Assembly: GCF_005862305.2 (NCBI RefSeq)
Contig: NZ_CP054023.1
Location: 372,001 to 436,000 of the forward strand
Source: Rhizobium indicum
GTDB taxonomy: Bacteria; Pseudomonadota; Alphaproteobacteria; Rhizobiales; Rhizobiaceae
Reading direction: 5' to 3'
DNA length: 64,000 bases
The notes below the pieces were generated by a model. The model worked only from the letters and a program-made list of their open reading frames with translations, searched no databases and had not been told where the DNA came from. Made by a program: the position numbers and the translations under genes. Positions 1 to 64,000 of this stretch are shown here, in pieces (positions within the stretch are counted from its first letter, which is position 1; every line of letters starts with the position of its first letter).

Positions 1-590
1 GGCATTGCCGCCTCGACGACGTGCTCGGAGCCGCTGAGCGGGGCTGCGGCCGTCAGATAGGCGTTCGGTGTCAGCGTCGAAAAATCCTGAGCGAGATATT
101 CTGGGGCGGCTTCCGGATGGACGAAGCGGTCCTCGATCTGCACCGGAACGCCGTTTTCGCTGTGGACGATCAGCGAGTGGAAAACCGCAGCGCCGATCGG
201 CAATTCGAGCGCGTCGGCAACCTCGGGAGAGGCGGTTTCCTGGGCGAGAACGACGACGGCGGCCTCATGGACATGGCCGCGTTCGGCGATTTCCTCGGCG
301 ATGTTGCGCACTTCGAACAGCGCCGAATAGCCCTTGCGCTCGGCAACGAAGGAGCCGACGCCCTGGATGCGGATGAGTTCGCCCTCATTGGCAAGTTCGC
401 GCAGTGCTCGGTTGGCGGTCATCTTGCTGACGCCGAGTTCGACGACCAGCTCGTTTTCCGAGGGCACGCGATATTTCGGCGGCCACTCGCCGCTCTGGAT
501 ACGGTCGAGGATCACCTGCTTGACGCCGGCATAGAGCGGGGTGCTGTCATTTTCTGCCAGTTCGCGCTTCATCTCGCCGGGACGTTTCAT
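1..590 (-). CDS. hutC: HutC-type GntR-family repressor (partial, C-terminus beyond the window)
   Basis: GntR/HutC transcriptional repressor, expected to bind urocanate or a related ligand and to control histidine uptake and breakdown. The start at 588-590 has an AAGGA ribosome site, giving an N-terminus MKRPGEMKREL. Residues about 18-80 form the GntR winged helix, with the VPSENELVVELGVSKMTANR pattern. After it comes a UTRA ligand-binding domain that begins SALFEVRNIAEEIAERGH and runs off the left edge, so roughly 197 residues are visible of an expected 240-250. It is divergent from the amino acid ABC operon that ends in a HutH-like lyase, which supports the hut assignment. The effector is inferred from family and context. 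Confidence 0.9.
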   Translation of the reverse strand, partial: MKRPGEMKRELAENDSTPLYAGVKQVILDRIQSGEWPPKYRVPSENELVVELGVSKMTANRALRELANEGELIRIQGVGSFVAERKGYSALFEVRNIAEEIAERGHVHEAAVVVLAQETASPEVADALELPIGAAVFHSLIVHSENGVPVQIEDRFVHPEAAPEYLAQDFSTLTPNAYLTAAAPLSGSEHVVEAAM

Positions 591-642
591 TGCCTATTCC
601 TTTTGCACGAATGGAATTCGCCACATAATTCGACTTTCCCTC

Positions 643-677
643 TTGCATATCACAAAATATCTCATATGGTACCATAT
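643..677 (+). promoter_or_regulatory. Putative promoter with overlapping 14-bp palindromic operator
   Basis: A perfect palindrome ATATGGTACCATAT spans 664-677 in the divergent region between hutC and the transporter. TTGCAT at 643-648 followed after 16 bp by TATGGT at 665-670 resembles a sigma-70 promoter reading toward the transporter, so the palindrome would cover the -10 box. HutC proteins bind short palindromes in this position. Seen: the symmetry and spacing. Inferred: HutC binding and autoregulation. Confidence 0.45.
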
Positions 678-786
678 ACAACCTCCCAATCGGTCCTTTG
701 AGAAAAATAGGACAAGAAAGGGCAAGCCGGCGAAGATCGGCCGTGGTGCCGCAAGGTCTGTTTCAACTCCAGAGGAGAATTCACAA

Positions 787-1629
787 ATGAAATTCAGCGC
801 AATCCTGCTTTGCGGTGTGGCGGCTTTTTCCGCCTTCGCCGCGCCTGCCTTTTCCAAGGACTGGACGAAGGCGACTATTACGCTCGAAGGCGCCTATGCG
901 CCCTGGAACCTCACCAATGCCGACGGCACGCTCGGCGGCTTCGAGCCGGAACTCGCCAAGGTGCTGTGCGAGCGCGCCAAGATCGAGTGCACGCTGGTTG
1001 CCTCCGATTGGGACGGCATGATCCCGGCGCTCAACGCCGGCAAGTTCGACGTTATCATGGATGCGCTATCGATTACCGAAGAGCGCAAGAAGATCATCGA
1101 CTTCACCATTCCCTATGCCGCCACGCCCGCCGCCTTCGCCGCCGCTAAGGACAGCCCGCTGGCGAACGCCGCCGGCACCGGCGCCACGATCAAGATGACG
1201 CCCGGCCAGACCGGCGTGAAGGAGATCGACGCGCTGAAGGAAGTCTTCAAGGGCAAGACGATCGGCATCCAGGCGGCCACCGTCTACGCCAAGTTCGTCT
1301 ATGACAATTTCGGCGACATCGCCGAGATCCGCGAATACAAGACCGGCGCCGATCGCGACCTCGACCTGCAGAACGGCCGTATCGACCTCGGCTTCGATGA
1401 CGCCGTCTATTTCGCCAACGCGTTCAAGGCCGCCAACGACACGCTCGCCTTCACCGGCCCGGAGATCGCCGGCTCGATCTGGGGCGAGGGTGAAGGTCTC
1501 GGCCTGCGCAAGGCCGATACCGACCTGCGCGACAAGTTCAACGAGGCGATCAAGTCGACGCTTGCCGACGGCACGGTCAAGACCCTGTCGATGAAGTGGT
1601 TCAAGATGGACGTCAGCCCGCAGCAGTAA
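787..1629 (+). CDS. Polar amino acid (probably histidine) ABC transporter substrate-binding protein
   Basis: Periplasmic solute-binding protein of the family 3 (HisJ/LAO) class that delivers an amino acid to the permeases encoded downstream. The start at 787 follows a GAGGAG ribosome site at 772-777 and gives a normal secretion signal (MKFSAILLCGVAAFSAFA, cleavage near AFS-KDW). An upstream in-frame extension from 541 has no signal peptide and is rejected. The mature part has the family pattern: GAYAPWN near the N-terminus, then FEPELAKVLCERAKIECTLV and DWDGMIPALNAGKFDVIMDA. At 280 aa it has the usual length. HutC beside it and a HutH-like enzyme at the operon end suggest histidine or urocanate as ligand, but the ligand cannot be read from the sequence. 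Confidence 0.9.
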   Translation: MKFSAILLCGVAAFSAFAAPAFSKDWTKATITLEGAYAPWNLTNADGTLGGFEPELAKVLCERAKIECTLVASDWDGMIPALNAGKFDVIMDALSITEERKKIIDFTIPYAATPAAFAAAKDSPLANAAGTGATIKMTPGQTGVKEIDALKEVFKGKTIGIQAATVYAKFVYDNFGDIAEIREYKTGADRDLDLQNGRIDLGFDDAVYFANAFKAANDTLAFTGPEIAGSIWGEGEGLGLRKADTDLRDKFNEAIKSTLADGTVKTLSMKWFKMDVSPQQ

Positions 1630-1692
1630 GCGTTTCGGCCTTTCGGGCCGCAGACACGGGTCTCCGGCTTTATCGCCGGGGACTGCATGCTC

Positions 1693-1804
1693 GAACAGGA
1701 TGATTTTAGGCCGGGCCGGCCTAAAATCTGAATCCTGTTCTAAATAAAAGAGTTAGAGCATGATGTCGTCCGAAAACCGCTCACACTTTTCGGCATCATG
1801 CTCT
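1693..1804. repeat. RIME1-like intergenic element: two large adjacent palindromes
   Basis: Palindrome 1: GAACAGGAT at 1693-1701 pairs with ATCCTGTTC at 1732-1740, enclosing GATTTTAGGCC (1702-1712) paired with GGCCTAAAATC (1718-1728). Palindrome 2: AGAGCATGATG at 1755-1765 pairs with CATCATGCTCT at 1794-1804, with an inner CCGAAAA/TTTTCGG stem. About 112 bp with two large palindromes matches the description of the Rhizobium intergenic mosaic element RIME1. It lies between the binding-protein gene and the permeases, where hairpins could protect the upstream mRNA. Palindrome 2 recurs inverted at 8604-8652. Confidence 0.75.
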
Positions 1805-1848
1805 GGTGTCAATCCACAAAACACTGCCGCGGACGGGGAACGGACGAT

Positions 1849-2574
1849 ATGGCAAGTTTGGAACTGCTTGGCTTCGGCTCGACGGGATGGGGCGCGCTGC
1901 TCATTGCCGCCACCTTGATGACGCTGGCCGTCACGGCAACGGCGCTGGCGATCGGCGCGGTGCTCGGCGCGATCGTCGCGGCGGCGAAACTCTCCGGCAA
2001 TCTTATCCTCGTCACGCTTGGCAACGTCTATACGACGGTGTTTCGTGGCGTGCCCGAACTGTTGATCATCTATCTCATCTATTTCGGCGGCTCCTCGGCC
2101 GTCACCGCGATCGGCAAGGCAATGGGTTACGAGGGTTTCCTCGGCTTGCCCTCCTTTATCGCAGGCGCGCTTGCCGTCGGCATCATCTCCGGCTCCTACC
2201 AGGCGGAGGTGTTCCGTGGCGCCTTCCTTGCCATCTCCAAGGGCGAGCTCGAAGCCGCCTCGGCGATCGGCATGCATCGTGGCATGCGTCTTCGCCGCAT
2301 CATCATGCCGCAGGTGTTTCGCCTCGCCATTCCCGGCCTCGGTAACGTGTGGCAGCTCAGTCTCAAGGATTCGGCGCTGATCTCCGTCACCGGGCTTGCC
2401 GAGCTGATGCGCACCAGCCAGGTTGCGGCAGGCTCGACCCGGCAATATTTCCTGTTCTTCATCGCCGGCGGTTGCCTCTATCTGCTCCTGACCAGCCTTT
2501 CGGACCGCATCTTCAACGGGGCGGAGCGCCGCGCCAACCGCAGCATGCCGGCATCCGCCATGGGCCAGGCGTAA
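1849..2574 (+). CDS. Amino acid ABC transporter permease (HisQ-like)
   Basis: Inner-membrane permease of the HisM/HisQ family (241 aa), one half of the amino acid channel. Several hydrophobic segments are visible, starting with ALLIAATLMTLAVTATALAI. The EAA loop that contacts the ATPase is present as EAASAIGMHRGMRLRRI. ATG 1849 is preferred over the in-frame ATG at 1798, which lies inside the palindromic repeat and would add 17 polar residues. It follows the binding protein after the repeat and precedes the second permease by 10 bp with a strong AGGAGG site, so the three are one transcription unit. Confidence 0.9.
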   Translation: MASLELLGFGSTGWGALLIAATLMTLAVTATALAIGAVLGAIVAAAKLSGNLILVTLGNVYTTVFRGVPELLIIYLIYFGGSSAVTAIGKAMGYEGFLGLPSFIAGALAVGIISGSYQAEVFRGAFLAISKGELEAASAIGMHRGMRLRRIIMPQVFRLAIPGLGNVWQLSLKDSALISVTGLAELMRTSQVAAGSTRQYFLFFIAGGCLYLLLTSLSDRIFNGAERRANRSMPASAMGQA

Positions 2575-2584
2575 GGAGGCGACA

Positions 2585-3289
2585 ATGGATTTCATCTTCA
2601 TCGCCTCGACCTTGGTCACCCTGCTCAAGGCCGTACCGACGACGCTCATCCTGTTTTCGCTGTCGATCCTCACCGGTGGCCTGCTGGCGCTCGTCATCGT
2701 CTGGATGCGGACCAGCGGCAACCCGGTGCTTTCAAGCTTCGCCAAAGGCTATATCTTCATCTTCCGCGGCTCACCGCTGCTGATCCAGATGTTTCTGGTC
2801 TTCTACGGCCTCGGCCAGTTCGGCTTCATCCGCTATTCCTTCCTCTGGCCATTCCTGCGTGAGCCGATGGTCTGCGCCGTGCTGTCACTGGCGCTCTGCA
2901 CGGCCGGCTACACGGCGGAGATCTTTCGCGGCGGCATTCGCGCCGTCTCGCCGAAGGAGATCGAAGCGGCGCGCTCGATCGGCATGTCCGGCTTCCTGCT
3001 GGTCCGTCGCATCCTGGCGCCGATCGCCTTCCGCCATGCGCTACCGGCCTATTCCACCGAGATCGTGCTGATGATGAAGTCGACGGCGCTCGCAAGCCTC
3101 GTCACCGTCTGGGAAGTGACCGGCGTCGCCCAGCGGTTGATCTCGCAGACCTACCGCACGATGGAAGTCTTTCTCTGCGCGGCGATCATCTATCTCGTCC
3201 TCAACTTCATCATCCTGCAGGGCATGGCCCTGCTCGAATATTCGCTGTCCCGACACCGCCGCGCGGCCCCGCAGGCGCTGAAGGCGTAG
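2585..3289 (+). CDS. Amino acid ABC transporter permease (HisM-like)
   Basis: Second inner-membrane permease of the polar amino acid importer (234 aa), expected to pair with the product of the preceding gene. AGGAGG at 2575-2580 sets the ATG at 2585. The N-terminal membrane segment is [20 protein letters not shown], and the EAA motif is [20 protein letters not shown], for docking on the ATP-binding subunit. [16 protein letters not shown] is the typical HisM-family motif before the next membrane segment. Gene order binding protein, permease, permease, ATPase is the classic HisJQMP layout. Confidence 0.92.
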
Positions 3290-3315
3290 CAGTTCTTGAC
3301 CCGATTGGAGCACCC

Positions 3316-4092
3316 ATGCCAGGCGTAACCCGACTATCGGTCCGCAATATCCGCAAGAGCTTCGGTACGCACGAGGTCTTGCGCGGCATTTCCCTCGATG
3401 CGGAAGACGGTGATGTGATTTCGCTGCTCGGCGCCTCCGGCTCCGGCAAGTCGACCTTTCTGCGCTGTATCAACATGCTCGAAACCGCCAGCGACGGCGA
3501 GATCTGGGTCGACGGCGAGGAGGTCCGCATGGTGCACAAGGGCGGGCGGAGCAAGCCGGCCAGCCAGAAGCAGGTGGACCATATCCGCTCCGAGCTCGGC
3601 ATGGTGTTCCAGTCCTTCAATCTCTGGTCCCACATGACGATCCTGCAGAACGTCATCGAGGGCCCGATCCATGTGCTGAAGCGGCCGCGCGCCGACTGCA
3701 TCGCCGAGGCCGAAGCGCTGCTTGAAAAGGTCGGCATCGCCGATAAACGCCACGCCTATCCCGCCCATCTCTCCGGCGGCCAGCAGCAGCGCGCGGCAAT
3801 CGCCCGGGCGCTGGCGATGAAGCCGAAGGTGATGCTGTTCGACGAGCCGACCTCGGCGCTCGATCCGGAGCTTGTCGGCGAGGTGCTGCGCGTCATGCGC
3901 GCGCTTGCCGAGGAAGGCATGACCATGCTCGTCGTCACCCATGAGATGAGCTTTGCCCGCAACGTCTCGAACCGCGTCGTCTTCATGCGCGAGGGCCTGA
4001 TCGAAAGCAGCGGCAAGCCGGACGAGATGTTCACCGGCGGCGCGACCCCCGCCTTCCGCCAGTTCATCGGCCATTTCGGAAGCGGTCAATGA
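3316..4092 (+). CDS. Amino acid ABC transporter ATP-binding protein (HisP/GlnQ-like)
   Basis: Cytoplasmic ATPase (258 aa) driving the amino acid importer. Walker A is GASGSGKST (residues 39-47), the Q-loop is VFQSFNLW, the signature is LSGGQQQ (151-157), and Walker B VMLFDEP is followed by the TSALD D-loop and the THEMSF switch histidine. The HisP-type sub-motif [12 protein letters not shown] lies between Walker A and the Q-loop. Its stop overlaps the start of the following lyase gene (ATGA at 4089-4092), which implies translational coupling of uptake and catabolism. Confidence 0.95.
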
Positions 4093-5576
4093 CGATCACG
4101 ATCGATAAAGTGCTGACCTGGCGCGACGTCGCGCGCGTCGGGGCAGGGGAAGCGCTCGCGCTGTCGCCGGTCGCCTGGGTACGTGTCGAGCAGGCAAGCC
4201 GCATCGTCGCCAGCATCGTCGAGACGGGGGTACGCGCCTATGGCGTCAATACCGGCGTCGGGGCGCTGGCCGATACGGTGGTCGATCGCGCCTCGCAGAG
4301 CCTGTTGTCGCGCAGCATCGTGCTCAGCCATGCCTGCTGCGTCGGACCATTGCTGGCCGCCCGCGAGGTGCGCGCCATCATCGCCGCCGGGATTGCCAAT
4401 TTCGCCCATGGCCATTCCGGCGTGCGGCGCGAGATCGTCGAGCATCTTGCGGCCATACTGAAACATGATTGCATTCCCGACGTGCCGTCCAAGGGCTCTG
4501 CCGGTTATCTCGTCCACAATGCCCATATTGCGCTTGTTCTGATCGGCGAAGGCAGCGCTCACCTGGACGGTCGGCGCATGAGCGGTCGCGAGGCGCTTGC
4601 CGCGATAGGGCTCGAACCGCTGGTGCTCGGCGCCAAGGAGGGCTTGAGCTTGGTCAACGGCACGGCCTGCGCCACGGGCCTGACCAGTGTCGCGCTTTCG
4701 CGCGCCGAGCGGCTGCTCGATTGGGCCGATGCGATCGCAGCACTGACGCTGGAAGCGGCGGGCTGCCAGATCGCCGCCTTCGACGCGACCGTGCTGGCGC
4801 TGCGCCCATCGGCGGGAATCGAGAAAGTGGGCGCGACGCTGCGTGCGCGGCTTCAGGGCAGCGGCCTTGTCGCCGCCGCCTTCGGCCGGCGCACGCAGGA
4901 TGCGCTCAGCCTTCGTTCGGTGCCGCATGCGCATGGCGCCGCCCGCGATGTCTTCGACAATTCCGCCCGCGTCGTCAATCAGGAGCTTGCTTCGGTGACG
5001 GACAATCCGGCTGTCTCAGGCACGCCGGAACAACCGATCGTCTCCTCCGAGGCCCATGCGGTTGCCCCGGCGCTCGGGCAGGCGGCAGATAGCCTGGCGA
5101 TTGCGCTCGCGCAGATCGGCGCGATCAGCGAACGGCGCATGGACCGGCTGGTCAATCCGCTGGTGAGCGGCCTGCCGCCCTTCCTCGCCAGCGATGCCGG
5201 CAGCCATTCCGGGTTCATGATCGCCCAATATACCGCTGCCGCACTCAGCAACGAGAACCGCCGCCTTGCCGCACCCGCGGCCATGGACGGCGGGCTGACC
5301 TCGGGCCTGCAGGAGGATTTTCTCGCGCACCCGACGGCCGCGGCCGGCAAGCTGCTCACCGTCATCGACAACGCCGAATATATCCTGGCGATCGAATTGA
5401 TGGCGGCGGCACAGGCGCATGATTTCCTGGCGGCGACGGCGGCGCGGGCGGCAGGCACGGACCTTGTCTATAAAGCCGTGCGGAAACATGTTTCCCATTA
5501 CGGCGACGAGCGGCCGCTCAACGGCGATATCGAGGCTGTCCGCAGCCTGATCCGCGAGACTGCGCCGCCGCTATAA
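4089..5576 (+). CDS. hutH: Histidine ammonia-lyase-like protein with altered MIO motif
   Basis: Member of the HAL/PAL aromatic amino acid lyase family (495 aa). Canonical members deaminate histidine to urocanate using an MIO cofactor made from Ala-Ser-Gly. Family landmarks are clear: [10 protein letters not shown] (residues 51-60), [49 protein letters not shown] and LTSGLQEDF. Where normal enzymes read GSVGASGDLAPLAH, this one has [12 protein letters not shown] (residues 135-146): the cofactor triad is absent or changed to Ser-Ala-Gly. It is translationally coupled to the transporter ATPase and lies near hutC, so the substrate is probably histidine-related. Whether it is an active ammonia-lyase is uncertain. 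Confidence 0.85.
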
Positions 5577-5582
5577 TCGGCC

Positions 5583-6125
5583 TCAGAACGGCTGGGTCTC
5601 GGAATTCTGCTTTGGTTTTTCGCCGGCCTCGAGACGTTTGAGGCACTGGACGAAGGTCGGGTAGAGCTGCTCCACCCGCGAGAGCGGCAGCGTCCAGTCG
5701 CCTTCGTCACCGGCAAAGGTGATCTGCACGTCAGGCATTCCGGCAAAGGAATTCTTGATGATCTTCTTCAGTCCGGCGCTCCCCTTGCTGGCCGGACCCC
5801 AGAGGCGAAGCGTGTTCTTGTCGAAGAAATCGGCCGCGATGACCTTCGTCGCCGCACGGTCGGTCAGCGTCACCTCGGTCTTGGTGCCGGCCGGAATGTC
5901 CCATGTGGTCTTTGCGACCAGCCAGAACGTCTCGGTCGCGCTCTGGCGGAATTCCATGGTCTTGCCGATCTCGCTGTCCCACCGCAGGCGGCAATAGGGA
6001 TGCGGGCTCTCGTTGGCAAAGCCGACCGACCATTGTCTCGCGCCGCCTATCCATTCGGTCTCGCCGAAGGCTGAGACCGGCTGCATGAGGGCCGCCATCA
6101 GAATCATCACTGTCGGAATTTTCAT
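5583..6125 (-). CDS. Exported hypothetical protein
   Basis: Unrecognised protein of about 180 aa. Starting at 6125 gives a normal secretion signal (MKIPTVMILMAALMQPVSA, cleavage near SAFGETEW); upstream in-frame starts would only lengthen it. The mature part is beta-rich looking and contains WSVGFANESPHPYCRLRWDS and VTLTDRAATKVIAADFFD. There are two cysteines, one near the front and one in VQCLKRLEAG near the end. It is convergent with the lyase gene, with only 6 bp between the two stops. No function can be assigned beyond a likely periplasmic location. Confidence 0.75.
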   Translation of the reverse strand: MKIPTVMILMAALMQPVSAFGETEWIGGARQWSVGFANESPHPYCRLRWDSEIGKTMEFRQSATETFWLVAKTTWDIPAGTKTEVTLTDRAATKVIAADFFDKNTLRLWGPASKGSAGLKKIIKNSFAGMPDVQITFAGDEGDWTLPLSRVEQLYPTFVQCLKRLEAGEKPKQNSETQPF

Positions 6126-6290
6126 CGCCGAAACCATCTCCACCGCAATCGTCTCCAGCGATAGCAAAAGAAGGTTGAGCTTTTGCTACTAAGCGTGTCC
6201 GGATCAGGCGACGGTCGTCCTCGGGAATGTCCTTGAATGCCGCAAGGTCTTGAAACCTCGCTTCGCATTGCCAATCTGGCGGAGACCGAC

Positions 6291-7055
6291 ATGAATAAAG
6301 GGAGCTCGACGGCAGGCATGACTGAGGTTCAACGACGAGGTTTTCTGACAAGGCTTACCGCCTATGAACCGCTGACGCTGATTACGCTCGCATCGATCGC
6401 CGGCGGGCTGTTCGTGCTCCAGCGGCTGACCAGCGAAGTCCTGGAAGGCGAGACCTTTCGCTTCGACGAGGTGATCCTGCTGGCGTTGAGACGCGCGGAT
6501 GATCTTGCCGTGCCGATCGGCCCCGACTGGCTGACGCATGCCGTCGACGATATCACCGCCCTCGGCGGCGTCACCGTTCTCTCGCTGCTGACGGTTCTCA
6601 TCACCGCCCATCTTCTGCTCGACCGGCGCTGGCCGATCGCGATCTTCGTCTTTTCCTCGGTGCTGACCGGCTGGCTGGCGAGCGCGACGCTGAAGATTCT
6701 CGTCGCCCGGCCGCGTCCCGACATCGTGCCGCATCTGGTCGAAGTGAGCGATCTCAGCTTTCCAAGCGGACATGCGATGGTCTCGGCGGTGACCTACCTG
6801 ACGCTAGGGGCGCTCGTGGCGCGAACGCAGCGTTATCCCTCGACGCGGATCTTCGTCATGGGTGCCAGCGTCTTCCTTGCCGTCGTCGTCGGTTTGAGCC
6901 GGATCTATCTCGGCGTTCATTACCCCACGGACGTCTTCGCCGGATGGTGCGCCGGCGCGCTCTGGGCGCTCGGCTGCTGGCTGATCTCGAAGCGGTTCAT
7001 TCCGAGCCGCGCGCCAGATGAGGCCGTCGAGGCGGGAAACGGCGACAGCAGATAG
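6291..7055 (+). CDS. PAP2-family membrane phosphatase
   Basis: Integral membrane phosphatase of the PAP2/undecaprenyl-diphosphatase superfamily (254 aa). All three motifs are present: KxxxxxxRP at 135-143 (KILVARPRP), PSGH at 158-161, and SRxxxxxHxxxD at 203-214 (SRIYLGVHYPTD). Five or six hydrophobic segments surround them, so the active site should face the periplasm. ATG 6291 follows a GGAG site; the longer frame from 6237 has a non-hydrophobic extension without ribosome site. The substrate may be undecaprenyl diphosphate, phosphatidate or a lipid A phosphate, which the sequence does not decide. Confidence 0.9.
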   Translation: MNKGSSTAGMTEVQRRGFLTRLTAYEPLTLITLASIAGGLFVLQRLTSEVLEGETFRFDEVILLALRRADDLAVPIGPDWLTHAVDDITALGGVTVLSLLTVLITAHLLLDRRWPIAIFVFSSVLTGWLASATLKILVARPRPDIVPHLVEVSDLSFPSGHAMVSAVTYLTLGALVARTQRYPSTRIFVMGASVFLAVVVGLSRIYLGVHYPTDVFAGWCAGALWALGCWLISKRFIPSRAPDEAVEAGNGDSR

Positions 7056-7066
7056 CAGCGCGGAGC

Positions 7067-8587
7067 CTATTGCGGCACCTGGAACAGGTGGCGGATACGC
7101 GTCACCAGCGAGCTCACCGAGCGGCCGTGCAACGTGGCGCCTTCGGCCGCGAAGGAATGCTGGCCGGTCTCGATACGGTGTAAGAGGGTGGCGGCAAGCT
7201 CTTCGGCGATGCCGGGCCGGTCGTGCAGCAGCGGCGTCAGGCTTGTCTGGGCGATCTCGTAGACGACGACGAAGGTCAGGGCCCGCAGGCTGGCGGCCTC
7301 GCCGACGCCGATCAGCAGCCCGCTTTCGCCGAAATAATCGCCCGGCGCCAGCCGGCCGAGTTCGATTTCCTTATGGCCTTCCTGACGCGTGGCGACCAGG
7401 GCGCCGGTGCGCACGATCATCAGCGACGCAACCGTATCGCCCTGGTCGATGAGAACGGAATCCTTCTTGTAGGTCCGCCGCGTCATCGAGGATGCGAGCG
7501 TTTCCTTTTCGTCCTCGGTCAGCGAGGAAAACAGCGGGACGGCGTCGAGCAGCCTGAGCGGCGTCGGCCGGTGCGGCTTTGCCATCCCCTCCGGCTGCAA
7601 CTGCTCGGGCGGTGGGCCGGCGGCGTCGAGCGGCCGTGCCAAGGTGAGGCCGGCGGCCTTGATATGGCGGTAGATGAGATCGAAAATCTCGTTCTTCGCC
7701 GGCCCCGTCTGGCCGATATCCCTGACGCGGAAGGAGAGCTCCAGCTCCACTGCATCTGATGTCAGCGATTTGATCTGCACGCCGGGTTTCGGCTCAGTCA
7801 GGATCGAGCCGCTGCTCAAAAGCACGGCGCGCATGACCTCGATGATCGCCGACGGCCCGATCGTCGGCACGACCCGGACCGTTAGTGAGGCGCCGTGACT
7901 GCGGTCGGGGCTGCTGAGATTGGTCAGCCCGACCTTGGCCAGAAAGCTGTTGGGCAGGACGACGAGGTCGTTCGAGCCGTTCAGCAGATGGGTGGAGCGC
8001 CAATTGGTTTCGACGACACGGCCTTCGACGCCGTCATTCAGCACGATCCAGTCGCCGATCGTATAGGGACGGCCGAGGTTGAGCGCGATGCCGGAAAAGA
8101 CGTCGCTCAGAGTGCTCTGCATAGCAAGGCCGAGGATGATGGCAAAGACGCCTGATGTGGCGATCAGCGTGCCGACGGGAAAGCTGAAGACATAGGCGAC
8201 CACCGAGAGGATCGCGCCGAGATAGATCAGGCCGATGACCAGATCCTGAACGAGACGACCTTCGCGCGGTTGGCGCTCGAAGATCAGGAAGACGCGGACG
8301 AAGGCGATCAGCGCCCAGGCGGCATTGATCCACCAGACCACCTTGGCAAGGGCGATGAAGACGCGTTCGAAGGTCGAAGCCGTCGTCGGCCCGACTTCGT
8401 AGGGCACGATGTCGTGATAAAGCAGCAGGACGGTGAGCGCCGCGAAGAAAAACACCTGGCCGGCGAGCTTCCAGCTCGGGAAGGGCCGAAGCGCTATGCG
8501 CGTGATGATCGCACCGACCACGGCCAACGTCCCGGCCTGGACGACAGGATCGGCAAGCACTCCGGACCATGTGGGATTATCAAGCAT
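7067..8587 (-). CDS. MscS-type mechanosensitive channel with C-terminal cyclic nucleotide-binding domain
   Basis: Membrane channel protein (506 aa). Hydrophobic segments fill roughly residues 15-160. They lead into the MscS pore region VGTLIATSGVFAIILGLAMQ and the following beta domain LGRPYTIGDWIVLNDGVEGR with VVLPNSFLA. Residues about 350-470 form a cNMP-binding domain: LFSSLTEDEKETLASSM, then DSVLIDQGDTVASLMIVRTG and GDYFGESGLLIGVGEAASLRA. In the phosphate-binding cassette the usual arginine position reads EAASLRA. This architecture defines bacterial cyclic nucleotide-gated MscS homologues. Its neighbour converges from the other strand with 11 bp between them. Confidence 0.93.
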   Translation of the reverse strand: MLDNPTWSGVLADPVVQAGTLAVVGAIITRIALRPFPSWKLAGQVFFFAALTVLLLYHDIVPYEVGPTTASTFERVFIALAKVVWWINAAWALIAFVRVFLIFERQPREGRLVQDLVIGLIYLGAILSVVAYVFSFPVGTLIATSGVFAIILGLAMQSTLSDVFSGIALNLGRPYTIGDWIVLNDGVEGRVVETNWRSTHLLNGSNDLVVLPNSFLAKVGLTNLSSPDRSHGASLTVRVVPTIGPSAIIEVMRAVLLSSGSILTEPKPGVQIKSLTSDAVELELSFRVRDIGQTGPAKNEIFDLIYRHIKAAGLTLARPLDAAGPPPEQLQPEGMAKPHRPTPLRLLDAVPLFSSLTEDEKETLASSMTRRTYKKDSVLIDQGDTVASLMIVRTGALVATRQEGHKEIELGRLAPGDYFGESGLLIGVGEAASLRALTFVVVYEIAQTSLTPLLHDRPGIAEELAATLLHRIETGQHSFAAEGATLHGRSVSSLVTRIRHLFQVPQ

Positions 8588-8603
8588 TGACTGTCCACTC
8601 GCC

Positions 8604-8652
8604 AGAGCATGATGCTGAAAAGTGTGAGCGGTTTTCGGACGACATCATGCCT
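8604..8652. repeat. Second, inverted copy of the RIME1-like palindrome
   Basis: AGAGCATGATG with the central block GAAAAGTGTGAGCGGTTTTC matches, in reverse orientation, the palindrome at 1755-1804 with only a few differences. It lies just upstream of the MscS-like gene. Two near-identical copies in intergenic DNA within 7 kb show a dispersed element, not a gene-specific terminator. Confidence 0.8.
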
Positions 8653-8868
8653 CACTCTTGAATTCTAATGATGGCTTCGCCGCATCCTGACTTCCAATCC
8701 GACTGCGAGGCAACCGTAAAATAGCGCCAGCACCCAGAGCGTCGGAAGCGGACAGTTGACGGATCTGGGTCACCAGCGACCATCCGAGCCGCCGTTCAGC
8801 GTGGCGCTGACGATCAACCTCATGTCTGTGGTGTCCCATCCTTGCGGCGTCACAAGTGCTGGAGCGCT

Positions 8869-8906
8869 TACAGCGCCGCGCGTCTTTTAAGACACGCGGC
8901 GCTGTA
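8869..8906. repeat. Long hairpin of a rhizobial intergenic palindrome
   Basis: TACAGCGCCGCGCGTCTT (8869-8886) pairs with the complementary arm at 8889-8906 across a TT loop; only one of 18 pairs mismatches. There is no T-run on either side, so it is more like a repeat-family palindrome than an intrinsic terminator. It lies downstream of the dehydrogenase gene, whose stop is at 8968. Confidence 0.6.
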
Positions 8907-8967
8907 ACACTTTCAATCCTCGCACGTGCTTTCCGAAAATCGATTCCGATTTGCGGGGCCGATGCGC

Positions 8968-11529
8968 TTAGGTGCGCGGCTTCAGATTTTCTGGGTCATA
9001 GATCGGCTTGTACCCGACGCCGACAACCTCCACCGGATAAGTCTCGGCAAAATACTCGACATTCAGCCTGCGTCCGACCTGGCAATGCGACCAGGGTAGA
9101 TAGGCCAAAGCAATGTTCTTTCCGACCGTCGGGCCGTAGGCGACCGAGGTCGTGTACGACCGACGGCCAAGCTCGTCGACCAGAACCTCTCCCGTGGCGG
9201 GATCGACAACCGGCATGCTGCCGACGGGATAACGCTTCACGCCTGACTTGTCGGTATTCTCGGTCATAACAAGGGTGCAGAGCATGGCCGGCTGGTGCTC
9301 GCGCGCCTTGTATTCCAGATGTTTTGCCTTGCCGCGGAAATCGGCTTCCTTGACCTTCGGACGGGCGAGATCGGCTTCGATCAGGTTGTACTGGGTCAAG
9401 AGGTCGGCGTTCTGCAGGCGCAGGCTCTTTTCCATGCGGCGCGAGTTTGCATAGGTTTCGACGCCGAAGGCCATCACACCGGTCGAGCGCAGCGCATCCC
9501 AGACGGCGAGGCCGTCTTCGTACTTCATGTGCAGTTCCCAGCCCTGCTCGCCGACATAGGAGATGCGGAAGGCGGTGATTGGCTTACCGGCGATTTCGAT
9601 CGGCTTGATCGCCGCAAAGGCGAAGTTTTCCTGATCGAGCCCGGCCGGATCGGCCACGGCCTTCTTCAGCGTGTCGCGCGCGTTCGGCCCCCAGATGCCG
9701 ATCGTCACGAATTTTTCCGAGACGTCGGTGATGATCACGTCAAGGCCGCGGTCTTCGGCGACGCGCTTCATATAGTGCAGGTCGCGCGGGCCGGCATCGG
9801 CGCCGTTGACGAGACGGCACCGGTCGGCCATGCGGAAGACGGTGAAGTCAGCGCGCACCATGCCTTCGTCGTCGAGGAAGTGGGTGTAAACGCCCTTGCC
9901 GATGTTCGCATCGCCACCGACCTTGGCGGCGCACAGCCATTCCATCAGTTCGACATGGTCAGGTCCCTCGATATCGACCATGTGGAAGTGGCTGAGGTTG
10001 ACGATGCCGCAATCCTCGCTCATCGCCAGATGCTCGGCATTCGAAACGCGCCAGAAATGGCGGCTGTCCCATTCATTCTCGCGGACCGGGACGCGGTCGG
10101 CGTATTTCTCCAGAAGGTGCTCGTTGGCGGCGTAGCCATGCGCACGCTCCCAGCCGCCAAGTTCCATGAAGTAGCCGCCAAGCTCCTTTTCGCGCTCGTA
10201 GAAGGGCGAGCGCTTGGCGTTGCGGCCGGATGCATAGGGTTCGCGGGTGTGAACAGCCGGGAAATAGATCTTCTGGGCGGCTTCGTAGCAGCGGCCCTCG
10301 ATGAACTCTTCCGTCAGTTGATGCGGATAGAAGCGAGCGTAGTCGATGCTGTTGTGATCGATTTCAGTGCGGCCATCGGTCATCCAGTCGGCGATCAGCT
10401 TGCCATAGCCCGGGCCGTCCTTGACCCAGATGGCAACGCAATACCAGAGACCGCGCACCTTCTGGCTCTCGCCGCAGGATGCGCCGCCGCCGGCCGAAAC
10501 CTGCAGCAGGCCGTTGAAGGAGTGACCCTCGTTATAGCCGAGTTCGCCGAGGATCGGCGTCAGTTCCATGGCGCGCTCGAGCGGCTCGATGATCTGTTCC
10601 ATCTCGAGGTCACGCTGCGAGGGCGAAAGGCGCGCTTCGTGTTTTTCGAGAATATCGCGCGGATGGCACATGCGCGGATTGGTGGCTTCGTAATAGCCCC
10701 ACTCGATCTGGCCGCCCTCCGTCGTTGCCGGGTCGCCGGTATCGCGCATATAGGCGGAGTTGCCCTGGTCGCGCAGCAGCGGGAAGCCGATTTCCTTGCC
10801 GGTGCCTTCGAATTCATTGTACGGGCCGAAGAAGGTGAGCGGGTGATCGACCGGCATGACCGGCAGGTCTTCGCCGACCATCTCCGCGATCAGGCGCCCC
10901 CAGAGGCCGGCACAGACGATGACGTGGTCGGCCATAACAGTGCCGCGATGGGTGACGACGCCCTTGATGCGGCCGCCTTCGACGATCAGCGACTTCGCCG
11001 GCGTATTGCCGAACACCTTAAGCTTGCCGGCCTTTTCGGCGGCATCGACCAGCTTGCCGGCAACGGTCTGCGAGCGCGGAATGACGAGGCCGGCATCCGG
11101 ATCGTAAAGGCCGCCCATCACCTGATCTTCCTCGATCAGCGGGAACTTCTCCTTGATCTCGGAAGGGCTGACATAATGAGCGCGGGTGCCGAAAGCGCGT
11201 GCCGAGGAAAGCTTGCGCTTGATTTCCTCCATCCAGGTATCGTCGCCGGTGCGCGCCACTTCGAGGCCGCCAATGCGGGCGTAATGGCCCATCTTCTCGT
11301 AGAAATCGATCGAATATTGCGTGGTCCAGACCGACAGATAGTCGTGGCTCGTGGTGTAACAGAAGTCCGAGGCATGGGCTGTCGAGCCGATATCTGTCGG
11401 GATGCCCGACTTATCGATGCCGACGATATCGTCCCATCCCCGCTCGACGAGATGATGCGCGATGGAGGCGCCGACGATACCGCCGAGCCCGATGATGACG
11501 ACCTTTGCCTTTTCCGGAAATGCTGCCAC
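8968..11529 (-). CDS. FAD-dependent dimethylglycine/sarcosine dehydrogenase-like protein (DAO plus GcvT domains)
   Basis: Fused oxidoreductase of 853 aa. An N-terminal FAD domain (VVIIGLGGIVGASIAHHL, residues 10-27) and DAO fold run to about residue 390, followed by a linker domain. The C-terminal half is a folate-binding aminomethyltransferase (GcvT) domain with ISYVGEQGWELHMKYEDGLA and a terminal barrel (GKNIALAYLPWSHCQVGRRL). Dimethylglycine dehydrogenase, sarcosine dehydrogenase and related N-methyl amino acid demethylases share this order, passing the one-carbon unit to tetrahydrofolate. The start is GTG at 11529 behind an AAGGA site. No partner gene is adjacent, so the exact substrate is open. 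Confidence 0.88.
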   Translation of the reverse strand: MAAFPEKAKVVIIGLGGIVGASIAHHLVERGWDDIVGIDKSGIPTDIGSTAHASDFCYTTSHDYLSVWTTQYSIDFYEKMGHYARIGGLEVARTGDDTWMEEIKRKLSSARAFGTRAHYVSPSEIKEKFPLIEEDQVMGGLYDPDAGLVIPRSQTVAGKLVDAAEKAGKLKVFGNTPAKSLIVEGGRIKGVVTHRGTVMADHVIVCAGLWGRLIAEMVGEDLPVMPVDHPLTFFGPYNEFEGTGKEIGFPLLRDQGNSAYMRDTGDPATTEGGQIEWGYYEATNPRMCHPRDILEKHEARLSPSQRDLEMEQIIEPLERAMELTPILGELGYNEGHSFNGLLQVSAGGGASCGESQKVRGLWYCVAIWVKDGPGYGKLIADWMTDGRTEIDHNSIDYARFYPHQLTEEFIEGRCYEAAQKIYFPAVHTREPYASGRNAKRSPFYEREKELGGYFMELGGWERAHGYAANEHLLEKYADRVPVRENEWDSRHFWRVSNAEHLAMSEDCGIVNLSHFHMVDIEGPDHVELMEWLCAAKVGGDANIGKGVYTHFLDDEGMVRADFTVFRMADRCRLVNGADAGPRDLHYMKRVAEDRGLDVIITDVSEKFVTIGIWGPNARDTLKKAVADPAGLDQENFAFAAIKPIEIAGKPITAFRISYVGEQGWELHMKYEDGLAVWDALRSTGVMAFGVETYANSRRMEKSLRLQNADLLTQYNLIEADLARPKVKEADFRGKAKHLEYKAREHQPAMLCTLVMTENTDKSGVKRYPVGSMPVVDPATGEVLVDELGRRSYTTSVAYGPTVGKNIALAYLPWSHCQVGRRLNVEYFAETYPVEVVGVGYKPIYDPENLKPRT

Positions 11530-11807
11530 GTGCTGTTCCTTCTATTTATCGCACGAATTAAAATGACCTAACCGCGCTTGACGTACGCTTCGCGCGTGAG
11601 ATGCAGGAGCCATGTCAGCGTCCTAAGGAGTGTCACGTCTGCCGAAGCAGCGGAACCCCTCGACCGCTCCGCATGGAAGCTGCGATGAGGGTATTATGCA
11701 TAAGGCGCGTGATCGTCATTGGTCCTACGCCGCCTAGTAACGGCGTAATTGCGCCAGTCCGGATCGAGGCGGCGAGGCAACCGCAAAACAGCGCCGGCCT
11801 GCCCGGA

Positions 11808-12047
11808 TCACGGCGCCGCAATCGCTGCAAGTCGGTCGATGTCGACCAGCACGATGTCTTCGGAAACAGGCTCGCGATTGTGCAGCCGGAACCAGTCCGC
11901 AGCTTCGCGCACGCGGTCACCATGCGGCGGCGGATAGGCGCCAAGTCCGAGAACCCATTCCCGCACGGTCTCGCGCTCCATCCGCCCGGCCCGGTATCGA
12001 TCGCAGACGGTTTTCGCTGATGCGACGAGATCGTTGATGCTTTTCAC
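11808..12047 (-). CDS. Small hypothetical protein, third gene of the XRE trio
   Basis: Unrecognised 79-residue protein, MKSINDLVASAKTVCDRYRA at its start and a hydrophobic VDIDRLAAIAAP tail. It is soluble and charged, without a signal. It begins 9 bp after the stop of the preceding small gene on the same strand, so it is probably cotranscribed with the XRE regulator. Upstream, 11530-11807 holds no convincing gene. Confidence 0.55.
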   Translation of the reverse strand: MKSINDLVASAKTVCDRYRAGRMERETVREWVLGLGAYPPPHGDRVREAADWFRLHNREPVSEDIVLVDIDRLAAIAAP

Positions 12048-12056
12048 AAGATACCC

Positions 12057-12320
12057 TCAATGCACGGATGGTTCTTCATCTTCGAGAAACGATCGAATGC
12101 CGTCGCGCGCGACGACGGCCAGGAATTCGTCGAAGGCATCCCGGTCGGTCGCAAATGGCTCGTCCCAGCGGATCAGGTCTTCCGCCTGCGTGACCACCTC
12201 CATCGTCCAGTCTTCATTGCTGCCGGATGTGCGGAAGATATCGACGAGCACGGTGATCCCGTCATCGGTGAATTCTCCCGCCAGTTCGGAGTGTTCGAGC
12301 TTCTCTTTCTTTGCCATCAT
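12057..12320 (-). CDS. Small acidic hypothetical protein
   Basis: Unrecognised 87-residue acidic protein (KKEKLEHSELAGEFTDDGIT, ending FLEDEEPSVH). It starts directly after the stop codon of the XRE-family gene (no intergenic base), which indicates translational coupling. The regulator followed by two small acidic proteins has the size pattern of a toxin-antitoxin or phage-type regulatory cassette, but no toxin fold is recognisable, so no such claim is made. Confidence 0.6.
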   Translation of the reverse strand: MMAKKEKLEHSELAGEFTDDGITVLVDIFRTSGSNEDWTMEVVTQAEDLIRWDEPFATDRDAFDEFLAVVARDGIRSFLEDEEPSVH

Positions 12321-12641
12321 TCAGCCACCTGCACCGGGCGGTGCGTCGTTTTTGAGATATTCTTCATATTGAACCGTCTCGGTTTCATTCGTGTCGATCG
12401 ACGCATCGGCGCGTTTCGCAAGGCGAACACCCGCACCCCCGCCATTTTCGGGGATGAAAATGACGCCGCCGCCTTCCAGGGCGTGCTTCATATCCTGCAG
12501 GGTCCGTTCGTAGGGAGAGCGCTTGCCGGCCTCGAAATTAGCGATCGTCGCTTTGGCGACTTTCGATGCCGATGACAGATCGTCCTGAGACCATGCCAAA
12601 AGGGCACGAGCAGCGCGGCATTGAGCGGAAGATAGACACAA
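12321..12641 (-). CDS. XRE-family helix-turn-helix regulator
   Basis: Small DNA-binding protein (106 aa). Residues 7-60 form an XRE/Cro helix-turn-helix: QCRAARALLAWSQDDLSSAS, then KVAKATIANFEAGKRSPYER. The tail is charged and probably disordered. No in-frame ATG precedes the HTH; the best start is TTG at 12641, with AAGG about 8 bases upstream and an in-frame stop just before. It leads the two-gene cluster that follows and may regulate it. Confidence 0.8.
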   Translation of the reverse strand: MCLSSAQCRAARALLAWSQDDLSSASKVAKATIANFEAGKRSPYERTLQDMKHALEGGGVIFIPENGGGAGVRLAKRADASIDTNETETVQYEEYLKNDAPPGAGG

Positions 12642-12887
12642 AACAATAACCTTGCATCAAAAGTGTGATTCTGCCTCGGGGAGATTATATTAAAAACGTA
12701 ATCTCGATACAAGCGATGATGAGAGCAGGTGCATGACGGCACAGCATGTTGTGAGCCCTGGAATGGGCCTATTCCATTCTTTCGGCCTTTAATACTCCAC
12801 GCTCATCTATCGAACGACCAGGTTGATTGACTGAATATTATTAAAGTCTAATTTAGATTACCTTTATCACGCACCCGGGAGGTAACA

Positions 12888-13949
12888 ATGCGTGAGCCAG
12901 ATATGCAAAAACTCGATGCGCTTGTCGGTCGTCTTGTTGGCGACGTCGGCGCCGCCATGTCAGGGGCCTTGGTCGTGCTTGGCGACCAGGTCGGAATCTA
13001 TAAGGCGATGGCCGACGGAACGCCGATGAGCGTCCAGGACCTTGCCGCGAAAACGGGGATAAAGGAGCGTTATCTCAGGGAATGGCTGAGCGCCCAGGCG
13101 GCTGCCGATTATGTCGCTTACGATGAAAAGACCGATCGTTTCAGCCTGACGCCGGAACAGGCGATGGTGTTTGCCGAGGAAAACAGCCCGGCCTTTTTCG
13201 TCGGCGCCTTCGAGGTCGTGCAATCCATGTGGATGGACGAGTCTAAGGTCGCCGATGCTTTCCGTACCGGCAAGGGTCTCGGCTGGCATGAGCACAGCAC
13301 CTGCCTTTTCCGAGGCACCGAACGGTTCTTTCGCCCGGGCTACAACAGCCATCTCGTGGCCGAATGGATTCCGGCTCTTGCCGGGGTCGAGGCAAAGCTC
13401 AAGGCCGGCGCCAGTGTCGCCGATGTCGGCTGCGGTCATGGGGCATCGACCATCCTGATGGCGCAGGCCTATCCCGCCTCCCGCTTCACCGGCTTCGACT
13501 ATCACGGCCCGTCGATCGAAAGAGCAAAGGCCGCCGCGAAGGATGCGGGTGTTTCGGACCGCGTGACCTTCCAGCAGGGCTCTGCGGCGGAATTTCCGGG
13601 GCGCGGCTATGATATGGTCGCCATGTTCGACTGCCTTCACGACATGGGCGATCCGGTCGGCGCCGGCCGGCATGTCAAGGAAACGCTTGGGCCGAACGGC
13701 ACCTGGCTCATCGTCGAGCCCTTTGCCCATGACCATCTCAAGGACAATCTCAATCCGGTCGGCCGCGTCTATTACGGAGCATCGACGATGATCTGCACGC
13801 CGGCGTCACTCTCCCAGGAGGTGGGGCTTGGGCTCGGCGCACAGGCGGGAGAAATGAAGCTTCGAAAGGTCGCGCTCGACGCCGGATTCACGCATTTCCG
13901 CCGCGCCACGGAAACGCCGTTCAACATGGTGTTCGAGGTGCGGGCCTGA
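12888..13949 (+). CDS. SAM-dependent methyltransferase with N-terminal winged helix
   Basis: Class I methyltransferase of 353 aa. The N-terminal 100 residues form a winged-helix dimerisation region (MSVQDLAAKTGIKERYLREW, LTPEQAMVF) as in small-molecule O-methyltransferases. The Rossmann domain begins ASVADVGCGHGASTILMAQ (motif I), followed by FTGFDYHGPSIERAK and a motif resembling post-I/II, DMVAMFDCLHDMGDP. GGGAGG at 12877-12882 sets the ATG. It is a single-gene unit with a 246-bp AT-richer upstream region. Homologues are often annotated ubiquinone/menaquinone- or rRNA-type methylases without proof; the substrate is unknown. Confidence 0.85.
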   Translation: MREPDMQKLDALVGRLVGDVGAAMSGALVVLGDQVGIYKAMADGTPMSVQDLAAKTGIKERYLREWLSAQAAADYVAYDEKTDRFSLTPEQAMVFAEENSPAFFVGAFEVVQSMWMDESKVADAFRTGKGLGWHEHSTCLFRGTERFFRPGYNSHLVAEWIPALAGVEAKLKAGASVADVGCGHGASTILMAQAYPASRFTGFDYHGPSIERAKAAAKDAGVSDRVTFQQGSAAEFPGRGYDMVAMFDCLHDMGDPVGAGRHVKETLGPNGTWLIVEPFAHDHLKDNLNPVGRVYYGASTMICTPASLSQEVGLGLGAQAGEMKLRKVALDAGFTHFRRATETPFNMVFEVRA

Positions 13950-13974
13950 AGGTTCTGGGTTGCCAGGCGGCCGG

Positions 13975-14817
13975 CTATCTCAGTTTTCCGATGCTGGCAT
14001 ACATGCCCGTCGTGCGGAATTCGGTGGGATTGGTGCCGTAGACGCGGCGGAAGACCTTGGAGAAATAGTTGGGGTCCTCGAAGCCGCACATGATGGCGAC
14101 TTCCTTGACCGGCAGGAAGTCGGCCTTGGTCAGAAGCTTGACGGCGCGCTGCAGGCGTTGCTGCAGCACGAATTCGGCCGGCGGCATGCCCTCGCTCTCG
14201 GCAAAGCTGCGCGAGAAATGCGCGCGGCTGAGGCCGACGATGCTGGCAAGCTCGCTGACCGGTAGCGCCTTTTCGAGATTGGCGTTGATATGGTCGATCA
14301 CCGGCTGCATGAAGCTGAGCTCGGCGGCAAAGGCCGGCGAGCCGAAGACATCGTCGTAAAGCGCCATCGCCGCTTCATAGGCAATCGCCGAGGCAGCACC
14401 CGGCGACGTCGCGCCCTTGACGAGGCGCAGGCTGCAATCGGCGAGATGGTCGATGGTCGAGGGCTGCAGCTTCAGCACCGGGCCGGCGGTGGAAAGCACC
14501 ATCTGGTGGATGCGCAGGGTTTCCTCGCCATTCATCGAGATCCAGAAATATTCCCAGCGATCGCCCTTCTCCAGCCAGTAGCGATGATTGTGCGGCACCA
14601 GAACGAGCAGCGTGTCGCCGCCCTGAAGGCGATAGTTGCGGTGCTGGTAGCGCAGCTGGCCGCTGCCGCTGATCGTGTGCTGCAGCACGGTGAAGGGCGT
14701 CTGGCCGCGCCGGCGGCCGTCCCAGTCATAGCTCTCGTTCTCGCGCACTTCGTAGCCGGCGCTGGTCGGCATGGCGTGCAATCGCTGGCGGCCGCGGGGC
14801 AGCGAAACCGTCCTCAT
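13975..14817 (-). CDS. agpT: AraC-family regulator of the alpha-galactoside operon
   Basis: AraC/XylS activator (280 aa) divergent from the agaL1-agp operon. The N-terminal cupin-like sensor domain includes TVLQHTISGSGQLRYQHRNY and DTLLVLVPHNHRYWLE. The C-terminal 100 residues hold the two AraC helix-turn-helices (LPVSELASIVGLSRAHFSRS and VKEVAIMCGFEDPNYFSKVF, then RRVYGTNPTEFR). Start 14817 gives the cupin N-terminus; the frame opens upstream to 15000 but that stretch overlaps the promoter region. In Sinorhizobium meliloti an AraC regulator, AgpT, controls the same gene set; the name is transferred by gene order. Confidence 0.87.
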   Translation of the reverse strand: MRTVSLPRGRQRLHAMPTSAGYEVRENESYDWDGRRRGQTPFTVLQHTISGSGQLRYQHRNYRLQGGDTLLVLVPHNHRYWLEKGDRWEYFWISMNGEETLRIHQMVLSTAGPVLKLQPSTIDHLADCSLRLVKGATSPGAASAIAYEAAMALYDDVFGSPAFAAELSFMQPVIDHINANLEKALPVSELASIVGLSRAHFSRSFAESEGMPPAEFVLQQRLQRAVKLLTKADFLPVKEVAIMCGFEDPNYFSKVFRRVYGTNPTEFRTTGMYASIGKLR

Positions 14818-15060
14818 CGACTGTCCGTTGGCGATCAAATCCTGCAGCACAAATTTACCCCTGAAAGCATAATCCTTCTCTGGTCGCCCTGCCGATTTCG
14901 GGCATAATCCCGGCCGACAAGAGGAAGAGACCACGGCCGATAGAGCGGCCGGGAGGAAAAAGGCAGATTTTACGGCGTTTTCAGCCACATGCGTCAGCAT
15001 GCGGCCTGATCCTCCATAACCTTCTTTTCCTTAGCATTCGGTTGGGTCGAGGTGAAGATC
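14818..15060. promoter_or_regulatory. Divergent control region agpT / agaL1
   Basis: This 243-bp gap carries the promoters for agpT (leftward) and the agaL1-agpABCD-agaL2 operon (rightward). AraC activators normally bind direct repeats here, but no repeat was clear enough to mark. GAGGTGA at 15049-15055 is the ribosome site of agaL1. Confidence 0.5.
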
Positions 15061-16527
15061 ATGAGTTTCAAAATCGCTATCATCGGTGCGGGCAGCGTCG
15101 GTTTCACCAAGAAGCTGTTTACCGATATATTGTGCGTTCCCGAGTTTCGCGACGTCGAATTCGCGCTGACGGATCTCAGCGAGCATAATCTGGAAATGAT
15201 CAAGGCGATCCTCGACCGCGTCGTCGAGGCGAACGGGCTGCCGACGAAGGTGACGGCGACGACCAACCGGCGCCAGGCGCTGGAAGGCGCGCGCTACATC
15301 ATCAGCTGCGTCCGGGTCGGTGGGCTCGAGGCCTATGCCGATGATATCAGAATCCCGCTGAAGTACGGCATCGACCAGTGCGTCGGCGATACGATCTGTG
15401 CCGGCGGCATTCTCTATGGCCAGCGCAACATCCCGGTCATCCTCGACTTCTGCAAGGATATCCGCGAGGTCGCCGAGCCCGGCGCGAAATTCCTGAACTA
15501 TGCCAACCCGATGGCGATGAACACCTGGGCGGCGATCGAATATGGCAAGGTCGACACCGTCGGTCTCTGCCACGGCGTCCAGCATGGCGCCGAACAGATT
15601 GCCGAGGTGCTCGGCGCGAAGTCGCTGAGCGAGCTCGACTATATCTGCTCCGGCATCAACCACCAGACCTGGTTCATCGACCTGCGCCTCAACGGCCGCA
15701 GGATCGGCAAGGACGAACTGGTCGCCGCTTTCGAGGCGCATCCGGTCTATTCGCAGCAGGAAAAATTGCGCATCGACGTGCTGAAGCGTTTCGGCGTCTA
15801 TTCCACCGAAAGCAACGGCCATCTCTCGGAATACCTGCCCTGGTATCGCAAGCGGCCTGACGAGATCACCCGCTGGATCGACATGTCCGACTGGATCCAC
15901 GGCGAGACCGGCGGCTACCTCCGCCATTCCACCGAAACGCGCAACTGGTTCGAGACGGAATATCCGCAATTCCTGGAATCCGCCGCAAAGCCGATCGATC
16001 CCGCCAAGCGCTCGAACGAACATGCAAGCCATATCCTCGAGGCGCTGGAGACGAACCGGGTCTATCGCGGCCATTTCAACGTCAAGAACAATGGCGTCAT
16101 CACCAACCTGCCGTCCGATGCGATCATCGAATCGCCCGGCTTCGTCGATCGCTTCGGCATCAACATGGTCTCCGGCGTCACCCTGCCGGAAGCCTGTGCG
16201 GCCACCTGCATCGCGTCGATCAACGTCCAACGCATGTCGGTGCATGCGGCAATATCGGGTGATATCGACCTCTTGAAGCTTGCCGTGCTGCACGATCCGC
16301 TGGTCGGCGCCGTCTCGACGCCGGAAGAGGTCTGGCAGATGGTCGATGAAATGGTCGTTGCCGAGGCGCGCTGGCTGCCGCAATATGCGCATGCCGTGCC
16401 GGCCGCCAAGGAGCGGCTGTCGAAATCGAAGGTGCAGACCCGCGACTGGGCGGGGGCCGCACGCCGCAACGTTCGCTCGATCGAGGAGCTGCGCGCGGAA
16501 AAGGCGGCGCTGAAACAGGCCGTCTGA
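15061..16527 (+). CDS. agaL1: Glycoside hydrolase family 4 alpha-galactosidase
   Basis: NAD- and Mn-dependent GH4 glycosidase (488 aa), predicted to split alpha-galactosides such as melibiose or raffinose in the cytoplasm. The NAD motif is GAGSVGF (residues 9-15). NYANPM contains the conserved Asn149, and the metal ligands are Cys170 (GLCHGVQH) and His201 (SGINHQTW), as in the MelA group. The ATG at 15061 lies 5 bases after GAGGTGA and is preferred over GTG 15052. It is the first gene of the operon; a second GH4 paralogue closes it. Family members also include galacturonidases, so the exact sugar rests on the agp context. Confidence 0.87.
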   Translation: MSFKIAIIGAGSVGFTKKLFTDILCVPEFRDVEFALTDLSEHNLEMIKAILDRVVEANGLPTKVTATTNRRQALEGARYIISCVRVGGLEAYADDIRIPLKYGIDQCVGDTICAGGILYGQRNIPVILDFCKDIREVAEPGAKFLNYANPMAMNTWAAIEYGKVDTVGLCHGVQHGAEQIAEVLGAKSLSELDYICSGINHQTWFIDLRLNGRRIGKDELVAAFEAHPVYSQQEKLRIDVLKRFGVYSTESNGHLSEYLPWYRKRPDEITRWIDMSDWIHGETGGYLRHSTETRNWFETEYPQFLESAAKPIDPAKRSNEHASHILEALETNRVYRGHFNVKNNGVITNLPSDAIIESPGFVDRFGINMVSGVTLPEACAATCIASINVQRMSVHAAISGDIDLLKLAVLHDPLVGAVSTPEEVWQMVDEMVVAEARWLPQYAHAVPAAKERLSKSKVQTRDWAGAARRNVRSIEELRAEKAALKQAV

Positions 16528-16651
16528 TTTTCTTGAAGGATGGGTCGTCATGGGTTTCCGGGAGGGAAATCCATGACGTCGGGCCCGCTTTCATGTCGTT
16601 CGAGGAAAAAGGAGCCGCGCAACCCGCGCTCCGGAACAAGAGGGAGAAACG

Positions 16652-18739
16652 ATGATGAATTTCCGTAACGCAGGCATTCTGGCCGGACTGGCGCTCAGCG
16701 TCTCAGCCGCGGCGATGAATGCCTATGCCTCCGAGCCAACCATCCCACCTGCACCGGCGGACTTCCCCGCCGAAGGCAAGATCAACTATGTGGCGCGCGA
16801 CTCCATCCTGGAGTTCAAGGCGCTGCCCGAATATCACGAGCCCGACTGGGTCACGAAGAATTTCGTCGCCACCGGCAAGCTGCCGCCGGTCAAGGATCGC
16901 CTGCCGAAGGAGCCGCTGGTCTTTAAGACAGGCAATATGCCCGACGGCATCGGCGTCTACGGCGATACAATGCGCCACGTCATCGGCGGCCGGCCGGAAG
17001 GCTGGAACTACGGCGCCGGCCAGACGCAGGGCTGGGGCGGCATCGATATCGGCCTTTCCGAATGCCTGACGCGCACTGCGCCGCTGTTCCAGGTGCAGGC
17101 CTCAGACACCGAGCCGTTGCCGAACCTCGCCAAGAGCTGGGATTGGTCGCAAGACGGCCATAAGCTGACCATGCACCTGATCGAAGGCGCCAAATGGTCG
17201 GACGGCGCGCCGTTCAATGCCGACGACATCATGTTCTACTGGGACGATGAAGTCGTCGACCCGAACGTCTCGCCGCTCGGCGGCGGCGCCTCGCCGGAAG
17301 CCTTCGGCGCCGGGACGACGCTGAAGAAGGTCGACGATTACACCGTCGAATGGACCTTCAAGGAGGCCTTCCCGAAGCAATATCTCTACACGATGTCCTA
17401 CCCGAATTTCTGCCCGGGTCCGTCGCACATCCTGAAGGCGAAGCATCCGAAATATTCGAAGAACACCTACGACCAGTTCAAGAACGCCTTCCCGCCCGAG
17501 TTCATGAACATGCCGGTCATGGGCGCCTGGGTACCGGTCGAATATCGCCCGGACGACATCATCGTCATGCGCCGCAACCCCTATTACTGGAAGGTCGACG
17601 AGAAGGGCGATCAGCTCCCCTATCTGAATGAGCTGCACTACAAGCTCTCGACCTGGGCCGACCGTGACGTTCAGGCCGTGGCAGGATCCGCCGATTTCTC
17701 GAACCTCGAACAGCCGGAAAACTTCGTCGCCTCGCTGAAGCGTGCCGCGGAAGAAACGGCGCCCGCCCGCCTTGCCTTCGGCCCGCGCCTGATCGGCTAC
17801 AATCTCCGCATGAACTTCTCCGCCAACGGCTGGGGCAGCCCGGACGAGCGCGGTGAGGCGATCCGCGAGCTGAACCGCAACGAGGACTTCCGCAAGGCCG
17901 TCACCATGGCGCTCGACCGCAAGGCAATCGGCGACTCGCTGGTCAAGGGACCGTTCACCGCGATCTATCCCGGTGGGCTCTCCTCCGGCACCAGCTTCTA
18001 CGACCGCAACTCGACCGTCTACTACCCCTTTGATCTTGAGGGCGCCAAGGCGGAACTCGCCAAAGCCGGTCTTAAGGACACCGACGGCAACGGCATCGTG
18101 AACTTCCCGGCCGGGACGCTCGGCGGCAAGGATGTCGAAATCGTCATGCTGATTAACAATCAGTACACGACCGACAAGAGCCTTGCCGAAGGTGTCGTCG
18201 GCCAGATGGAGAAACTTGGGCTGAAGATCGTCATCAATTCGCTCGACGGCGCAAAGCGTGACGACGCCCATTATGCCGGCCGCTTCGACTGGCTGATCCA
18301 GCGCAACACGACGGAACTGTCGTCGGTGGTGCAGAATACCGAACAGCTTGCCCCTGTCGGCCCGCGCACCAGCTGGCACCATCGCGCCGGCAAGGATGAT
18401 CAGCTCGATCTGATGCCCTTCGAAAAGGAGCTTGTCGACGTCGTCAACAAGTTCAGGACGAGCCAGAACAACGACGAGCGCGTCGATCTGATGAAGCAGT
18501 ATCAGAAGATCTCGACGGAGCACGTCAACACCGTCGGCCTGACGGAATATCCGGGCGCCCTGATCGTCAACAAGCGGTTCTCCAACGTGCCCCAGGGTAC
18601 GCCGATCATGATGTTCAACTGGGCTGAAGATTCGGTGATCCGCGAACGCCTGTGGGTGGCGGCCGACAAGCAGGGCAAATACGAACTGTTCCCCGAACAG
18701 CTGCCCGGCAAGCCCGGCGAAAAGGGTCCCATAAACTGA
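16652..18739 (+). CDS. agpA: Alpha-galactoside ABC transporter periplasmic binding protein
   Basis: Large family 5 (DppA/OppA class) binding protein of 695 aa. Its secretion signal MMNFRNAGILAGLALSVSAA ends at NAYASEP. Family 5 features include FKTGNMPDGIGVYGDTMRHV, LAKSWDWSQDGHKLTMHL, GAKWSDGAPFNADDIMFYWD and a C-terminal AEDSVIRERLW. It is longer than most dipeptide-binding proteins, as is AgpA of Sinorhizobium meliloti, which takes up melibiose and raffinose. AGGGAGA precedes the ATG at 16652. Two strong hairpins separate it from agpB, which fits higher expression of the binding protein. Confidence 0.9.
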   Translation: MMNFRNAGILAGLALSVSAAAMNAYASEPTIPPAPADFPAEGKINYVARDSILEFKALPEYHEPDWVTKNFVATGKLPPVKDRLPKEPLVFKTGNMPDGIGVYGDTMRHVIGGRPEGWNYGAGQTQGWGGIDIGLSECLTRTAPLFQVQASDTEPLPNLAKSWDWSQDGHKLTMHLIEGAKWSDGAPFNADDIMFYWDDEVVDPNVSPLGGGASPEAFGAGTTLKKVDDYTVEWTFKEAFPKQYLYTMSYPNFCPGPSHILKAKHPKYSKNTYDQFKNAFPPEFMNMPVMGAWVPVEYRPDDIIVMRRNPYYWKVDEKGDQLPYLNELHYKLSTWADRDVQAVAGSADFSNLEQPENFVASLKRAAEETAPARLAFGPRLIGYNLRMNFSANGWGSPDERGEAIRELNRNEDFRKAVTMALDRKAIGDSLVKGPFTAIYPGGLSSGTSFYDRNSTVYYPFDLEGAKAELAKAGLKDTDGNGIVNFPAGTLGGKDVEIVMLINNQYTTDKSLAEGVVGQMEKLGLKIVINSLDGAKRDDAHYAGRFDWLIQRNTTELSSVVQNTEQLAPVGPRTSWHHRAGKDDQLDLMPFEKELVDVVNKFRTSQNNDERVDLMKQYQKISTEHVNTVGLTEYPGALIVNKRFSNVPQGTPIMMFNWAEDSVIRERLWVAADKQGKYELFPEQLPGKPGEKGPIN

Positions 18740-18767
18740 TGCATGCCGCCCGGAAACAAAGAGTTAA

Positions 18768-18851
18768 AGCGCGTCGCATGTGATGCGACGCGCTGGAGAG
18801 CTCCCTCCCAGCTGAAGTGAGCTTCCGGCCGCGCGTGCAGCGCGCGGCCGG
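18768..18851 (+). promoter_or_regulatory. Two strong hairpins between agpA and agpB
   Basis: Hairpin 1: AGCGCGTCGCAT (18768-18779) pairs with ATGCGACGCGCT (18783-18794) across a GTG loop. Hairpin 2: CCGGCCGCGCG (18825-18835) pairs with CGCGCGGCCGG (18841-18851) across TGCAG. Neither has a T-run. In the 177-bp gap between binding-protein and permease genes they most likely stabilise agpA mRNA or attenuate readthrough; hairpin 1 may also be a dispersed rhizobial repeat. Confidence 0.6.
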
Positions 18852-18916
18852 GCAAAACCAACAAGCCGGCCGCGCTGACAAGGAGCGACTGGCGGCAAGG
18901 AGAAGCGAACCGTTCG

Positions 18917-19924
18917 ATGTTACGATTCCTGCTCGTGCGCATAGCCTCTGCGATCCCCATTCTCTTCATCCTGAGCGTGGTGACTTTCGCGATCATCCAG
19001 GCCCCGCCCGGCGACTACGCCGATTACATCCGCTCCCAGCTGATCAACCAGGGCGGCGCCTCCTATGCCCAGGCCGAAGCGCAGGCGCAGCTCTACCGGG
19101 TTGAACATGGCCTCGATAAGCCGCTGGTCGTCCAGTACGTCAACTGGATCGGCGGGATCGTGACGCGCGGCGATTTCGGTTACAGCATGTTTTACAACAA
19201 GCCGGTCGCCGATGTCGTCGGTGAACGCCTGCCGCGGACATTGCTTCTGGCGCTTGTCTGCCATCTCTTTGCCTCGGTGCTCGGCATCGGCTTCGGCATC
19301 TGGGCGGCGACGCGCCAATACAGCTGGATCGACAGCCTGCTTTCGGGGATTTCCTTCCTCGGCATGACGGTGCCGCGCTTCCTGATGGCGCTGATCATCG
19401 TCTATCTCCTGGTTTTCCAGCTTAACGTCTCCGAAATCGGCAGCTTCTTCTCGCCGCAATATGGCGGGGCGCCTTGGTCCTGGGCGAAATTCGTCGATCT
19501 CGTCCACCATGTCTGGCCGGTCGTGGCGATCGCCACCTTCGGTGGGCTCGCCTACAATATGCGCGTCATGCGCGGCAATCTGCTCGATACGCTGAATGCC
19601 CAATATGTCGAGACGGCCAAGGCCAAGGGGCTTTCCGGCGCAGCCGTGGTGATGCGCCATGCGGTGCCAAATGCGCTGCACCCGCTGGTGATGTACCAGG
19701 GCGTCGTGTTGCCCTACATGCTGACCGGCGAGATCGAAACCGCGATCATTTTCGCGCTGCCGACCGTCGGCCCGGCGATCGTCGGCTCGATGGCGGTCGG
19801 CGACGTCTATGTCACCGCTACCTTCATGATGGTGCTGTCGGCGACGCTGATCGTCGGCAACATCATCGCCGACATGCTGCTCGCTTTGCTCGATCCCCGC
19901 GTCCGCCAATATGGAGGAGCCTGA
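18917..19924 (+). CDS. agpB: Alpha-galactoside ABC transporter permease
   Basis: DppB-type inner-membrane permease (335 aa). It starts with LRFLLVRIASAIPILFILSV, the usual first membrane segment, followed by the family motif VVTFAIIQAPPGDYADYI. The loop contacting the ATPase reads VETAKAKGLSGAAVVMRHAV (EAA-like). Residues 95-330 contain five further hydrophobic segments. It is the second cistron after agpA, and its 3' end carries the GGAGG ribosome site used by agpC. Confidence 0.92.
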   Translation: MLRFLLVRIASAIPILFILSVVTFAIIQAPPGDYADYIRSQLINQGGASYAQAEAQAQLYRVEHGLDKPLVVQYVNWIGGIVTRGDFGYSMFYNKPVADVVGERLPRTLLLALVCHLFASVLGIGFGIWAATRQYSWIDSLLSGISFLGMTVPRFLMALIIVYLLVFQLNVSEIGSFFSPQYGGAPWSWAKFVDLVHHVWPVVAIATFGGLAYNMRVMRGNLLDTLNAQYVETAKAKGLSGAAVVMRHAVPNALHPLVMYQGVVLPYMLTGEIETAIIFALPTVGPAIVGSMAVGDVYVTATFMMVLSATLIVGNIIADMLLALLDPRVRQYGGA

Positions 19925-19925
19925 G

Positions 19926-21062
19926 ATGTTGGCTTTCGACTCTTCTGCCACGCCGCCGACAACCGACATCGAGACCAAAAAACAATCGCGTGGGCATGAG
20001 AGCTATATCGCCCTTGTCTGGCGCCGGCTGAGGCGCTCGTGGACCGGCATGGCAGGGCTGGTGCTCGTCGTGCTGCTGCTTGTCATGGCGATCTTTGCCG
20101 ATTTCTTTGCGCCGATGGACCCGAAGGCGACCGATGTCGGCTTCGCGCCGCCGCAGGTGATGAGCTTCCACGACAAGGACGGCAATTTCGTCTTCCAGCC
20201 GCGCGTCTACGCGCTGTCGGACTCCGAAGAGCTCGACCCGGTCACCTTCCAGCCGATTGTCGGCATCGACTATGACAACCCGCGGCTGCTCGGCTTCTTC
20301 GTCAAGGGCGCTGAATACCGGCTCCTCGGCTTGATCCCGGCCAACCGGCACTTTTTCGGCTCGACCGACGGCCAGCCGGTGCATTTCCTCGGCACCGACA
20401 AGTTCGGCCGCGACGTGCTGTCGCGTGCCATCATCGGCTCGCGCATTTCGCTGACCATTGCGCTGACGGTGGTCTTCATCGTCACCATCATCGGCACGAC
20501 CGTCGGCATGGTATCCGGCTATTTCGGCGGCACATTCGATGTCTGGCTGCAGCGTTTTGTCGAACTGGTGCTCGCCTTCCCGCAACTGCCGCTCTATCTG
20601 GCGCTGACCTCGCTGATCCCGGTGACGGCGCCGACCAACGTCTTCCTTGCCTTCGTCATCGCCGTGATGTCGGCGCTCGGCTGGGCGCAGATGTCGCGCG
20701 AGGTGCGCGGCAAGACCTTGGCACTCGCCCGCATCGATTATGTCAGGGCAGCGATGGCCGTCGGGGCCACCGACACGCGCATCATCATGCAGCACATCTT
20801 TCCGAACGTGATGAGCCATGTCATCGTCGCGGTGACGCTGCATATACCGAGCGTCGTACTGCTCGAATCCTTCCTCGGTTTCTTGGGCTTTGCCGTCAAG
20901 CCGCCGCTGATCTCCTGGGGGCTGATGCTGCAGGATACGGCGACCTATTCGGTGATCGGCTCCTATCCCTGGATTCTCTCCCCCGTCGGCTTCGTGCTCA
21001 TCACCGTCTTCGCATTCAATGCGCTCGGTGACGGATTGCGCGACGCGGTCGATCCTTATTGA
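19926..21062 (+). CDS. agpC: Alpha-galactoside ABC transporter permease
   Basis: DppC-type permease (378 aa). A cytoplasmic N-tail with ESYIALVWRRLRRSWTGMAG leads into the first membrane segment (LVLVVLLLVMAIFADFFAPM). A long periplasmic insert follows, then RHFFGSTDGQPVHFLGTDKFGRDVLSRAI, the family landmark, here read in two parts (HFLGTDKFGRDVLSR). The EAA loop is YVRAAMAVGATDTRIIMQHI. GGAGG at 19914-19918 selects ATG 19926, one base after the agpB stop; the ATG at 19911 overlaps agpB and lacks a site. Confidence 0.9.
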   Translation: MLAFDSSATPPTTDIETKKQSRGHESYIALVWRRLRRSWTGMAGLVLVVLLLVMAIFADFFAPMDPKATDVGFAPPQVMSFHDKDGNFVFQPRVYALSDSEELDPVTFQPIVGIDYDNPRLLGFFVKGAEYRLLGLIPANRHFFGSTDGQPVHFLGTDKFGRDVLSRAIIGSRISLTIALTVVFIVTIIGTTVGMVSGYFGGTFDVWLQRFVELVLAFPQLPLYLALTSLIPVTAPTNVFLAFVIAVMSALGWAQMSREVRGKTLALARIDYVRAAMAVGATDTRIIMQHIFPNVMSHVIVAVTLHIPSVVLLESFLGFLGFAVKPPLISWGLMLQDTATYSVIGSYPWILSPVGFVLITVFAFNALGDGLRDAVDPY

Positions 21063-21072
21063 GGTGATTGAT

Positions 21073-22740
<1,668 letters not shown>

Positions 22741-22762
22741 TTGCAGAATGCCGGAGGTTATA

Positions 22763-24133
22763 ATGGCAGCAAATCCCAAAATCACTTTCATCGGAGCAGG
22801 CTCCACCGTCTTCATGAAGAACATCGTCGGCGACGTGTTGCAGCGTCCCGCGCTGTCGGGTGCGACGATCGCCCTGATGGACCTCAATCCGCAGCGGCTG
22901 GAAGAAAGCGCCATCGTCGTCAACAAGCTGATCTCGACGCTTGGCGTGAAGGCGAAGGCCGAGACCTATTCCGACCAGCGCAAGGCGCTTGCGGACGCCG
23001 ATTTCGTCGTCGTCGCCTTCCAGATCGGCGGCTATGAGCCCTGCACGGTCACCGATTTCGAGGTGCCGAAGAAATACGGGCTGCGTCAGACGATCGCCGA
23101 TACGCTCGGCGTCGGCGGTATCATGCGCGGGCTTCGCACCGTGCCGCATCTCTGGAAGGTCTGCGAGGATATGCTCGCCGTCTGCCCCGAGGCGATCATG
23201 CTGCAATATGTCAACCCGATGGCGATCAACACCTGGGCAATCGCCGAGAAATATCCGACCATCCGCCAGGTCGGCCTCTGCCACTCGGTGCAGGGCACGG
23301 CGATGGAACTGGCCCACGATCTCGACATTCCCTACGAGGAAATCCGCTACCGGGCGGCCGGCATCAACCACATGGCCTTCTATCTCAAGTTCGAGCATCG
23401 CCAGCCGGACGGTTCCTACCGCAATCTCTACCCCGACCTTTTGCGCGCCTATCGCGAGGGCAGGGCGCCGAAGCCCGGCTGGAACCCGCGCTGCCCGAAC
23501 AAGGTGCGCTACGAGATGCTGACGCGGCTCGGCTATTTCGTCACCGAAAGCTCGGAGCATTTCGCCGAATATACGCCCTATTTCATCAAGGAGGGCCGCG
23601 ACGACCTGATCGAGAAATTCGGCATTCCGCTCGATGAATATCCGAAGCGTTGCATCGAGCAGATCGAGCGCTGGAAAGGCCAGGCCGAGGCCTATCGCTC
23701 AGCCGACAAGATCGAGGTCGCGCCGTCGAAGGAATATGCCTCCTCGATCATCAACTCGGTCTGGACCGGCGAACCCTCGGTGATCTACGGCAATGTCCGC
23801 AATAATGGCTGCATCACCTCGCTGCCGACCAATTGCGCCGCCGAAGTGCCTTGCCTCGTCGATGCCTCCGGCATCCAGCCGACCTTCATCGGCGACCTGC
23901 CGCCGCAGCTGACCGCGCTGATCCGCACCAATATCAACGTCCAGGAACTGACGGTGCAGGCGCTGATGACGGAAAATCGCGAGCACATCTACCACGCCGC
24001 GATGATGGACCCGCATACGGCCGCCGAACTCGACCTCGACCAGATCTGGTCGCTGGTCGACGATCTGCTCACCACTCACGGCGACTGGCTGCCCGAATGG
24101 GCACGCACGGCCCGCAAGGTACAGGCCGCCTGA
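22763..24133 (+). CDS. agaL2: Second glycoside hydrolase family 4 alpha-galactosidase
   Basis: GH4 enzyme (456 aa) related to but clearly different from agaL1. The NAD motif is GAGSTVF (11-17), QYVNPM contains the conserved Asn151, and the metal ligands are Cys173 (GLCHSVQG) and His203 (AGINHMAF). GGAGG at 22753-22757 sets the ATG at 22763; the frame from 22748 lacks a site. It ends the operon and is followed by a clear terminator. Two GH4 enzymes around one transporter may handle different alpha-galactosides or chain lengths; this is inferred. Confidence 0.87.
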   Translation: MAANPKITFIGAGSTVFMKNIVGDVLQRPALSGATIALMDLNPQRLEESAIVVNKLISTLGVKAKAETYSDQRKALADADFVVVAFQIGGYEPCTVTDFEVPKKYGLRQTIADTLGVGGIMRGLRTVPHLWKVCEDMLAVCPEAIMLQYVNPMAINTWAIAEKYPTIRQVGLCHSVQGTAMELAHDLDIPYEEIRYRAAGINHMAFYLKFEHRQPDGSYRNLYPDLLRAYREGRAPKPGWNPRCPNKVRYEMLTRLGYFVTESSEHFAEYTPYFIKEGRDDLIEKFGIPLDEYPKRCIEQIERWKGQAEAYRSADKIEVAPSKEYASSIINSVWTGEPSVIYGNVRNNGCITSLPTNCAAEVPCLVDASGIQPTFIGDLPPQLTALIRTNINVQELTVQALMTENREHIYHAAMMDPHTAAELDLDQIWSLVDDLLTTHGDWLPEWARTARKVQAA

Positions 24134-24159
24134 CCCCCTCTCCCGGGTAAGGCGTCAAG

Positions 24160-24193
24160 GAGCCCCGCGGTCGCAACAACCGCGGGGCTCTTT
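24160..24193 (+). terminator. Intrinsic terminator of the agp operon
   Basis: GAGCCCCGCGGT (24160-24171) pairs perfectly with ACCGCGGGGCTC (24179-24190) across a 7-base loop and is followed by TTT. It lies 27 bp after the agaL2 stop. The T-run is short, so termination may be partial. Confidence 0.8.
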
Positions 24194-24490
24194 GCGTGGG
24201 GATGGGACGTTTTGCGATTTGGGGACGTGACTCGCCTGGCCGGATCGACATCCTGTCACCACTTTCTTGAATGCACCTTCAGAGCCGAATCGAAGGCGCT
24301 TAACCGAAGATAAGGCGAAGCTTTCGAAGCACGGCGGTAGGACGCAGCGCGACAGCGACGGCTATCGCGAGCGGTTGTTGGGTTAAAACGAAAGAGCCTC
24401 ATGCTGCTGCCGAAATTCCGGCCGGATCGTCCGCTTGGAACAGATCTTCCTAATATACGTTTGTGGGAAGCCTGCCCCACGGAGGACGCC
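24194..24490. other. Intergenic region without recognisable gene
   Basis: Nothing with convincing coding character was found on either strand. It ends with the ribosome site GGAGG at 24481-24485 of the following DUF982-like gene and is expected to carry its promoter. Confidence 0.4.
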
Positions 24491-24730
24491 ATGATCAGCA
24501 TCTGGGATGCGAACGTCGAATTGAAGATAGATGATCGTTTTCACGTCATCAGGAGCGCTCGAGAGGCGGTCGCATTTTTGAAGAAATCCTGGCCCGACAA
24601 CAGAAGCCCGAGCTACGCGACAGCGCGGAAGGTATGCCTGGACGCGGCGAATGGCGTTGTTCCCGGTGCGGAAGCGCGAGCTGCGTTTGAGGCTGCGGCG
24701 AAGGAGGCCGGCATCCTGCGACAAACTTAG
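24491..24730 (+). CDS. DUF982-family small protein
   Basis: A 79-residue protein with the DUF982 pattern common in Rhizobiales: an initial tryptophan (ISIWDANVELKIDDRFHVIR), SAREAVAFLKKSWPDNRSPS in the middle, and the closing AARAAFEAAAKEAGI-like helix (EARAAFEAAAKEAGI). The family usually occurs in many copies per genome and has no established function. GGAGG at 24481-24485 selects ATG 24491. Confidence 0.85.
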   Translation: MISIWDANVELKIDDRFHVIRSAREAVAFLKKSWPDNRSPSYATARKVCLDAANGVVPGAEARAAFEAAAKEAGILRQT

Positions 24731-24794
24731 GGATTACCTTGTTCGTTGCCTGCCATCGAACAGGAGGTGCTGGCGCAGTGCCATGAGGAGCGAC

Positions 24795-25001
24795 ATGACA
24801 GAGATTGATGCACTCCGCCAGGAAATCTATCGGCTTGCCGCGGCGGCCGAAGCTGACTCAGAAACAACGTCGAATTTGAAGGCGCTGGCCGTGCAGCTCT
24901 GGGCAAACTTCGACGAATTCACGGTCGAGGACCTGGAAGATATACTGAGGGACGAATGGAGAACTCGCGGACTGCCGTTCAACGACAACGCGGATATGTA
25001 G
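24795..25001 (+). CDS. Small hypothetical protein
   Basis: Unrecognised 68-residue acidic helical protein (MTEIDALRQEIYRLAAAAEA, then LWANFDEFTVEDLEDILRDE). AGGAG at 24786-24790 sets the ATG at 24795. It starts 64 bp after the DUF982 gene on the same strand and may be cotranscribed. No motif suggests a function. Confidence 0.65.
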   Translation: MTEIDALRQEIYRLAAAAEADSETTSNLKALAVQLWANFDEFTVEDLEDILRDEWRTRGLPFNDNADM

Positions 25002-25154
25002 GCGCTTCTGGAATTGGAGACGTCTGTGCTACCTCAGAGGCCGCTTTGCTGCGTTCGCAATCGGGCCCCTAGCTGACCTTTGTTCGATCTATGACGCATG
25101 CTACTCGTGAGCAGTGGCGCCGATATTTTCCGCGCGTCGGGTTCCCAAAATTAT

Positions 25155-25170
25155 GGTACTTGAAAGTACC
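25155..25170. promoter_or_regulatory. Palindromic operator-like site
   Basis: GGTACTT (25155-25161) and AAGTACC (25164-25170) form a perfect inverted repeat with a GA spacer, followed by an A-rich stretch and the next small gene 41 bp downstream. GTACTT/AAGTAC dyads are typical of sites bound by HxlR-type winged-helix regulators, but no such gene is nearby, so the owner is unknown. Confidence 0.4.
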
Positions 25171-25211
25171 TAAAAAGCCCCTATAGTCGGATCCCTTGGG
25201 GAAAATCGGCC

Positions 25212-25433
25212 ATGGACTTCGCACTCCTTTTCAACCTGTTCCGGAAGCCCAAGCAGGCTAGCGTCACTGACGTCACACTCTGGCACAAGCACGAGTCACT
25301 CCTCCCGGTGCCACTCGTCGACGCCGCCGGCCGAAACCCATCGGGACAAATCTGGCGCCGGCTGAACGGTGTGCAATGGGAATATAAGCAGGACCCGGAA
25401 ACGATTGAGGAATTCGATGCTCGACAATATTGA
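25212..25433 (+). CDS. Small hypothetical protein
   Basis: Unrecognised 73-residue protein, MDFALLFNLFRKPKQASVTD then LWHKHESLLPVPLVDAAGRN and a tyrosine-terminated tail. The upstream GGGGAAAA is a weak ribosome site. Composition (QIWRRLNGVQWEYKQDPETI) looks like real rhizobial coding sequence. No family is recognised. Confidence 0.5.
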   Translation: MDFALLFNLFRKPKQASVTDVTLWHKHESLLPVPLVDAAGRNPSGQIWRRLNGVQWEYKQDPETIEEFDARQY

Positions 25434-25497
25434 GGCTTAAAGCCCTACTGTCGCACGGAACCGACGCCTCTGCATTTGTCACGTCGGCTGCGGCCCA

Positions 25498-25585
25498 GCA
25501 TCATCGTCATGCCTTCCTCCGCGGACAGCGACGATGATATCGGATCGAGCGCCGAGGTTGGTTCGTCGTAAACAGCCAGGCCGTG
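25498..25585 (-). pseudogene. Relic of an ABC transporter ATPase gene (Walker B region)
   Basis: Reading the minus strand from about 25570 gives [20 protein letters not shown] followed by MTMM. This is the Walker B and D-loop of an amino acid-type ATPase (compare [11 protein letters not shown] and EEGMTML in the gene at 3316). Just upstream the reading frame slips by two bases (a CTGTTTAC stretch where intact genes read CTGTTC). Only about 30 codons remain, so this is a decayed fragment. Confidence 0.5.
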
Positions 25586-25616
25586 TTTCTAAAGCGGTCG
25601 AAACACTCTCGATGGG

Positions 25617-25757
25617 CTAGTAACCGCCTATCTCACCGCGAACTGGGCCTATCCCCTGCGGCTGTGCATAGGTTGTGTTGTCCGATCCGCTAGTTGCGCA
25701 TCCTGCGAGTGTCATGAAGACGATTGCTGCTGCGGCCAAAATGTTTTTCAGAGGCAC
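25617..25757 (-). CDS. Small lipoprotein (46 aa)
   Basis: A short gene with GTG start at 25757 preceded by GGAGA 6 bases away. The product opens with a lipoprotein signal (MPLKNILAAAAIVFMTLAGC) whose lipobox LAGC puts the lipidated cysteine at residue 20. A 26-residue tail follows, TSGSDNTTYAQPQG then IGPVRGEIGGY, and TAG at 25617. The Thr/Ser after Cys predicts outer-membrane sorting rather than Asp-type retention. Small lipoproteins of this size occur widely in rhizobia; function unknown. Confidence 0.7.
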   Translation of the reverse strand: MPLKNILAAAAIVFMTLAGCATSGSDNTTYAQPQGIGPVRGEIGGY

Positions 25758-25845
25758 GGCGTTCTCCGATCATGGCAGGCTGCCCAGGCCTCAAGGGCCA
25801 TGCCGAGGATTTTCCGTTAAATCACCTACAATGGCAAGCGCGTGG

Positions 25846-26043
25846 TTAGCTGGCGGTAAGTAGCGATACGGCCTCTTCAAGCCTCTCCCTGACGGGATAG
25901 TCGCTCGGCGAGGCATCTTTCCCCAGCACGCTGACATAGATGTGGGTGCTGCTGGTGAACGCCCTGACGCAAGTCCCTAGGGGGCGTGGTCGGCCAGCGC
26001 AGAAAACCTGGACCCGGCAGCTGACCAGCAGGAGCCGCTTCAG
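25846..26043 (-). CDS. Doubtful small reading frame
   Basis: A minus-strand frame ending in TAA at 25846 encodes TCVRAFTSSTHIYVSVLGKD then ASPSDYPVRERLEEAVSLL, which reads like a genuine small rhizobial protein. However the frame contains no ATG or GTG upstream before an in-frame stop near 26058; CTG at 26043 is the only visible candidate. It may be a truncated gene. The start given is provisional. Confidence 0.3.
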   Translation of the reverse strand: MKRLLLVSCRVQVFCAGRPRPLGTCVRAFTSSTHIYVSVLGKDASPSDYPVRERLEEAVSLLTAS

Positions 26044-26189
26044 AAATCTGCCCCCTCAAAATGTCAGCGATAGTCGATGCCGCAGGAGCAACGACCCGAC
26101 CGGTCTGGCTTCGGTCGTCGCACGTGCCACCCGCGTCGGGGATCGATGCATCCCCGACCAGCACGTCAGATGGTGGCCTCTAGCCTCAA

Positions 26190-26624
26190 TCAGCCAAAGA
26201 ACGCACGAAGCTGAGCGAAAAACCCACTTGATTTGGAGCCTGACATCTTACGCAAACGGCGGGCGACGACTGCCGCACTGACGCGTTCACCGAAATGGCA
26301 GAAGCACACAAGATCATGCAATTGTTCGTCGCTGAGTTCGAAGAACCGTTTGGCTTCTCCATAGCTATCGTTTTCCATTCCTGCCGCCCGCAGAATGGGA
26401 TCAGCGAATGCAACGGAGATCGGGGTGCCGTCATCCCTGAGAGCAAGCCGATCTGCCATCGGCTGATATTCGGTTTCGTGTAGCGTCTTCAGAAACGGTC
26501 TCGGGCTGCGTTCCAGACTTTCGGCCCAGCGTTCAAGCCGTTCGCGCCGCGTTATTTCCAGGCGCTTGCAGGTCGGGCTGACCTTGGCGATGGTTTTCAA
26601 CTGATCGAGTGCGTACTGTTCCAT
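26190..26624 (-). CDS. Hypothetical protein
   Basis: Unrecognised 144-residue protein. AGGAGG seven bases before the ATG at 26624 marks the start. The N-terminal half is helical and charged (TCKRLEITRRERLERWAESL, FLKTLHETEYQPMADRLALR). The C-terminal part reads FFELSDEQLHDLVCFCHFGE with a basic tail. It contains a Cys-x-Cys-His cluster (CFCH) that could bind metal, but no family is identified. Single gene. Confidence 0.75.
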   Translation of the reverse strand: MEQYALDQLKTIAKVSPTCKRLEITRRERLERWAESLERSPRPFLKTLHETEYQPMADRLALRDDGTPISVAFADPILRAAGMENDSYGEAKRFFELSDEQLHDLVCFCHFGERVSAAVVARRLRKMSGSKSSGFFAQLRAFFG

Positions 26625-26828
26625 TTCGGCCTCCTATCTCCGGAAAAATAGATGGTCCGCCTCCCCAAAACAGCGTCGCTCAGGTCGCAGCCGATGTCCA
26701 ATCACGATTGGGCACGGCGTCTCGTTGACGTTTCCGTAATCACTGGAGGCGCCTTTGCTTGCTGACAGGCTCTTTTCTCATAAGGTTTCTGCACCATCTC
26801 ATGCCAAGGCAACCAGACAGGGTTCGGT

Positions 26829-27725
26829 ATGGACGAGATATTCGAACAGCTTCTGCACCTTTCTGCACGCACCGAGACGCTGATTGCCGTTTACGATGGT
26901 GATGACCGGCTGCAATACGCCAACGGCGCCTTTCGTTCGGTCTATTTCATCGAGCCCGATGAAACGCCACTCTGGCCGGATCTCATGCGGCGCAATTTTG
27001 AGCTGCGGCGAGGCACGGTCATTCAGACGAGCAATTTCGACGAGTGGCTGCGGTCGACGCAGTCGCGCCGTGGCAAGATCGGCTATCGAGCTTTCGAGAC
27101 GGACCTCTACGATGGCCGGTGGTTCTGGATGACCGAGGCGGTCAAGAAGAACGGTTGGATGTTGTGCATTGCGAGCAACATCACCAGTTTGCGAGCGCAT
27201 GGCAGGACTGTCCGGCAAGATCGCGATCAGGCGATCAAGGCTTCTTACACCGACGAGCTCACAGGTGTCGCCAACCGCCGCTTTGTGATGGCACGCGTCG
27301 ACGACATGCTGGCAGCCGCCCAGCACGGAAACAATGGATGCCTTGCCGTATTCGACATCGACAATTTCAAACACATCAACGATCGGCTTGGTCACCATGC
27401 CGGGGACGTCGTCCTGCGCGATTTTGCGCATCGCATTCATCAGAATGTTCGCCGCAACGATTGTTTTGGGCGGGTCGGCGGAGAAGAATTCCTGCTCGTG
27501 ATGCCGGCAACCGGGCCGGAAGACGCCATTGCCATCGTCGAGTGCATGCTGACGGTGATCCGCTTCTCCCGGCCTCTGCCTGAATCTCCCGACTTCAGCT
27601 ACACCTGTTCTGCCGGCATCGCCGCTTGTGTCCCGTCAGACAGCGCGTCGGACCTTTATCGACGCGCCGATCAAGCACTCTATGCCGCCAAGTTAAGCGG
27701 CCGGGACAGGGTGCGCGCAGCGTAG
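26829..27725 (+). CDS. Diguanylate cyclase with PAS-like sensor domain
   Basis: Cytoplasmic GGDEF protein (298 aa) predicted to make cyclic di-GMP from two GTP. Residues 12-120 form a PAS-like domain (LIAVYDGDDRLQYANGAFRS, then WFWMTEAVKKNGWML). The GGDEF domain begins YTDELTGVANRRFV and has FDIDNFKHINDRLGH. The active-site loop GGEEF is at 217-221 and is intact; the inhibitory I-site RRND at 208-211 is also present, so product feedback is expected. No membrane segment is seen. It is monocistronic, with the coding frame ending before a small convergent gene. Confidence 0.93.
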   Translation: MDEIFEQLLHLSARTETLIAVYDGDDRLQYANGAFRSVYFIEPDETPLWPDLMRRNFELRRGTVIQTSNFDEWLRSTQSRRGKIGYRAFETDLYDGRWFWMTEAVKKNGWMLCIASNITSLRAHGRTVRQDRDQAIKASYTDELTGVANRRFVMARVDDMLAAAQHGNNGCLAVFDIDNFKHINDRLGHHAGDVVLRDFAHRIHQNVRRNDCFGRVGGEEFLLVMPATGPEDAIAIVECMLTVIRFSRPLPESPDFSYTCSAGIAACVPSDSASDLYRRADQALYAAKLSGRDRVRAA

Positions 27726-27862
27726 GCGCCTGGGCTACGGTTGAACCTCAATTTGGTGTGCCGTTCTCAGAGCAGGCACTTCGTCGCGCGCCGCAGTCGT
27801 GGCGGACGGCGATGTGAGACCTGTTCGCTGAGGCAGGAACCAATGTGAGTGGACGCGATTTC

Positions 27863-28162
27863 TTAAATTCCCGACCCGTGAAGCTCCTGCTCATCGTCGC
27901 CTTCCCAGGGGGAGGGCATCGAGGTGCGATTGGCCGAGGGCATCGGCATCCAACACTTCAATTCCGGCTCGGCATATTCGATGATGTGCCCGGGCGAGGA
28001 ATCAGAGGCGCGCCAGCCTTCTGCACCGAACTGATCGCCATGCGACCAATAGGCCAGGTCAACTTCTGCCGGCCCCTGTTCGGACGGGCGAATCGTGACG
28101 AGGATCCTGCTACCGTCTCTCGGTGCGCTTGCCATGTCGCGCCAGCGGTCTGTGTCGTCCAT
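27863..28162 (-). CDS. Small hypothetical protein, DUF551-like N-terminus
   Basis: A 99-residue protein starting MDDTDRWRDMASAPRDGSRI behind a perfect AGGAGG. The W-x-x-M-A-S-A-P-R-D-G-S/T pattern is a common start of small proteins found in phages and rhizobial accessory DNA. Later parts (AYWSHGDQFGAEGWRASDSS) are also typical. No biochemical role is known. Confidence 0.65.
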   Translation of the reverse strand: MDDTDRWRDMASAPRDGSRILVTIRPSEQGPAEVDLAYWSHGDQFGAEGWRASDSSPGHIIEYAEPELKCWMPMPSANRTSMPSPWEGDDEQELHGSGI

Positions 28163-28242
28163 CGTCTTTCCTCCTGCCTCGCTGCAGGTTGCAAGTGTCG
28201 CCTCGCCATCGGAAACGGTCAATTGAAAGTTTGCAGAACCGA

Positions 28243-28395
28243 TTGTCTGTCGGGCCGGAGGAAGATGGCCGCCGCTTTTGGGTCCTGGCCGTTGTCGACG
28301 ACTTCACCCCCGAATGCCTGAAGCTGGTCGCCGACATGTCGCTCTCAGGTCGGCGGCTTGCGCGGGAACTCGATGCCGTCATCGTACGCCCAGGG
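28243..28395 (+). pseudogene. IS3-family transposase (OrfB) remnant
   Basis: Residues DGRRFWVLAVVDDFTPECLK then LVADMSLSGRRLARELDAVI match the integrase core of IS3-family OrfB, including the second catalytic-region signature VVDDFT. Sequence before and after is unrelated, so only about 50 codons survive. It lies at the left border of the YcaO/TfuA gene block. Confidence 0.8.
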
Positions 28396-28574
28396 GCTTC
28401 TCCACGAACTGCCGCTGAAAATGACGCCTCAGTCGCCCGTTTGCGGGATCTCCGCCATCACCGGGCCATTACGAAGCATGCTCTGTTTTTATGGTTATTT
28501 GACCGTGGAGGAGCCGAGTATTCGGCTACTCCCCGACGGGCCTATATGTCTGTTCTTCGGGAGCCTGCAATATT

Positions 28575-29036
28575 TCACTTGCCGTCTTGATGACCCGAGT
28601 TATCCTCCTCCCGAGGATACTTTTCTTGAGATCCGAGCGTATTGAATCTGTTCCCGACGGCTGAGACGAAGTCATCAAACTTAGGGTTTTCGCGGATCAT
28701 CTCGACGGTTGTTTTGTGCGAGGAATCGGAACCGTGTGTAGAGTAGACGACGCCTTCGTTAGGAAACGTGATTTCACCGTCCGATTTCCGGATTTCGTAA
28801 AGCCTGACCGTTTCGTCAGTATCGCCGTCTAGCGTCCCGGTCACTTTGATTTGGCCAGGGTCCCCCTTTTCTCCCTCGTCAACATCGATGTCGAACGTTT
28901 TGCCGCTCGGTAGTTCCAGGTCTTTGATTTTTTTGCCCTCGCTATCTTCGCAAAAGCCGCCAGCGAGATCGTAAATGGAAAAAACTGAGCACTTCCCAAC
29001 CGTTACTTCAACGAAATAGGTCATCACATTCTCCAT
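28575..29036 (-). CDS. Hypothetical protein, last gene of the YcaO/TfuA cluster
   Basis: Unrecognised acidic protein of about 153 aa. The ATG at 29036 overlaps the TGA of the preceding gene (TGATG), implying translational coupling. A second start at 29024 (MTYFVEVTVGKCSVFSIYDL) has GGAG at a good distance. Beta-strand-like segments (KTFDIDVDEGEKGDPGQIKV, TVRLYEIRKSDGEITFPNEG) precede a polar, highly charged tail. No signal peptide, leader-like motif or cysteine/serine-rich core typical of a RiPP precursor is visible. Codon use is more AT-rich than in the flanking catabolic genes. Confidence 0.7.
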   Translation of the reverse strand: MENVMTYFVEVTVGKCSVFSIYDLAGGFCEDSEGKKIKDLELPSGKTFDIDVDEGEKGDPGQIKVTGTLDGDTDETVRLYEIRKSDGEITFPNEGVVYSTHGSDSSHKTTVEMIRENPKFDDFVSAVGNRFNTLGSQEKYPREEDNSGHQDGK

Positions 29037-29527
29037 CAATCTCGGTTCAAACGACCGTCACGGTGCGCCATCCTCAAGGTGATTGCGTAGGAACTGGGGG
29101 ATCGTTTGCCCGGTAAATTTGCATCAAGGATGAGTGAACGCGCATCACCATAGTTTGTGGTAAGTTCGAGCAACGCAGTCGATGCCCGAATACGCCACAT
29201 TTTGTAACCCAAGCCGTCGAACCCACAACCGACGGCCGGTTTCGGCGATGCTTTCTTAATAAGGAACACGCGATTTGTATCAAATCGATAGCAGTGACCT
29301 TCGAAAGCGTAGCCATAAGCAAGAACAACTGAATACTCTCTTGACTTGTAGGCGTAAGGAACCTTGTCCTCTCGATACAACTGGAGCCGAACCGCGTTGA
29401 GTTGTCCTTCGCCGATGTCGAAGCTCGCGTAATCAAATGTCTCATTCAATTTCACACCATAAATAATCAGAGCGTCAGCCTCGTAACGATCCGTTGCTGG
29501 TGCTGGGACGTCGTCTCTATCTCTCAT
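29036..29527 (-). CDS. Hypothetical protein in the YcaO/TfuA cluster
   Basis: Unrecognised 163-residue protein. GGGAGG five bases before ATG 29527 sets the start. The sequence looks like a soluble beta-rich fold (DALIIYGVKLNETFDYASFD, YKSREYSVVLAYGYAFEGHC) and includes PKPAVGCGFDGLGYKMWRI near the end. The gene follows the peptidase gene with a slight overlap of untranslated sequence (21 bp between stop and start) and is coupled to the next gene through TGATG. Position suggests a shared role with the peptidase and YcaO/TfuA enzymes; what it does is unknown. Confidence 0.7.
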   Translation of the reverse strand: MRDRDDVPAPATDRYEADALIIYGVKLNETFDYASFDIGEGQLNAVRLQLYREDKVPYAYKSREYSVVLAYGYAFEGHCYRFDTNRVFLIKKASPKPAVGCGFDGLGYKMWRIRASTALLELTTNYGDARSLILDANLPGKRSPSSYAITLRMAHRDGRLNRD

Positions 29528-29547
29528 CGATGCCTCCCGAAAAATTG

Positions 29548-30780
29548 TCAAAGAATTCCACGCCACCTCATGCAATCTTCAAGTTGTTGGAGGTATGCAT
29601 TGCCACGCTCCCGATAGCTGGCTTCGAGAAAGGCTTCTGCAGCAGCTGCAAAGGTGATGCTGTCCGGTTCAAGGTAAGCCCATGAGCGCATTACAGCTTC
29701 CCCAACGATATCTCTTGCTTCCTCAAGGGCGGCCTTAGCGGCAAAGTGGCGTAGCTCGTAAGACGACCTGGACGTCCGCATCGCTTCATCCATAAGGGCA
29801 GGCGCTAGCTGTTGCCGCAGATCTGAGAAACGTTTTGGATTGAGATCAGATAGACCGCGTTCGAACAGGAGCGATTGGTAGACCTCAATGAGGCAGTCGA
29901 AGAGGGCCGCAGCAAACGGCTTCGATTGGTCGTGAACCTCGCCGCTAACATCACGCATCTTAAGTGAATTGTTGAACGATCGAAGTTGCTTCTCGTCGCT
30001 TAACTCGGCGAATCTGTCCAGTTCATTGTGCAGGAGAAGATTCCCCTTAGTTCGACGGAGTAGCCGATCAACTGCCGTGTCGAATTGCAGTAGCCCCAGC
30101 AAAGATATGAAATCGGCTATCGATTCATGGTAGGCAAAGAAATCGCAGCCGCGACCGTCTCCCTCAAGAATTCCGAGTTCGCTCAGCAAAATAAGGTGGC
30201 CGATTTCATGAGCGATCGCGTCAAAGTTCAGGGCAAAATATGAAGTCGGCGTTTCTGGCTCGCTCTCGCCCAATTCAAGGAAACCAAATCCGGATTGTGC
30301 GTTCTCCCAGTGTGGAATCCGTGGAATAATCTCAAGACGTTCGACTGTAGGTTCAAAAAACCAGCCTATTGGGTGCCCAACGTAGCTCTCACAAATATCG
30401 AGAACACGACGTGCACAGGCAAAGCTGTGTGTCGAAAGGAAAGCGGGGGAGTCGGGACCGATGTGGTCAAAATGGCCGTCGGGGCCGGGTTCTGCTGGCG
30501 GCCTCAAAACCCCCCGATATGGGGGCAGATTCGGCGATGCGTAAGGGATTTTCGGCTCAATCGGATTTGCGACGTACATCCGGCTGTCCGACGGCCCTGC
30601 GAGAATCGGGCCCGCAGACGCTCCGATCCACACCACCTCGGGCTTTTCATAACCTGGAATAAATGGCGGTTGCGGAAAAATGAGAAATCGGGTTCCCAGT
30701 GACGGCTCGAAAGCTGCCCCACCTGCGCCTTCTGGATGTGTAATCGCATCCAACGTCGCCCCCACCGCTTCATTGCCCAC
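29548..30780 (-). CDS. Gluzincin-type metallopeptidase in the YcaO/TfuA cluster
   Basis: Predicted zinc peptidase of 410 aa. HEIGH at 191-195 supplies two His ligands and the catalytic Glu, and Y-HESIAD at 217-223 supplies the third ligand Glu219 followed by the conserved Asp223, as in thermolysin-like enzymes (Glu there lies 20 residues after the second His; here 24). The N-terminal 150 residues are proline-rich and unlike known families; the C-terminal half is helical. No secretion signal is seen, so cytoplasmic. The best start is GTG 30780, without a clear ribosome site, 23 bp after tfuA. Cleavage of a leader peptide or modified protein is a plausible role but unproven. Confidence 0.75.
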   Translation of the reverse strand: MGNEAVGATLDAITHPEGAGGAAFEPSLGTRFLIFPQPPFIPGYEKPEVVWIGASAGPILAGPSDSRMYVANPIEPKIPYASPNLPPYRGVLRPPAEPGPDGHFDHIGPDSPAFLSTHSFACARRVLDICESYVGHPIGWFFEPTVERLEIIPRIPHWENAQSGFGFLELGESEPETPTSYFALNFDAIAHEIGHLILLSELGILEGDGRGCDFFAYHESIADFISLLGLLQFDTAVDRLLRRTKGNLLLHNELDRFAELSDEKQLRSFNNSLKMRDVSGEVHDQSKPFAAALFDCLIEVYQSLLFERGLSDLNPKRFSDLRQQLAPALMDEAMRTSRSSYELRHFAAKAALEEARDIVGEAVMRSWAYLEPDSITFAAAAEAFLEASYRERGNAYLQQLEDCMRWRGIL

Positions 30781-30803
30781 ATAAGCGATAAAGTATCATA
30801 CCA

Positions 30804-31571
30804 CTACAACGCGCCTTTAGACAATACTGCGTCCGACAAATTGTAGTAATCCATATCGTACGCGAATGCCTCGGTGAGTTTAAATTCGGGACTACATGGT
30901 GGGGCTTCCGTGATGTATTTGTTGCTACTGAGGTATCTGAGTAAACCGATCGCATCAGCTCTCTTCTGGGCTACGAATCCGTTTGCCAGCCAAGCCTTCA
31001 GAGCACCAAGCTGTTCAATAGGCCCGAGACTTACATCGGCGACCGACATGAGTTTATGGAGGCTTCTGGTCATGAAGTGAAGGGAACGTGATAGTTCCTC
31101 AAGTTGCTGGCGGACTTTTCTCTCTATGATGCCTTCACGCTCTGCTCTTTTTAAAGTCATCCTGATGTCGAACAGCGCTTCGCCTATCCCCTTGGAGCCC
31201 ATGTCGGAAGGAGCCATGGGTACCGCGACGTCGGCGTCGTCGGCGAGAACGTTTCTACGATACCATCTGAAGATCAGCCCGTGCCCGGTCATGCCGAATG
31301 GCGCAAGCTCAGCCGCCCGAAGGGCGCCTATGCTTGCCGCACCATAGAGCCGGACCCCCTGCGACATCGCCCAGAGGATTTCTTGATGGCGAACCGCTGG
31401 TGACTGGGCGAATACTCCGTCGATGAGAGCAATTGTGGATGGAGCGTATTGAACCACCGCTCGAACAACATCTCCACACCCTGCGGGAGGGAGGTAGCGG
31501 GCGTCCATGTGCAGCCGTGCCTCAGCGGCGCTAATGGTTGGGCCGAGAAAAATGACGACATCACCACGCAA
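30804..31571 (-). CDS. tfuA: TfuA-like protein
   Basis: TfuA-family protein (255 aa), the partner of YcaO enzymes in making peptide-backbone thioamides, first named from trifolitoxin production in Rhizobium. Family blocks are all visible: VVIFLGPTISAAEARLH, YLPPAGCGDVVRAV, IALIDGVFAQSPAVRHQEIL, GVRLYGAASIGALRAAELA and PFGMTGHGLIFRWY. The start is TTG at 31571 with GGAG seven bases upstream, overlapping the ycaO end by 11 bp, so the two are translated together. The C-terminal 100 residues are less conserved helices. Confidence 0.9.
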   Translation of the reverse strand: MRGDVVIFLGPTISAAEARLHMDARYLPPAGCGDVVRAVVQYAPSTIALIDGVFAQSPAVRHQEILWAMSQGVRLYGAASIGALRAAELAPFGMTGHGLIFRWYRRNVLADDADVAVPMAPSDMGSKGIGEALFDIRMTLKRAEREGIIERKVRQQLEELSRSLHFMTRSLHKLMSVADVSLGPIEQLGALKAWLANGFVAQKRADAIGLLRYLSSNKYITEAPPCSPEFKLTEAFAYDMDYYNLSDAVLSKGAL

Positions 31572-32712
31572 GATGGAACTCCGGATTGGTTTCTAAGGGG
31601 GGAGCAATCACTTTCGCTACATGAAGCGGTATTCGTTCATCGGAGTGTAGATGGACAAGAATTGCCGCCTGAGCGCCCGCAAGCTGAAGAGCCGTCAATA
31701 TCCGTCTTAGCGGATCCTCCAGAGGTCCGTTGTTTACGTCTGTCTGATACGTCCGCTCACCCTTTGCTAACTGGGCCCGCCAACCCGCCAGTTCGGAAGC
31801 CCCGGGATAGCTATAGAGATCGGTCCTAACATCCTCTCGGGCCGCTGAAATGACGCCTAGTCTGGACTGACACGCTTCAAGAAGAGCGCTGGCCAAAGCA
31901 TTATCGTGAGTGAAGGCACATCCAAATCCTTCAGCGGGCAACGGAGCAAACGGCGCTTGCTCCCCATTCTCCATGATATGAACCCAGTAGACGGGGAACT
32001 CATGCGCCGTTGGAATCCGCCAAATGCCAACCCCAAAGCCCGCAGCACGCACCTTGATCACGATTTCGCCGGAAAGCCCTGCGGTAACGGATTGAGTGTT
32101 TATTTGGAAACGGTCAAAGAAATGCGGAGTTTCCAGTGCCGAACAGCGGGCTTGACGCTCCAAAATCTCGAAGCAGGCGTGGAGGACCGCGTGTTGGACG
32201 CTCGCGCTGGCCGCAAGGCCCGATGTATCGCGCGGAACCCACTTTGGGTGAGGGGATGGTATCGTGTAGGCGGTATCCACCAGCCCTAACGGAACTGAGG
32301 TTTTCAGGCCAGAGAACAGATCGACCCCATCTATCCAAGTCAGCGTCTCGGCGGTGTCTCTGACGCCAAGATGTGACCAGAGCCCTTGTTCTTTGCTTTC
32401 GCGAAAGGGCGCCGTGAATATCGAGTCAGGGGCGATCCGTTCTGAAGCCCAACCTTCAAGGGACTCCATTAACGCTGATATTGCGGCCAAGGGAAAAGTC
32501 ATGCCTTTACCTTGGCTTACCGTCACCGACAAAGATTGGGGGCGAACTACCTGAACGACTGGGATTCCGATCCAGTCCAGATTGGTAACCGAGCCCAACC
32601 TTGTGATGCCAAATTCGTTCTTCCGCGCCAAAATCCTCTTCGCTGTCTGCCAAGGATCGGGCAGCGTTCGAAGGTGAGCATCAAAGATGATATTCAGCAG
32701 CCCTTCGTCCAG
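31561..32712 (-). CDS. YcaO-domain protein (TfuA-associated)
   Basis: YcaO enzymes use ATP to activate peptide-backbone amides; with TfuA they are linked to thioamide formation. Domain features include GITRLGSVTNLDWIGIPVVQ, VVRPQSLSVTVSQGKGMTFP, and the ATP-binding helices PLAAISALMESLEGWASERI and HAVLHACFEILERQARCSAL. The frame lacks ATG. TTG 32631 would cut off the conserved stretch TLPDPWQTAKRILARKNEFG, so translation probably begins at CTG 32710-32712, six bases after AGGAGG (32719-32724); this adds 27 residues for a total of 383. No precursor gene is adjacent. Confidence 0.87.
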   Translation of the reverse strand: MDEGLLNIIFDAHLRTLPDPWQTAKRILARKNEFGITRLGSVTNLDWIGIPVVQVVRPQSLSVTVSQGKGMTFPLAAISALMESLEGWASERIAPDSIFTAPFRESKEQGLWSHLGVRDTAETLTWIDGVDLFSGLKTSVPLGLVDTAYTIPSPHPKWVPRDTSGLAASASVQHAVLHACFEILERQARCSALETPHFFDRFQINTQSVTAGLSGEIVIKVRAAGFGVGIWRIPTAHEFPVYWVHIMENGEQAPFAPLPAEGFGCAFTHDNALASALLEACQSRLGVISAAREDVRTDLYSYPGASELAGWRAQLAKGERTYQTDVNNGPLEDPLRRILTALQLAGAQAAILVHLHSDERIPLHVAKVIAPPLETNPEFHLAW

Positions 32713-32732
32713 TTCCTGCCTCCTCTACTCGA

Positions 32733-35717
32733 TCATCCTGGAAAAACGTCCAACTCGCGTCTCGCTCTGTTCGCAAGCCAAGCGGCTTTTTGCCCCTCGG
32801 CAATTCGGACTGCGTTTGCCAGGTCTTTTTTGACAGACGACGGTTGTTTGCTTAAGGCACGCCTCAGTTTCGCGCTGCGCCTGTATAACTCGGGGAGCCA
32901 AAACAATTGGCCGCTGTTACGTCCGACATCGATTGCATATTGCAAGGTTACGAGCGCCTCATCATTTCGGCCAAGCCTTTGGAGGACCTGTGCATGCATG
33001 TCGCTGTGCATCGAGAAATTGTCATCGGTCCCCAATTGTTGCTGAAGCTGAAGGGCATCTTCAAAGCGCTTTCCTCCGTTTCCGTCGGCGGACGTCATCA
33101 TTTCCGCCCACCCGCAGTACATGTTGGCCCTCGCTTCGCTCGCTGCCAGCCCGTGTTTTTCAGCCAGCGACAGCATCTTCTCCCCTAAAGCGTAGACGTC
33201 ATCGTACCTTCCTTGGCACCGGCGAAGTACGATCGCGTAGTAAAGTCCGTGGACCATACTCCCAACGTGTTCGGTGGAGTTAGCCCAATCTAAGCATGCT
33301 TGGATCGCCGATTCACTTGCGCCAATCTCGTTGAGAAGCAGGTAGGAGAGAGCACTCTCGCCCAACCCACATACCTTGGCGTCGTGTCCGCCGAAAAAGG
33401 CGCGGTTTCGAACTGCTCTGTAAGAATCATATAACCCAAGGCCTTTCGCGACGCAGTCGAGACAGAAGCCGTGCTCACCCGCATGAAAGCTGGTGGCCCA
33501 CCCGCAGTGATACGACTGAAGCCTTGTTTCCTGGTCCTCGACGGATTGCATGTCTTCAACAAGGATTCGTGCGCGAGATTGTTGAGTCTGGATATTCGGC
33601 GCTGTGAACCACCATCCCCAATACAAAGGGAAATGCCTCTCCCGAACGGCAGAAGGTTGTTTTCGCAAGAGCTGTGTCGCTCTCGAATAGATCCGTCGCG
33701 CAACTTCGGAGCCTTCCCCTTCAAGCGCAGTTGCAACGACTCCTTGCAGCTTGAGCAGGTTCAAGATGAGGTCAGTGCGATCGGCTTCCCGCGAAGATAT
33801 GTTACTGATCGCCTCGGCGCACAGTGTGAGGGAAACGTTGGCCTCATGCATTGCGGATCGAAGGACGCTGGCCTCCGCCGCTGCCGATGCGAACCTGGCG
33901 GCAGCAACGTGTAAGCCAGCTTCGGCGCACTGCCAGGCAGCTATAGCTGCAGGCAAACTCGGGGTCCGCTCCTGAATCAGAAAGTCTGCAATCCGCCGGT
34001 GTATTCGTCGTCGATCGCTCTTAAGGAGACTTCCGTACGTAGCTTCTTGCATGAGAACATGGCGAAACTGATAGGTGCGGGGAGCCGTTGGCAACGGTTC
34101 AATGATGCCTTGAGAAAGCAGTCGCTCGATGTGGACGTCAACGGCTCGGCGGCTTGTTTCCTCAAGAAGATAGGTGAGCAGGGAGATGCTGAATTCACGA
34201 CCTATGACGCTAGCAAATTGGGCAACCTTTCGAGCATCGCCGGTTGACGCCAACCTTGCGGAGAGCAGATCGTTTAGCGAAGTAACGCCGCCGTCGAGGA
34301 GCAACCCTTTCCATTCCGAAGCAACTTTCCCAAGTGCGTGCCGTCCCCGGAAAAACTCGGCCAACTCTTCGGCGTAGAGTGGCATCCCATCGCATTGGTC
34401 TAGAATGAAATCAGACAAACCTGGAGGGGGACGTTCACCCCAGATGGATGCCACCAGATCCCGGACCGCAGTCGGAGCCAAGCCAGTGAGTTCTATTTCG
34501 GTTGTGGCCGCCAACGATCTCCTTATCCGTGAGGTTTGCAATATTAGGACCGGGAGCTTGTGAGCCAACGAACCAAGGCGATCCATCAACTCGACCGTCA
34601 TCCCATCGGCCCAATGGACGTCCTCGAATACGAGGAGCGTAGGGATAAGGTTGGCATTGCACGTCAGCAGATGAGCGGCGGCTTCGATTACCTCCTGTCG
34701 AAACGCCCGACCAGATAGATCTGTCGTACGGATCTGGCCGGGGTTGCTTGATTTTTGCTCGGCTGTGAACGAAAGGATCGTGGTGGCGGAAGCTTCACTT
34801 ACCTCTCTCTTGGTTGTTTGGAGAGCCTTCAAAAAAGCTTTCGCGTCTCCCTCCCTCAGAGTGGAAGTTCCCACGACGGCCTCAAGAAAGGCAACAAACG
34901 AGTGCAACGGTTGGCTTTCCAGGCGTCTATTGCATTGAAACACCACACTATCGTGCTGAGTCTTCGCCAATCGATCCGCGAATTCCCGGATAAGCTTCGA
35001 CTTGCCTATGCCGGCTTCGCCGACTAGCGCTATCGCGCTTCCGTTACCCACGCAGGCCGCTTCCCAAGCTTTCGAGAGTGCCGTCAGTTCCTTTTCCCGG
35101 CCCCTAATGGGTCTGTTTCGGTCTTGAGGCAGCGCTCCTACAGATGACTCCTCCAATCGGCCGTTGGGTTGCCAAAGACCAGTCGGTTCGTCAAAACCTT
35201 TGAGTTTGGCTTCTCTCAACAATCCGTATCGAAATTTACTGCGCGTCAGCTGATAAGTTGACTCGGCGACGAGCACCGAATTCGGATCGGCCTCTGCCTG
35301 CAGGCGGGCGGCCAGAATTGGCGCCGTTCCTATAATTTCATTGCCTTCAGAGGAAAACACGACGAGGCTCGTTGCGACGCCGACGCGCAACTTGAATGCC
35401 AGTCGGGACTTCGCTTTAGATTTGGCGACAAGCTCAATCAGTTCCAGCGACGACTGAACCGCGCTTTCTGCGGCATCTTCGGCTTGTTCGGGATATCCAA
35501 AAAAGCAGCAGCCACCGTCTCCAAGGCGCTGATGAAGAAAGCCGCCGTGCCTTTTTATGATCGTTTCAGCGTTTTGATGCAGAGCGGAAACGGAACGGAA
35601 AAACTGTTCCGGCTCGCTCTTCAGCAGAAGCTCTGTCGATCCAACTATATCGTAAAATAGGGCAGTTACCTGCCGTCGCTCGCCTGAGAACCGAAATCGC
35701 GCGTCGAGGGTCTTCAT
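32733..35717 (-). CDS. Class III nucleotidyl cyclase-like / AAA ATPase / TPR signalling protein
   Basis: Large soluble protein (994 aa). Residues about 5-180 form a class III cyclase domain with both metal-binding aspartates (TALFYDIVGST and RLGDGGCCFFGYP). An AAA/STAND-type ATPase follows, with GREKELTALSKAWEAA, Walker A GEAGIGKSK and Walker B TLLVFEDVHWAD. The C-terminal half is helical and TPR-like (ALQLQQQLGTDDNF, RNDEALVTLQYAIDVGRNSG). Start 35717 gives MKTLDARFRFSGERRQVTAL; TTG at 35750 is an alternative. It is first in the strand order before YcaO, 20 bp from its proposed start, so it probably senses a signal for the cluster. Whether it still makes cAMP is unknown. Confidence 0.88.
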   Translation of the reverse strand: MKTLDARFRFSGERRQVTALFYDIVGSTELLLKSEPEQFFRSVSALHQNAETIIKRHGGFLHQRLGDGGCCFFGYPEQAEDAAESAVQSSLELIELVAKSKAKSRLAFKLRVGVATSLVVFSSEGNEIIGTAPILAARLQAEADPNSVLVAESTYQLTRSKFRYGLLREAKLKGFDEPTGLWQPNGRLEESSVGALPQDRNRPIRGREKELTALSKAWEAACVGNGSAIALVGEAGIGKSKLIREFADRLAKTQHDSVVFQCNRRLESQPLHSFVAFLEAVVGTSTLREGDAKAFLKALQTTKREVSEASATTILSFTAEQKSSNPGQIRTTDLSGRAFRQEVIEAAAHLLTCNANLIPTLLVFEDVHWADGMTVELMDRLGSLAHKLPVLILQTSRIRRSLAATTEIELTGLAPTAVRDLVASIWGERPPPGLSDFILDQCDGMPLYAEELAEFFRGRHALGKVASEWKGLLLDGGVTSLNDLLSARLASTGDARKVAQFASVIGREFSISLLTYLLEETSRRAVDVHIERLLSQGIIEPLPTAPRTYQFRHVLMQEATYGSLLKSDRRRIHRRIADFLIQERTPSLPAAIAAWQCAEAGLHVAAARFASAAAEASVLRSAMHEANVSLTLCAEAISNISSREADRTDLILNLLKLQGVVATALEGEGSEVARRIYSRATQLLRKQPSAVRERHFPLYWGWWFTAPNIQTQQSRARILVEDMQSVEDQETRLQSYHCGWATSFHAGEHGFCLDCVAKGLGLYDSYRAVRNRAFFGGHDAKVCGLGESALSYLLLNEIGASESAIQACLDWANSTEHVGSMVHGLYYAIVLRRCQGRYDDVYALGEKMLSLAEKHGLAASEARANMYCGWAEMMTSADGNGGKRFEDALQLQQQLGTDDNFSMHSDMHAQVLQRLGRNDEALVTLQYAIDVGRNSGQLFWLPELYRRSAKLRRALSKQPSSVKKDLANAVRIAEGQKAAWLANRARRELDVFPG

Positions 35718-35818
35718 GATAGATCGCCCAGCATCGGAGAAGCCAAGCAAGGACAGCCGATTTGTTGTCCTAATGCAAGCTTTAACTAGGTTTGCTCAAC
35801 TATTTCGAGCGGTCGAAG

Positions 35819-36016
35819 TGAACCGCGCCGGGTTTGCCGGAGGCTCCAACAAAGTGGAGCCGATATGGGCAAGACAACAAACAAGTTTTCCCTGAAGTCC
35901 GTGACCGGGCCATCCGCATGGTGTTGGATCACGAAGCCGAGCGTCCCTCGCGGGGGGCTGCCGTTTCATCTATCGCGGCCAAGATTGGCTGCTCGCCAGC
36001 CACGCTGTACGAATGG
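35819..36016 (+). pseudogene. IS3-family transposase (OrfA) remnant with end sequence
   Basis: The frame reading [20 protein letters not shown] then [27 protein letters not shown] residues is the N-terminal HTH region of IS3-family OrfA. An early frameshift separates a start [11 protein letters not shown] at 35864 from the rest, and the gene breaks off near 36016. TGAACCGCGCCGGGTTTGCC at 35819-35838 resembles the insertion-sequence terminus. From 36017 to 36231 the DNA is unrecognised, probably further insertion-sequence debris. It marks the right border of the YcaO/TfuA block. Confidence 0.78.
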
Positions 36017-36231
36017 AATTCGATTCCGGGCCCACAGGTTGTCCTCGAGGCCCTTGTACGAGCGGAATGCCTGGCGCTCGAACTTGCTCGGTCGATCGCA
36101 GAGGGGTGTCATATCCCGGTTGCTCGTCCGCCAGGTTTGACGTCGATGACCCTCCGCCCGAAGCGCGGTGTTGCGCGTGGAACGAATTGCGGCGTCGGGA
36201 CGTTTGGTAGCGCGAGTTAGAGGAGAATATC

Positions 36232-36423
36232 ATGGGAAGTACTGCAGACAAGATTAAGGGAAAGACGAACGAAGTCGCCGGCAAGGCACGGCAGGCAGCC
36301 GGCAAAGCGGTCGACAATCATGACGAGCAGGCCAAGGGCGCCGTTCAGGAAGCCAAAGGTAAGGCCCAGGTTGCCAAAGGCGACGCCAAAGATGCCGTGA
36401 AGAAGGTTGTCGATAAGGCCTAG
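36232..36423 (+). CDS. CsbD-family stress protein
   Basis: A 63-residue hydrophilic Lys/Ala-rich protein of the CsbD family, MGSTADKIKGKTNEVAGKAR then GAVQEAKGKAQVAKGDAKDA. Family members are induced by general stress and are unstructured or helical; biochemical role unknown. AGGAG precedes the ATG and a strong terminator follows, so it is monocistronic. Confidence 0.92.
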   Translation: MGSTADKIKGKTNEVAGKARQAAGKAVDNHDEQAKGAVQEAKGKAQVAKGDAKDAVKKVVDKA

Positions 36424-36451
36424 CGCCTTTCAGCATTTGAGTTTCCCCTTA

Positions 36452-36477
36452 AGCCCGCGCTGGTCGCGGGCTTTTTT
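36452..36477 (+). terminator. Intrinsic terminator after the CsbD gene
   Basis: AGCCCGCG (36452-36459) pairs with CGCGGGCT (36465-36472) across CTGGT and runs into a T6 tract. Textbook rho-independent terminator. Confidence 0.92.
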
Positions 36478-36492
36478 ACGAAAGAGATTCCC

Positions 36493-36833
36493 ATGAAGCT
36501 CGTAGCAATCGCCGCAGCAGCGGTCCTTATCGGTCTTCTGACAGAAAACGCGTCCGCGCAGGCCGTCGAGGACCCCGCTGTCAATGCCTGCAAGAATACC
36601 GGCCCGCTCGCCCTCCGTGAGCGTTCTCCGGATATCACCGATCTCGTCATGGACATGGAAAGCCTTGCCATCAGCAAAGCCGACACCAAGGTCCAGGACG
36701 TGGCGATAAAGTCGGTGATCCTCGGGGAAGCCTATATATAGCCCAGAAGGAAAAGACCGGAAAGCCGGACAGGTTCGTATGCTTGCTCGGCGACAAAGGA
36801 AAGGTCCTGCTGACGTTTTTTACCGCACAGTAG
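36493..36833 (+). pseudogene. Exported small protein gene broken by a TA-repeat frameshift
   Basis: The frame starts with a secretion signal (MKLVAIAAAAVLIGLLTENA, cleavage after ASA) and runs through DLVMDMESLAISKADTKVQD to a premature TAG at 36739-36741. The stop lies in (TA)4 at 36733-36740. Removing one TA restores a frame that continues AQKEKTGKPDRFVCLLGDKG then KVLLTFFTAQ and a stop at 36831-36833. So the intact protein would be about 112 residues, and a 2-bp repeat expansion has split it. A sequencing error at this repeat cannot be excluded. Confidence 0.75.
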
Positions 36834-36978
36834 CTTCGGCAACGGTAACCCCCCGGGAACGTATTTGGCGCGTTGGGACTCGGAGTTGAAATACCGGGCG
36901 GGACGCGCCAACGCCGCCCGGAGCCGAACTCCGCCGGAGAGTTAGTGCCTTCTCGCATAAGCTGCTAGCCGCACTTGA

Positions 36979-37345
36979 ATGGTCTTCAACGCTGGCGGCC
37001 TGTGCGTCGCAGGGGAGGTGTGCGACGCCTCCTATGTCGCCGTGCTTAGTCAAGAGATGACGCACTGGACTGGTACACCGCGAAGGCTTGATCGTGATCT
37101 CAGTCGCTACGCAAAAGACAGGAGCGAACGCGTTCGCGAAGAACTCATGGCCGAACTCGGCAGCTGCTTTCTCTGCGCCGATCTTGGCATCGTCCCTGAG
37201 CTCGAACCACGCTCCCGACCACGCAAGCTATCTCGTTGGCTGGCTCAAGGTTCTGGGCTACGACAAGCGCGCCATCTTTTCGGCGAGCGCATGCGCAGCA
37301 GGCCCTCCTTGCAGCCGGACCTCGACGAGGAGGAGGCGACGTAAG
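36979..37345 (+). pseudogene. ArdC-like antirestriction protein remnant
   Basis: ASYVAVLSQEMTHWTGTPRR with LDRDLSRYAK and REELMAELGSCFLCADLGIV matches the C-terminal zincin region of ArdC/DUF1738 antirestriction proteins, normally HELxHWTG. Here the first histidine is glutamine, which would remove a metal ligand. A frameshift near 37205 moves the rest, HASYLVGWLKVLGYDKRAIF, into another frame. The N-terminal DNA-binding half is missing. Such genes are typical of conjugative plasmids. Confidence 0.75.
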
Positions 37346-37448
37346 CCGTCTTCCTCAGCCATGAGAGACGCGGATCACTTCGCGGCCCGATAGCCTCGCG
37401 AGCTTCTTGCGGAAAAGCGTTAGGACGGCGCATCCTCCCCCCCATCAC

Positions 37449-38261
37449 TCACACCACCGCACTAAAATCCGCCGCCAGCACCGCATCCTTCAGCGCCCTA
37501 GAATACTCATGCTGCGGATCATCCAACACCGCTCGCGCTTGTCCGCGCTCGACGATTTCGCCTTTGCGCATGATGATGATGTTGTCGCTGATGTAATAGG
37601 CGGTGGCGAGGTCGTGGGTGATGTAGACGATGGAAAGACCGAGCTCGTTTTTCAAGCGGCCAAAGAGATTGACGATGGCCATGCGCAGCGAGGCGTCGAC
37701 CATGGAGACCGGTTCATCGGCGACCAGCAGTCGGGGTTGCGGAATCAGCGCGCGGGCGATGGCGACGCGCTGAAGCTGGCCGCCCGATAGTTCGTGGGGA
37801 AACCGGCCTTTCACTTCTTCAAGGGTCAGGCCGACATGGACGAGTGCTGCATCCGCCATCTTCTCCGCCTGCTGCCGGTCCGGCCGTTTTCCCGAGAACG
37901 AAAAATTGAGGGCCGTCTCGAAGAGATAACGATCGACCCGTTTCAGCGGGTTGAAGGCTTCGAACGGGTTCTGCAGAACCGGCTGAACCTCCTTCATGAA
38001 AGCCTTGCGTTCGGCTCTGCTATGGATGGCGACGGTGCTGCCGCTGAATTGAAGCTCGCCTTCCGTCGGTTCGGTCTGCCCGAGGATCATCGCCGCGATC
38101 GTCGATTTTCCCGAGCCGGATTCGCCAACGATCGAGAGGATCTCCGGCTCCGCTCCCAGTTCGAAGCTGACGTCCTTGACCGCCGTGATCAGCCGCCGGC
38201 CGAGCATGCCGCCTTGGCGGTAGACTTTCGTGACATGCGAGAGGCTAAGAAGAGCGCTCAA
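37449..38261 (-). CDS. Peptide/oligosaccharide ABC transporter ATPase (DppF-like)
   Basis: ATP-binding subunit (270 aa). Walker A is GESGSGKST, Q-loop LQNPFEAFNPL, signature LSGGQLQ, Walker B LLVADEP followed by VSMVD, and the switch is ITHDLA. The usual TSALD after Walker B is changed to VSMVDASLR. The start is TTG at 38261 overlapping the TGA of the preceding gene (TTGA), with GGGAG upstream; the longer frame to 38288 lies inside that gene. It closes the operon headed by the arabinofuranosidase gene. Confidence 0.9.
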   Translation of the reverse strand: MSALLSLSHVTKVYRQGGMLGRRLITAVKDVSFELGAEPEILSIVGESGSGKSTIAAMILGQTEPTEGELQFSGSTVAIHSRAERKAFMKEVQPVLQNPFEAFNPLKRVDRYLFETALNFSFSGKRPDRQQAEKMADAALVHVGLTLEEVKGRFPHELSGGQLQRVAIARALIPQPRLLVADEPVSMVDASLRMAIVNLFGRLKNELGLSIVYITHDLATAYYISDNIIIMRKGEIVERGQARAVLDDPQHEYSRALKDAVLAADFSAVV

Positions 38262-39247
38262 ACCTGATCTCCCGTAACGGCAAAACACGCCACGCGCCGC
38301 TGCGGCTCGACGGTGACGAGCGGCGGAACCTTCTGCGAGCAGATCTCCATGCGCTTCGGACAGCGCGGGTGAAAGCGGCAGCCTTCCGGAGGCATGGCGA
38401 GGTTCGGCGGGCGCCCCTCCAGCGAAGGGCGGGCCGTCGCATCGCCGATGCGCGGCAGGCTGCCGACGAGGTGCTGCGTATAGGGGTGGAGCGGTTTGCT
38501 GAAGAGTTTGGCGGTCGGCGCTTCCTCGACAAGGCGCCCGGCATAGACAATGCCGATGCGGTCGGAGACCGTCGCGTGAACCCCCATATCATGGGTGACG
38601 AATAGGAAGGACGAGCCCATCTCGCGCTGGATTTCGCGGATCATCGACAGCACGTCGCGCTGAACGATGACGTCGAGCGCCGTCGTCGGCTCGTCGGCGA
38701 TAATGAATTCCGGCGTCAGGATGGTGGCCAGCGCGATGGTCATGCGCTGGCGCATGCCGCCTGACAGTTCGTGGGGATAGGCGTCGAGCAGATGCGGATC
38801 GAGCTTCAGCCGCTGCAGATGGGTGGCGACCCTTTCCAAAAAGACCGGGCCGCTGACCTTCATGTGGCGAAAGGCGAAATCGGTGAAGGAATGACGGATC
38901 CGGCGCACCGGATTGAGCACGTTCATCGAACCCTGCATGATATAGGACAGATGCCGCCAGCGCAGCGCCAGGCGCTCTTCCGGCTTCATCGCGTAAATAT
39001 CCTGGGTGCCGCCGTCGAAATGGAATGTCACTTTCCCTGAAACGACCCTCAGCGGCGGCCGGATCGCGCCGGCAATGGTCTTGATCAAGGTCGTCTTGCC
39101 GCTGCTCGATTCACCGGCAACGCCATAGACCTCGCCGCGGGCAATCGTCAGGCTGATATCGTCGACGGCGCGCACCTCGCGATCGACGCCGTAGAGGAAG
39201 GCACGGTAATAGGCTTTCAGATTCTCAATTTCGACCAAGGGATCCAT
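38258..39247 (-). CDS. Peptide/oligosaccharide ABC transporter ATPase (DppD-like)
   Basis: ATP-binding subunit of 329 aa. Walker A is [10 protein letters not shown]-loop [11 protein letters not shown], signature LSGGMRQ, Walker B FIIADEP with TTALD. The C-terminal extension contains the cysteine pattern [14 protein letters not shown] characteristic of DppD/OppD-type subunits. It pairs with the DppF-like protein, whose gene overlaps it. Two bases separate it from the permease gene upstream. Confidence 0.92.
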
Positions 39248-39248
39248 A

Positions 39249-40106
39249 CTAACTTCCCATCCGGTTCAGCCGGCTGCGCGGATCATTGTATTCGTTCATC
39301 GACATGGACAGCAGGAAGAGCGCCAGGAAGAGGACGACGATGACGGCGACGGGGGCGGCCACCCACCACCATATGCCTGATATCAGCGCCGAATGCGCAT
39401 TGGCCCAATAGATCATCATGCCCATGGTCGGCGTCTCGATATCGGTGAAGCCGAGCACCGACAGGGTGATCTCCATGCCGATCGACCAGATCATGTTGTT
39501 CATGGTGGTGGCAAAGACGATCGGCAGAACATAGGGCAGGTGCTCCTCGATGAGGATCTTGCGCATGCTCATGCCGGAATAGACGCTCTGGGTCGTGAAG
39601 GATCTCGTCTTCAGGCTGATCGCCACCGAACGGATGAGGCGGGCATCGTAGGACCAGCCGAGCGCGGCCATGATGACGATCAGCGCCGTCCAGGTCATGC
39701 TGTCCTTCAGCACGAAATAGAAGAGGATCAGCAGCGGAAATTGCGGGATGACCATGACGCTGTCGTTGATGGCCATCAGCACCCGGTCGACCGCGCCGCC
39801 GGCATAACCGGCGACGAGACCGACGACCAGCGAGATGATGCGTGAAATGAAGGCGACGCCGATGCCGAAAAACAGGGTGTTGCGAAGCGCGGTCGTCAAT
39901 TGCCAGAAAACGTCCTGGCCGCGCGATGTCGTGCCGAGCCAATAATCGCCATCGGGCGGCATATCGGGCGGCAGAAGATAGATGTCGGTCGCGCCGTAAG
40001 GTGAGAAATAGGACACCACTATCAATGCGACGATGACGGCAAAGAGCAGCAGGCCGCAGAGGAATTCCATATTCTGGCGCGCGAGGTCGCGGACGATCGT
40101 AAACAT
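39249..40106 (-). CDS. Peptide/oligosaccharide ABC transporter permease (DppC-like)
   Basis: Inner-membrane permease (285 aa). It opens with a membrane segment (FLCGLLLFAVIVALIVVSYF), followed by the DppC landmark DYWLGTTSRGQDVFWQLTTA. The region that contacts the ATPase reads FTTQSVYSGMSMRKILIEEH, which departs from a standard EAA loop. About six membrane segments are visible. The next gene in the operon starts 2 bp after its stop. Confidence 0.9.
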   Translation of the reverse strand: MFTIVRDLARQNMEFLCGLLLFAVIVALIVVSYFSPYGATDIYLLPPDMPPDGDYWLGTTSRGQDVFWQLTTALRNTLFFGIGVAFISRIISLVVGLVAGYAGGAVDRVLMAINDSVMVIPQFPLLILFYFVLKDSMTWTALIVIMAALGWSYDARLIRSVAISLKTRSFTTQSVYSGMSMRKILIEEHLPYVLPIVFATTMNNMIWSIGMEITLSVLGFTDIETPTMGMMIYWANAHSALISGIWWWVAAPVAVIVVLFLALFLLSMSMNEYNDPRSRLNRMGS

Positions 40107-40109
40107 GCT

Positions 40110-41114
40110 CTATTCCACCTTGATGCGCGGATCGATCAGCGGGCTCAGAATGTCGATGATGAAGACGGCGGCGGCGACGCCGACAATCGACAATGCGCTG
40201 AGGCCGAGCACCAGGCTGTAGTCGCCGGCATGCACTGCTTCGATCAGCAGGTTTCCGATGCCCGGATAGCCGAAGACGATTTCGGTAATGACCGTGCCGT
40301 TGAAGATCGCGCCGAGCGACATGGCAAGCCCGGTGAACTGCGGCACCATGGCATTGCGGGCGATATAGGAGCGCAGGATCTTTCGCTTCGGAACGCCGCC
40401 GAGCTCGGCGAAGACGACGTAATCCTCGGTGATGATGTTGGAAACGAGCGCGCGCATCCCGATCAGCCAGCTGCCGGCGCCGACCATGATCAGCGACAAG
40501 GCCGGCAGGATCGAGTGTTTCAGGATATCGAGGACGAGGGCAAAGGAGAGGTCGAGATTGGCGTTCATCTCGTAGCCGCCATTGATCGGCAGCACCGGCC
40601 AGAGATAGCCGAAGACAATCAGAAGCACGAAGGCCAGAATGTAATAGGGAATGGGAAGCAGGGCGATGAAGACGAGGCTGACGGCTTTCAGCACCATGTC
40701 CTTGCGGTAATAGCCGGCAAGCGCGCCGATCGCATTGCCGAGCACGAAGGTGATGAGGGTCGATACCGTCATCAGCCCGATGGTCCAGGGCAGGGACCGC
40801 AGGATGATGGTCGAAACAGGTGTCGGAAAAGCCGAGAGCGAGGGACCGAGATCACCGGTCGCGAGCCGAAGCCAGAAATGCAGGTATTGCTGCCAGATCG
40901 AACCCTCCATTCCGTAAAGCTCGCGAAGCGACTGGCGCATCAGTTCGATCGCATTCGGATCGGACTGCCCCATCTGGGTGATGGCGCCTATGCTTTCTTC
41001 GACCGGATCGATCGGGGTCAGGTGGGTGACGAAGAATGTTATCGTCACGCCGAGAAATACAACGAGCAGAAACTGACCGAACCGCTTCAGCACAAAGATC
41101 AGATAGGACGTCAT
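40110..41114 (-). CDS. Peptide/oligosaccharide ABC transporter permease (DppB-like)
   Basis: Inner-membrane permease (334 aa) starting MTSYLIFVLKRFGQFLLVVF, the first membrane segment, followed by TITFFVTHLTPIDPVEESIG, the variable form of the DppB motif. The cytoplasmic loop before the last segments reads YVVFAELGGVPKRKILRSYI, and TEIVFGYPGIGNLLIEAV is the family signature near the C-terminus. The gene lies 112 bp after the binding-protein gene and 3 bp before the DppC-like gene. Confidence 0.92.
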   Translation of the reverse strand: MTSYLIFVLKRFGQFLLVVFLGVTITFFVTHLTPIDPVEESIGAITQMGQSDPNAIELMRQSLRELYGMEGSIWQQYLHFWLRLATGDLGPSLSAFPTPVSTIILRSLPWTIGLMTVSTLITFVLGNAIGALAGYYRKDMVLKAVSLVFIALLPIPYYILAFVLLIVFGYLWPVLPINGGYEMNANLDLSFALVLDILKHSILPALSLIMVGAGSWLIGMRALVSNIITEDYVVFAELGGVPKRKILRSYIARNAMVPQFTGLAMSLGAIFNGTVITEIVFGYPGIGNLLIEAVHAGDYSLVLGLSALSIVGVAAAVFIIDILSPLIDPRIKVE

Positions 41115-41226
41115 AGGGCGGTGGTTCCTCTCTGGTTCCCTTCATCAAGTGGAAAGGATCGACGGACATGCCACATGCCCGTCGATAGGGGGCCGGCGCG
41201 CAACACTCGCGCCGGCGTTGGGAGGA

Positions 41227-43131
41227 TTATTTCGGTTGTGCCGGCTTCAGCTTGACCATCATCAGCCTGGAGTTGGCCCAATTCGGCACCGGATCGGTAT
41301 AGGGGTCGGCGATGGTCGGATAACCGGTCCAATAGGTCGTATCCATCGAGGTGAAGACGTTATACGACATCAGCGGGATCGTCGGCATTTCGCGGGCGAC
41401 CAGCTTCAGATAATCCTTGCCGAGCTCGACGCCCTTGGGATCGTCGGCGCTGATGCCGCGGATGCTTTCGATGATCTTGTCGAGCTCCGGATTGCTCCAG
41501 CGCTGCCAGTTGCGCGGCGGCTGATTGTCACCTTTCTTGGCCACGAACTGCGAGTGCCAGCTGTCCAGGAAGAACGACAGGTCGGGATCGCCGCCCCAGG
41601 TTTCGACGCTCCAGGCGATCGCCACCTGGAAATCGCCGGGCTGTAGCGCCGTCTGCCAAAGTTTCGCGGCCGGCACGGCTTTGGCGTCGATACCGAATGC
41701 GGCCCATTGCTGCGCAATCAGCGTCCCGGCACGGGTGAAGACCGAGCGTGTGTCGCCCTCGACCGTCATCCGGATCTTGAAGGGCTGTCCATCAGGGGTC
41801 AGCCATTTGCCGCCGGCTTTCTTGAAGCCTGCCTTTTCCAGCAGTTCGCCGGCAGCCTTCGGATCCGGTTTCCACCAGCCATAGCCAAAGGCACCGCTGA
41901 TTGCCTCCGGGTCGGTCGGGATCTGGTCCTTGAACTTCGGCTGCTTGCGCAGAATATCGGCGATCTGTTGCCCGACCGTCGGGTCATAAGGCTTGATCTT
42001 GCTCTTGCCGGTATCGATCTCGAAATTCTTCAGCCAATCCTGCATCGGCGCCTGATAGTCCTTCATCGTGGCCGCCGTCGGCGGCACGCCGAGCGCCGAA
42101 AGCGTCGCCGCCCCGCGATAGCTCGCCATATCAACCGCCTTGATGTCGATCAGCAGGGCGAGCGCCCAGCGTACATCGGCGTTGTCGAAGGGCGGATTCT
42201 GGGTGTTGAAGATCACGGCCGGAAGTGTCGGGTCCGGATGGGCGAAGGGAAAGCCCGGGAACCATGTCTCGATTGTCTTGGATTTTTCCTTCAGCGTGAA
42301 CATGCCCTCAGGCGTGTTGTCGTGAATGATATCGAGATTGTGCTCGAGCTGAGCGATGGTGCGTTTATCCGGCGGGCCGGGATCGGCATAGGTGACATAT
42401 TTCGGGGCCGGCTCGCCGAAGCGGGCAAGCGATGTCCGCTGCCAGTCGTCACGCTTCTCCCAAGTATACCACTTGCCCTGCGGATCGTAGGACTTGAGCT
42501 TATAGGCGCCGAGCGAGACGGGATTGGCGAAATCATAGCGAAGCGGATCTTCGACTTTCTCGAAGACATGCTTGGGCATGATCCAGGCGCCGTTCCAGCG
42601 AACGGTGAAGATGGCGTGGAAGCGCGAATTGGGCTTCTTCAGCTTGAACACCACAGTCGAGGGGTCGGTCGCCTCGACGCTTGCCACCTGCACCGAGAAG
42701 GCAGCACTCCAGATCATGCCGGGGTGATCCATCTGCGTCTTCACGGTATAGACCACGTCGTCTGCCGTGAACTCCACGCCGTCGCTCCAGAAGAGCCCCT
42801 TGCGCAGTTTCACGGTCATCTCGGTGAAGTCGGCATTATATTGCGGCTTGTCGGCGGCCAGCGAATTATCCCAGGTCGCGCCGCCAAGTCCTTGTTCGGG
42901 GTCGATATACCAGAGCGTATCCATGGTCAGCTGCTGCAGGCCGGTCGATACGCCGCCGCCGCCATTGACCCAGATGTTGAACCAGCCGGGATTTTTGATC
43001 GTCCCTTCCGGATTTTCGACGATGAGCGTCTCCTTGCGCGGCAAGGAGGTGTAGTCATCGGCCTTGGCCGTCGCTGTCAGGCCGAGTGCGGCCAGCGCGA
43101 CGCCAAATGCGAGCCTCTTCCACTGTTGCAT
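41227..43131 (-). CDS. Family 5 ABC substrate-binding protein, probably for arabinosides
   Basis: Periplasmic binding protein of the DppA/OppA class (634 aa). A signal peptide MQQWKRLAFGVALAALGLTA ends at TAKA-DDY. GGGAGGAG immediately upstream selects ATG 43131 over the frame from 43212. Landmarks include LRKGLFWSDGVEFTADDVVY and FFLDSWHSQFVAKKGDNQPP late in the protein. Family 5 proteins also bind oligosaccharides, and the next upstream gene is a GH51 arabinofuranosidase, so arabino-oligosaccharides are the likeliest ligand. Confidence 0.88.
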   Translation of the reverse strand: MQQWKRLAFGVALAALGLTATAKADDYTSLPRKETLIVENPEGTIKNPGWFNIWVNGGGGVSTGLQQLTMDTLWYIDPEQGLGGATWDNSLAADKPQYNADFTEMTVKLRKGLFWSDGVEFTADDVVYTVKTQMDHPGMIWSAAFSVQVASVEATDPSTVVFKLKKPNSRFHAIFTVRWNGAWIMPKHVFEKVEDPLRYDFANPVSLGAYKLKSYDPQGKWYTWEKRDDWQRTSLARFGEPAPKYVTYADPGPPDKRTIAQLEHNLDIIHDNTPEGMFTLKEKSKTIETWFPGFPFAHPDPTLPAVIFNTQNPPFDNADVRWALALLIDIKAVDMASYRGAATLSALGVPPTAATMKDYQAPMQDWLKNFEIDTGKSKIKPYDPTVGQQIADILRKQPKFKDQIPTDPEAISGAFGYGWWKPDPKAAGELLEKAGFKKAGGKWLTPDGQPFKIRMTVEGDTRSVFTRAGTLIAQQWAAFGIDAKAVPAAKLWQTALQPGDFQVAIAWSVETWGGDPDLSFFLDSWHSQFVAKKGDNQPPRNWQRWSNPELDKIIESIRGISADDPKGVELGKDYLKLVAREMPTIPLMSYNVFTSMDTTYWTGYPTIADPYTDPVPNWANSRLMMVKLKPAQPK

Positions 43132-43295
43132 GAACTCCTCCCTAGAAAGCGACGATACGGCGGCCGCAAAGGCACGCATGGGCACGTCGCGGTTGTCGGT
43201 TCGCAGAGGCATCAGGACTTGAACAGTCAGGTCCAGGGCCTCGGTGAACCATCCCTCCGGCTCCCTGCCTCCTCGCAGCGAGCCGAATATCTTCA

Positions 43296-43336
43296 GCCGG
43301 GGGATTACCCGGCGACGGCTGTCACACCGACAGCCG
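43296..43336. promoter_or_regulatory. Hairpins at the abfA / binding-protein junction
   Basis: GCCGGG (43296-43301) pairs with CCCGGC (43308-43313), and CGGCTGTC (43316-43323) pairs with GACAGCCG (43329-43336) over the abfA stop codon. There is no T-run. They may set the relative mRNA levels of abfA and the transporter. Confidence 0.4.
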
Positions 43337-44830
43337 GATGACGTTGTAGGAGAACGGTTTCAGCGCTGCCCGCAGCCGTCCCTCCTCGATCTTTCCACTT
43401 TCGACATTGACGGGAACGACCGTCTTCGGCCGTGCAGCCGTGTTGACGGCTTCCAGCTCACCGTGGGTCATCTCCACCTGCTCGATCACCCGGGCATTTC
43501 CGAAGCCTTCCAGCCGCACATCGAGATCGAGCGCCGTGCTCGGATGGCGGTTGACGGCAAAGAAGGTCAGGGTCTTGCCGTCCTCGGAATGGACCGCCGA
43601 TACGTCGAGATAGGGGACGTCGTTCTCCTCGTCGCTGTCATAGGTCGGGCCATCGACGACCAGCTGCAGCGCCGTTCCACGGCCATATCTGGAGGCGTAA
43701 TAGAACGGGTAGTAGATGGTCTGGCGCCATGCCGCACCGCCGTCCTCGGTCATGATCGGGGCGATGACGTTGACGAGCTGTGCGATGCAGGCGATGCGCA
43801 CGCGGTCGGAGCGACGGATGAAGGTGTTCAGGATGCCGCCGACCTGCAGCACGTCCTCGAAATTATAGACGTCTTCCAGGAGATGCGGCGCATCCGGCCA
43901 TTCGTCGCGCGCCAGGATCTCCTTGTCCTGCTGGTTGGAATGATACCAGACATTCCATTCGTCGAAGGAAATGCCGATCGTCTTCTTCGAGCGTTTTTTC
44001 GCCTTGATGTAGTCGATCACGCCGCCGATCGTGGTGATGTAGCGGTCGAGCTTCGTGGCGCGGGCGAGATAATTGAGCGTGTTTTTCTCGCGGTTGGCAA
44101 AATACATATGCAGCGAGATATGGTCGGCGCTGTCATAGCACTGCTCGAGGACCTGGGCTTCCCACTCGGGATAGGTCTTCATGTCGGAATTGGACGAGCC
44201 GCAGACCACGAGTTCGAGGGACTTGTCGAAGCCGCGCATGGCCTTCGCCGTCTCATCCGCCAGCCGGCCATATTCATAGGCCGACTTGTGGCCGACCTGC
44301 CAGGGACCATCCATCTCGTTGCCGAGGCACCACAATTTGACATCGTGCGGATTGGACCAGCCGTGCTTGCGGCGCAGATCCGACCAGTAGGTGCCGCCAG
44401 GATGATTGCAATATTCGAGGAAATTGCGGGCGGCATCCAGGCCGCGTGATCCGAGATTGACGGCAAGCATCGGCTTGGTATTCGCCTTCTTGCACCAGTC
44501 GACGAATTCATTGACGCCGATCTGGTTGGCTTCGCGGGTGCGCCAGGCAAGGTCGAGGCGAACCGGGCGTTCCTCACGGGGGCCGACGCCGTCTTCCCAA
44601 TTATAGGCCGAGACGAAATTGCCGCCGGGATAGCGGCAGTATGGCGTGTCGAGCTCACGGACCAGATCGAGGACATCCTGCCGGAATCCGTCCTCATCGG
44701 CCGTCGGGTGTCCGGGCTCATAAATGCCCCCGTAGATCGCCCTGCCGAGATGCTCGAGAAATGAACTGTAGAGCCTGGAGTCAATGGACGCGATGCAGAA
44801 ATCGCGGTGAACCACAACGTTCGTCTTCAA
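43322..44830 (-). CDS. abfA: GH51 alpha-L-arabinofuranosidase
   Basis: Family 51 glycoside hydrolase (502 aa), predicted to release terminal L-arabinofuranose from arabinoxylan- or arabinan-derived oligosaccharides in the cytoplasm (no signal peptide). Acid/base Glu172 lies in CLGNEMDGPW and the nucleophile Glu291 in SFDEWNVWY. Other landmarks are SSFLEHLGRAIYGGIYEPGH and YCRYPGGNFVSAYNWEDGVG. The start is TTG at 44830 behind GGGAGG. It leads the operon of the binding protein and the Dpp-type transporter, and is divergent in function, not orientation, from the HTH regulator gene next to it on the same strand. Confidence 0.92.
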   Translation of the reverse strand: MKTNVVVHRDFCIASIDSRLYSSFLEHLGRAIYGGIYEPGHPTADEDGFRQDVLDLVRELDTPYCRYPGGNFVSAYNWEDGVGPREERPVRLDLAWRTREANQIGVNEFVDWCKKANTKPMLAVNLGSRGLDAARNFLEYCNHPGGTYWSDLRRKHGWSNPHDVKLWCLGNEMDGPWQVGHKSAYEYGRLADETAKAMRGFDKSLELVVCGSSNSDMKTYPEWEAQVLEQCYDSADHISLHMYFANREKNTLNYLARATKLDRYITTIGGVIDYIKAKKRSKKTIGISFDEWNVWYHSNQQDKEILARDEWPDAPHLLEDVYNFEDVLQVGGILNTFIRRSDRVRIACIAQLVNVIAPIMTEDGGAAWRQTIYYPFYYASRYGRGTALQLVVDGPTYDSDEENDVPYLDVSAVHSEDGKTLTFFAVNRHPSTALDLDVRLEGFGNARVIEQVEMTHGELEAVNTAARPKTVVPVNVESGKIEEGRLRAALKPFSYNVIRLSV

Positions 44831-44846
44831 CGGATCCTCCCGTTTA

Positions 44847-44859
44847 TATATCAGAAATT
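44847..44859. promoter_or_regulatory. Candidate operator upstream of abfA
   Basis: TATATCAGAAATT lies 17 bp before the abfA start codon. It matches 12 of 13 bases of TATATCGGAAATT at 45995-46007, in front of the neighbouring regulator gene. The 210-bp gap 44831-45040 is AT-rich and should hold the abfA promoter. A shared operator for the regulator is inferred from the matching sites. Confidence 0.45.
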
Positions 44860-45040
44860 TTGTTTTCTTGCCTCTAACTTGATATCAGGAATGTTGTTCT
44901 GTCAACCGCGTTGCGGTTTTAATCATACTAATGTGGGGATCATAAAAAATTGTTTTATTACAAATATTTGACCGATTTTAGCGGTCGTCAAAACTGGAAA
45001 GAAGCGTGATATGTAAATCAAGATTTCCGATTTTGATATT

Positions 45041-45967
45041 TCAGACATGCAGCCGCATGATGATGTCGCGTCCGTGATTTCCGAAGCCGCGGCCGAAAAT
45101 ATTCACGCCGCCAGTATGGCCGGCATTCTCCGCGATGCCGACCCGGAGCCGGATGGAAGAGTGCTGCGTAAGGGCGAGATCGCTGAGCGTGACATTCGAG
45201 GCGGCGACACCGTCGATGAAGGTTCCGCGCGTGGAGATACGCCAAGTCTTCATCATACCATATTGCGAGCCTTCGAGCTTCCACCATGCCGGCGTGAAGG
45301 CTCCGCGCTTGTCGCCATAGTCGCCGGGCGACGTCCAGGTTCCAATGGCCATTCCATTGACCCAGAGGGTTATGTCCGACGGCCAGTCCGGATTGGTGCC
45401 GGGCACTTCCGACGACAGCTCCAACGAAAATTCGATGGCGCGGATATCCTTGTTCAACACCTTGGCGTTGTTGGGGAATTTATATTCCACATAGCCCCTG
45501 CCAAACCAGACGAGACCGGCCTGCATGCGCTGCGGATCGAGAAAATAGTCGGGGACATCGAGCGGGCCGATGACGCTCTCGGTGGAGCAAAGGCCACATG
45601 GGGCATGGACGTCACAACTGGTGTAGAGCCCGACCGGCATTTCGACTTCGATGATATTGTTGGCCCTTTGGGCGGCACTTTCCTCAAAACTGATCAGAAT
45701 TTCGCTGTAGATCGCCGAGCAGATCTTCTGGTTTCCCTTGCGCGCCTTCGTCAATTGGGAATCGACAAGCCGGGCGTCTTCCAAAATCTGGATCCCGGTG
45801 GCGACGGTCGATTGAGGCAGCGAAAGAGCACGCGCGATATCGTTGATATTCATCGGCCCTTTGGCGCAAAGCAGCTTGAGCATCTCGAGCCGCGCCGGCG
45901 CCGAAAGCGCGCGTATCGCATCATTATTCTCGCCGGCGGCAATCGTCAAAAACGAGCGTTCCATCAT
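45041..45967 (-). CDS. ArsR-like HTH regulator fused to a beta-rich domain
   Basis: Transcriptional regulator (308 aa). Residues 14-95 form an ArsR-type winged helix (AIRALSAPARLEMLKLLCAK, then DIARALSLPQSTVATGIQIL). The remaining 200 residues are tryptophan- and glycine-rich and look like a beta-sandwich, LWVNGMAIGTWTSPGDYGDK and TPAWWKLEGSQYGMMKTWRI, possibly a sugar-binding fold. A cysteine cluster CDVHAPCGLC lies between the two. The adjacent arabinofuranosidase/ABC operon is the probable target, with arabinosides as inferred effector. Confidence 0.85.
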   Translation of the reverse strand: MMERSFLTIAAGENNDAIRALSAPARLEMLKLLCAKGPMNINDIARALSLPQSTVATGIQILEDARLVDSQLTKARKGNQKICSAIYSEILISFEESAAQRANNIIEVEMPVGLYTSCDVHAPCGLCSTESVIGPLDVPDYFLDPQRMQAGLVWFGRGYVEYKFPNNAKVLNKDIRAIEFSLELSSEVPGTNPDWPSDITLWVNGMAIGTWTSPGDYGDKRGAFTPAWWKLEGSQYGMMKTWRISTRGTFIDGVAASNVTLSDLALTQHSSIRLRVGIAENAGHTGGVNIFGRGFGNHGRDIIMRLHV

Positions 45968-45976
45968 TCCCCCAGT

Positions 45977-46018
45977 ATTTCCGATGAAATGATGTATATC
46001 GGAAATTATGATACATCA
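45977..46018. promoter_or_regulatory. Nested inverted repeats upstream of the HTH regulator
   Basis: ATTTCCGAT (45977-45985) pairs with ATCGGAAAT (45998-46006), and TGATGTAT (45990-45997) pairs with ATACATCA (46011-46018). Both are perfect. They begin 10 bp upstream of the regulator start, the usual place for autorepression. Confidence 0.55.
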
Positions 46019-46078
46019 AGTGGGAATGCTTAGGTCGTGGCTGACTTAGATGGTTTAGAATTCTGCGATGCGAGGGAC

Positions 46079-46501
46079 TTAGAGATCCTTCCACGGATTG
46101 ATGATCTGCAAGCCGATTCCCTCGAAATCGGACACATTGCGCGTTGCGAGTGAAGCGCCGCGCGAGATGGCGATGGCTGCGATCTGCGCATCGAACTGGC
46201 TGATCGGCCTGCCAGCCTTGCGGCGATCAGTGGCAATGATGGCGTAGACGTCTGCCGCGTCACGATCGAATGGCAGGACACGGCCACTCATGTCCTCATG
46301 GAATATCGGCAGGACTGCTGCCTCGAGATCATTCCGACGCCGACCGTGAGGAAGGAGGCGTAAGCCATATAGAATTTCCGCTTCGGTAATCGCGGTCGTG
46401 AATACCGATAGTGGATGTTGTGCCCCGAGCCATTCGATTACAGCCACATTCGGCGCCGGCGTGAGCAGTTCCGAAATGACGTTGGTATCGAGAACGATCA
46501 C
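46079..46501 (-). CDS. vapC: PIN-domain toxin (VapC family)
   Basis: PIN-domain ribonuclease of 140 aa. The acidic residues expected for the metal site are present: Asp in MIVLDTNVISELL, Glu in AITEAEILYGL, Asp in SQFDAQIAAIA and Asp near ATRNVSDFEGIG. It matches the FitB/VapC subgroup (LLPHGRRRNDLEAAVLPIFH). Start codon GTG at 46501 overlaps the antitoxin stop (GTGA), so translation is coupled. Confidence 0.92.
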   Translation of the reverse strand: MIVLDTNVISELLTPAPNVAVIEWLGAQHPLSVFTTAITEAEILYGLRLLPHGRRRNDLEAAVLPIFHEDMSGRVLPFDRDAADVYAIIATDRRKAGRPISQFDAQIAAIAISRGASLATRNVSDFEGIGLQIINPWKDL

Positions 46502-46746
46502 GCGTCAAAGTCCGGCGCGTCCCGGATCGGCTGCCGGGGCGGAATTTCGAGCTCAACCCCTCCGACCGATTGCAAGCGGGCGCGAATGGTATCGGCGAGA
46601 TTGCGCGCCACCGGCTCGGTAGTCGCAAGTGCCGTACGCAGAATATCGCGTGCTTCGTCTTCCATTGACCGGCCATGCGTGGCGGCGCGAACGCGCAGCC
46701 GCTGCTTCAATCCATCATCGAGATTGCGGATCGTCATGCTGGCCAT
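46498..46746 (-). CDS. Ribbon-helix-helix antitoxin (FitA/VapB-like)
   Basis: Antitoxin of 82 aa. The N-terminus MASMTIRNLDDGLKQRLRVR is the ribbon-helix-helix of FitA/StbC-type antitoxins, followed by AATHGRSMEDEARDILRTAL. The C-terminal tail (ELEIPPRQPIRDAPDFDA) should wrap the toxin. GGAGG five bases upstream favours ATG 46746 over the start at 46758. An operator-like inverted repeat lies just upstream. Confidence 0.9.
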   Translation of the reverse strand: MASMTIRNLDDGLKQRLRVRAATHGRSMEDEARDILRTALATTEPVARNLADTIRARLQSVGGVELEIPPRQPIRDAPDFDA

Positions 46747-46760
46747 CATTGCCTCCATTC

Positions 46761-46787
46761 ATCAATGACAGCATATAAATCATTGAT
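46761..46787. promoter_or_regulatory. Operator-like inverted repeat of the VapBC pair
   Basis: ATCAATGA (46761-46768) and TCATTGAT (46780-46787) form a perfect inverted repeat with an 11-bp AT-rich spacer, 15 bp upstream of the antitoxin start. Binding by the antitoxin is inferred from the usual autoregulation of such pairs. Confidence 0.5.
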
Positions 46788-46870
46788 TGCATATTCTCAA
46801 GCAACGGTCCCGAGATGTGTTTCCGTTCTCAGCCTGGCGGTCCACAACAAGAGTGGTCCGCCGGCCCGGG

Positions 46871-48160
46871 TCAATGCCCGGTCGCCTCAGGCTGCAGGTC
46901 GGCATCGGTCAGGGTTCCGAGAAAGGCGACGATGTCGTCGATTTCGGGATCGGTGAGGGCGGGCGCGTCGCCCGGCTTCCGGCCAAAGGGCGGATCCTGG
47001 TTGAGGTTATCCCAATAGGCCTGCGGCAGGTCGTCATATCTGCGGACCGAGCCGTCGGCACTTTTCGGGTACCAGCGGCCGGGATCGCTGTCGCGTGTCG
47101 CATAGAAGGAAACGACGTCGCGCAGCGAGTGGAAATAGCCGTTATGGAAGAAGCTCTGCTTCAGCGCGACATTGCGCAGCGTCGGGGTGCGGAACAGGCC
47201 GCAATATTCGCTGCGTCCGGCAAAGTCGGTGCGCTGAGGGCCGCAGAGGCCGAGATCGTGATAGTTCGGGTCGCTGTTGGCCGGGATCGCCATGTTGCGG
47301 GGTGCGGCAAGGCCGAGGAAGCCGAAATCGGAAAATTGCGGCGGCTCGCCGTCATTGGCGGGTTCGCTTAAGTGACAGCTCGAACAGTTGCCCTTGGCTG
47401 GGTCCTCGAACAGCTGCCGCCCGTGCAATTCCTGCGCCGTCAGCGTCGCCTTGCCGGCGAGAAAGGCGTCGTAGCGGCTGGAATAGGGATAGAAATCCGG
47501 GCCACTTTGTTCGAAGGTGGCGAGCGCCTCGGCGGCGGCATCGAAGGCGTCCTTAGGATTGTCGAACACGGTCTCGCCGAAGGCTGCCGTGATGTCGCCG
47601 GCATAAGCGGCCTTCTGCAGCTTTGCCACCACCTCGGCCGCATCCTTGTTGCCCATCTCGAAGGGCGAGAGCAGCGGGATCTTTGCCTGATCGGCGCCGT
47701 GATCGACCCGGCCGTCCCAGGTCAGGCCGCCCGTCGGGCCATTGTCGACACTTTCGTCGCCCTCGTCCTCGGAATCGTAATAGTGCTCGGTGAAAGCAGG
47801 TACCGCCTGCAAATAGCGCAGCGTCGGAACGGCGCGCAGGCCCGGCTGGTCCCCATGTTTGCCGCCCATTTCCACCGGCATGGCCGATGCCGGGCCGAAG
47901 GCGTGCGCCGGATCATGGCAGGACGCGCAGGCCTGAAGTCCCGAGGCTGACAGCGAGGTATCTGAGAATATCTTGCGGCCGAGCGCGCCGAGCGTTTCGG
48001 CCCGGGCGAAGGCCTCGGCACGTGACATCGGTCCGGGATGCAGGCCGGCGGCGGTCGCCGCGCTGCTTTGCCGCAGGGGAAAAATGGCAAGACCAAGCGC
48101 CATGGCACCCATGCTGACGGCCAGGCCGGAGCGCACAAGCCAGATGATCTTCGTCGTCAT
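46871..48160 (-). CDS. Di-haem cytochrome c peroxidase / MauG-like protein
   Basis: Periplasmic protein (429 aa) with an N-terminal membrane/secretion segment (IIWLVRSGLAVSMGAMALGL) and two haem c sites, CASCH at 78-82 and CSSCH at 259-263. Further landmarks are GRKIFSDTSLSASGLQACAS, LTWDGRVDHGADQAKIPLLS and LFRTPTLRNVALKQSFFHNG. The family reduces hydrogen peroxide with electrons from cytochromes, or modifies proteins (MauG). No methylamine dehydrogenase genes are nearby. It is divergent from the phosphoesterase gene. Confidence 0.9.
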   Translation of the reverse strand: MTTKIIWLVRSGLAVSMGAMALGLAIFPLRQSSAATAAGLHPGPMSRAEAFARAETLGALGRKIFSDTSLSASGLQACASCHDPAHAFGPASAMPVEMGGKHGDQPGLRAVPTLRYLQAVPAFTEHYYDSEDEGDESVDNGPTGGLTWDGRVDHGADQAKIPLLSPFEMGNKDAAEVVAKLQKAAYAGDITAAFGETVFDNPKDAFDAAAEALATFEQSGPDFYPYSSRYDAFLAGKATLTAQELHGRQLFEDPAKGNCSSCHLSEPANDGEPPQFSDFGFLGLAAPRNMAIPANSDPNYHDLGLCGPQRTDFAGRSEYCGLFRTPTLRNVALKQSFFHNGYFHSLRDVVSFYATRDSDPGRWYPKSADGSVRRYDDLPQAYWDNLNQDPPFGRKPGDAPALTDPEIDDIVAFLGTLTDADLQPEATGH

Positions 48161-48358
48161 GATAAGGATTCCAATAAGTTGGCGCGGGTTTCCTCCATGA
48201 TCGAACCTCGTTGCAACAAATTGATGACGGCTATTCCCTGCGGCATCACGACAACCCCAGATGTCACAAAGTTGATAGACGGCCGGAATAGCGTCCGAAC
48301 GCCCCCCGAGCGTTCTTCGCTCCCTCTAGCCAACGCCCCCTAGCCATGAGGTACCCAC

Positions 48359-49903
48359 GTGAAAAGACTGAAACTCCTCCACTCGATCTGTCTCGCCGGA
48401 TCGGCCATCGTGCCGGTTGCAGTGGCGACGGCAGCCCATGCGGCGCCGGCCGGTTACGACAAGATCGACAATGTCGTCGTCATCTATGCCGAAAACCGCA
48501 GCTTCGATAATCTCTACGGCAGCTTTCCCGGCGCCGACGGGCTCTCGAACGCGACCGCCGATCGCGCCCGCCAGCTCGACCGCGATGGCCAGCCGCTGTC
48601 CGAACTGCCGCCGGCCTGGGGCGGCCTCACCGCCAAGGGTGTGACGCCTGCCGTCACCGAGGCGCAGTCGGCCCATCTCGCCAACGCCTCCTTCGCGATC
48701 GACGATCCAAAGGGGTTCGCAGAGGCGCCTTCGGTCATCACCCGCGACCTCTGGCATCGCTTCTACCAGGAGCAGATGCAGATCGACGGCGGCAAGAACG
48801 ACAAGTTCGTCGCCTGGGCCGATTCCGGCAGCCTGGTCATGGGCCATTACGACGGCTCCATCCTGCCGATGTGGCAGGTCGCCAAGAAATACGTCATGGC
48901 CGATAATTTCTTTCAGGGCGCCTTTGGCGGTTCGTTCCTCAACCATTTCGCACTGGTCTGCGCCTGCACGCCCTATTATCCGGATGCCGACAAGAGCCCG
49001 GCCAAGCCCACCATCGCCAAGGTCGATGCGGACGGCACGTCGCTGACCGTGGCGGAGAACGCCCCGAAGTCGGCTCTGGAGGGCGCACCCAAATTTGTCT
49101 CCGACGGCACGCTGACCCCCGACTTCTACGCCGTCAACACCATGCAGCCGCCCTACCAGCCGAGCGCCAATCCGCCGGCCAAAGATGGTGATGCGGCCTA
49201 TGCCGATCCGGCGGCCTCAACGACGCTGCCGCCGCAGCATGAAATCACCATCGGCGACCTCATGTCGCTGAAGGGGGTCAGCTGGGCCTGGTATAGCGGC
49301 GCCTGGCAGGCAGCTCTGGACGGCAAGAACGCCACCCCGGTGCCGAACTTCCAGTTCCATCACCAGCCGTTCAACTATTTCGCCAATTTCGCGCCGGGCA
49401 CGCCGGCGCGTGCGGAGCATCTGAAAGACGGCGGCCTTGGCGGCGAAGCCTTCCTCAAGGATATCGACGATGGCAAGCTGCCGGCGGTTTCCTTCTATAA
49501 ACCGCAGGGCAACCTCAACGAACATGGCGGTTATGCCGATGTTGCGAGCGGCGACCAGCATCTTGCCGATATCGTTTCCCACCTCGAGAAGAGCCCGCAA
49601 TGGGGCCATATGCTCGTCATCGTCACCTATGACGAGAATGGTGGCTTCTGGGATCACGTCACGCCACCGAAGGCAGATCGCTGGGGTCCGGGCAACCGCA
49701 TTCCGGCCTTCATCATCTCGCCCTTCGCCAAGGGCGGCATGGTCGATCACACCCAGTACGACACGACGTCGATCATCCGCTTCATCACCGCGCGCTACGA
49801 TCTGCCGGTGCTGCCCGGCGTCATCGCCCGCGACAAGGCACTGCGCAACAACGACCGCCCGCCAATGGGTGACCTGACGGCCGCGCTCGACCTGACGCAT
49901 TGA
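48359..49903 (+). CDS. Secreted phosphoesterase (phospholipase C / acid phosphatase family)
   Basis: Exported 514-residue protein of the AcpA/PlcC phosphoesterase family. The signal is KRLKLLHSICLAGSAIVPVA with cleavage near AHA-APAG. Active-site features are VVVIYAENRSFDNLYGSFPG (metal Glu-Asn pair), DNFFQGAFGGSFLNHFALVC, FYKPQGNLNEHGGYADVASG and VTYDENGGFWDHVTPP. The start is GTG at 48359 with GAGG eight bases upstream; an ATG at 48346 is in another frame. Either phosphomonoesterase or phospholipase activity is possible. Confidence 0.88.
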   Translation: MKRLKLLHSICLAGSAIVPVAVATAAHAAPAGYDKIDNVVVIYAENRSFDNLYGSFPGADGLSNATADRARQLDRDGQPLSELPPAWGGLTAKGVTPAVTEAQSAHLANASFAIDDPKGFAEAPSVITRDLWHRFYQEQMQIDGGKNDKFVAWADSGSLVMGHYDGSILPMWQVAKKYVMADNFFQGAFGGSFLNHFALVCACTPYYPDADKSPAKPTIAKVDADGTSLTVAENAPKSALEGAPKFVSDGTLTPDFYAVNTMQPPYQPSANPPAKDGDAAYADPAASTTLPPQHEITIGDLMSLKGVSWAWYSGAWQAALDGKNATPVPNFQFHHQPFNYFANFAPGTPARAEHLKDGGLGGEAFLKDIDDGKLPAVSFYKPQGNLNEHGGYADVASGDQHLADIVSHLEKSPQWGHMLVIVTYDENGGFWDHVTPPKADRWGPGNRIPAFIISPFAKGGMVDHTQYDTTSIIRFITARYDLPVLPGVIARDKALRNNDRPPMGDLTAALDLTH

Positions 49904-50005
49904 CCGGTTACGAGCGGCCCCGGTGCTGACTGGGGCCGCTCCATCTGTTTCTTTTACGCATTCCGGACGCAAAACCGCTGCGCCTTTTGCTGGAACTGCT
50001 TACCG

Positions 50006-50764
50006 TCACCGGCGCAGCAGCGGCCGCAACGCAGCCTGTGTTTCCTTCAGCAGCGGCAGATAGCGTTCCTTCATCTCCGCCGCCGGCACGAGGGCGGCCG
50101 GCGCGCCGATATTGATCGCCGCAACCGTTTCGCCGCGGTCGTTGTCGATGGGCACGGCGATGGAGCAGAGGCCGATCTCCAGCTCCTGATCGATGATGGC
50201 GTAACCCTCGGCGCGGACCCGGCGGAATTCGGCGATCAGCTCGTCCGGGTCGGTCCTGGTATTTGCCGTGTTTTGCTTCAGCTCGCTGCGGGCAAGGATG
50301 GCGCGTGCCTCGCTCTCGGCGAGAGCCGCGAGCAGCACGCGGCCCATTGAGGCGCAGTAGGCGGGCAGGCGGCTGCCGGGGGTCAAATTGATCGACATGA
50401 CGCGGCGCTGCGAAGCGCGGGCGATATAGACGATGTCGGTGCCGTCGAGCACCGAAGCCGAAGCGCTCTGGCCGGCCTTTTCCGAAAGATGATCGAGATG
50501 CGGCTGCAGCAACGCCGGCAGCGGCGTCGCCGCGAGATAGGCATGGCCAAGACGCAGGATCTTCGGCGTCAGCGTGAAGAACTTGCCGTCATAATCGGCA
50601 TAACCGAGCTCGGCGAGCGTCAGCAGCGAGCGGCGCACGGTGGCGCGGTCGAGCTCCGTCAGCTTCGAGGCCTCGGCGATCGAAAGCCGCTGCCTTGTTT
50701 CACCGAAGGCTTCTATGACCTTCAGGCCGCGGGCAAAGCCGCTGACGAAATCCGTTTCGCGCAT
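50006..50764 (-). CDS. pcaR: IclR-family regulator of pcaIJF
   Basis: IclR-family regulator (252 aa) divergent from pcaIJF. The N-terminal winged helix reads FARGLKVIEAFGETRQRLSI then AEASKLTELDRATVRRSLLT; the ligand domain contains SASASVLDGTDIVYIARAS and GYAIIDQELEIGLCSIAVPI. PcaR/PcaU/PobR proteins share these blocks and respond to beta-ketoadipate-pathway aromatics. Sinorhizobium meliloti PcaR controls pcaIJF in the same layout. ATG 50764 follows GGAGA; GTG 50788 is an alternative. Confidence 0.9.
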   Translation of the reverse strand: MRETDFVSGFARGLKVIEAFGETRQRLSIAEASKLTELDRATVRRSLLTLAELGYADYDGKFFTLTPKILRLGHAYLAATPLPALLQPHLDHLSEKAGQSASASVLDGTDIVYIARASQRRVMSINLTPGSRLPAYCASMGRVLLAALAESEARAILARSELKQNTANTRTDPDELIAEFRRVRAEGYAIIDQELEIGLCSIAVPIDNDRGETVAAINIGAPAALVPAAEMKERYLPLLKETQAALRPLLRR

Positions 50765-50792
50765 GGGTCCAGTCTCCAATGGATTCACCTCA

Positions 50793-50833
50793 ATTTGTGC
50801 GATATATGAACAAATGTCAAATATCGCACAAAT
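50793..50833. promoter_or_regulatory. Perfect inverted repeat, predicted PcaR operator
   Basis: ATTTGTGCGATAT (50793-50805) and ATATCGCACAAAT (50821-50833) are perfectly complementary, with a 15-bp spacer. The site lies in the divergent pcaR/pcaI gap, 29 bp upstream of the pcaR ATG and 90 bp before pcaI. The match of context and symmetry makes this the best operator candidate in the window. Confidence 0.8.
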
Positions 50834-50922
50834 ATATTGCCGCTTGGCCCGCCGCGCTTTATGTCTACGCCAGAGGACGGGATGGGAGTTCCCCGACCGA
50901 TATAGCCAAGGAGAGGTCCCGC

Positions 50923-51630
50923 ATGGACAAGACAGTCGGGAGCACGGCGGAAGCCGTCTCTGAGATCGGTGATGGCGCGACCGTCATGATCGGTGGTTTT
51001 GGTGGCTCGGGCGCGCCGATCGAGCTTATTCATGCCTTGATCGACAAGGGCTCCAAAAACCTCACGGTGATCAACAACAATGCCGGCAACGGGCGCATCG
51101 GTATCGCCGCGATGATCGATGCCGGCATGGTCAGAAAGATGATCTGCTCTTTCCCGCGTTCGTCGGATCCGCGCGCCTTCACCGATAAATATCTGGCCGG
51201 CGAAATCGAGCTCGAGCTCGTGCCGCAGGGAACGCTGGCCGAGCGCATCCGCGCCGGCGGGGCCGGCATCCCGGCTTTCTATACGCCGACCGCCTACGGC
51301 ACCGAACTGGCCAACGGCAAGGTCATCGCCGAATTCGATGGCCGCCATTACGTGCAGGAGCGCTGGCTGAAGGCCGACTTTGCGATCGTGAAGGCTGAGA
51401 TTGGCGACATCCAGGGCAATCTCACCTACAATAAGGCCGGCCGCAACTTCAATCCGCTGATGTGCATGGCGGCGGCGAAGACCATCGTCCAGGTCTCATC
51501 CATCGTTCCGGCCGGCGGCATCGATCCCGAGCAGGTGGTGACACCAGGCATCTTCGTCGATCGCGTCGTCACTGTTCCTAATCCCCAGCAGGAAGAAGAG
51601 CTCATTCGAGCCGGAGTGGCCTACGTATGA
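50923..51630 (+). CDS. pcaI: 3-oxoadipate CoA-transferase subunit A
   Basis: Alpha subunit (235 aa) of succinyl-CoA:3-oxoadipate CoA-transferase, the penultimate step of the beta-ketoadipate pathway. Family blocks: GDGATVMIGGFGGSGAPIEL, the glycine-rich CoA-site start, and LTVINNNAGNGRIGIAAMID; then GELELELVPQGTLAERIRAGG-like (GEIELELVPQGTLAERIRAG). ATG 50923 follows GGAGAGG; the longer frame from 50779 crosses the operator and is rejected. It overlaps pcaJ by 4 bp. Confidence 0.94.
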   Translation: MDKTVGSTAEAVSEIGDGATVMIGGFGGSGAPIELIHALIDKGSKNLTVINNNAGNGRIGIAAMIDAGMVRKMICSFPRSSDPRAFTDKYLAGEIELELVPQGTLAERIRAGGAGIPAFYTPTAYGTELANGKVIAEFDGRHYVQERWLKADFAIVKAEIGDIQGNLTYNKAGRNFNPLMCMAAAKTIVQVSSIVPAGGIDPEQVVTPGIFVDRVVTVPNPQQEEELIRAGVAYV

Positions 51631-52331
51631 CCATCGATCACAGCTCCATCAACACCCGCGAAGACATCAAGCTTTCCAATGCGCAGATCGCCTGGCGCGC
51701 CGCGCAGGACATCGCCGACGGCGCCTATGTGAACCTCGGCATCGGCTTTCCCGAAATGGTCGCCCGCTATCAGCCGCCCGGCCGTCAGGCGATCTTCCAC
51801 ACCGAAAACGGCATCCTGAATTTCGGCGAACCGCCGGCGGCCGGCGAGGAGGACTGGGACCTGATCAACGCCGGCAAGAAGGCGGTGACGCTGAAGCCGG
51901 GTGCTGCCTTCTTCCATCACGCCGACAGCTTCGCCATGGTCCGCGGCGGCCATCTCGACGTCGCGATCCTCGGCGCCTATCAGGTTGCCCAGAGCGGTGA
52001 CCTTGCCAACTGGCGGGTGGGCAGCAAGGGCGTGCCGGCCGTCGGCGGCGCCATGGACCTCGTGCACGGCGCCAAGCAGGTCTGCGTCATTACCGAGCAC
52101 GTCACCAAGACAGGCGAGCCGAAGCTGGTGGAGAAATGCACCTTCCCGCTGACCGGCGTCGCCTGCATCACCCGTCTCTATACCAGCCACGCCGTCATCG
52201 ACATCGTCAAGGGACGCTTCGTCCTGCGCGAGAAGCTGGCCGCGATGTCGCAGGAGGAATTGCAGGCCATGACCGGCGCGCCGCTGCATGTCGAGGGGCC
52301 GGTTGGCGACCTCGTCGTCCCGCAACTCTAA
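51627..52331 (+). CDS. pcaJ: 3-oxoadipate CoA-transferase subunit B
   Basis: Beta subunit (234 aa). The CoA-transferase catalytic glutamate lies in FHTENGILNFG, following GAYVNLGIGFPEMVARYQPP. Near the C-terminus come the conserved VGGAMDLVHGAKQVCVITEH and FPLTGVACITRLYTSHAVID. Translation is coupled to pcaI through the ATGA overlap at 51627-51630. It forms the heteromeric enzyme with PcaI. Confidence 0.95.
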   Translation: MTIDHSSINTREDIKLSNAQIAWRAAQDIADGAYVNLGIGFPEMVARYQPPGRQAIFHTENGILNFGEPPAAGEEDWDLINAGKKAVTLKPGAAFFHHADSFAMVRGGHLDVAILGAYQVAQSGDLANWRVGSKGVPAVGGAMDLVHGAKQVCVITEHVTKTGEPKLVEKCTFPLTGVACITRLYTSHAVIDIVKGRFVLREKLAAMSQEELQAMTGAPLHVEGPVGDLVVPQL

Positions 52332-52340
52332 GGAAAAGCC

Positions 52341-53546
52341 ATGACCGAAGCCTTTATCTGCGACTATATCAGAACGCCGATCGGCCGCTTCGCCGGCTCG
52401 CTGTCCCAGGTGCGGGCCGACGATCTCGGTGCGATCCCACTGAAGGCGCTGATGGAACGAAATGCCGCCGTCGACTGGGAAGCCGTCGACGATGTGATCT
52501 TCGGCTGCGCCAATCAGGCGGGCGAGGACAATCGCAATGTCGCGCGCATGTCGGCCCTGCTGGCTGGTCTTCCGATCACAGTTCCGGGCACGACGATCAA
52601 CCGGCTCTGCGGCTCCGGCATGGATGCTGTGATCACCGCGGCGCGCGCCATCCGCGCCGGTGAGGCCGAGCTGATGATCGCTGGTGGCGTCGAGAGCATG
52701 TCGCGCGCGCCCTTCGTCATGCCGAAGGCCGAGACGGCCTTTTCACGCGCGGCCGAAATTCACGACACGACGATCGGCTGGCGCTTCGTCAATCCGCTGA
52801 TGAAGAAGCAGTACGGCGTCGATTCCATGCCGGAGACCGGCGAGAATGTCGCCGAGGACTATCATGTCAGCCGCGAAGACCAGGATGCCTTCGCAGTGCG
52901 AAGCCAGGCGAAGGCGGCCGCCGCCCAGGCAAACGGACGGCTGGCGAAGGAGATCACGCCGGTGACCATCCCGCAGCGCAAGGGCGATCCTGTTGTCGTC
53001 GACAAGGACGAGCATCCGCGCGCGACGACGATCGAAACGCTGGCGAAACTCGCCACGCCTTTCAAAAAGGACGGCGGCACGGTGACGGCGGGCAATGCTT
53101 CCGGTGTCAATGACGGGGCGGCGGCGCTGATCGTCGCTTCCCAAGCGGCGGCGCGGAAATACGGCCTGACACCAATCGCGCGTATCCTTGGGGGCGCGGC
53201 TGCCGCGGTTCCGCCAAGGGTGATGGGTGTCGGGCCGATCCCGGCCTCGCGCAAGCTGATGGCGCGGCTCGGCATGACCCAGGAGCAGTTCGACGTGATC
53301 GAACTCAACGAAGCCTTTGCCAGCCAGGGGCTGGCGGTGCTGCGCGCGCTCGGCATTGCTGATGACGACGAGCGGGTCAACCGCAATGGTGGCGCGATCG
53401 CCCTCGGTCATCCCTTAGGCATGTCGGGCGCCCGCATCACCGGCACGGCGGCACTGGAGCTTCTGGAGACCGGCGGGCAATATTCGCTGTCGACCATGTG
53501 CATCGGCGTCGGGCAGGGGATTGCGATAGCGCTTGAAAGGGTTTGA
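52341..53546 (+). CDS. pcaF: 3-oxoadipyl-CoA thiolase
   Basis: Thiolase of 401 aa that splits 3-oxoadipyl-CoA into succinyl-CoA and acetyl-CoA. The nucleophile Cys lies in TTINRLCGSGMDAVITAARA, the general-base His in IALGHPLGMSGARI and the second Cys in LSTMCIGVGQG. VIELNEAFASQGLAVLRALG is also typical. It follows pcaJ after 9 bp, with an AAGGAAA site before the ATG. No other pca gene is in the window, so the upper pathway must lie elsewhere. Confidence 0.95.
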   Translation: MTEAFICDYIRTPIGRFAGSLSQVRADDLGAIPLKALMERNAAVDWEAVDDVIFGCANQAGEDNRNVARMSALLAGLPITVPGTTINRLCGSGMDAVITAARAIRAGEAELMIAGGVESMSRAPFVMPKAETAFSRAAEIHDTTIGWRFVNPLMKKQYGVDSMPETGENVAEDYHVSREDQDAFAVRSQAKAAAAQANGRLAKEITPVTIPQRKGDPVVVDKDEHPRATTIETLAKLATPFKKDGGTVTAGNASGVNDGAAALIVASQAAARKYGLTPIARILGGAAAAVPPRVMGVGPIPASRKLMARLGMTQEQFDVIELNEAFASQGLAVLRALGIADDDERVNRNGGAIALGHPLGMSGARITGTAALELLETGGQYSLSTMCIGVGQGIAIALERV

Positions 53547-53622
53547 GGCCGGGACGCTTCCAGCTTTTGCCGGAGGCTGCCGGCCCGTTGCGCGGGGCAC
53601 CCGGTTTCGTTAGAGATCGGGC

Positions 53623-54105
53623 ATGCTGATCCGACCCGCAGACAAGAACGATCAAAGCGCCATCTGGAGGATCATCGGTCCGACGATCCGCGCCGGCGAA
53701 ACCTATGCGCTCGATCGCGATCTGAGCGAAGCCGATGCGCTGGCTTACTGGATGGGACCGGACCGCGAGACCTTCGTCGCCGAAGAGGATGGTGCGATCC
53801 TCGGCACATATTACATCAAGGCCAACCAGGCAGGCGGCGGCAGGCATGTCTGCAACTGCGGCTACATGACCGATGCTGCCGCGAGCGGCCGTGGCGTCGC
53901 CCGGCTGATGCATGAGCATTCCCTGGACCATGCCCGCTTGCAGGGCTTTCGGGCGATGCAGTTCAATTTCGTCGTCAGCAGCAACGATCGCGCGGTTGGG
54001 CTGTGGCAATCTCTCGGCTTCGATATCGTCGGCCGGCTTCCTGGCGTCTTCCTTCATCCGACGCAGGGTTATGTCGACGCATTGGTTATGTTTCGCACGC
54101 TTTGA
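53623..54105 (+). CDS. GNAT-family N-acetyltransferase
   Basis: Acetyl-CoA-dependent acetyltransferase of 160 aa. It starts MLIRPADKNDQSAIWRIIGP, and the acetyl-CoA motif A reads CGYMTDAAASGRGVARLMHE (R/Q-x-x-G-x-G/A form). The C-terminal part is AVGLWQSLGFDIVGRLPGVF. The fold is the classic GNAT length. The ribosome site is weak. The substrate is unknown; it ends directly beside the convergent LysR gene. Confidence 0.88.
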   Translation: MLIRPADKNDQSAIWRIIGPTIRAGETYALDRDLSEADALAYWMGPDRETFVAEEDGAILGTYYIKANQAGGGRHVCNCGYMTDAAASGRGVARLMHEHSLDHARLQGFRAMQFNFVVSSNDRAVGLWQSLGFDIVGRLPGVFLHPTQGYVDALVMFRTL

Positions 54106-55014
54106 TCACGCAGTTTCAATGAGCGAGAATTCAGGCAACGCCAACAACGGCATCGAACCACGCACCAGACGCAGGAAATCGCGGACCGGGGATTTTTCGA
54201 GTGCGCGCGGAAAATAGATTGCGCCCGATTCCTGTACCCGGCCGTGGTCCTGGAACATCACGGGTCTGATCCCGAATCCATCGAATAATTTCACAAAGCC
54301 GCTGGAGGCGGCCATCACCAGCGGCGAACCCTGCATGATCAACAGAGCCTGCAGCATGGAGTCCACACGTACGGCAAAATCTCGGGTCTGACGCTCGAGC
54401 TGACCAGGCCCTTCATCATCTCCGTAACCGGGACTGATCCAGCGCTGACGCAGAAGATCATCGAGGGTGACAGTTGCCGCTTTGGCCAGGTGGTGATCCT
54501 TGTCGCAGTAGATGTAGGTCGCCTGTCTTGCCAGGGTTTCGAACTCGACCTGCATGACGGCTTCATATTTGTAGGAGAGCGTTCCGAAGACGAGATCGTA
54601 GACGCCGTGCCGCATTCCCTCGAAACGCGTGCCGTCATCGGCTATCTCGACGTGGACGACGACACCCGGATGCGTCCGGCTGAAGGCTTTTATGATCCCC
54701 GGCAATATCACGAGCCCCCAAAGATCGCCGGTGGCCACCCGAATAACGGCCTTGGCGCGACCCTGAAGGTGTTCGATCTCTTCTTTCGCTTCATCGAGCG
54801 CCGGCAATATCCGCACTGCCCGGCTATAAAGGGCTGAACCGTAAACACTCAATTCGACGCCGGCTCCGGTCCTGTTGAACAGCGGAACGCCGTAGCTGTC
54901 TTCGAGTTGCCGGATCGCCCGGGAAAGCGCCGGCTGCGAAATATTCAGCTTCTTGGCGGCACGCGAGATCGATCGCTGGTTTGCCACTTCGACGAATTGG
55001 CGTAGCTCCCGCAT
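54106..55014 (-). CDS. LysR-family regulator divergent from the sugar ABC/sulfatase operon
   Basis: LysR-type regulator of 302 aa. The HTH is at residues 1-62 (MRELRQFVEVANQRSISRAA then KKLNISQPALSRAIRQLEDS). The effector domain begins AVIRVATGDLWGLVILPGII. GGGAGAGAGATAG leads into the ATG at 55014. It is transcribed away from the sugar-binding-protein gene, separated by 244 bp, so it probably activates that operon; its inducer is unknown. Confidence 0.92.
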   Translation of the reverse strand: MRELRQFVEVANQRSISRAAKKLNISQPALSRAIRQLEDSYGVPLFNRTGAGVELSVYGSALYSRAVRILPALDEAKEEIEHLQGRAKAVIRVATGDLWGLVILPGIIKAFSRTHPGVVVHVEIADDGTRFEGMRHGVYDLVFGTLSYKYEAVMQVEFETLARQATYIYCDKDHHLAKAATVTLDDLLRQRWISPGYGDDEGPGQLERQTRDFAVRVDSMLQALLIMQGSPLVMAASSGFVKLFDGFGIRPVMFQDHGRVQESGAIYFPRALEKSPVRDFLRLVRGSMPLLALPEFSLIETA

Positions 55015-55027
55015 CTATCTCTCTCCC

Positions 55028-55054
55028 TATGCGAATTATGCATAACATATAGCA
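55028..55054. promoter_or_regulatory. Dyad-symmetric LysR-box candidate
   Basis: TTATGCATAA (55036-55045) is a perfect palindrome, framed by ATGC on the left and GCAT on the right (to about 55054). It lies 14 bp upstream of the LysR start, the usual place for an autoregulatory LysR site. The rest of the gap to 55258 holds no other obvious symmetry. Confidence 0.4.
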
Positions 55055-55258
55055 TGTTTGCATTTGACCTCAGCGCCATCTGCGCCACATTGTACACAAC
55101 AATAGTAGACTAATTCGAGCGTGCCAAGTGCTGCGAAAGCCCCAATGGAAGGGAATTTCGTGCTCATGGGCACGTTCTCGACGGACGCTCTACACAGAAG
55201 AATAAGCCTTCGACAAGGAAATCGGGGCGCGGGATGGGGATAGAAGGAGGAGGAACCG

Positions 55259-56551
55259 ATGTTTAAAAATAGCATAGGCCGACAGCTGATTTTCGCCGCG
55301 ACGACGGCGGCGTCGATGATCTTTGCGATCGCTCCATCGGCCGCACAGGACAAGGTCCAACTGACGTTTCGTCAATTCGATCCCCCAACCGAAATTCAAG
55401 GCCTGATTGCCGCCGTCGATGCCTGGAATTCCAGTCATCCCGATGTCCAGGTTAAATTGGAGACGATGTCGGGCGGCGACACGCTTGCCCAGTTGGCGCG
55501 CGAAATTCCCGCCGGTGCGGGACCGGATGTTCAGCAGCTGGCTTTCGTGTGGACGCGTGATCTGGCGCGATCGAAGCTGCTTCTCGATCTCAGTCCTCTC
55601 ATCCAATCGAATGCGCCTGGAGCTGGCACCGACGATTTTCTGGCTCTCGACCTCGCCACCCTCGACGATAAGATCTTCGGCCTGCCATGGACGGCAGATA
55701 CATTCTCGATGGCCTATCGCCCTGATCTCCTGCAGGCAGCCGGTGTCTCAAACTTTCCAGATAGCTGGGATGATCTTGCTGCAACTGCCAAGAAATTGAC
55801 CACCGAAGGTGGCGGAACTGAACAATACGGTTTCTGCTTCCCCGCAGGCAGCGCACCCGACAGCGGCATGTGGACGCTTGTGAATTATTACCTCTGGAGC
55901 AATGGCTCGACCCTGGTCGCGGAGGAAAGCCCGGGGAAATGGAAAGTGTCCGTGACGCCCCAGCAACTGGCGGCGGCAATGAACTATTTCAATCAGTTTT
56001 TCGTGGATGGAACAGCACCCGAAAACCTCATCACCGTGAATGCGTGGGGCGATCCCGAGCTGATCGGCGGGCTCGGCCGAGGCGATTGCGCGATCACGTT
56101 CTTTCCGCCGCAAACCTTCAGGGCCGCCCAGAAACAATCGGACAACCCCCTGCTGACCGCACCTATTCCGAAAGGGACGGAGAAGCGCATCTCCCATCTT
56201 GGCGGACGTGCGCTGGGCATCAATCCCAACACCAAGCATCAGAAGGAGGCCTGGGAGTTCGTCAAATATCTCGTCGGCCCCGAGACCTTCAAAACCTACA
56301 ACCAATATCCCTCGCAGAAGTCGCTGCTTTCACAGCTCCAGTTTCCTCCGGCCGAGCAGGGCTATGTGACGATGCTGCCATTGGCGCAGACCTTCGAGCG
56401 GTACATCTCTTCCCCGATCAAGGTGTCGAGCATGACAGCCCTTATCAATCGCGAGTTCGGCGCCGTATTCTCCGGGCAGCGCAATCCTGATGAGGCTGCG
56501 GATGTCATCATCAAGGAACTCAACGACTTGCTCGCCCGCGGCAAGGGCTGA
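55259..56551 (+). CDS. Family 1 sugar ABC transporter substrate-binding protein
   Basis: Periplasmic sugar-binding protein (430 aa). The signal is FKNSIGRQLIFAATTAASMI, cleavage after SAA-QDK. Family 1 features: LTFRQFDPPTEIQGLIAAVD, GDTLAQLAREIPAGAGPDVQ, GLPWTADTFSMAYRPDLLQA (hinge region) and GGRALGINPNTKHQKEAWEF. A GGAGGAGG site precedes the ATG. It heads an operon with two permeases and a sulfatase, so a sulfated or other modified sugar may be the ligand. Confidence 0.9.
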   Translation: MFKNSIGRQLIFAATTAASMIFAIAPSAAQDKVQLTFRQFDPPTEIQGLIAAVDAWNSSHPDVQVKLETMSGGDTLAQLAREIPAGAGPDVQQLAFVWTRDLARSKLLLDLSPLIQSNAPGAGTDDFLALDLATLDDKIFGLPWTADTFSMAYRPDLLQAAGVSNFPDSWDDLAATAKKLTTEGGGTEQYGFCFPAGSAPDSGMWTLVNYYLWSNGSTLVAEESPGKWKVSVTPQQLAAAMNYFNQFFVDGTAPENLITVNAWGDPELIGGLGRGDCAITFFPPQTFRAAQKQSDNPLLTAPIPKGTEKRISHLGGRALGINPNTKHQKEAWEFVKYLVGPETFKTYNQYPSQKSLLSQLQFPPAEQGYVTMLPLAQTFERYISSPIKVSSMTALINREFGAVFSGQRNPDEAADVIIKELNDLLARGKG

Positions 56552-56553
56552 CA

Positions 56554-57516
56554 ATGTCTGTTTCCGCAAACCCGGACGGCGCGCTGGCCAAGCGCGTCGA
56601 AAGACGAGGATTATTCCGGAGTTGGCATTTCGAGCCTTATGGCCTGGTCATGCCGGCGATGCTCATCCTGGCAATCTTTTTCGCCGGCCCGGCATTCTAC
56701 AATATTGCGCTGAGCTTTCAGGAACTCAGTCTTTTCGATCTGGGAAAGCCGGGTCAGTGGGTCGGCTTTGCCAACTTTGTCACCGTCCTCAAAGATGAAG
56801 GAATTGCCGGCGCGTTGTTCAACACGGCTTTCCTGCTGACATTCGTGACGGTCGTCATTCGACTGGCACTCGGACTTGCGCTCGCGATCCTTCTCAACGC
56901 TGAGGTCTTTGCCAGATGGCGCATCGGCTGGCTCGTCCGGTCGCTGGTCCTTGTCCCCTTCGTAACGCCGCCGGTCGTCGCCGTCGCCGCCTGGAAGTGG
57001 CTGCTCGACCCCCGCTACGGCGCGGTCAACCAGTTTCTCTTATCGACTGGGCTCATCGACAGGGGAATTCCGTTTCTTTCCAGGACGTCGACGGTCTGGG
57101 GGGCGGTCGAAACCATGTTGATCTGGCGCGAGCTTCCTTTCGTCATCATCACTTTCCTCGCGGCGCTGCAGTCGATTCCGAGGGAACTCAGGGAAGCGGC
57201 CCGCATCGACGGGGCGTCCGAGTTTCAGATACACCTGCGCATCATCCTGCCGATGCTGAAGCCCGTGATCGCGGTGGTCGCGCTGCTGACGACGATCTGG
57301 ACCTTCAACAATTTCGTCTACGTCTGGCTCGCCACACGGGGAGGGCCGGGCGACTACACGCAGGTTCTGGCAACGAAGATGTATACGGTTTCGTTTGTCG
57401 ACTATCGCGTCGGCGAGGGTGCCGCCATCGGCGTTCTGATGAGCTTGATGATGTTCGCCTTTGCGCTCATCTACCTCGGGGTTCTCTCCCGCAGGAAACG
57501 GGGAGCGTCGTCATGA
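56554..57516 (+). CDS. Sugar ABC transporter permease (MalF/UgpA-like)
   Basis: Inner-membrane permease (320 aa). The first membrane segment is YGLVMPAMLILAIFFAGPAF, and the EAA loop reads LREAARIDGASEFQIHLRII (EAA-x3-G-x9). Six membrane segments are visible. The start lies 2 bp after the binding-protein stop and the end overlaps the next permease by 4 bp (ATGA), so the three genes are coupled. Confidence 0.92.
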   Translation: MSVSANPDGALAKRVERRGLFRSWHFEPYGLVMPAMLILAIFFAGPAFYNIALSFQELSLFDLGKPGQWVGFANFVTVLKDEGIAGALFNTAFLLTFVTVVIRLALGLALAILLNAEVFARWRIGWLVRSLVLVPFVTPPVVAVAAWKWLLDPRYGAVNQFLLSTGLIDRGIPFLSRTSTVWGAVETMLIWRELPFVIITFLAALQSIPRELREAARIDGASEFQIHLRIILPMLKPVIAVVALLTTIWTFNNFVYVWLATRGGPGDYTQVLATKMYTVSFVDYRVGEGAAIGVLMSLMMFAFALIYLGVLSRRKRGASS

Positions 57517-58370
57517 ATGTTTCGATGGCGCATCGGGCTCGGCATATCAGGTTTGCCAAGGACCTGATCACCGTCATTCTGGGTATCGGCCTGCTGCTGA
57601 TTTTGGCGTTTCCCTTCATTTGGGTGGTGCTGATTTCCTTCCGCCCGGACAAGGAAATATTCACCCGGACGTTTCAGCTGTTCACCAGCGTTACCCTGGA
57701 AAACTACTACACTCTCCTTCAAAACTCGCCGTTCCCGAACTACCTCAGAAACAGCCTTGTCGTCTGCACGATCTCGACTGTTGCGGCCGTTACCATCTCG
57801 CTGATAACCGCCTATGGCTTTTCGCGGAACCGCGATTTCCGCGGCCGCGGCCTATTGCTGATCCTGGTGATCTGCACGCAGCTCTTTCCCTACGTGATCC
57901 TCATCACGCCGCTTTATTCGATGTTTTTCGCCGTGGGGCTGATCAACAATCCGCTGAGCCTGGTTCTGTCCTATACGGCGATGAACCTGCCATTCGCCAT
58001 CTATCTGCTGCTCGGCTACCTCGACACAATTCCCCAGGATCTCGATGAGGCGGCCAAGCTCGACGGCGCTTCGACGATCCAGATCATCTTCAAGGTCATT
58101 CTGCCGATCGCCTGGCCGGGTGTGGTGACGGTCGCGGTCAACGCCTTCGTGTCGGCGTGGGATGAATTTCTGTTTGCCCTGACACTGATGACAGCGGACG
58201 AAAACAAGACCGTGCCGGTGGGGCTTGCCGGCTTTTTCGGCGAATACACCACGCAATGGAATCTGGTGATGACGGCGTCGGTGATTTCGACGCTGCCGAC
58301 ACTTGTCCTTTTCATGCTGCTTCAGCGAAAGCTCGTCTCCGATCTCGCGGCCGGTGCAGTGAAGCTGTAG
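57513..58370 (+). CDS. Sugar ABC transporter permease (MalG/UgpE-like)
   Basis: Inner-membrane permease (285 aa). It opens MNVSMAHRARHIRFAKDLIT with a first membrane segment (VILGIGLLLILAFPFIWVVL) and has the EAA loop LDEAAKLDGASTIQIIFKVI. ATG 57513 overlaps the preceding stop; an N-terminal extension in the same frame is antisense to nothing and carries no membrane segment, so it is rejected. No ATP-binding subunit gene is in the operon, so a shared ATPase is expected. Confidence 0.92.
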   Translation: MNVSMAHRARHIRFAKDLITVILGIGLLLILAFPFIWVVLISFRPDKEIFTRTFQLFTSVTLENYYTLLQNSPFPNYLRNSLVVCTISTVAAVTISLITAYGFSRNRDFRGRGLLLILVICTQLFPYVILITPLYSMFFAVGLINNPLSLVLSYTAMNLPFAIYLLLGYLDTIPQDLDEAAKLDGASTIQIIFKVILPIAWPGVVTVAVNAFVSAWDEFLFALTLMTADENKTVPVGLAGFFGEYTTQWNLVMTASVISTLPTLVLFMLLQRKLVSDLAAGAVKL

Positions 58371-58408
58371 CGGTGTGAACGCCTCGAACGAACATCGAAG
58401 GTCCTTCC

Positions 58409-59902
58409 ATGAACATCATACTCGTGCTTATCGACAGCGTTAACCGCAATGCTCTCTCGGCCTATGGCGGAACCGAGTTCGCGACGCCGAACCTTCAGTC
58501 TTTCGCCAAAAAGGCGTGGCGTTTCGACAATCACTTTGTCGGAAGCCTGCCCTGCATGCCGGCGCGGCGTGAGATTTTTGCCGGGTTCAGCGGCATGCAA
58601 TGGCGTCCTTGGGGACCGCTCGAACCCTTCGACCTACGCCTGCCGAAACTGCTGGAGAGTGCGGGTTACACAACCGCGATCGTCACCGATCACTATCACT
58701 ACTGGGAGGAGTCGGCGAACGGCTACATCCAGAGCTTCCAGGGCGCGGAATTCATTCGAGGGCACGAGCTGGATTTCTGGGAGCCGCTCGTGCCTGAGGC
58801 AGATCTGCCGCAATGGGTGCACAATATCGAAAAATGGCGCCCGGGTTATGGTCACCGCTACTTCTCGAATGTCGCAAACTTCAAGGATGAGGCCGATTTC
58901 TTTCCTGCCAAGGTGATGACATCAGCGAGCGAATGGCTCGCCAAACCGAAGACCGGAAAGCCGTTCTTCCTGCAGGTCGAGTCCTTCGACGTGCATGAGC
59001 CCTTCGATGTCCCGGAGCCCTATGCCTCGATGTACGGCGACGGTGCGGCGCGAGACCGCTTTACGTTGTGGCCGCCCTATCAGGATGCGGTGCGCCAGGC
59101 GGAGTTCATGAGCCAGGCGAGCCCCGAGGAGCTGGCGTTCGTTCGCTCCCAGTATGGCGCCAAACTGACGATGACGGACCGGTGGCTGGGCAAGCTGTTC
59201 ACCACCCTGGACGAACTGCAACTCTGGGACGACACGGCCGTTATCGTCACCACCGATCATGGACATGATCTCGGTGAACGGGGCGGCTATGGCAAGCAAT
59301 TCCCGCATTTCGACAGCCACGCGAACATTCCGCTGCTCGTCTGGCACCCCGGCCTCCAAGCCAATGGCGGCGCGATTGAAAATCTGACGTCGACCGTCGA
59401 CCTCTTCGCCTCAATCCTGGCGATCGCCGGCGTCGAGCCGCCACGACAGACGCACTCGCATTCATTTCTGCCGCTTCTCAAGGGCGAGATCGGCAACGCG
59501 CGGAACGCCGTCATTTACGGGACATTCGGGCAAGGCATCTGCTGCACCGATGGCGAATGGACGCTGATCCAGCCACCGGATCGCGACAAGCCGCTTTACG
59601 CCTACTCGACCATGGTACCAACCACCATCGAGCCGCAGGACAAGCCCGTCGATCATGGGCGCTACATTCCCGGTATCGACATGCCGCAATGGAAAATTCC
59701 CATCACTCCCGACGGCCCCGGAGACCGGCGGAACCTCGACAGCCAGCCGCTGCTATTTAATCGACGCTCTGATCCAGAGCAGAAGCGAGACCTCTGGCAG
59801 GACCGACCTGAAGAGCGAGAACGAATGCTGCGTCTTATGCGGCAAGTCATCGAACGGTACGGTGCACCGGCCGAACTGTTCCAGAGACTGGGATTGGACT
59901 AG
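58409..59902 (+). CDS. Formylglycine-dependent sulfatase
   Basis: Sulfatase-superfamily hydrolase (497 aa). The C-x-P-x-R motif, Cys49-Met-Pro51-Ala-Arg53 in SLPCMPARREIF, is the site converted to formylglycine. Metal ligands are in LVLIDSVNRNALS at the N-terminus and VTTDHGHDLGERGGYGKQ later. No signal peptide is visible, so it is cytoplasmic, unlike most secreted sulfatases. It follows the sugar transporter by 38 bp, suggesting desulfation (or phosphonate-ester hydrolysis) of an imported compound. The stop TAG (59900-59902) lies at the end of an inserted element. Confidence 0.92.
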   Translation: MNIILVLIDSVNRNALSAYGGTEFATPNLQSFAKKAWRFDNHFVGSLPCMPARREIFAGFSGMQWRPWGPLEPFDLRLPKLLESAGYTTAIVTDHYHYWEESANGYIQSFQGAEFIRGHELDFWEPLVPEADLPQWVHNIEKWRPGYGHRYFSNVANFKDEADFFPAKVMTSASEWLAKPKTGKPFFLQVESFDVHEPFDVPEPYASMYGDGAARDRFTLWPPYQDAVRQAEFMSQASPEELAFVRSQYGAKLTMTDRWLGKLFTTLDELQLWDDTAVIVTTDHGHDLGERGGYGKQFPHFDSHANIPLLVWHPGLQANGGAIENLTSTVDLFASILAIAGVEPPRQTHSHSFLPLLKGEIGNARNAVIYGTFGQGICCTDGEWTLIQPPDRDKPLYAYSTMVPTTIEPQDKPVDHGRYIPGIDMPQWKIPITPDGPGDRRNLDSQPLLFNRRSDPEQKRDLWQDRPEERERMLRLMRQVIERYGAPAELFQRLGLD

Positions 59903-60172
59903 AGCCTTTCCTGGTCAGATTGTAGCATTCTGCCGGAGCAGGTTTTCGTCAGGGCAGAGGCGATTGGCGAAGGGCATACACTTTGGTACGTCCGAGCCGA
60001 TCGCCTCTGCCCTGGCGCAAAGATGCCCGGCCCTTCGGGTTGGCTGAAACGGGCCGGCTGATCGACCGGCCGGCTTGGCCGTAGAGCTTGGCTACGACGC
60101 GCGCCGGCCGGTCGACCATCCGACTCCGTTTGAGCCAACAGAATGTTGCAATCTGACCAGGAATGGCTCTAG
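59899..60172. mobile_element. MITE-like element with 34-bp terminal inverted repeats
   Basis: 34-bp ends at 59899-59932 and 60139-60172 are inverted repeats with three mismatches. The ends read CTAGAGCC and GGCTCTAG, so a TA target duplication at 59900-59901 and 60170-60171 is possible, as made by IS630/Tc1 elements. Two perfect internal stems are at 59950-59964 with 60000-60014 (15 bp) and 60062-60074 with 60103-60115 (13 bp). The 270-bp element has no coding capacity. It sits on the sulfatase stop codon, which it leaves intact. Confidence 0.8.
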
Positions 60173-60346
60173 CTTCGAGGATCAGAGCGCATCGCCGATA
60201 GGGCCATCGCCGGTTCGACACAAAAAAAGATGTGAGTGCGCTGTCGAATCCGCCGCGGCTCAAACGTCTTGAGATCGCAGGCGCGAAATGCGGTAGGCTT
60301 GCCGCATGCGTCGCGATCACTCTGTCGGCATGGAGGTTATGAAGCC

Positions 60347-61561
60347 ATGGGTGTTTCCTATCGTTGGGTCATCGTCGCCGCGGGCGCATTGATGACATGC
60401 GTCGCACTCGGCGCGATGTTCTCGCTGGCGATTTTCCAGGAGCCGATCGCGACGGCGACCGGTTGGTCGCATGTCGGCATAGCGAGCGCGATGACGCTGA
60501 ACTTCATCGTCATGGGTTTCGGCGGCTTCTTCTGGGGGGCGGCAAGCGATCGCTTCGGCCCGCGCGTCGTCGTGCTGATAGGCTCCGTGCTGCTCGGCCT
60601 GGCGCTGGTGCTGGCGAGCCGGGCCGAGACGCTGCTGCAGTTCCAATTGACCTACGGCATTCTTGTCGGACTGGCGGCAAGCACGTTTTTCGCGCCGATG
60701 ATCGCGGCGACGACCGCCTGGTTCGACGAAAACCGCGGGCTTGCGGTGTCGCTGGTCTCCGCCGGCATGGGCGTTGCGCCGATGACAATCTCCCCTTTCG
60801 CGCGCTGGCTGATCTCGGCCTATGAATGGCGGCCGGCCATGCTGATCATCGGCGTTGCCGCCTGGGTGCTGCTGGTGCCGGCCGCGCTGCTGGTCAGGCG
60901 CCCACCTGCCGAGACCACTGACACCGGAACCGAGTTCGCGGCCGACGGCGCTCGGCCGCAACTGTCTAAAGTCTTTCGATCGCCGCAATTCATCGTGCTT
61001 GGCCTGACCTTCTTCGCCTGCTGCGCGGCGCATTCCGGGCCGATCTTCCACATGGTGAACTATGCGACGATCTGCGGCGTCGCACCGATGGCGGCCGTCA
61101 GCATCTACAGCGTCGAGGGCCTGGCGGGACTGGGCGGCCGATTGCTCTATGGCAGCCTTGCCGACAGGATCGGGGTGAAGCCGGTGCTCGTCGCGGGCCT
61201 GCTGGTGCAGGCGGCAGCCCTTGCGACCTATCTCTTCGTCAGCCAGCTCGGCGAATTCTACGCGCTCGCAATCGTCTTCGGCAGTGCCTATGGCGGTGTG
61301 ATGCCACTCTATGCCGTGCTGGCGCGTGAATATTTCGGGCCGCGTATCATCGGCACGGTCTTCGGTGCGGCGACGATGCTCTCCAGCCTCGGCATGGCCT
61401 TCGGCCCTCTCATCGGCGGCTGGATATTCGACACCTTCGCCAATTATTCCTGGCTGTTCATCGGCTCCGCGATGGTCGGGCTGGGGGCTGCGGCGATAGC
61501 GCTCGCGTTCCCGCCTCTCGCCCGCCAGAAACCGCAGCCGGCCTTCGGCATGGCGCCGTAA
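60347..61561 (+). CDS. MFS transporter (monocarboxylate/oxalate-formate type)
   Basis: Major facilitator of 404 aa with about 12 membrane segments, starting MGVSYRWVIVAAGALMTCVA. The loop after segment 2 reads GFGGFFWGAASDRFGPRVVV (G-x-x-x-D-R-x-G). The second half repeats it as GLGGRLLYGSLADRIGVKPV. It matches the MCT/OFA-like subfamily of alphaproteobacteria. GGAGG at 60330-60334 precedes ATG 60347; the longer frame from 60236 lacks hydrophobicity. Substrate unknown. Confidence 0.9.
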   Translation: MGVSYRWVIVAAGALMTCVALGAMFSLAIFQEPIATATGWSHVGIASAMTLNFIVMGFGGFFWGAASDRFGPRVVVLIGSVLLGLALVLASRAETLLQFQLTYGILVGLAASTFFAPMIAATTAWFDENRGLAVSLVSAGMGVAPMTISPFARWLISAYEWRPAMLIIGVAAWVLLVPAALLVRRPPAETTDTGTEFAADGARPQLSKVFRSPQFIVLGLTFFACCAAHSGPIFHMVNYATICGVAPMAAVSIYSVEGLAGLGGRLLYGSLADRIGVKPVLVAGLLVQAAALATYLFVSQLGEFYALAIVFGSAYGGVMPLYAVLAREYFGPRIIGTVFGAATMLSSLGMAFGPLIGGWIFDTFANYSWLFIGSAMVGLGAAAIALAFPPLARQKPQPAFGMAP

Positions 61562-61973
61562 CAGGCGCCTTGCCAATCCTCACGGGCGGTATCGAGAGTG
61601 GACATCGGTGACGACGCCCACTCAAGGTTTTCGCATCGTCGCGATTTTTGCCGCCAAATCGCCAACACCGCAGGCTGCACAGTCGCCTCCACCGTAACAA
61701 ATGGACGACGAGGCCGGACCGCGATCATTCAGATCCGCTGGCTTGTGTGCCATTCTGGATGGCGAAAGAACAAAGCGTTACAAGGCAAGGAATAACTTGA
61801 TTCACGCAAAAGTAGAGTTCGTATTGGTGTAGTAGCGGACGATGCGGCGACGCTCTCTGCTAGGGAAGTAACGGCTAAGACGCACCAATCCTTAAATATT
61901 CACTTGAGGAACCCTCAGTTCTTCGGCAGTATACTGTTTATTAACTATTGGCTGGGGGCCATGCTGCAGCAAT
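61562..61973. other. Intergenic region without recognisable gene
   Basis: No convincing reading frame on either strand across 412 bp. The right part (61890-61973) is AT-rich and should contain the promoter of the following gene; no exact promoter call is made because candidate boxes are badly spaced. Confidence 0.5.
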
Positions 61974-64000
61974 GAGGGTTATAGGGATTGCTCTGGCATG
62001 TGTCATGTTGCTGTCGCAGCCGGCTCTGGCGCAGTCTCCTCTCGACGTCATCAGGAGCTTGACCGACGGCGTCACGCGTGATGCTGCGCCACCAGATGCT
62101 GGTCGCCGAACGTCTAAACCGATACCGACTCTTCGGTCGCAGCTGACAAGATCGCAAGTGCAACGCCTGCAGCGTGCCCTGGAAGCGCTCGGTTACTATC
62201 ATGGTCCGATCGACGGAGATGCCGGGGTCGAGACGTGGAGTTCGGTTATAGCGTGGGCACGCGACCGGGGATGGGAGGCTCCAACAACCCTCCGTGTCGC
62301 GCATCTCAATTCCCTGGAAGCTGAACGCGCGCAGGGACAGGTTGCAGAACAGGATCGTCCAAGCTCTGGTCCAGAAGATGGGACTGTTCGTCGCGTTCAA
62401 ACGGCCCTCTCACGGCTCGGCTACTATTCGGGGCCGGTGAATGGGCAGACAGACCAAGCGACCATGGCTGCGATGGCGGCCTGGGCGGCGGATCGGAGCT
62501 GGGAAGCCCCGGCATCGATCCGCGAGGCACATGCCGTCAACATGGAGGAGGAGCTCTCCCATAGGACAGGCCCGGTTGTCGGCGATGCGGTCTTGCCACC
62601 GTGGCAGCCGGACGACACCGGGATCGGGAGCAAAATCTGCGCCTCCACCGGCTACAGCAAGGTCTGCCTTCGTCTTGCCTGCGATGCCGAAGCCGGTGTG
62701 GTCCTTGATTTAGAAGAGGTGGCGGGCTACTCGACACCGTCGGGCTCTGGCGCGGGTCTGACGGTGGATCGAGGCCCTGAGGCAACGCTTCCCCTCGATG
62801 GCATCCGCAAGAGACCGGTCCTCGATGCCGCTCGTGATGCAGCGCTCATCGCCCGCCTTTCCTCCGGGCGGTCGCTGAACCTCAAGTTGGGGACATGGTC
62901 GATGTCCTTCGGTCTCGCGCAATTCGGCCCCGAATACGACCGGGTTGGAAAGGCATGTGCTACCCTCGTCGCCCGGCTCCGTAGCGGCCAGGATCCCTAC
63001 CCTGGGCAGTTCGCCCGCCTTGCCGACGAACTGGCCGAGGTCACCGCGTCCGAAGGAACCTGGACCTCGCAGCCGAATACGGATCTTGCTGGCAATGACA
63101 TTCGACATGGGCTGGCCGATCCGCTTCTGCGTGGCCTGACGGAAGGCGAATGTATGGCGATCTGCTCGGAAACTGACATGTGCCGGGCCTATACGTTCAA
63201 CCCGAGCGGCGGGGCATGTTTCCTGAAGTCCGAAAAGGGCTCGCCCAAACCCTACGCAGCCGGAAAGAGCGGCGTTTTCGATGGCCGGAAAGCGGGTTTA
63301 GCACCTCCACCCACCCGCGGACCGGGACCGATCGTGGATGGAGCGGTCGGGTGGCGAGAGGGCGAGACACTGGAGGGCTTTCAGGCTCGCGTAAAACAAG
63401 CTGCTCGCAGGCTCGGCGGGTCATGCGACGAGGAGAAGGAGACGCTCCGGCGTCTGGCCGAAAAATTCCAATGGACACTGCCGCATCAGGGACCGCTCCG
63501 CGCCGGGAACAGTTTTGAAATCGAGTGGTCGGGCAACACGCTCGAAGATCGCATACCGGTTTGGTTCATGGTCAAAGCAGAACAGCCCGTCCGTTTTAAA
63601 GGCAAGGGGCATGTCGCGTTGGGTCCTGACGCACCCAATCCGTTCGCGATGAAAACCGGTCTCGGCAAGACACGCGCCATGGTCGCCCTGGCGACGCGTG
63701 GCGCCGCAGCGAGTGGTTCAGTTTCAACCATTCCGCTGCAAGCCGGGCCATTGAACCTATCCGTCTCATTAGTGGGCTATCTGCGCGCCTGCGAGGAGGA
63801 GATCGTTCTGAAGGAAGAGTCAGAGCGGCTCGAAATCGCACCGGCGCCTGCTGAGATCGTCCTCAACACCGCCGAGGGCCGCGCGGCGTTCACACATAGT
63901 ATCGATGTCCCTAAATTCTCCCGCCGCATCCTCCTCAACGATACCCGCTTTCTTCTGCTGGATGCGGCAAGCGGGACGGAAATCGTCGAGCGGGCAGGCA
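61974..64000 (+). CDS. Large exported protein with two peptidoglycan-binding-like repeats and a PAN domain (partial, cut by window end)
   Basis: The frame starts ATG 61974 and stays open to the window end, so at least 675 residues are visible and the C-terminus is missing. The signal MRVIGIALACVMLLSQPALA is cleaved before QSP. Two repeats resemble peptidoglycan-binding domains, VQRLQRALEALGYYHGPIDG and VRRVQTALSRLGYYSGPVNG, each followed by a WEAP box. A cysteine-paired PAN/Apple domain follows, ECMAICSETDMCRAYTFNPS then GGACFLKSEKG. The rest is unrecognised beta-rich sequence; large alpha-2-macroglobulin-like proteins can look like this, but that is only a guess. Confidence 0.8.

What the first reader, a model, noticed from the sequence alone, without database searches (positions are those of the whole stretch)
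28575..35717. Candidate undescribed YcaO/TfuA thioamidation island with a cyclase-AAA-TPR sensor, a gluzincin and two orphan proteins
Seen: six minus-strand genes, mostly overlapping or 20-100 bp apart, encode (in transcription order) a class III cyclase-AAA-TPR protein, YcaO, TfuA, a HEXXH peptidase and two unrecognised proteins. Known: YcaO with TfuA makes peptide-backbone thioamides in RiPPs such as thioviridamide and in methanogen McrA. Trifolitoxin genes tfxA-G are not seen. No short precursor peptide was found, so the substrate may be one of the two orphan proteins, a distant precursor, or a host protein.
Basis: partly seen in the sequence, partly recalled or inferred. Interest (0 to 1): 0.85.

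Follow-up and report, generated by a model that had tools for sequence, protein, structure and literature searches.

The report
Thioamide-peptide operon with repeat-tailed precursor
This rhizobial gene block looks like a conserved peptide-making operon, found patchily across Alphaproteobacteria, in which sulfur-inserting enzymes probably modify the tail of a neighbouring protein that had not been recognised as the peptide precursor, which makes the long-unknown target of these enzymes testable.

Summary
The six-gene block is real and at the stated place. In relatives it is a conserved five-gene operon: cyclase-AAA-TPR, YcaO, TfuA, gluzincin peptidase, and the first 'orphan' (here orf1). All 80 best relatives kept from one scan (of 418 found) have these five genes in this order. 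The second orphan (orf2) is a fast-changing extra.

orf1 is the best candidate for the missing precursor. It is modelled as a confident beta-rich domain followed by a low-confidence tail, and that tail is its most conserved part. In deeper-branching relatives the same domain carries tandem repeats of 4-7 residues that differ by lineage (SGARV, SGGKAY, ANARG, RAVMAS, GMNV, others; 18 arrays), kept at the protein level although their codons are scrambled.

I read it as a thioamidated, often multi-core RiPP family: YcaO/TfuA thioamidate the tail and the M4-like peptidase cuts it free. Thioamidation of orf1 is inferred. Counter-evidence: 8 loci examined carry peptidase and orf1 without YcaO/TfuA beside them. 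Rhizobial TfuA clusters were catalogued before (Malit 2021), but RiPPER's default 20-120 aa window would miss orf1.

The parts
32733..35750 (-). Class III cyclase - AAA_16 (STAND-like) - TPR-like protein, 1005 aa (an ATG also at about 35717); probable sensor/regulator
   Evidence: Pfam Guanylate_cyc 6.8e-17 and AAA_16 4.4e-18; NCBIfam TIGR03903 TOMM_kin_cyc 316.9 bits, below its cut-off 705.75 and without the first 281 model positions; first gene in 80 of 80 kept loci
31561..32712 (-). YcaO; tool ORF 31561-32631 from TTG, homologous N-terminus runs up to a CTG at 32712 after AGGAGG
   Evidence: Pfam YcaO 9.8e-41; nearest solved structure 6pe3 MJ1094, 2.3e-11; start comparison
30804..31571 (-). 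TfuA, sulfur-delivery partner, 255 aa
   Evidence: Pfam TfuA 3.6e-40; nearest solved structure 6xp8, 4.5e-28; Ser of GxxSxGALRAAE kept in all ungapped rows, 98 of 98 and 25 of 25
29548..30780 (-). M4-like gluzincin peptidase, 410 aa
   Evidence: Invariant HExxH, E219, D223, H283 in 38 sequences; AlphaFold2 mean pLDDT 86; weak Peptidase_M4 match in 7 of 23 members, best 0.0018, none for the window protein
29036..29527 (-). orf1: candidate precursor, 163 aa; leader domain up to about residue 125, conserved tail residues 136-163
   Evidence: Follows the peptidase in all 80 kept loci; AlphaFold2 pLDDT 87-97 for residues 11-120, 53-55 for the last 23; tail conservation and dN/dS
29036..29122 (-). 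Predicted single core/tail of orf1 (ANLPGKRSPSSYAITLRMAHRDGRLNRD, then stop)
   Evidence: P139 and Y147 100%, G140 98%, R142 95%, G158 89%, H155 87%, R156 86% of 74 aligned sequences
28575..29039 (-). orf2: small fast-diverging protein, 154 aa, accessory
   Evidence: Iterative search shows homologues at the same place in at least 17 other loci (printout cut), near the window's branch, one of them Mesorhizobium (L071); no Pfam/NCBIfam hit

Best explanation
The block is a RiPP-type biosynthetic operon. orf1 is the precursor: a folded beta-rich N-terminal domain (leader/recognition domain) carries a C-terminal tail. YcaO activates backbone amides of the tail with ATP, and TfuA delivers sulfide from a thiocarboxylated ThiS-like carrier made elsewhere, giving one or more thioamides; Gly/Arg-rich positions are the likeliest sites. 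The M4-like peptidase then cuts the tail from the leader and, in repeat-bearing relatives, between repeats. The cyclase-AAA-TPR protein is a sensor/regulator that switches the operon or perceives the product. In the window's clade the product is a single conserved peptide of about 25 residues. Because that tail is conserved over several families and under purifying selection near the window, a conserved physiological role (signal or cofactor-like) is likelier than a fast-evolving bacteriocin. Shown: gene content, order, conservation, a confident model of the domain, tail conservation, repeat tails, codon scrambling. Inferred: that the tail is the YcaO/TfuA substrate, cleavage by the peptidase, sensor role, function.
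For: Five genes in the same order and strand in 80 of 80 loci kept of 418 relatives. orf1 and the strong peptidase hit co-occur in the same 18 of 151 Rhizobiaceae genomes. orf1 model: confident domain then low-confidence tail. Median dN/dS 0.09 for the tail against 0.16 for the leader. Lineage-specific tandem repeats of unit length 4-7 on the same leader family in 18 distinct loci, 15 of them with both YcaO and TfuA. Repeat units nearly identical in protein but scrambled in codons: pooled pS 0.66, pN 0.064. YcaO nearest to solved structure MJ1094 (an McrA-type YcaO, recalled) with its Glu motifs aligned. TfuA Ser kept. Precedent: thiovarsolin VarA is a repeat precursor modified by YcaO-TfuA (PMC6511847, passages).
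Against: Eight loci examined (L031, L048, L208-L213) have the peptidase and repeat-bearing orf1, seven of them a cyclase hit, but no YcaO/TfuA in the fetched stretch; the L048 genome has no TfuA at all (88% complete). L167 has TfuA but no YcaO hit nearby. orf1 (about 150-300 aa) is long for a RiPP precursor. Some repeats match Pfam Pentapeptide (5 of 22 members), so a beta-helix is possible there. No exporter was recognised in the operon. Short peptide genes were not searched for systematically, so another precursor is not excluded. No mass spectrum or expression data.
Confidence: 0.62

Rival explanations
1. Peptidase, orf1 and cyclase form the primary module, and orf1 works unmodified or is modified only in some lineages; YcaO/TfuA is a linked accessory acting on the peptidase, the cyclase or another protein, as in McrA or uL16.
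For: YcaO/TfuA-free versions exist (8 loci examined); one such genome has no TfuA. YcaO enzymes do modify whole proteins (PMC13063428, passages).
Against: YcaO and TfuA sit between cyclase and peptidase in all 80 kept loci and lie beside the peptidase in 15 of the 18 repeat-bearing loci.
Confidence: 0.18
2. The orf1 tail is a structural element: a pentapeptide-like or other beta-solenoid, or a flexible binding tail, not a released peptide.
For: Pentapeptide models match 5 of 22 members; SGARV resembles the A(N/D)LSG repeat (recalled).
Against: Unit lengths run from 4 to 7 residues with unlike sequences; the window-type tail is not repetitive and is modelled with low confidence.
Confidence: 0.13
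3. It makes an antirhizobial bacteriocin of the trifolitoxin kind.
For: tfuA was named from trifolitoxin production (title in the reference list of PMC9670871); peptidase and YcaO relatives also lie side by side on a plasmid of the trifolitoxin producer T24.
Against: The tfx cluster of T24 is chromosomal (PMC9670871); the tail is conserved over several families instead of diversifying; no exporter or immunity gene was recognised among the six proteins.
Confidence: 0.04
4. It is a Pycsar-like phage-defence island built on the cyclase.
For: PADLOC PycC models match the cyclase part (best 4.6e-11).
Against: No PADLOC hit on the other five proteins; such hits are expected for any class III cyclase; the linkage to YcaO/TfuA is unexplained by it.
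Confidence: 0.03

Closest known systems
Thiovarsolin cluster (varA/varY/varT, Streptomyces varsoviensis; PMC6511847, passages read)
   Same: YcaO and TfuA; a precursor with repeated core units containing a basic residue.
   Different: Actinobacterial; no specific protease in the cluster; VarO heme oxygenase, amidinotransferase and ATP-grasp; here a large folded leader, an M4-like peptidase and a cyclase-AAA-TPR protein.
TOMM kinase/cyclase fusion clusters (TIGR03903; Burkholderia NHLP clusters, PMC2887384, passages read)
   Same: Large cyclase-type protein beside a YcaO enzyme (316.9 bits over residues 22-1000).
   Different: No N-terminal kinase part, below cut-off; TfuA pair instead of a cyclodehydratase-docking fusion; no match of orf1 to NCBIfam precursor models over the window protein.
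Methanogen McrA thioamidation YcaO-TfuA
   Same: YcaO nearest solved structure is MJ1094 (6pe3), TfuA nearest is 6xp8.
   Different: Both below the NCBIfam equivalog cut-offs; linked peptidase and orf1.
TfuA-related gene cluster families of Rhizobium catalogued by Malit et al. 2021 (PMC8120280, passages and section 11 read)
   Same: Very probably includes these loci (over 500 Rhizobium clusters; inference).
   Different: In the text read, no precursor of this length, no such peptidase and no five-gene order is described; it used RiPPER at standard settings, whose default is 20-120 aa (PMC6511847).
Peptidase family M4 (thermolysin-like)
   Same: HExxH, a downstream E/D motif and a later invariant His (family pattern recalled).
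   Different: Window protein not detected by the Pfam M4 model; fold search against solved structures could not be run.

Membership tests
YcaO-TfuA thioamidation pair | YcaO domain over its curated cut-off | tested here: met
   140.6 bits against 25.7
YcaO-TfuA thioamidation pair | TfuA domain over its curated cut-off, adjacent | tested here: met
   136.9 bits against 30; genes overlap
YcaO-TfuA thioamidation pair | Catalytic Ser-Lys pair of TfuA | tested here: inconclusive
   A Ser is invariant in GxxSxGALRAAE; positions of the published pair were not available to me
YcaO-TfuA thioamidation pair | Thioamide on a substrate | not testable with these tools
   Needs mass spectrometry
Thioamidated RiPP | Precursor gene in the cluster | tested here: inconclusive
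   orf1 fits by linkage, leader/tail build and repeats in relatives; modification unproven
Thiovarsolin | Repeat-core precursor | tested here: not met
   The window tail is single; repeats occur only in relatives
Thiovarsolin | VarO-like heme oxygenase in the cluster | tested here: not met
   No such domain among the six proteins
TOMM kinase/cyclase fusion TIGR03903 | Score over the curated cut-off; kinase domain | tested here: not met
   316.9 against 705.75; match starts at model position 282
McrA thioamidation (TIGR03266, NF033432) | Score over the equivalog cut-offs | tested here: not met
   111 against 365; 181 against 235.2
Peptidase M4 (PF01447) | Gluzincin residues HExxH...E...H | tested here: met
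   Invariant H191, E192, H195, E219, H283 in 38 sequences
Peptidase M4 (PF01447) | Match to the Pfam model | tested here: not met
   No hit for the window protein; 7 of 23 members weakly, best 0.0018
Peptidase M4 (PF01447) | Thermolysin-like fold | not tested
Trifolitoxin cluster | tfxA-G genes | not tested
   No Tfx sequences were compared
Pycsar | Cyclase plus a Pyc effector | tested here: not met
   PycC-like hits only on the cyclase, no PADLOC hit on the other five proteins

The most novel reading that the evidence does not exclude
Scattered over the Alphaproteobacteria there is a previously unrecognised class of ribosomal peptides: a common folded leader presents either one conserved core or many copies of a 4-7-residue unit, which YcaO/TfuA thioamidate and an M4-like peptidase releases as short thioamidated oligopeptides perceived by the linked cyclase-AAA-TPR sensor; that is, a protease-stable peptide signalling system with lineage-specific 'words'.
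Probability: 0.2. Interest if true: 0.86.

Novelty: new variant of a known kind. Interest (0 to 1): 0.68.

Why it matters
The substrate of TfuA-associated YcaO proteins was stated as unknown in 2015 (PMC4603692, passages), and the YcaO-TfuA RiPP classes listed in a 2026 preprint (PMC13174530, passages) are thioviridamide-like, thiovarsolins, thiopeptides and chimeric lanthipeptides, to which it adds one from Streptomyces. For 16 of the 51 TfuA places in the 151 Rhizobiaceae genomes sampled, this work names a concrete candidate substrate, its probable modified region and its probable protease. That turns an open annotation question into one co-expression and mass-spectrometry experiment, and it points to peptide mining beyond the usual 120-residue precursor limit.

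Tried and rejected
Rejected or weakened: orf2 as part of the core system (its printout was cut after 18 rows, and in an all-against-all comparison its group held 16 of 120 candidate ORFs); Pycsar defence; TOMM kinase/cyclase membership (below cut-off). The variable residue in TfuA H[KQR]E, which I first suspected of being catalytic, is Arg in the solved homologue 6xp8, so Gln in the window means little. The cyclase keeps its metal Asp residues in 90 of 92 sequences and the Arg in 91, but the usual Asn only in 13, so strong cyclase activity is doubtful (residue roles recalled). Profile searches for orf1 gave no solved structure and no leader-domain family. The window block shows only short pairs of direct repeats, typical of chance. 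Promoter and terminator scans found no more than shuffles. Not done: a systematic search for short peptide genes; a ThiS search. The 80 kept loci are the best of 418, chosen by similarity of the peptidase, so '80 of 80' does not speak for the other 338. In one search, of 127 rows with a full peptidase (duplicates included), 7 had no orf1 by profile: L030 (Nostoc), L190 (found by eye) and L047, L136, L162, L189, L193, where the contig ends close by. For the tree single-tail rows were thinned to one in three. Repeat units were picked by amino-acid pattern, which biases pN down.

Literature: searches found no paper naming this peptidase, precursor or five-gene order; supplements were not readable and subscription papers are mostly not held. 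Papers read as passages only: PMC6511847, PMC2887384, PMC13063428, PMC8692822, PMC8939145, PMC4603692, PMC7136475, PMC9670871, PMC13185837, PMC13174530; PMC8120280 passages plus section 11.
Full report
Observation. The six minus-strand ORFs are at the stated coordinates. Pfam confirms YcaO, TfuA, a guanylate-cyclase domain and AAA_16; the peptidase and the two orphans match nothing. The own genome holds three YcaO genes and three TfuA places, one in each of those regions.

Conservation. A relative of the peptidase lies on 123 plasmid records, 114 of them Rhizobium. In R. leguminosarum and R. etli the neighbours are the same: cyclase, YcaO, TfuA, peptidase, hypothetical protein. A profile scan of one genome per species found 418 relatives and kept the best 80, from Rhizobium, Sinorhizobium/Ensifer, Mesorhizobium, Microvirga, Ancylobacter, Paracoccus, Roseibium and others. 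All 80 have cyclase, YcaO, TfuA, peptidase and orf1 in that order on one strand; in 5 of them one gene shows more than one ORF hit. In 151 Rhizobiaceae genomes the peptidase has a strong hit in 18 (and only weak hits in 5 more), and orf1 is in the same 18 plus a 64-aa remnant in one more. Spread is patchy: in an even sample of the class 15 of 385 genomes matched, 8 of them over the full length; in a phylum sample 14 of 398 matched, full-length ones only within the class. TfuA is in 39 of the 151 Rhizobiaceae genomes at 51 places, 16 of them beside this peptidase (counted by hand from coordinates), so this system accounts for about a third of them.

The peptidase. Invariant residues over 38 sequences include H191, E192, H195, E219, D223 and H283, the pattern of M4-like gluzincins (recalled). 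Pfam M4 matches 7 of 23 members weakly, and a profile search of solved structures touches only angiotensin-converting enzymes (best 0.0028). The AlphaFold2 model is good (mean pLDDT 86, pTM 0.86), but no fold search could be run.

orf1 as the precursor. In the window's clade orf1 ends in a conserved tail, roughly LDANLPG[KNR]RSPxxYAxxMxxAHRxGRL; over 74 sequences P139 and Y147 are invariant, G140 98%, R142 95%. Median dN/dS is 0.09 for the tail, 0.16 for the leader, 0.14 for the peptidase, 0.20 for YcaO and 0.23 for TfuA (20 loci, 41 to 119 pairs scored per gene or part, synonymous sites near saturation, so these are rough). AlphaFold2 gives pLDDT 87-97 for residues 11-120 (beta-rich) and 53-55 for the last 23 residues, where a helix is drawn at low confidence. 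A tail that is poorly determined on its own yet the most conserved part is what a substrate of a modifying enzyme could look like (inference; low pLDDT does not prove disorder).

Repeats. In more distant relatives the same leader family carries tandem repeats: SGARV or SGAKV, SGGKAY, ANARG, GRSSG, SRSGG plus two residues, RAVMAS, GRSDLV, GMNV, GQMVGA, GDMAAR, GQNV and RAMMQS: 18 distinct loci, 15 of them with YcaO and TfuA. One relative (L165) has neither a repeat nor the window-type tail. Unit lengths of 4 to 7 and unlike sequences argue against one common beta-solenoid, although Pfam Pentapeptide matches five members. Within arrays there are 3 to 10 DNA forms but only 1 to 3 protein forms of the unit (even TCC against AGC for Ser): pooled pS 0.66 against pN 0.064 (units chosen by protein pattern). 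So the arrays are old and selected unit by unit, not recent slippage. In a peptidase tree of 55 rows the single-tail (31) and the repeat loci (17) each form one side of a branch with 100/100 support, and full operons with the AAA cyclase occur on both sides (L164, L166, L190, L192).

Counter-evidence. Eight loci examined (L031, L048, L208-L213) carry the peptidase and orf1 with SRSGG/GRSSG repeats, and seven of them a short cyclase-TPR protein (none found in L211, whose orf1 is also split over two frames), but no YcaO or TfuA in the fetched stretch. The genome of L048 has no TfuA (88% complete), whereas the plasmid of L031 has one elsewhere. Either YcaO/TfuA act from a distance or were lost, or orf1 and the peptidase have a function that does not need thioamides. 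A Nostoc plasmid has the peptidase with no orf1, YcaO or TfuA hit.

Enzymes. The YcaO aligns best with MJ1094 (6pe3) and keeps the aligned Glu motifs (roles recalled). TfuA aligns with 6xp8. According to the papers read, TfuA hydrolyses thiocarboxylated ThiS to feed YcaO (PMC13185837, PMC13063428, PMC8939145; passages). No ThiS-like domain is among the six proteins; the genome was not searched for one.

Known versus new. Malit et al. 2021 catalogued over 500 Rhizobium TfuA clusters (PMC8120280) using RiPPER at standard settings, whose default is 20-120 aa (PMC6511847); orf1 is about 150-300 aa in the relatives examined. The passages and section read mention neither this peptidase nor this precursor. 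A 2026 preprint lists the characterised YcaO-TfuA classes (PMC13174530), none of which matches. I therefore call it a new variant of a known kind: a YcaO-TfuA RiPP-type operon with a new precursor family, a new dedicated peptidase and a linked cyclase-AAA-TPR regulator.

Verdict. Observation confirmed; interpretation partly right and extended; substrate assignment strongly suggested by comparative evidence but not demonstrated.

Noticed in passing
L051 (own genome C3:236214-237748) and L052 (own genome C1:3894520-3896075): Two further YcaO-TfuA pairs in the same genome. The first has a 641-aa TfuA frame, which recalls the size of the original trifolitoxin-associated TfuA (72.9 kDa, recalled); the window TfuA is only 255 aa.
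   Followed up: partly
32712 (minus strand): The window ycaO seems to start at CTG where the R. leguminosarum relative has ATG after the same kind of Shine-Dalgarno sequence.
   Followed up: partly
L031, L208-L213: Cyclase-TPR, peptidase and repeat-tailed orf1 without YcaO/TfuA on Rhizobium plasmids; the SRSGG tail is nearly fixed while the leader varies. In L211 (R. leguminosarum RCAM0626) orf1 is split over two frames and no cyclase hit was found.
   Followed up: partly
L030, 7391-16357: On a conjugative Nostoc plasmid the peptidase relative sits beside a PAP2/vanadium-chloroperoxidase-like protein, ferritin-like proteins and a radical SAM protein, with no orf1 or YcaO found.
   Followed up: partly
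L042, L043, L044, L045, L047, L049: TfuA frames of these repeat-clade relatives are about 450-460 aa, some 200 longer than the window's; the extra C-terminal part has no Pfam match (scanned for L042 only).
   Followed up: no
35834-36220 (+), 36232-36423 (+), 26829-27725 (+): Flanking genes: a weak HTH_Tnp_1 transposase-like ORF, a CsbD-like protein and a GGDEF protein; R. etli IE4803 also has a GGDEF gene downstream of its copy of the block.
   Followed up: partly
orf1 of the 18 repeat-bearing loci: By eye, 13 of the 18 repeat-type orf1 proteins end in Asp or Glu after the repeats (for example GNSD, DASD, DDED); many single-tail ones do not.
   Followed up: no
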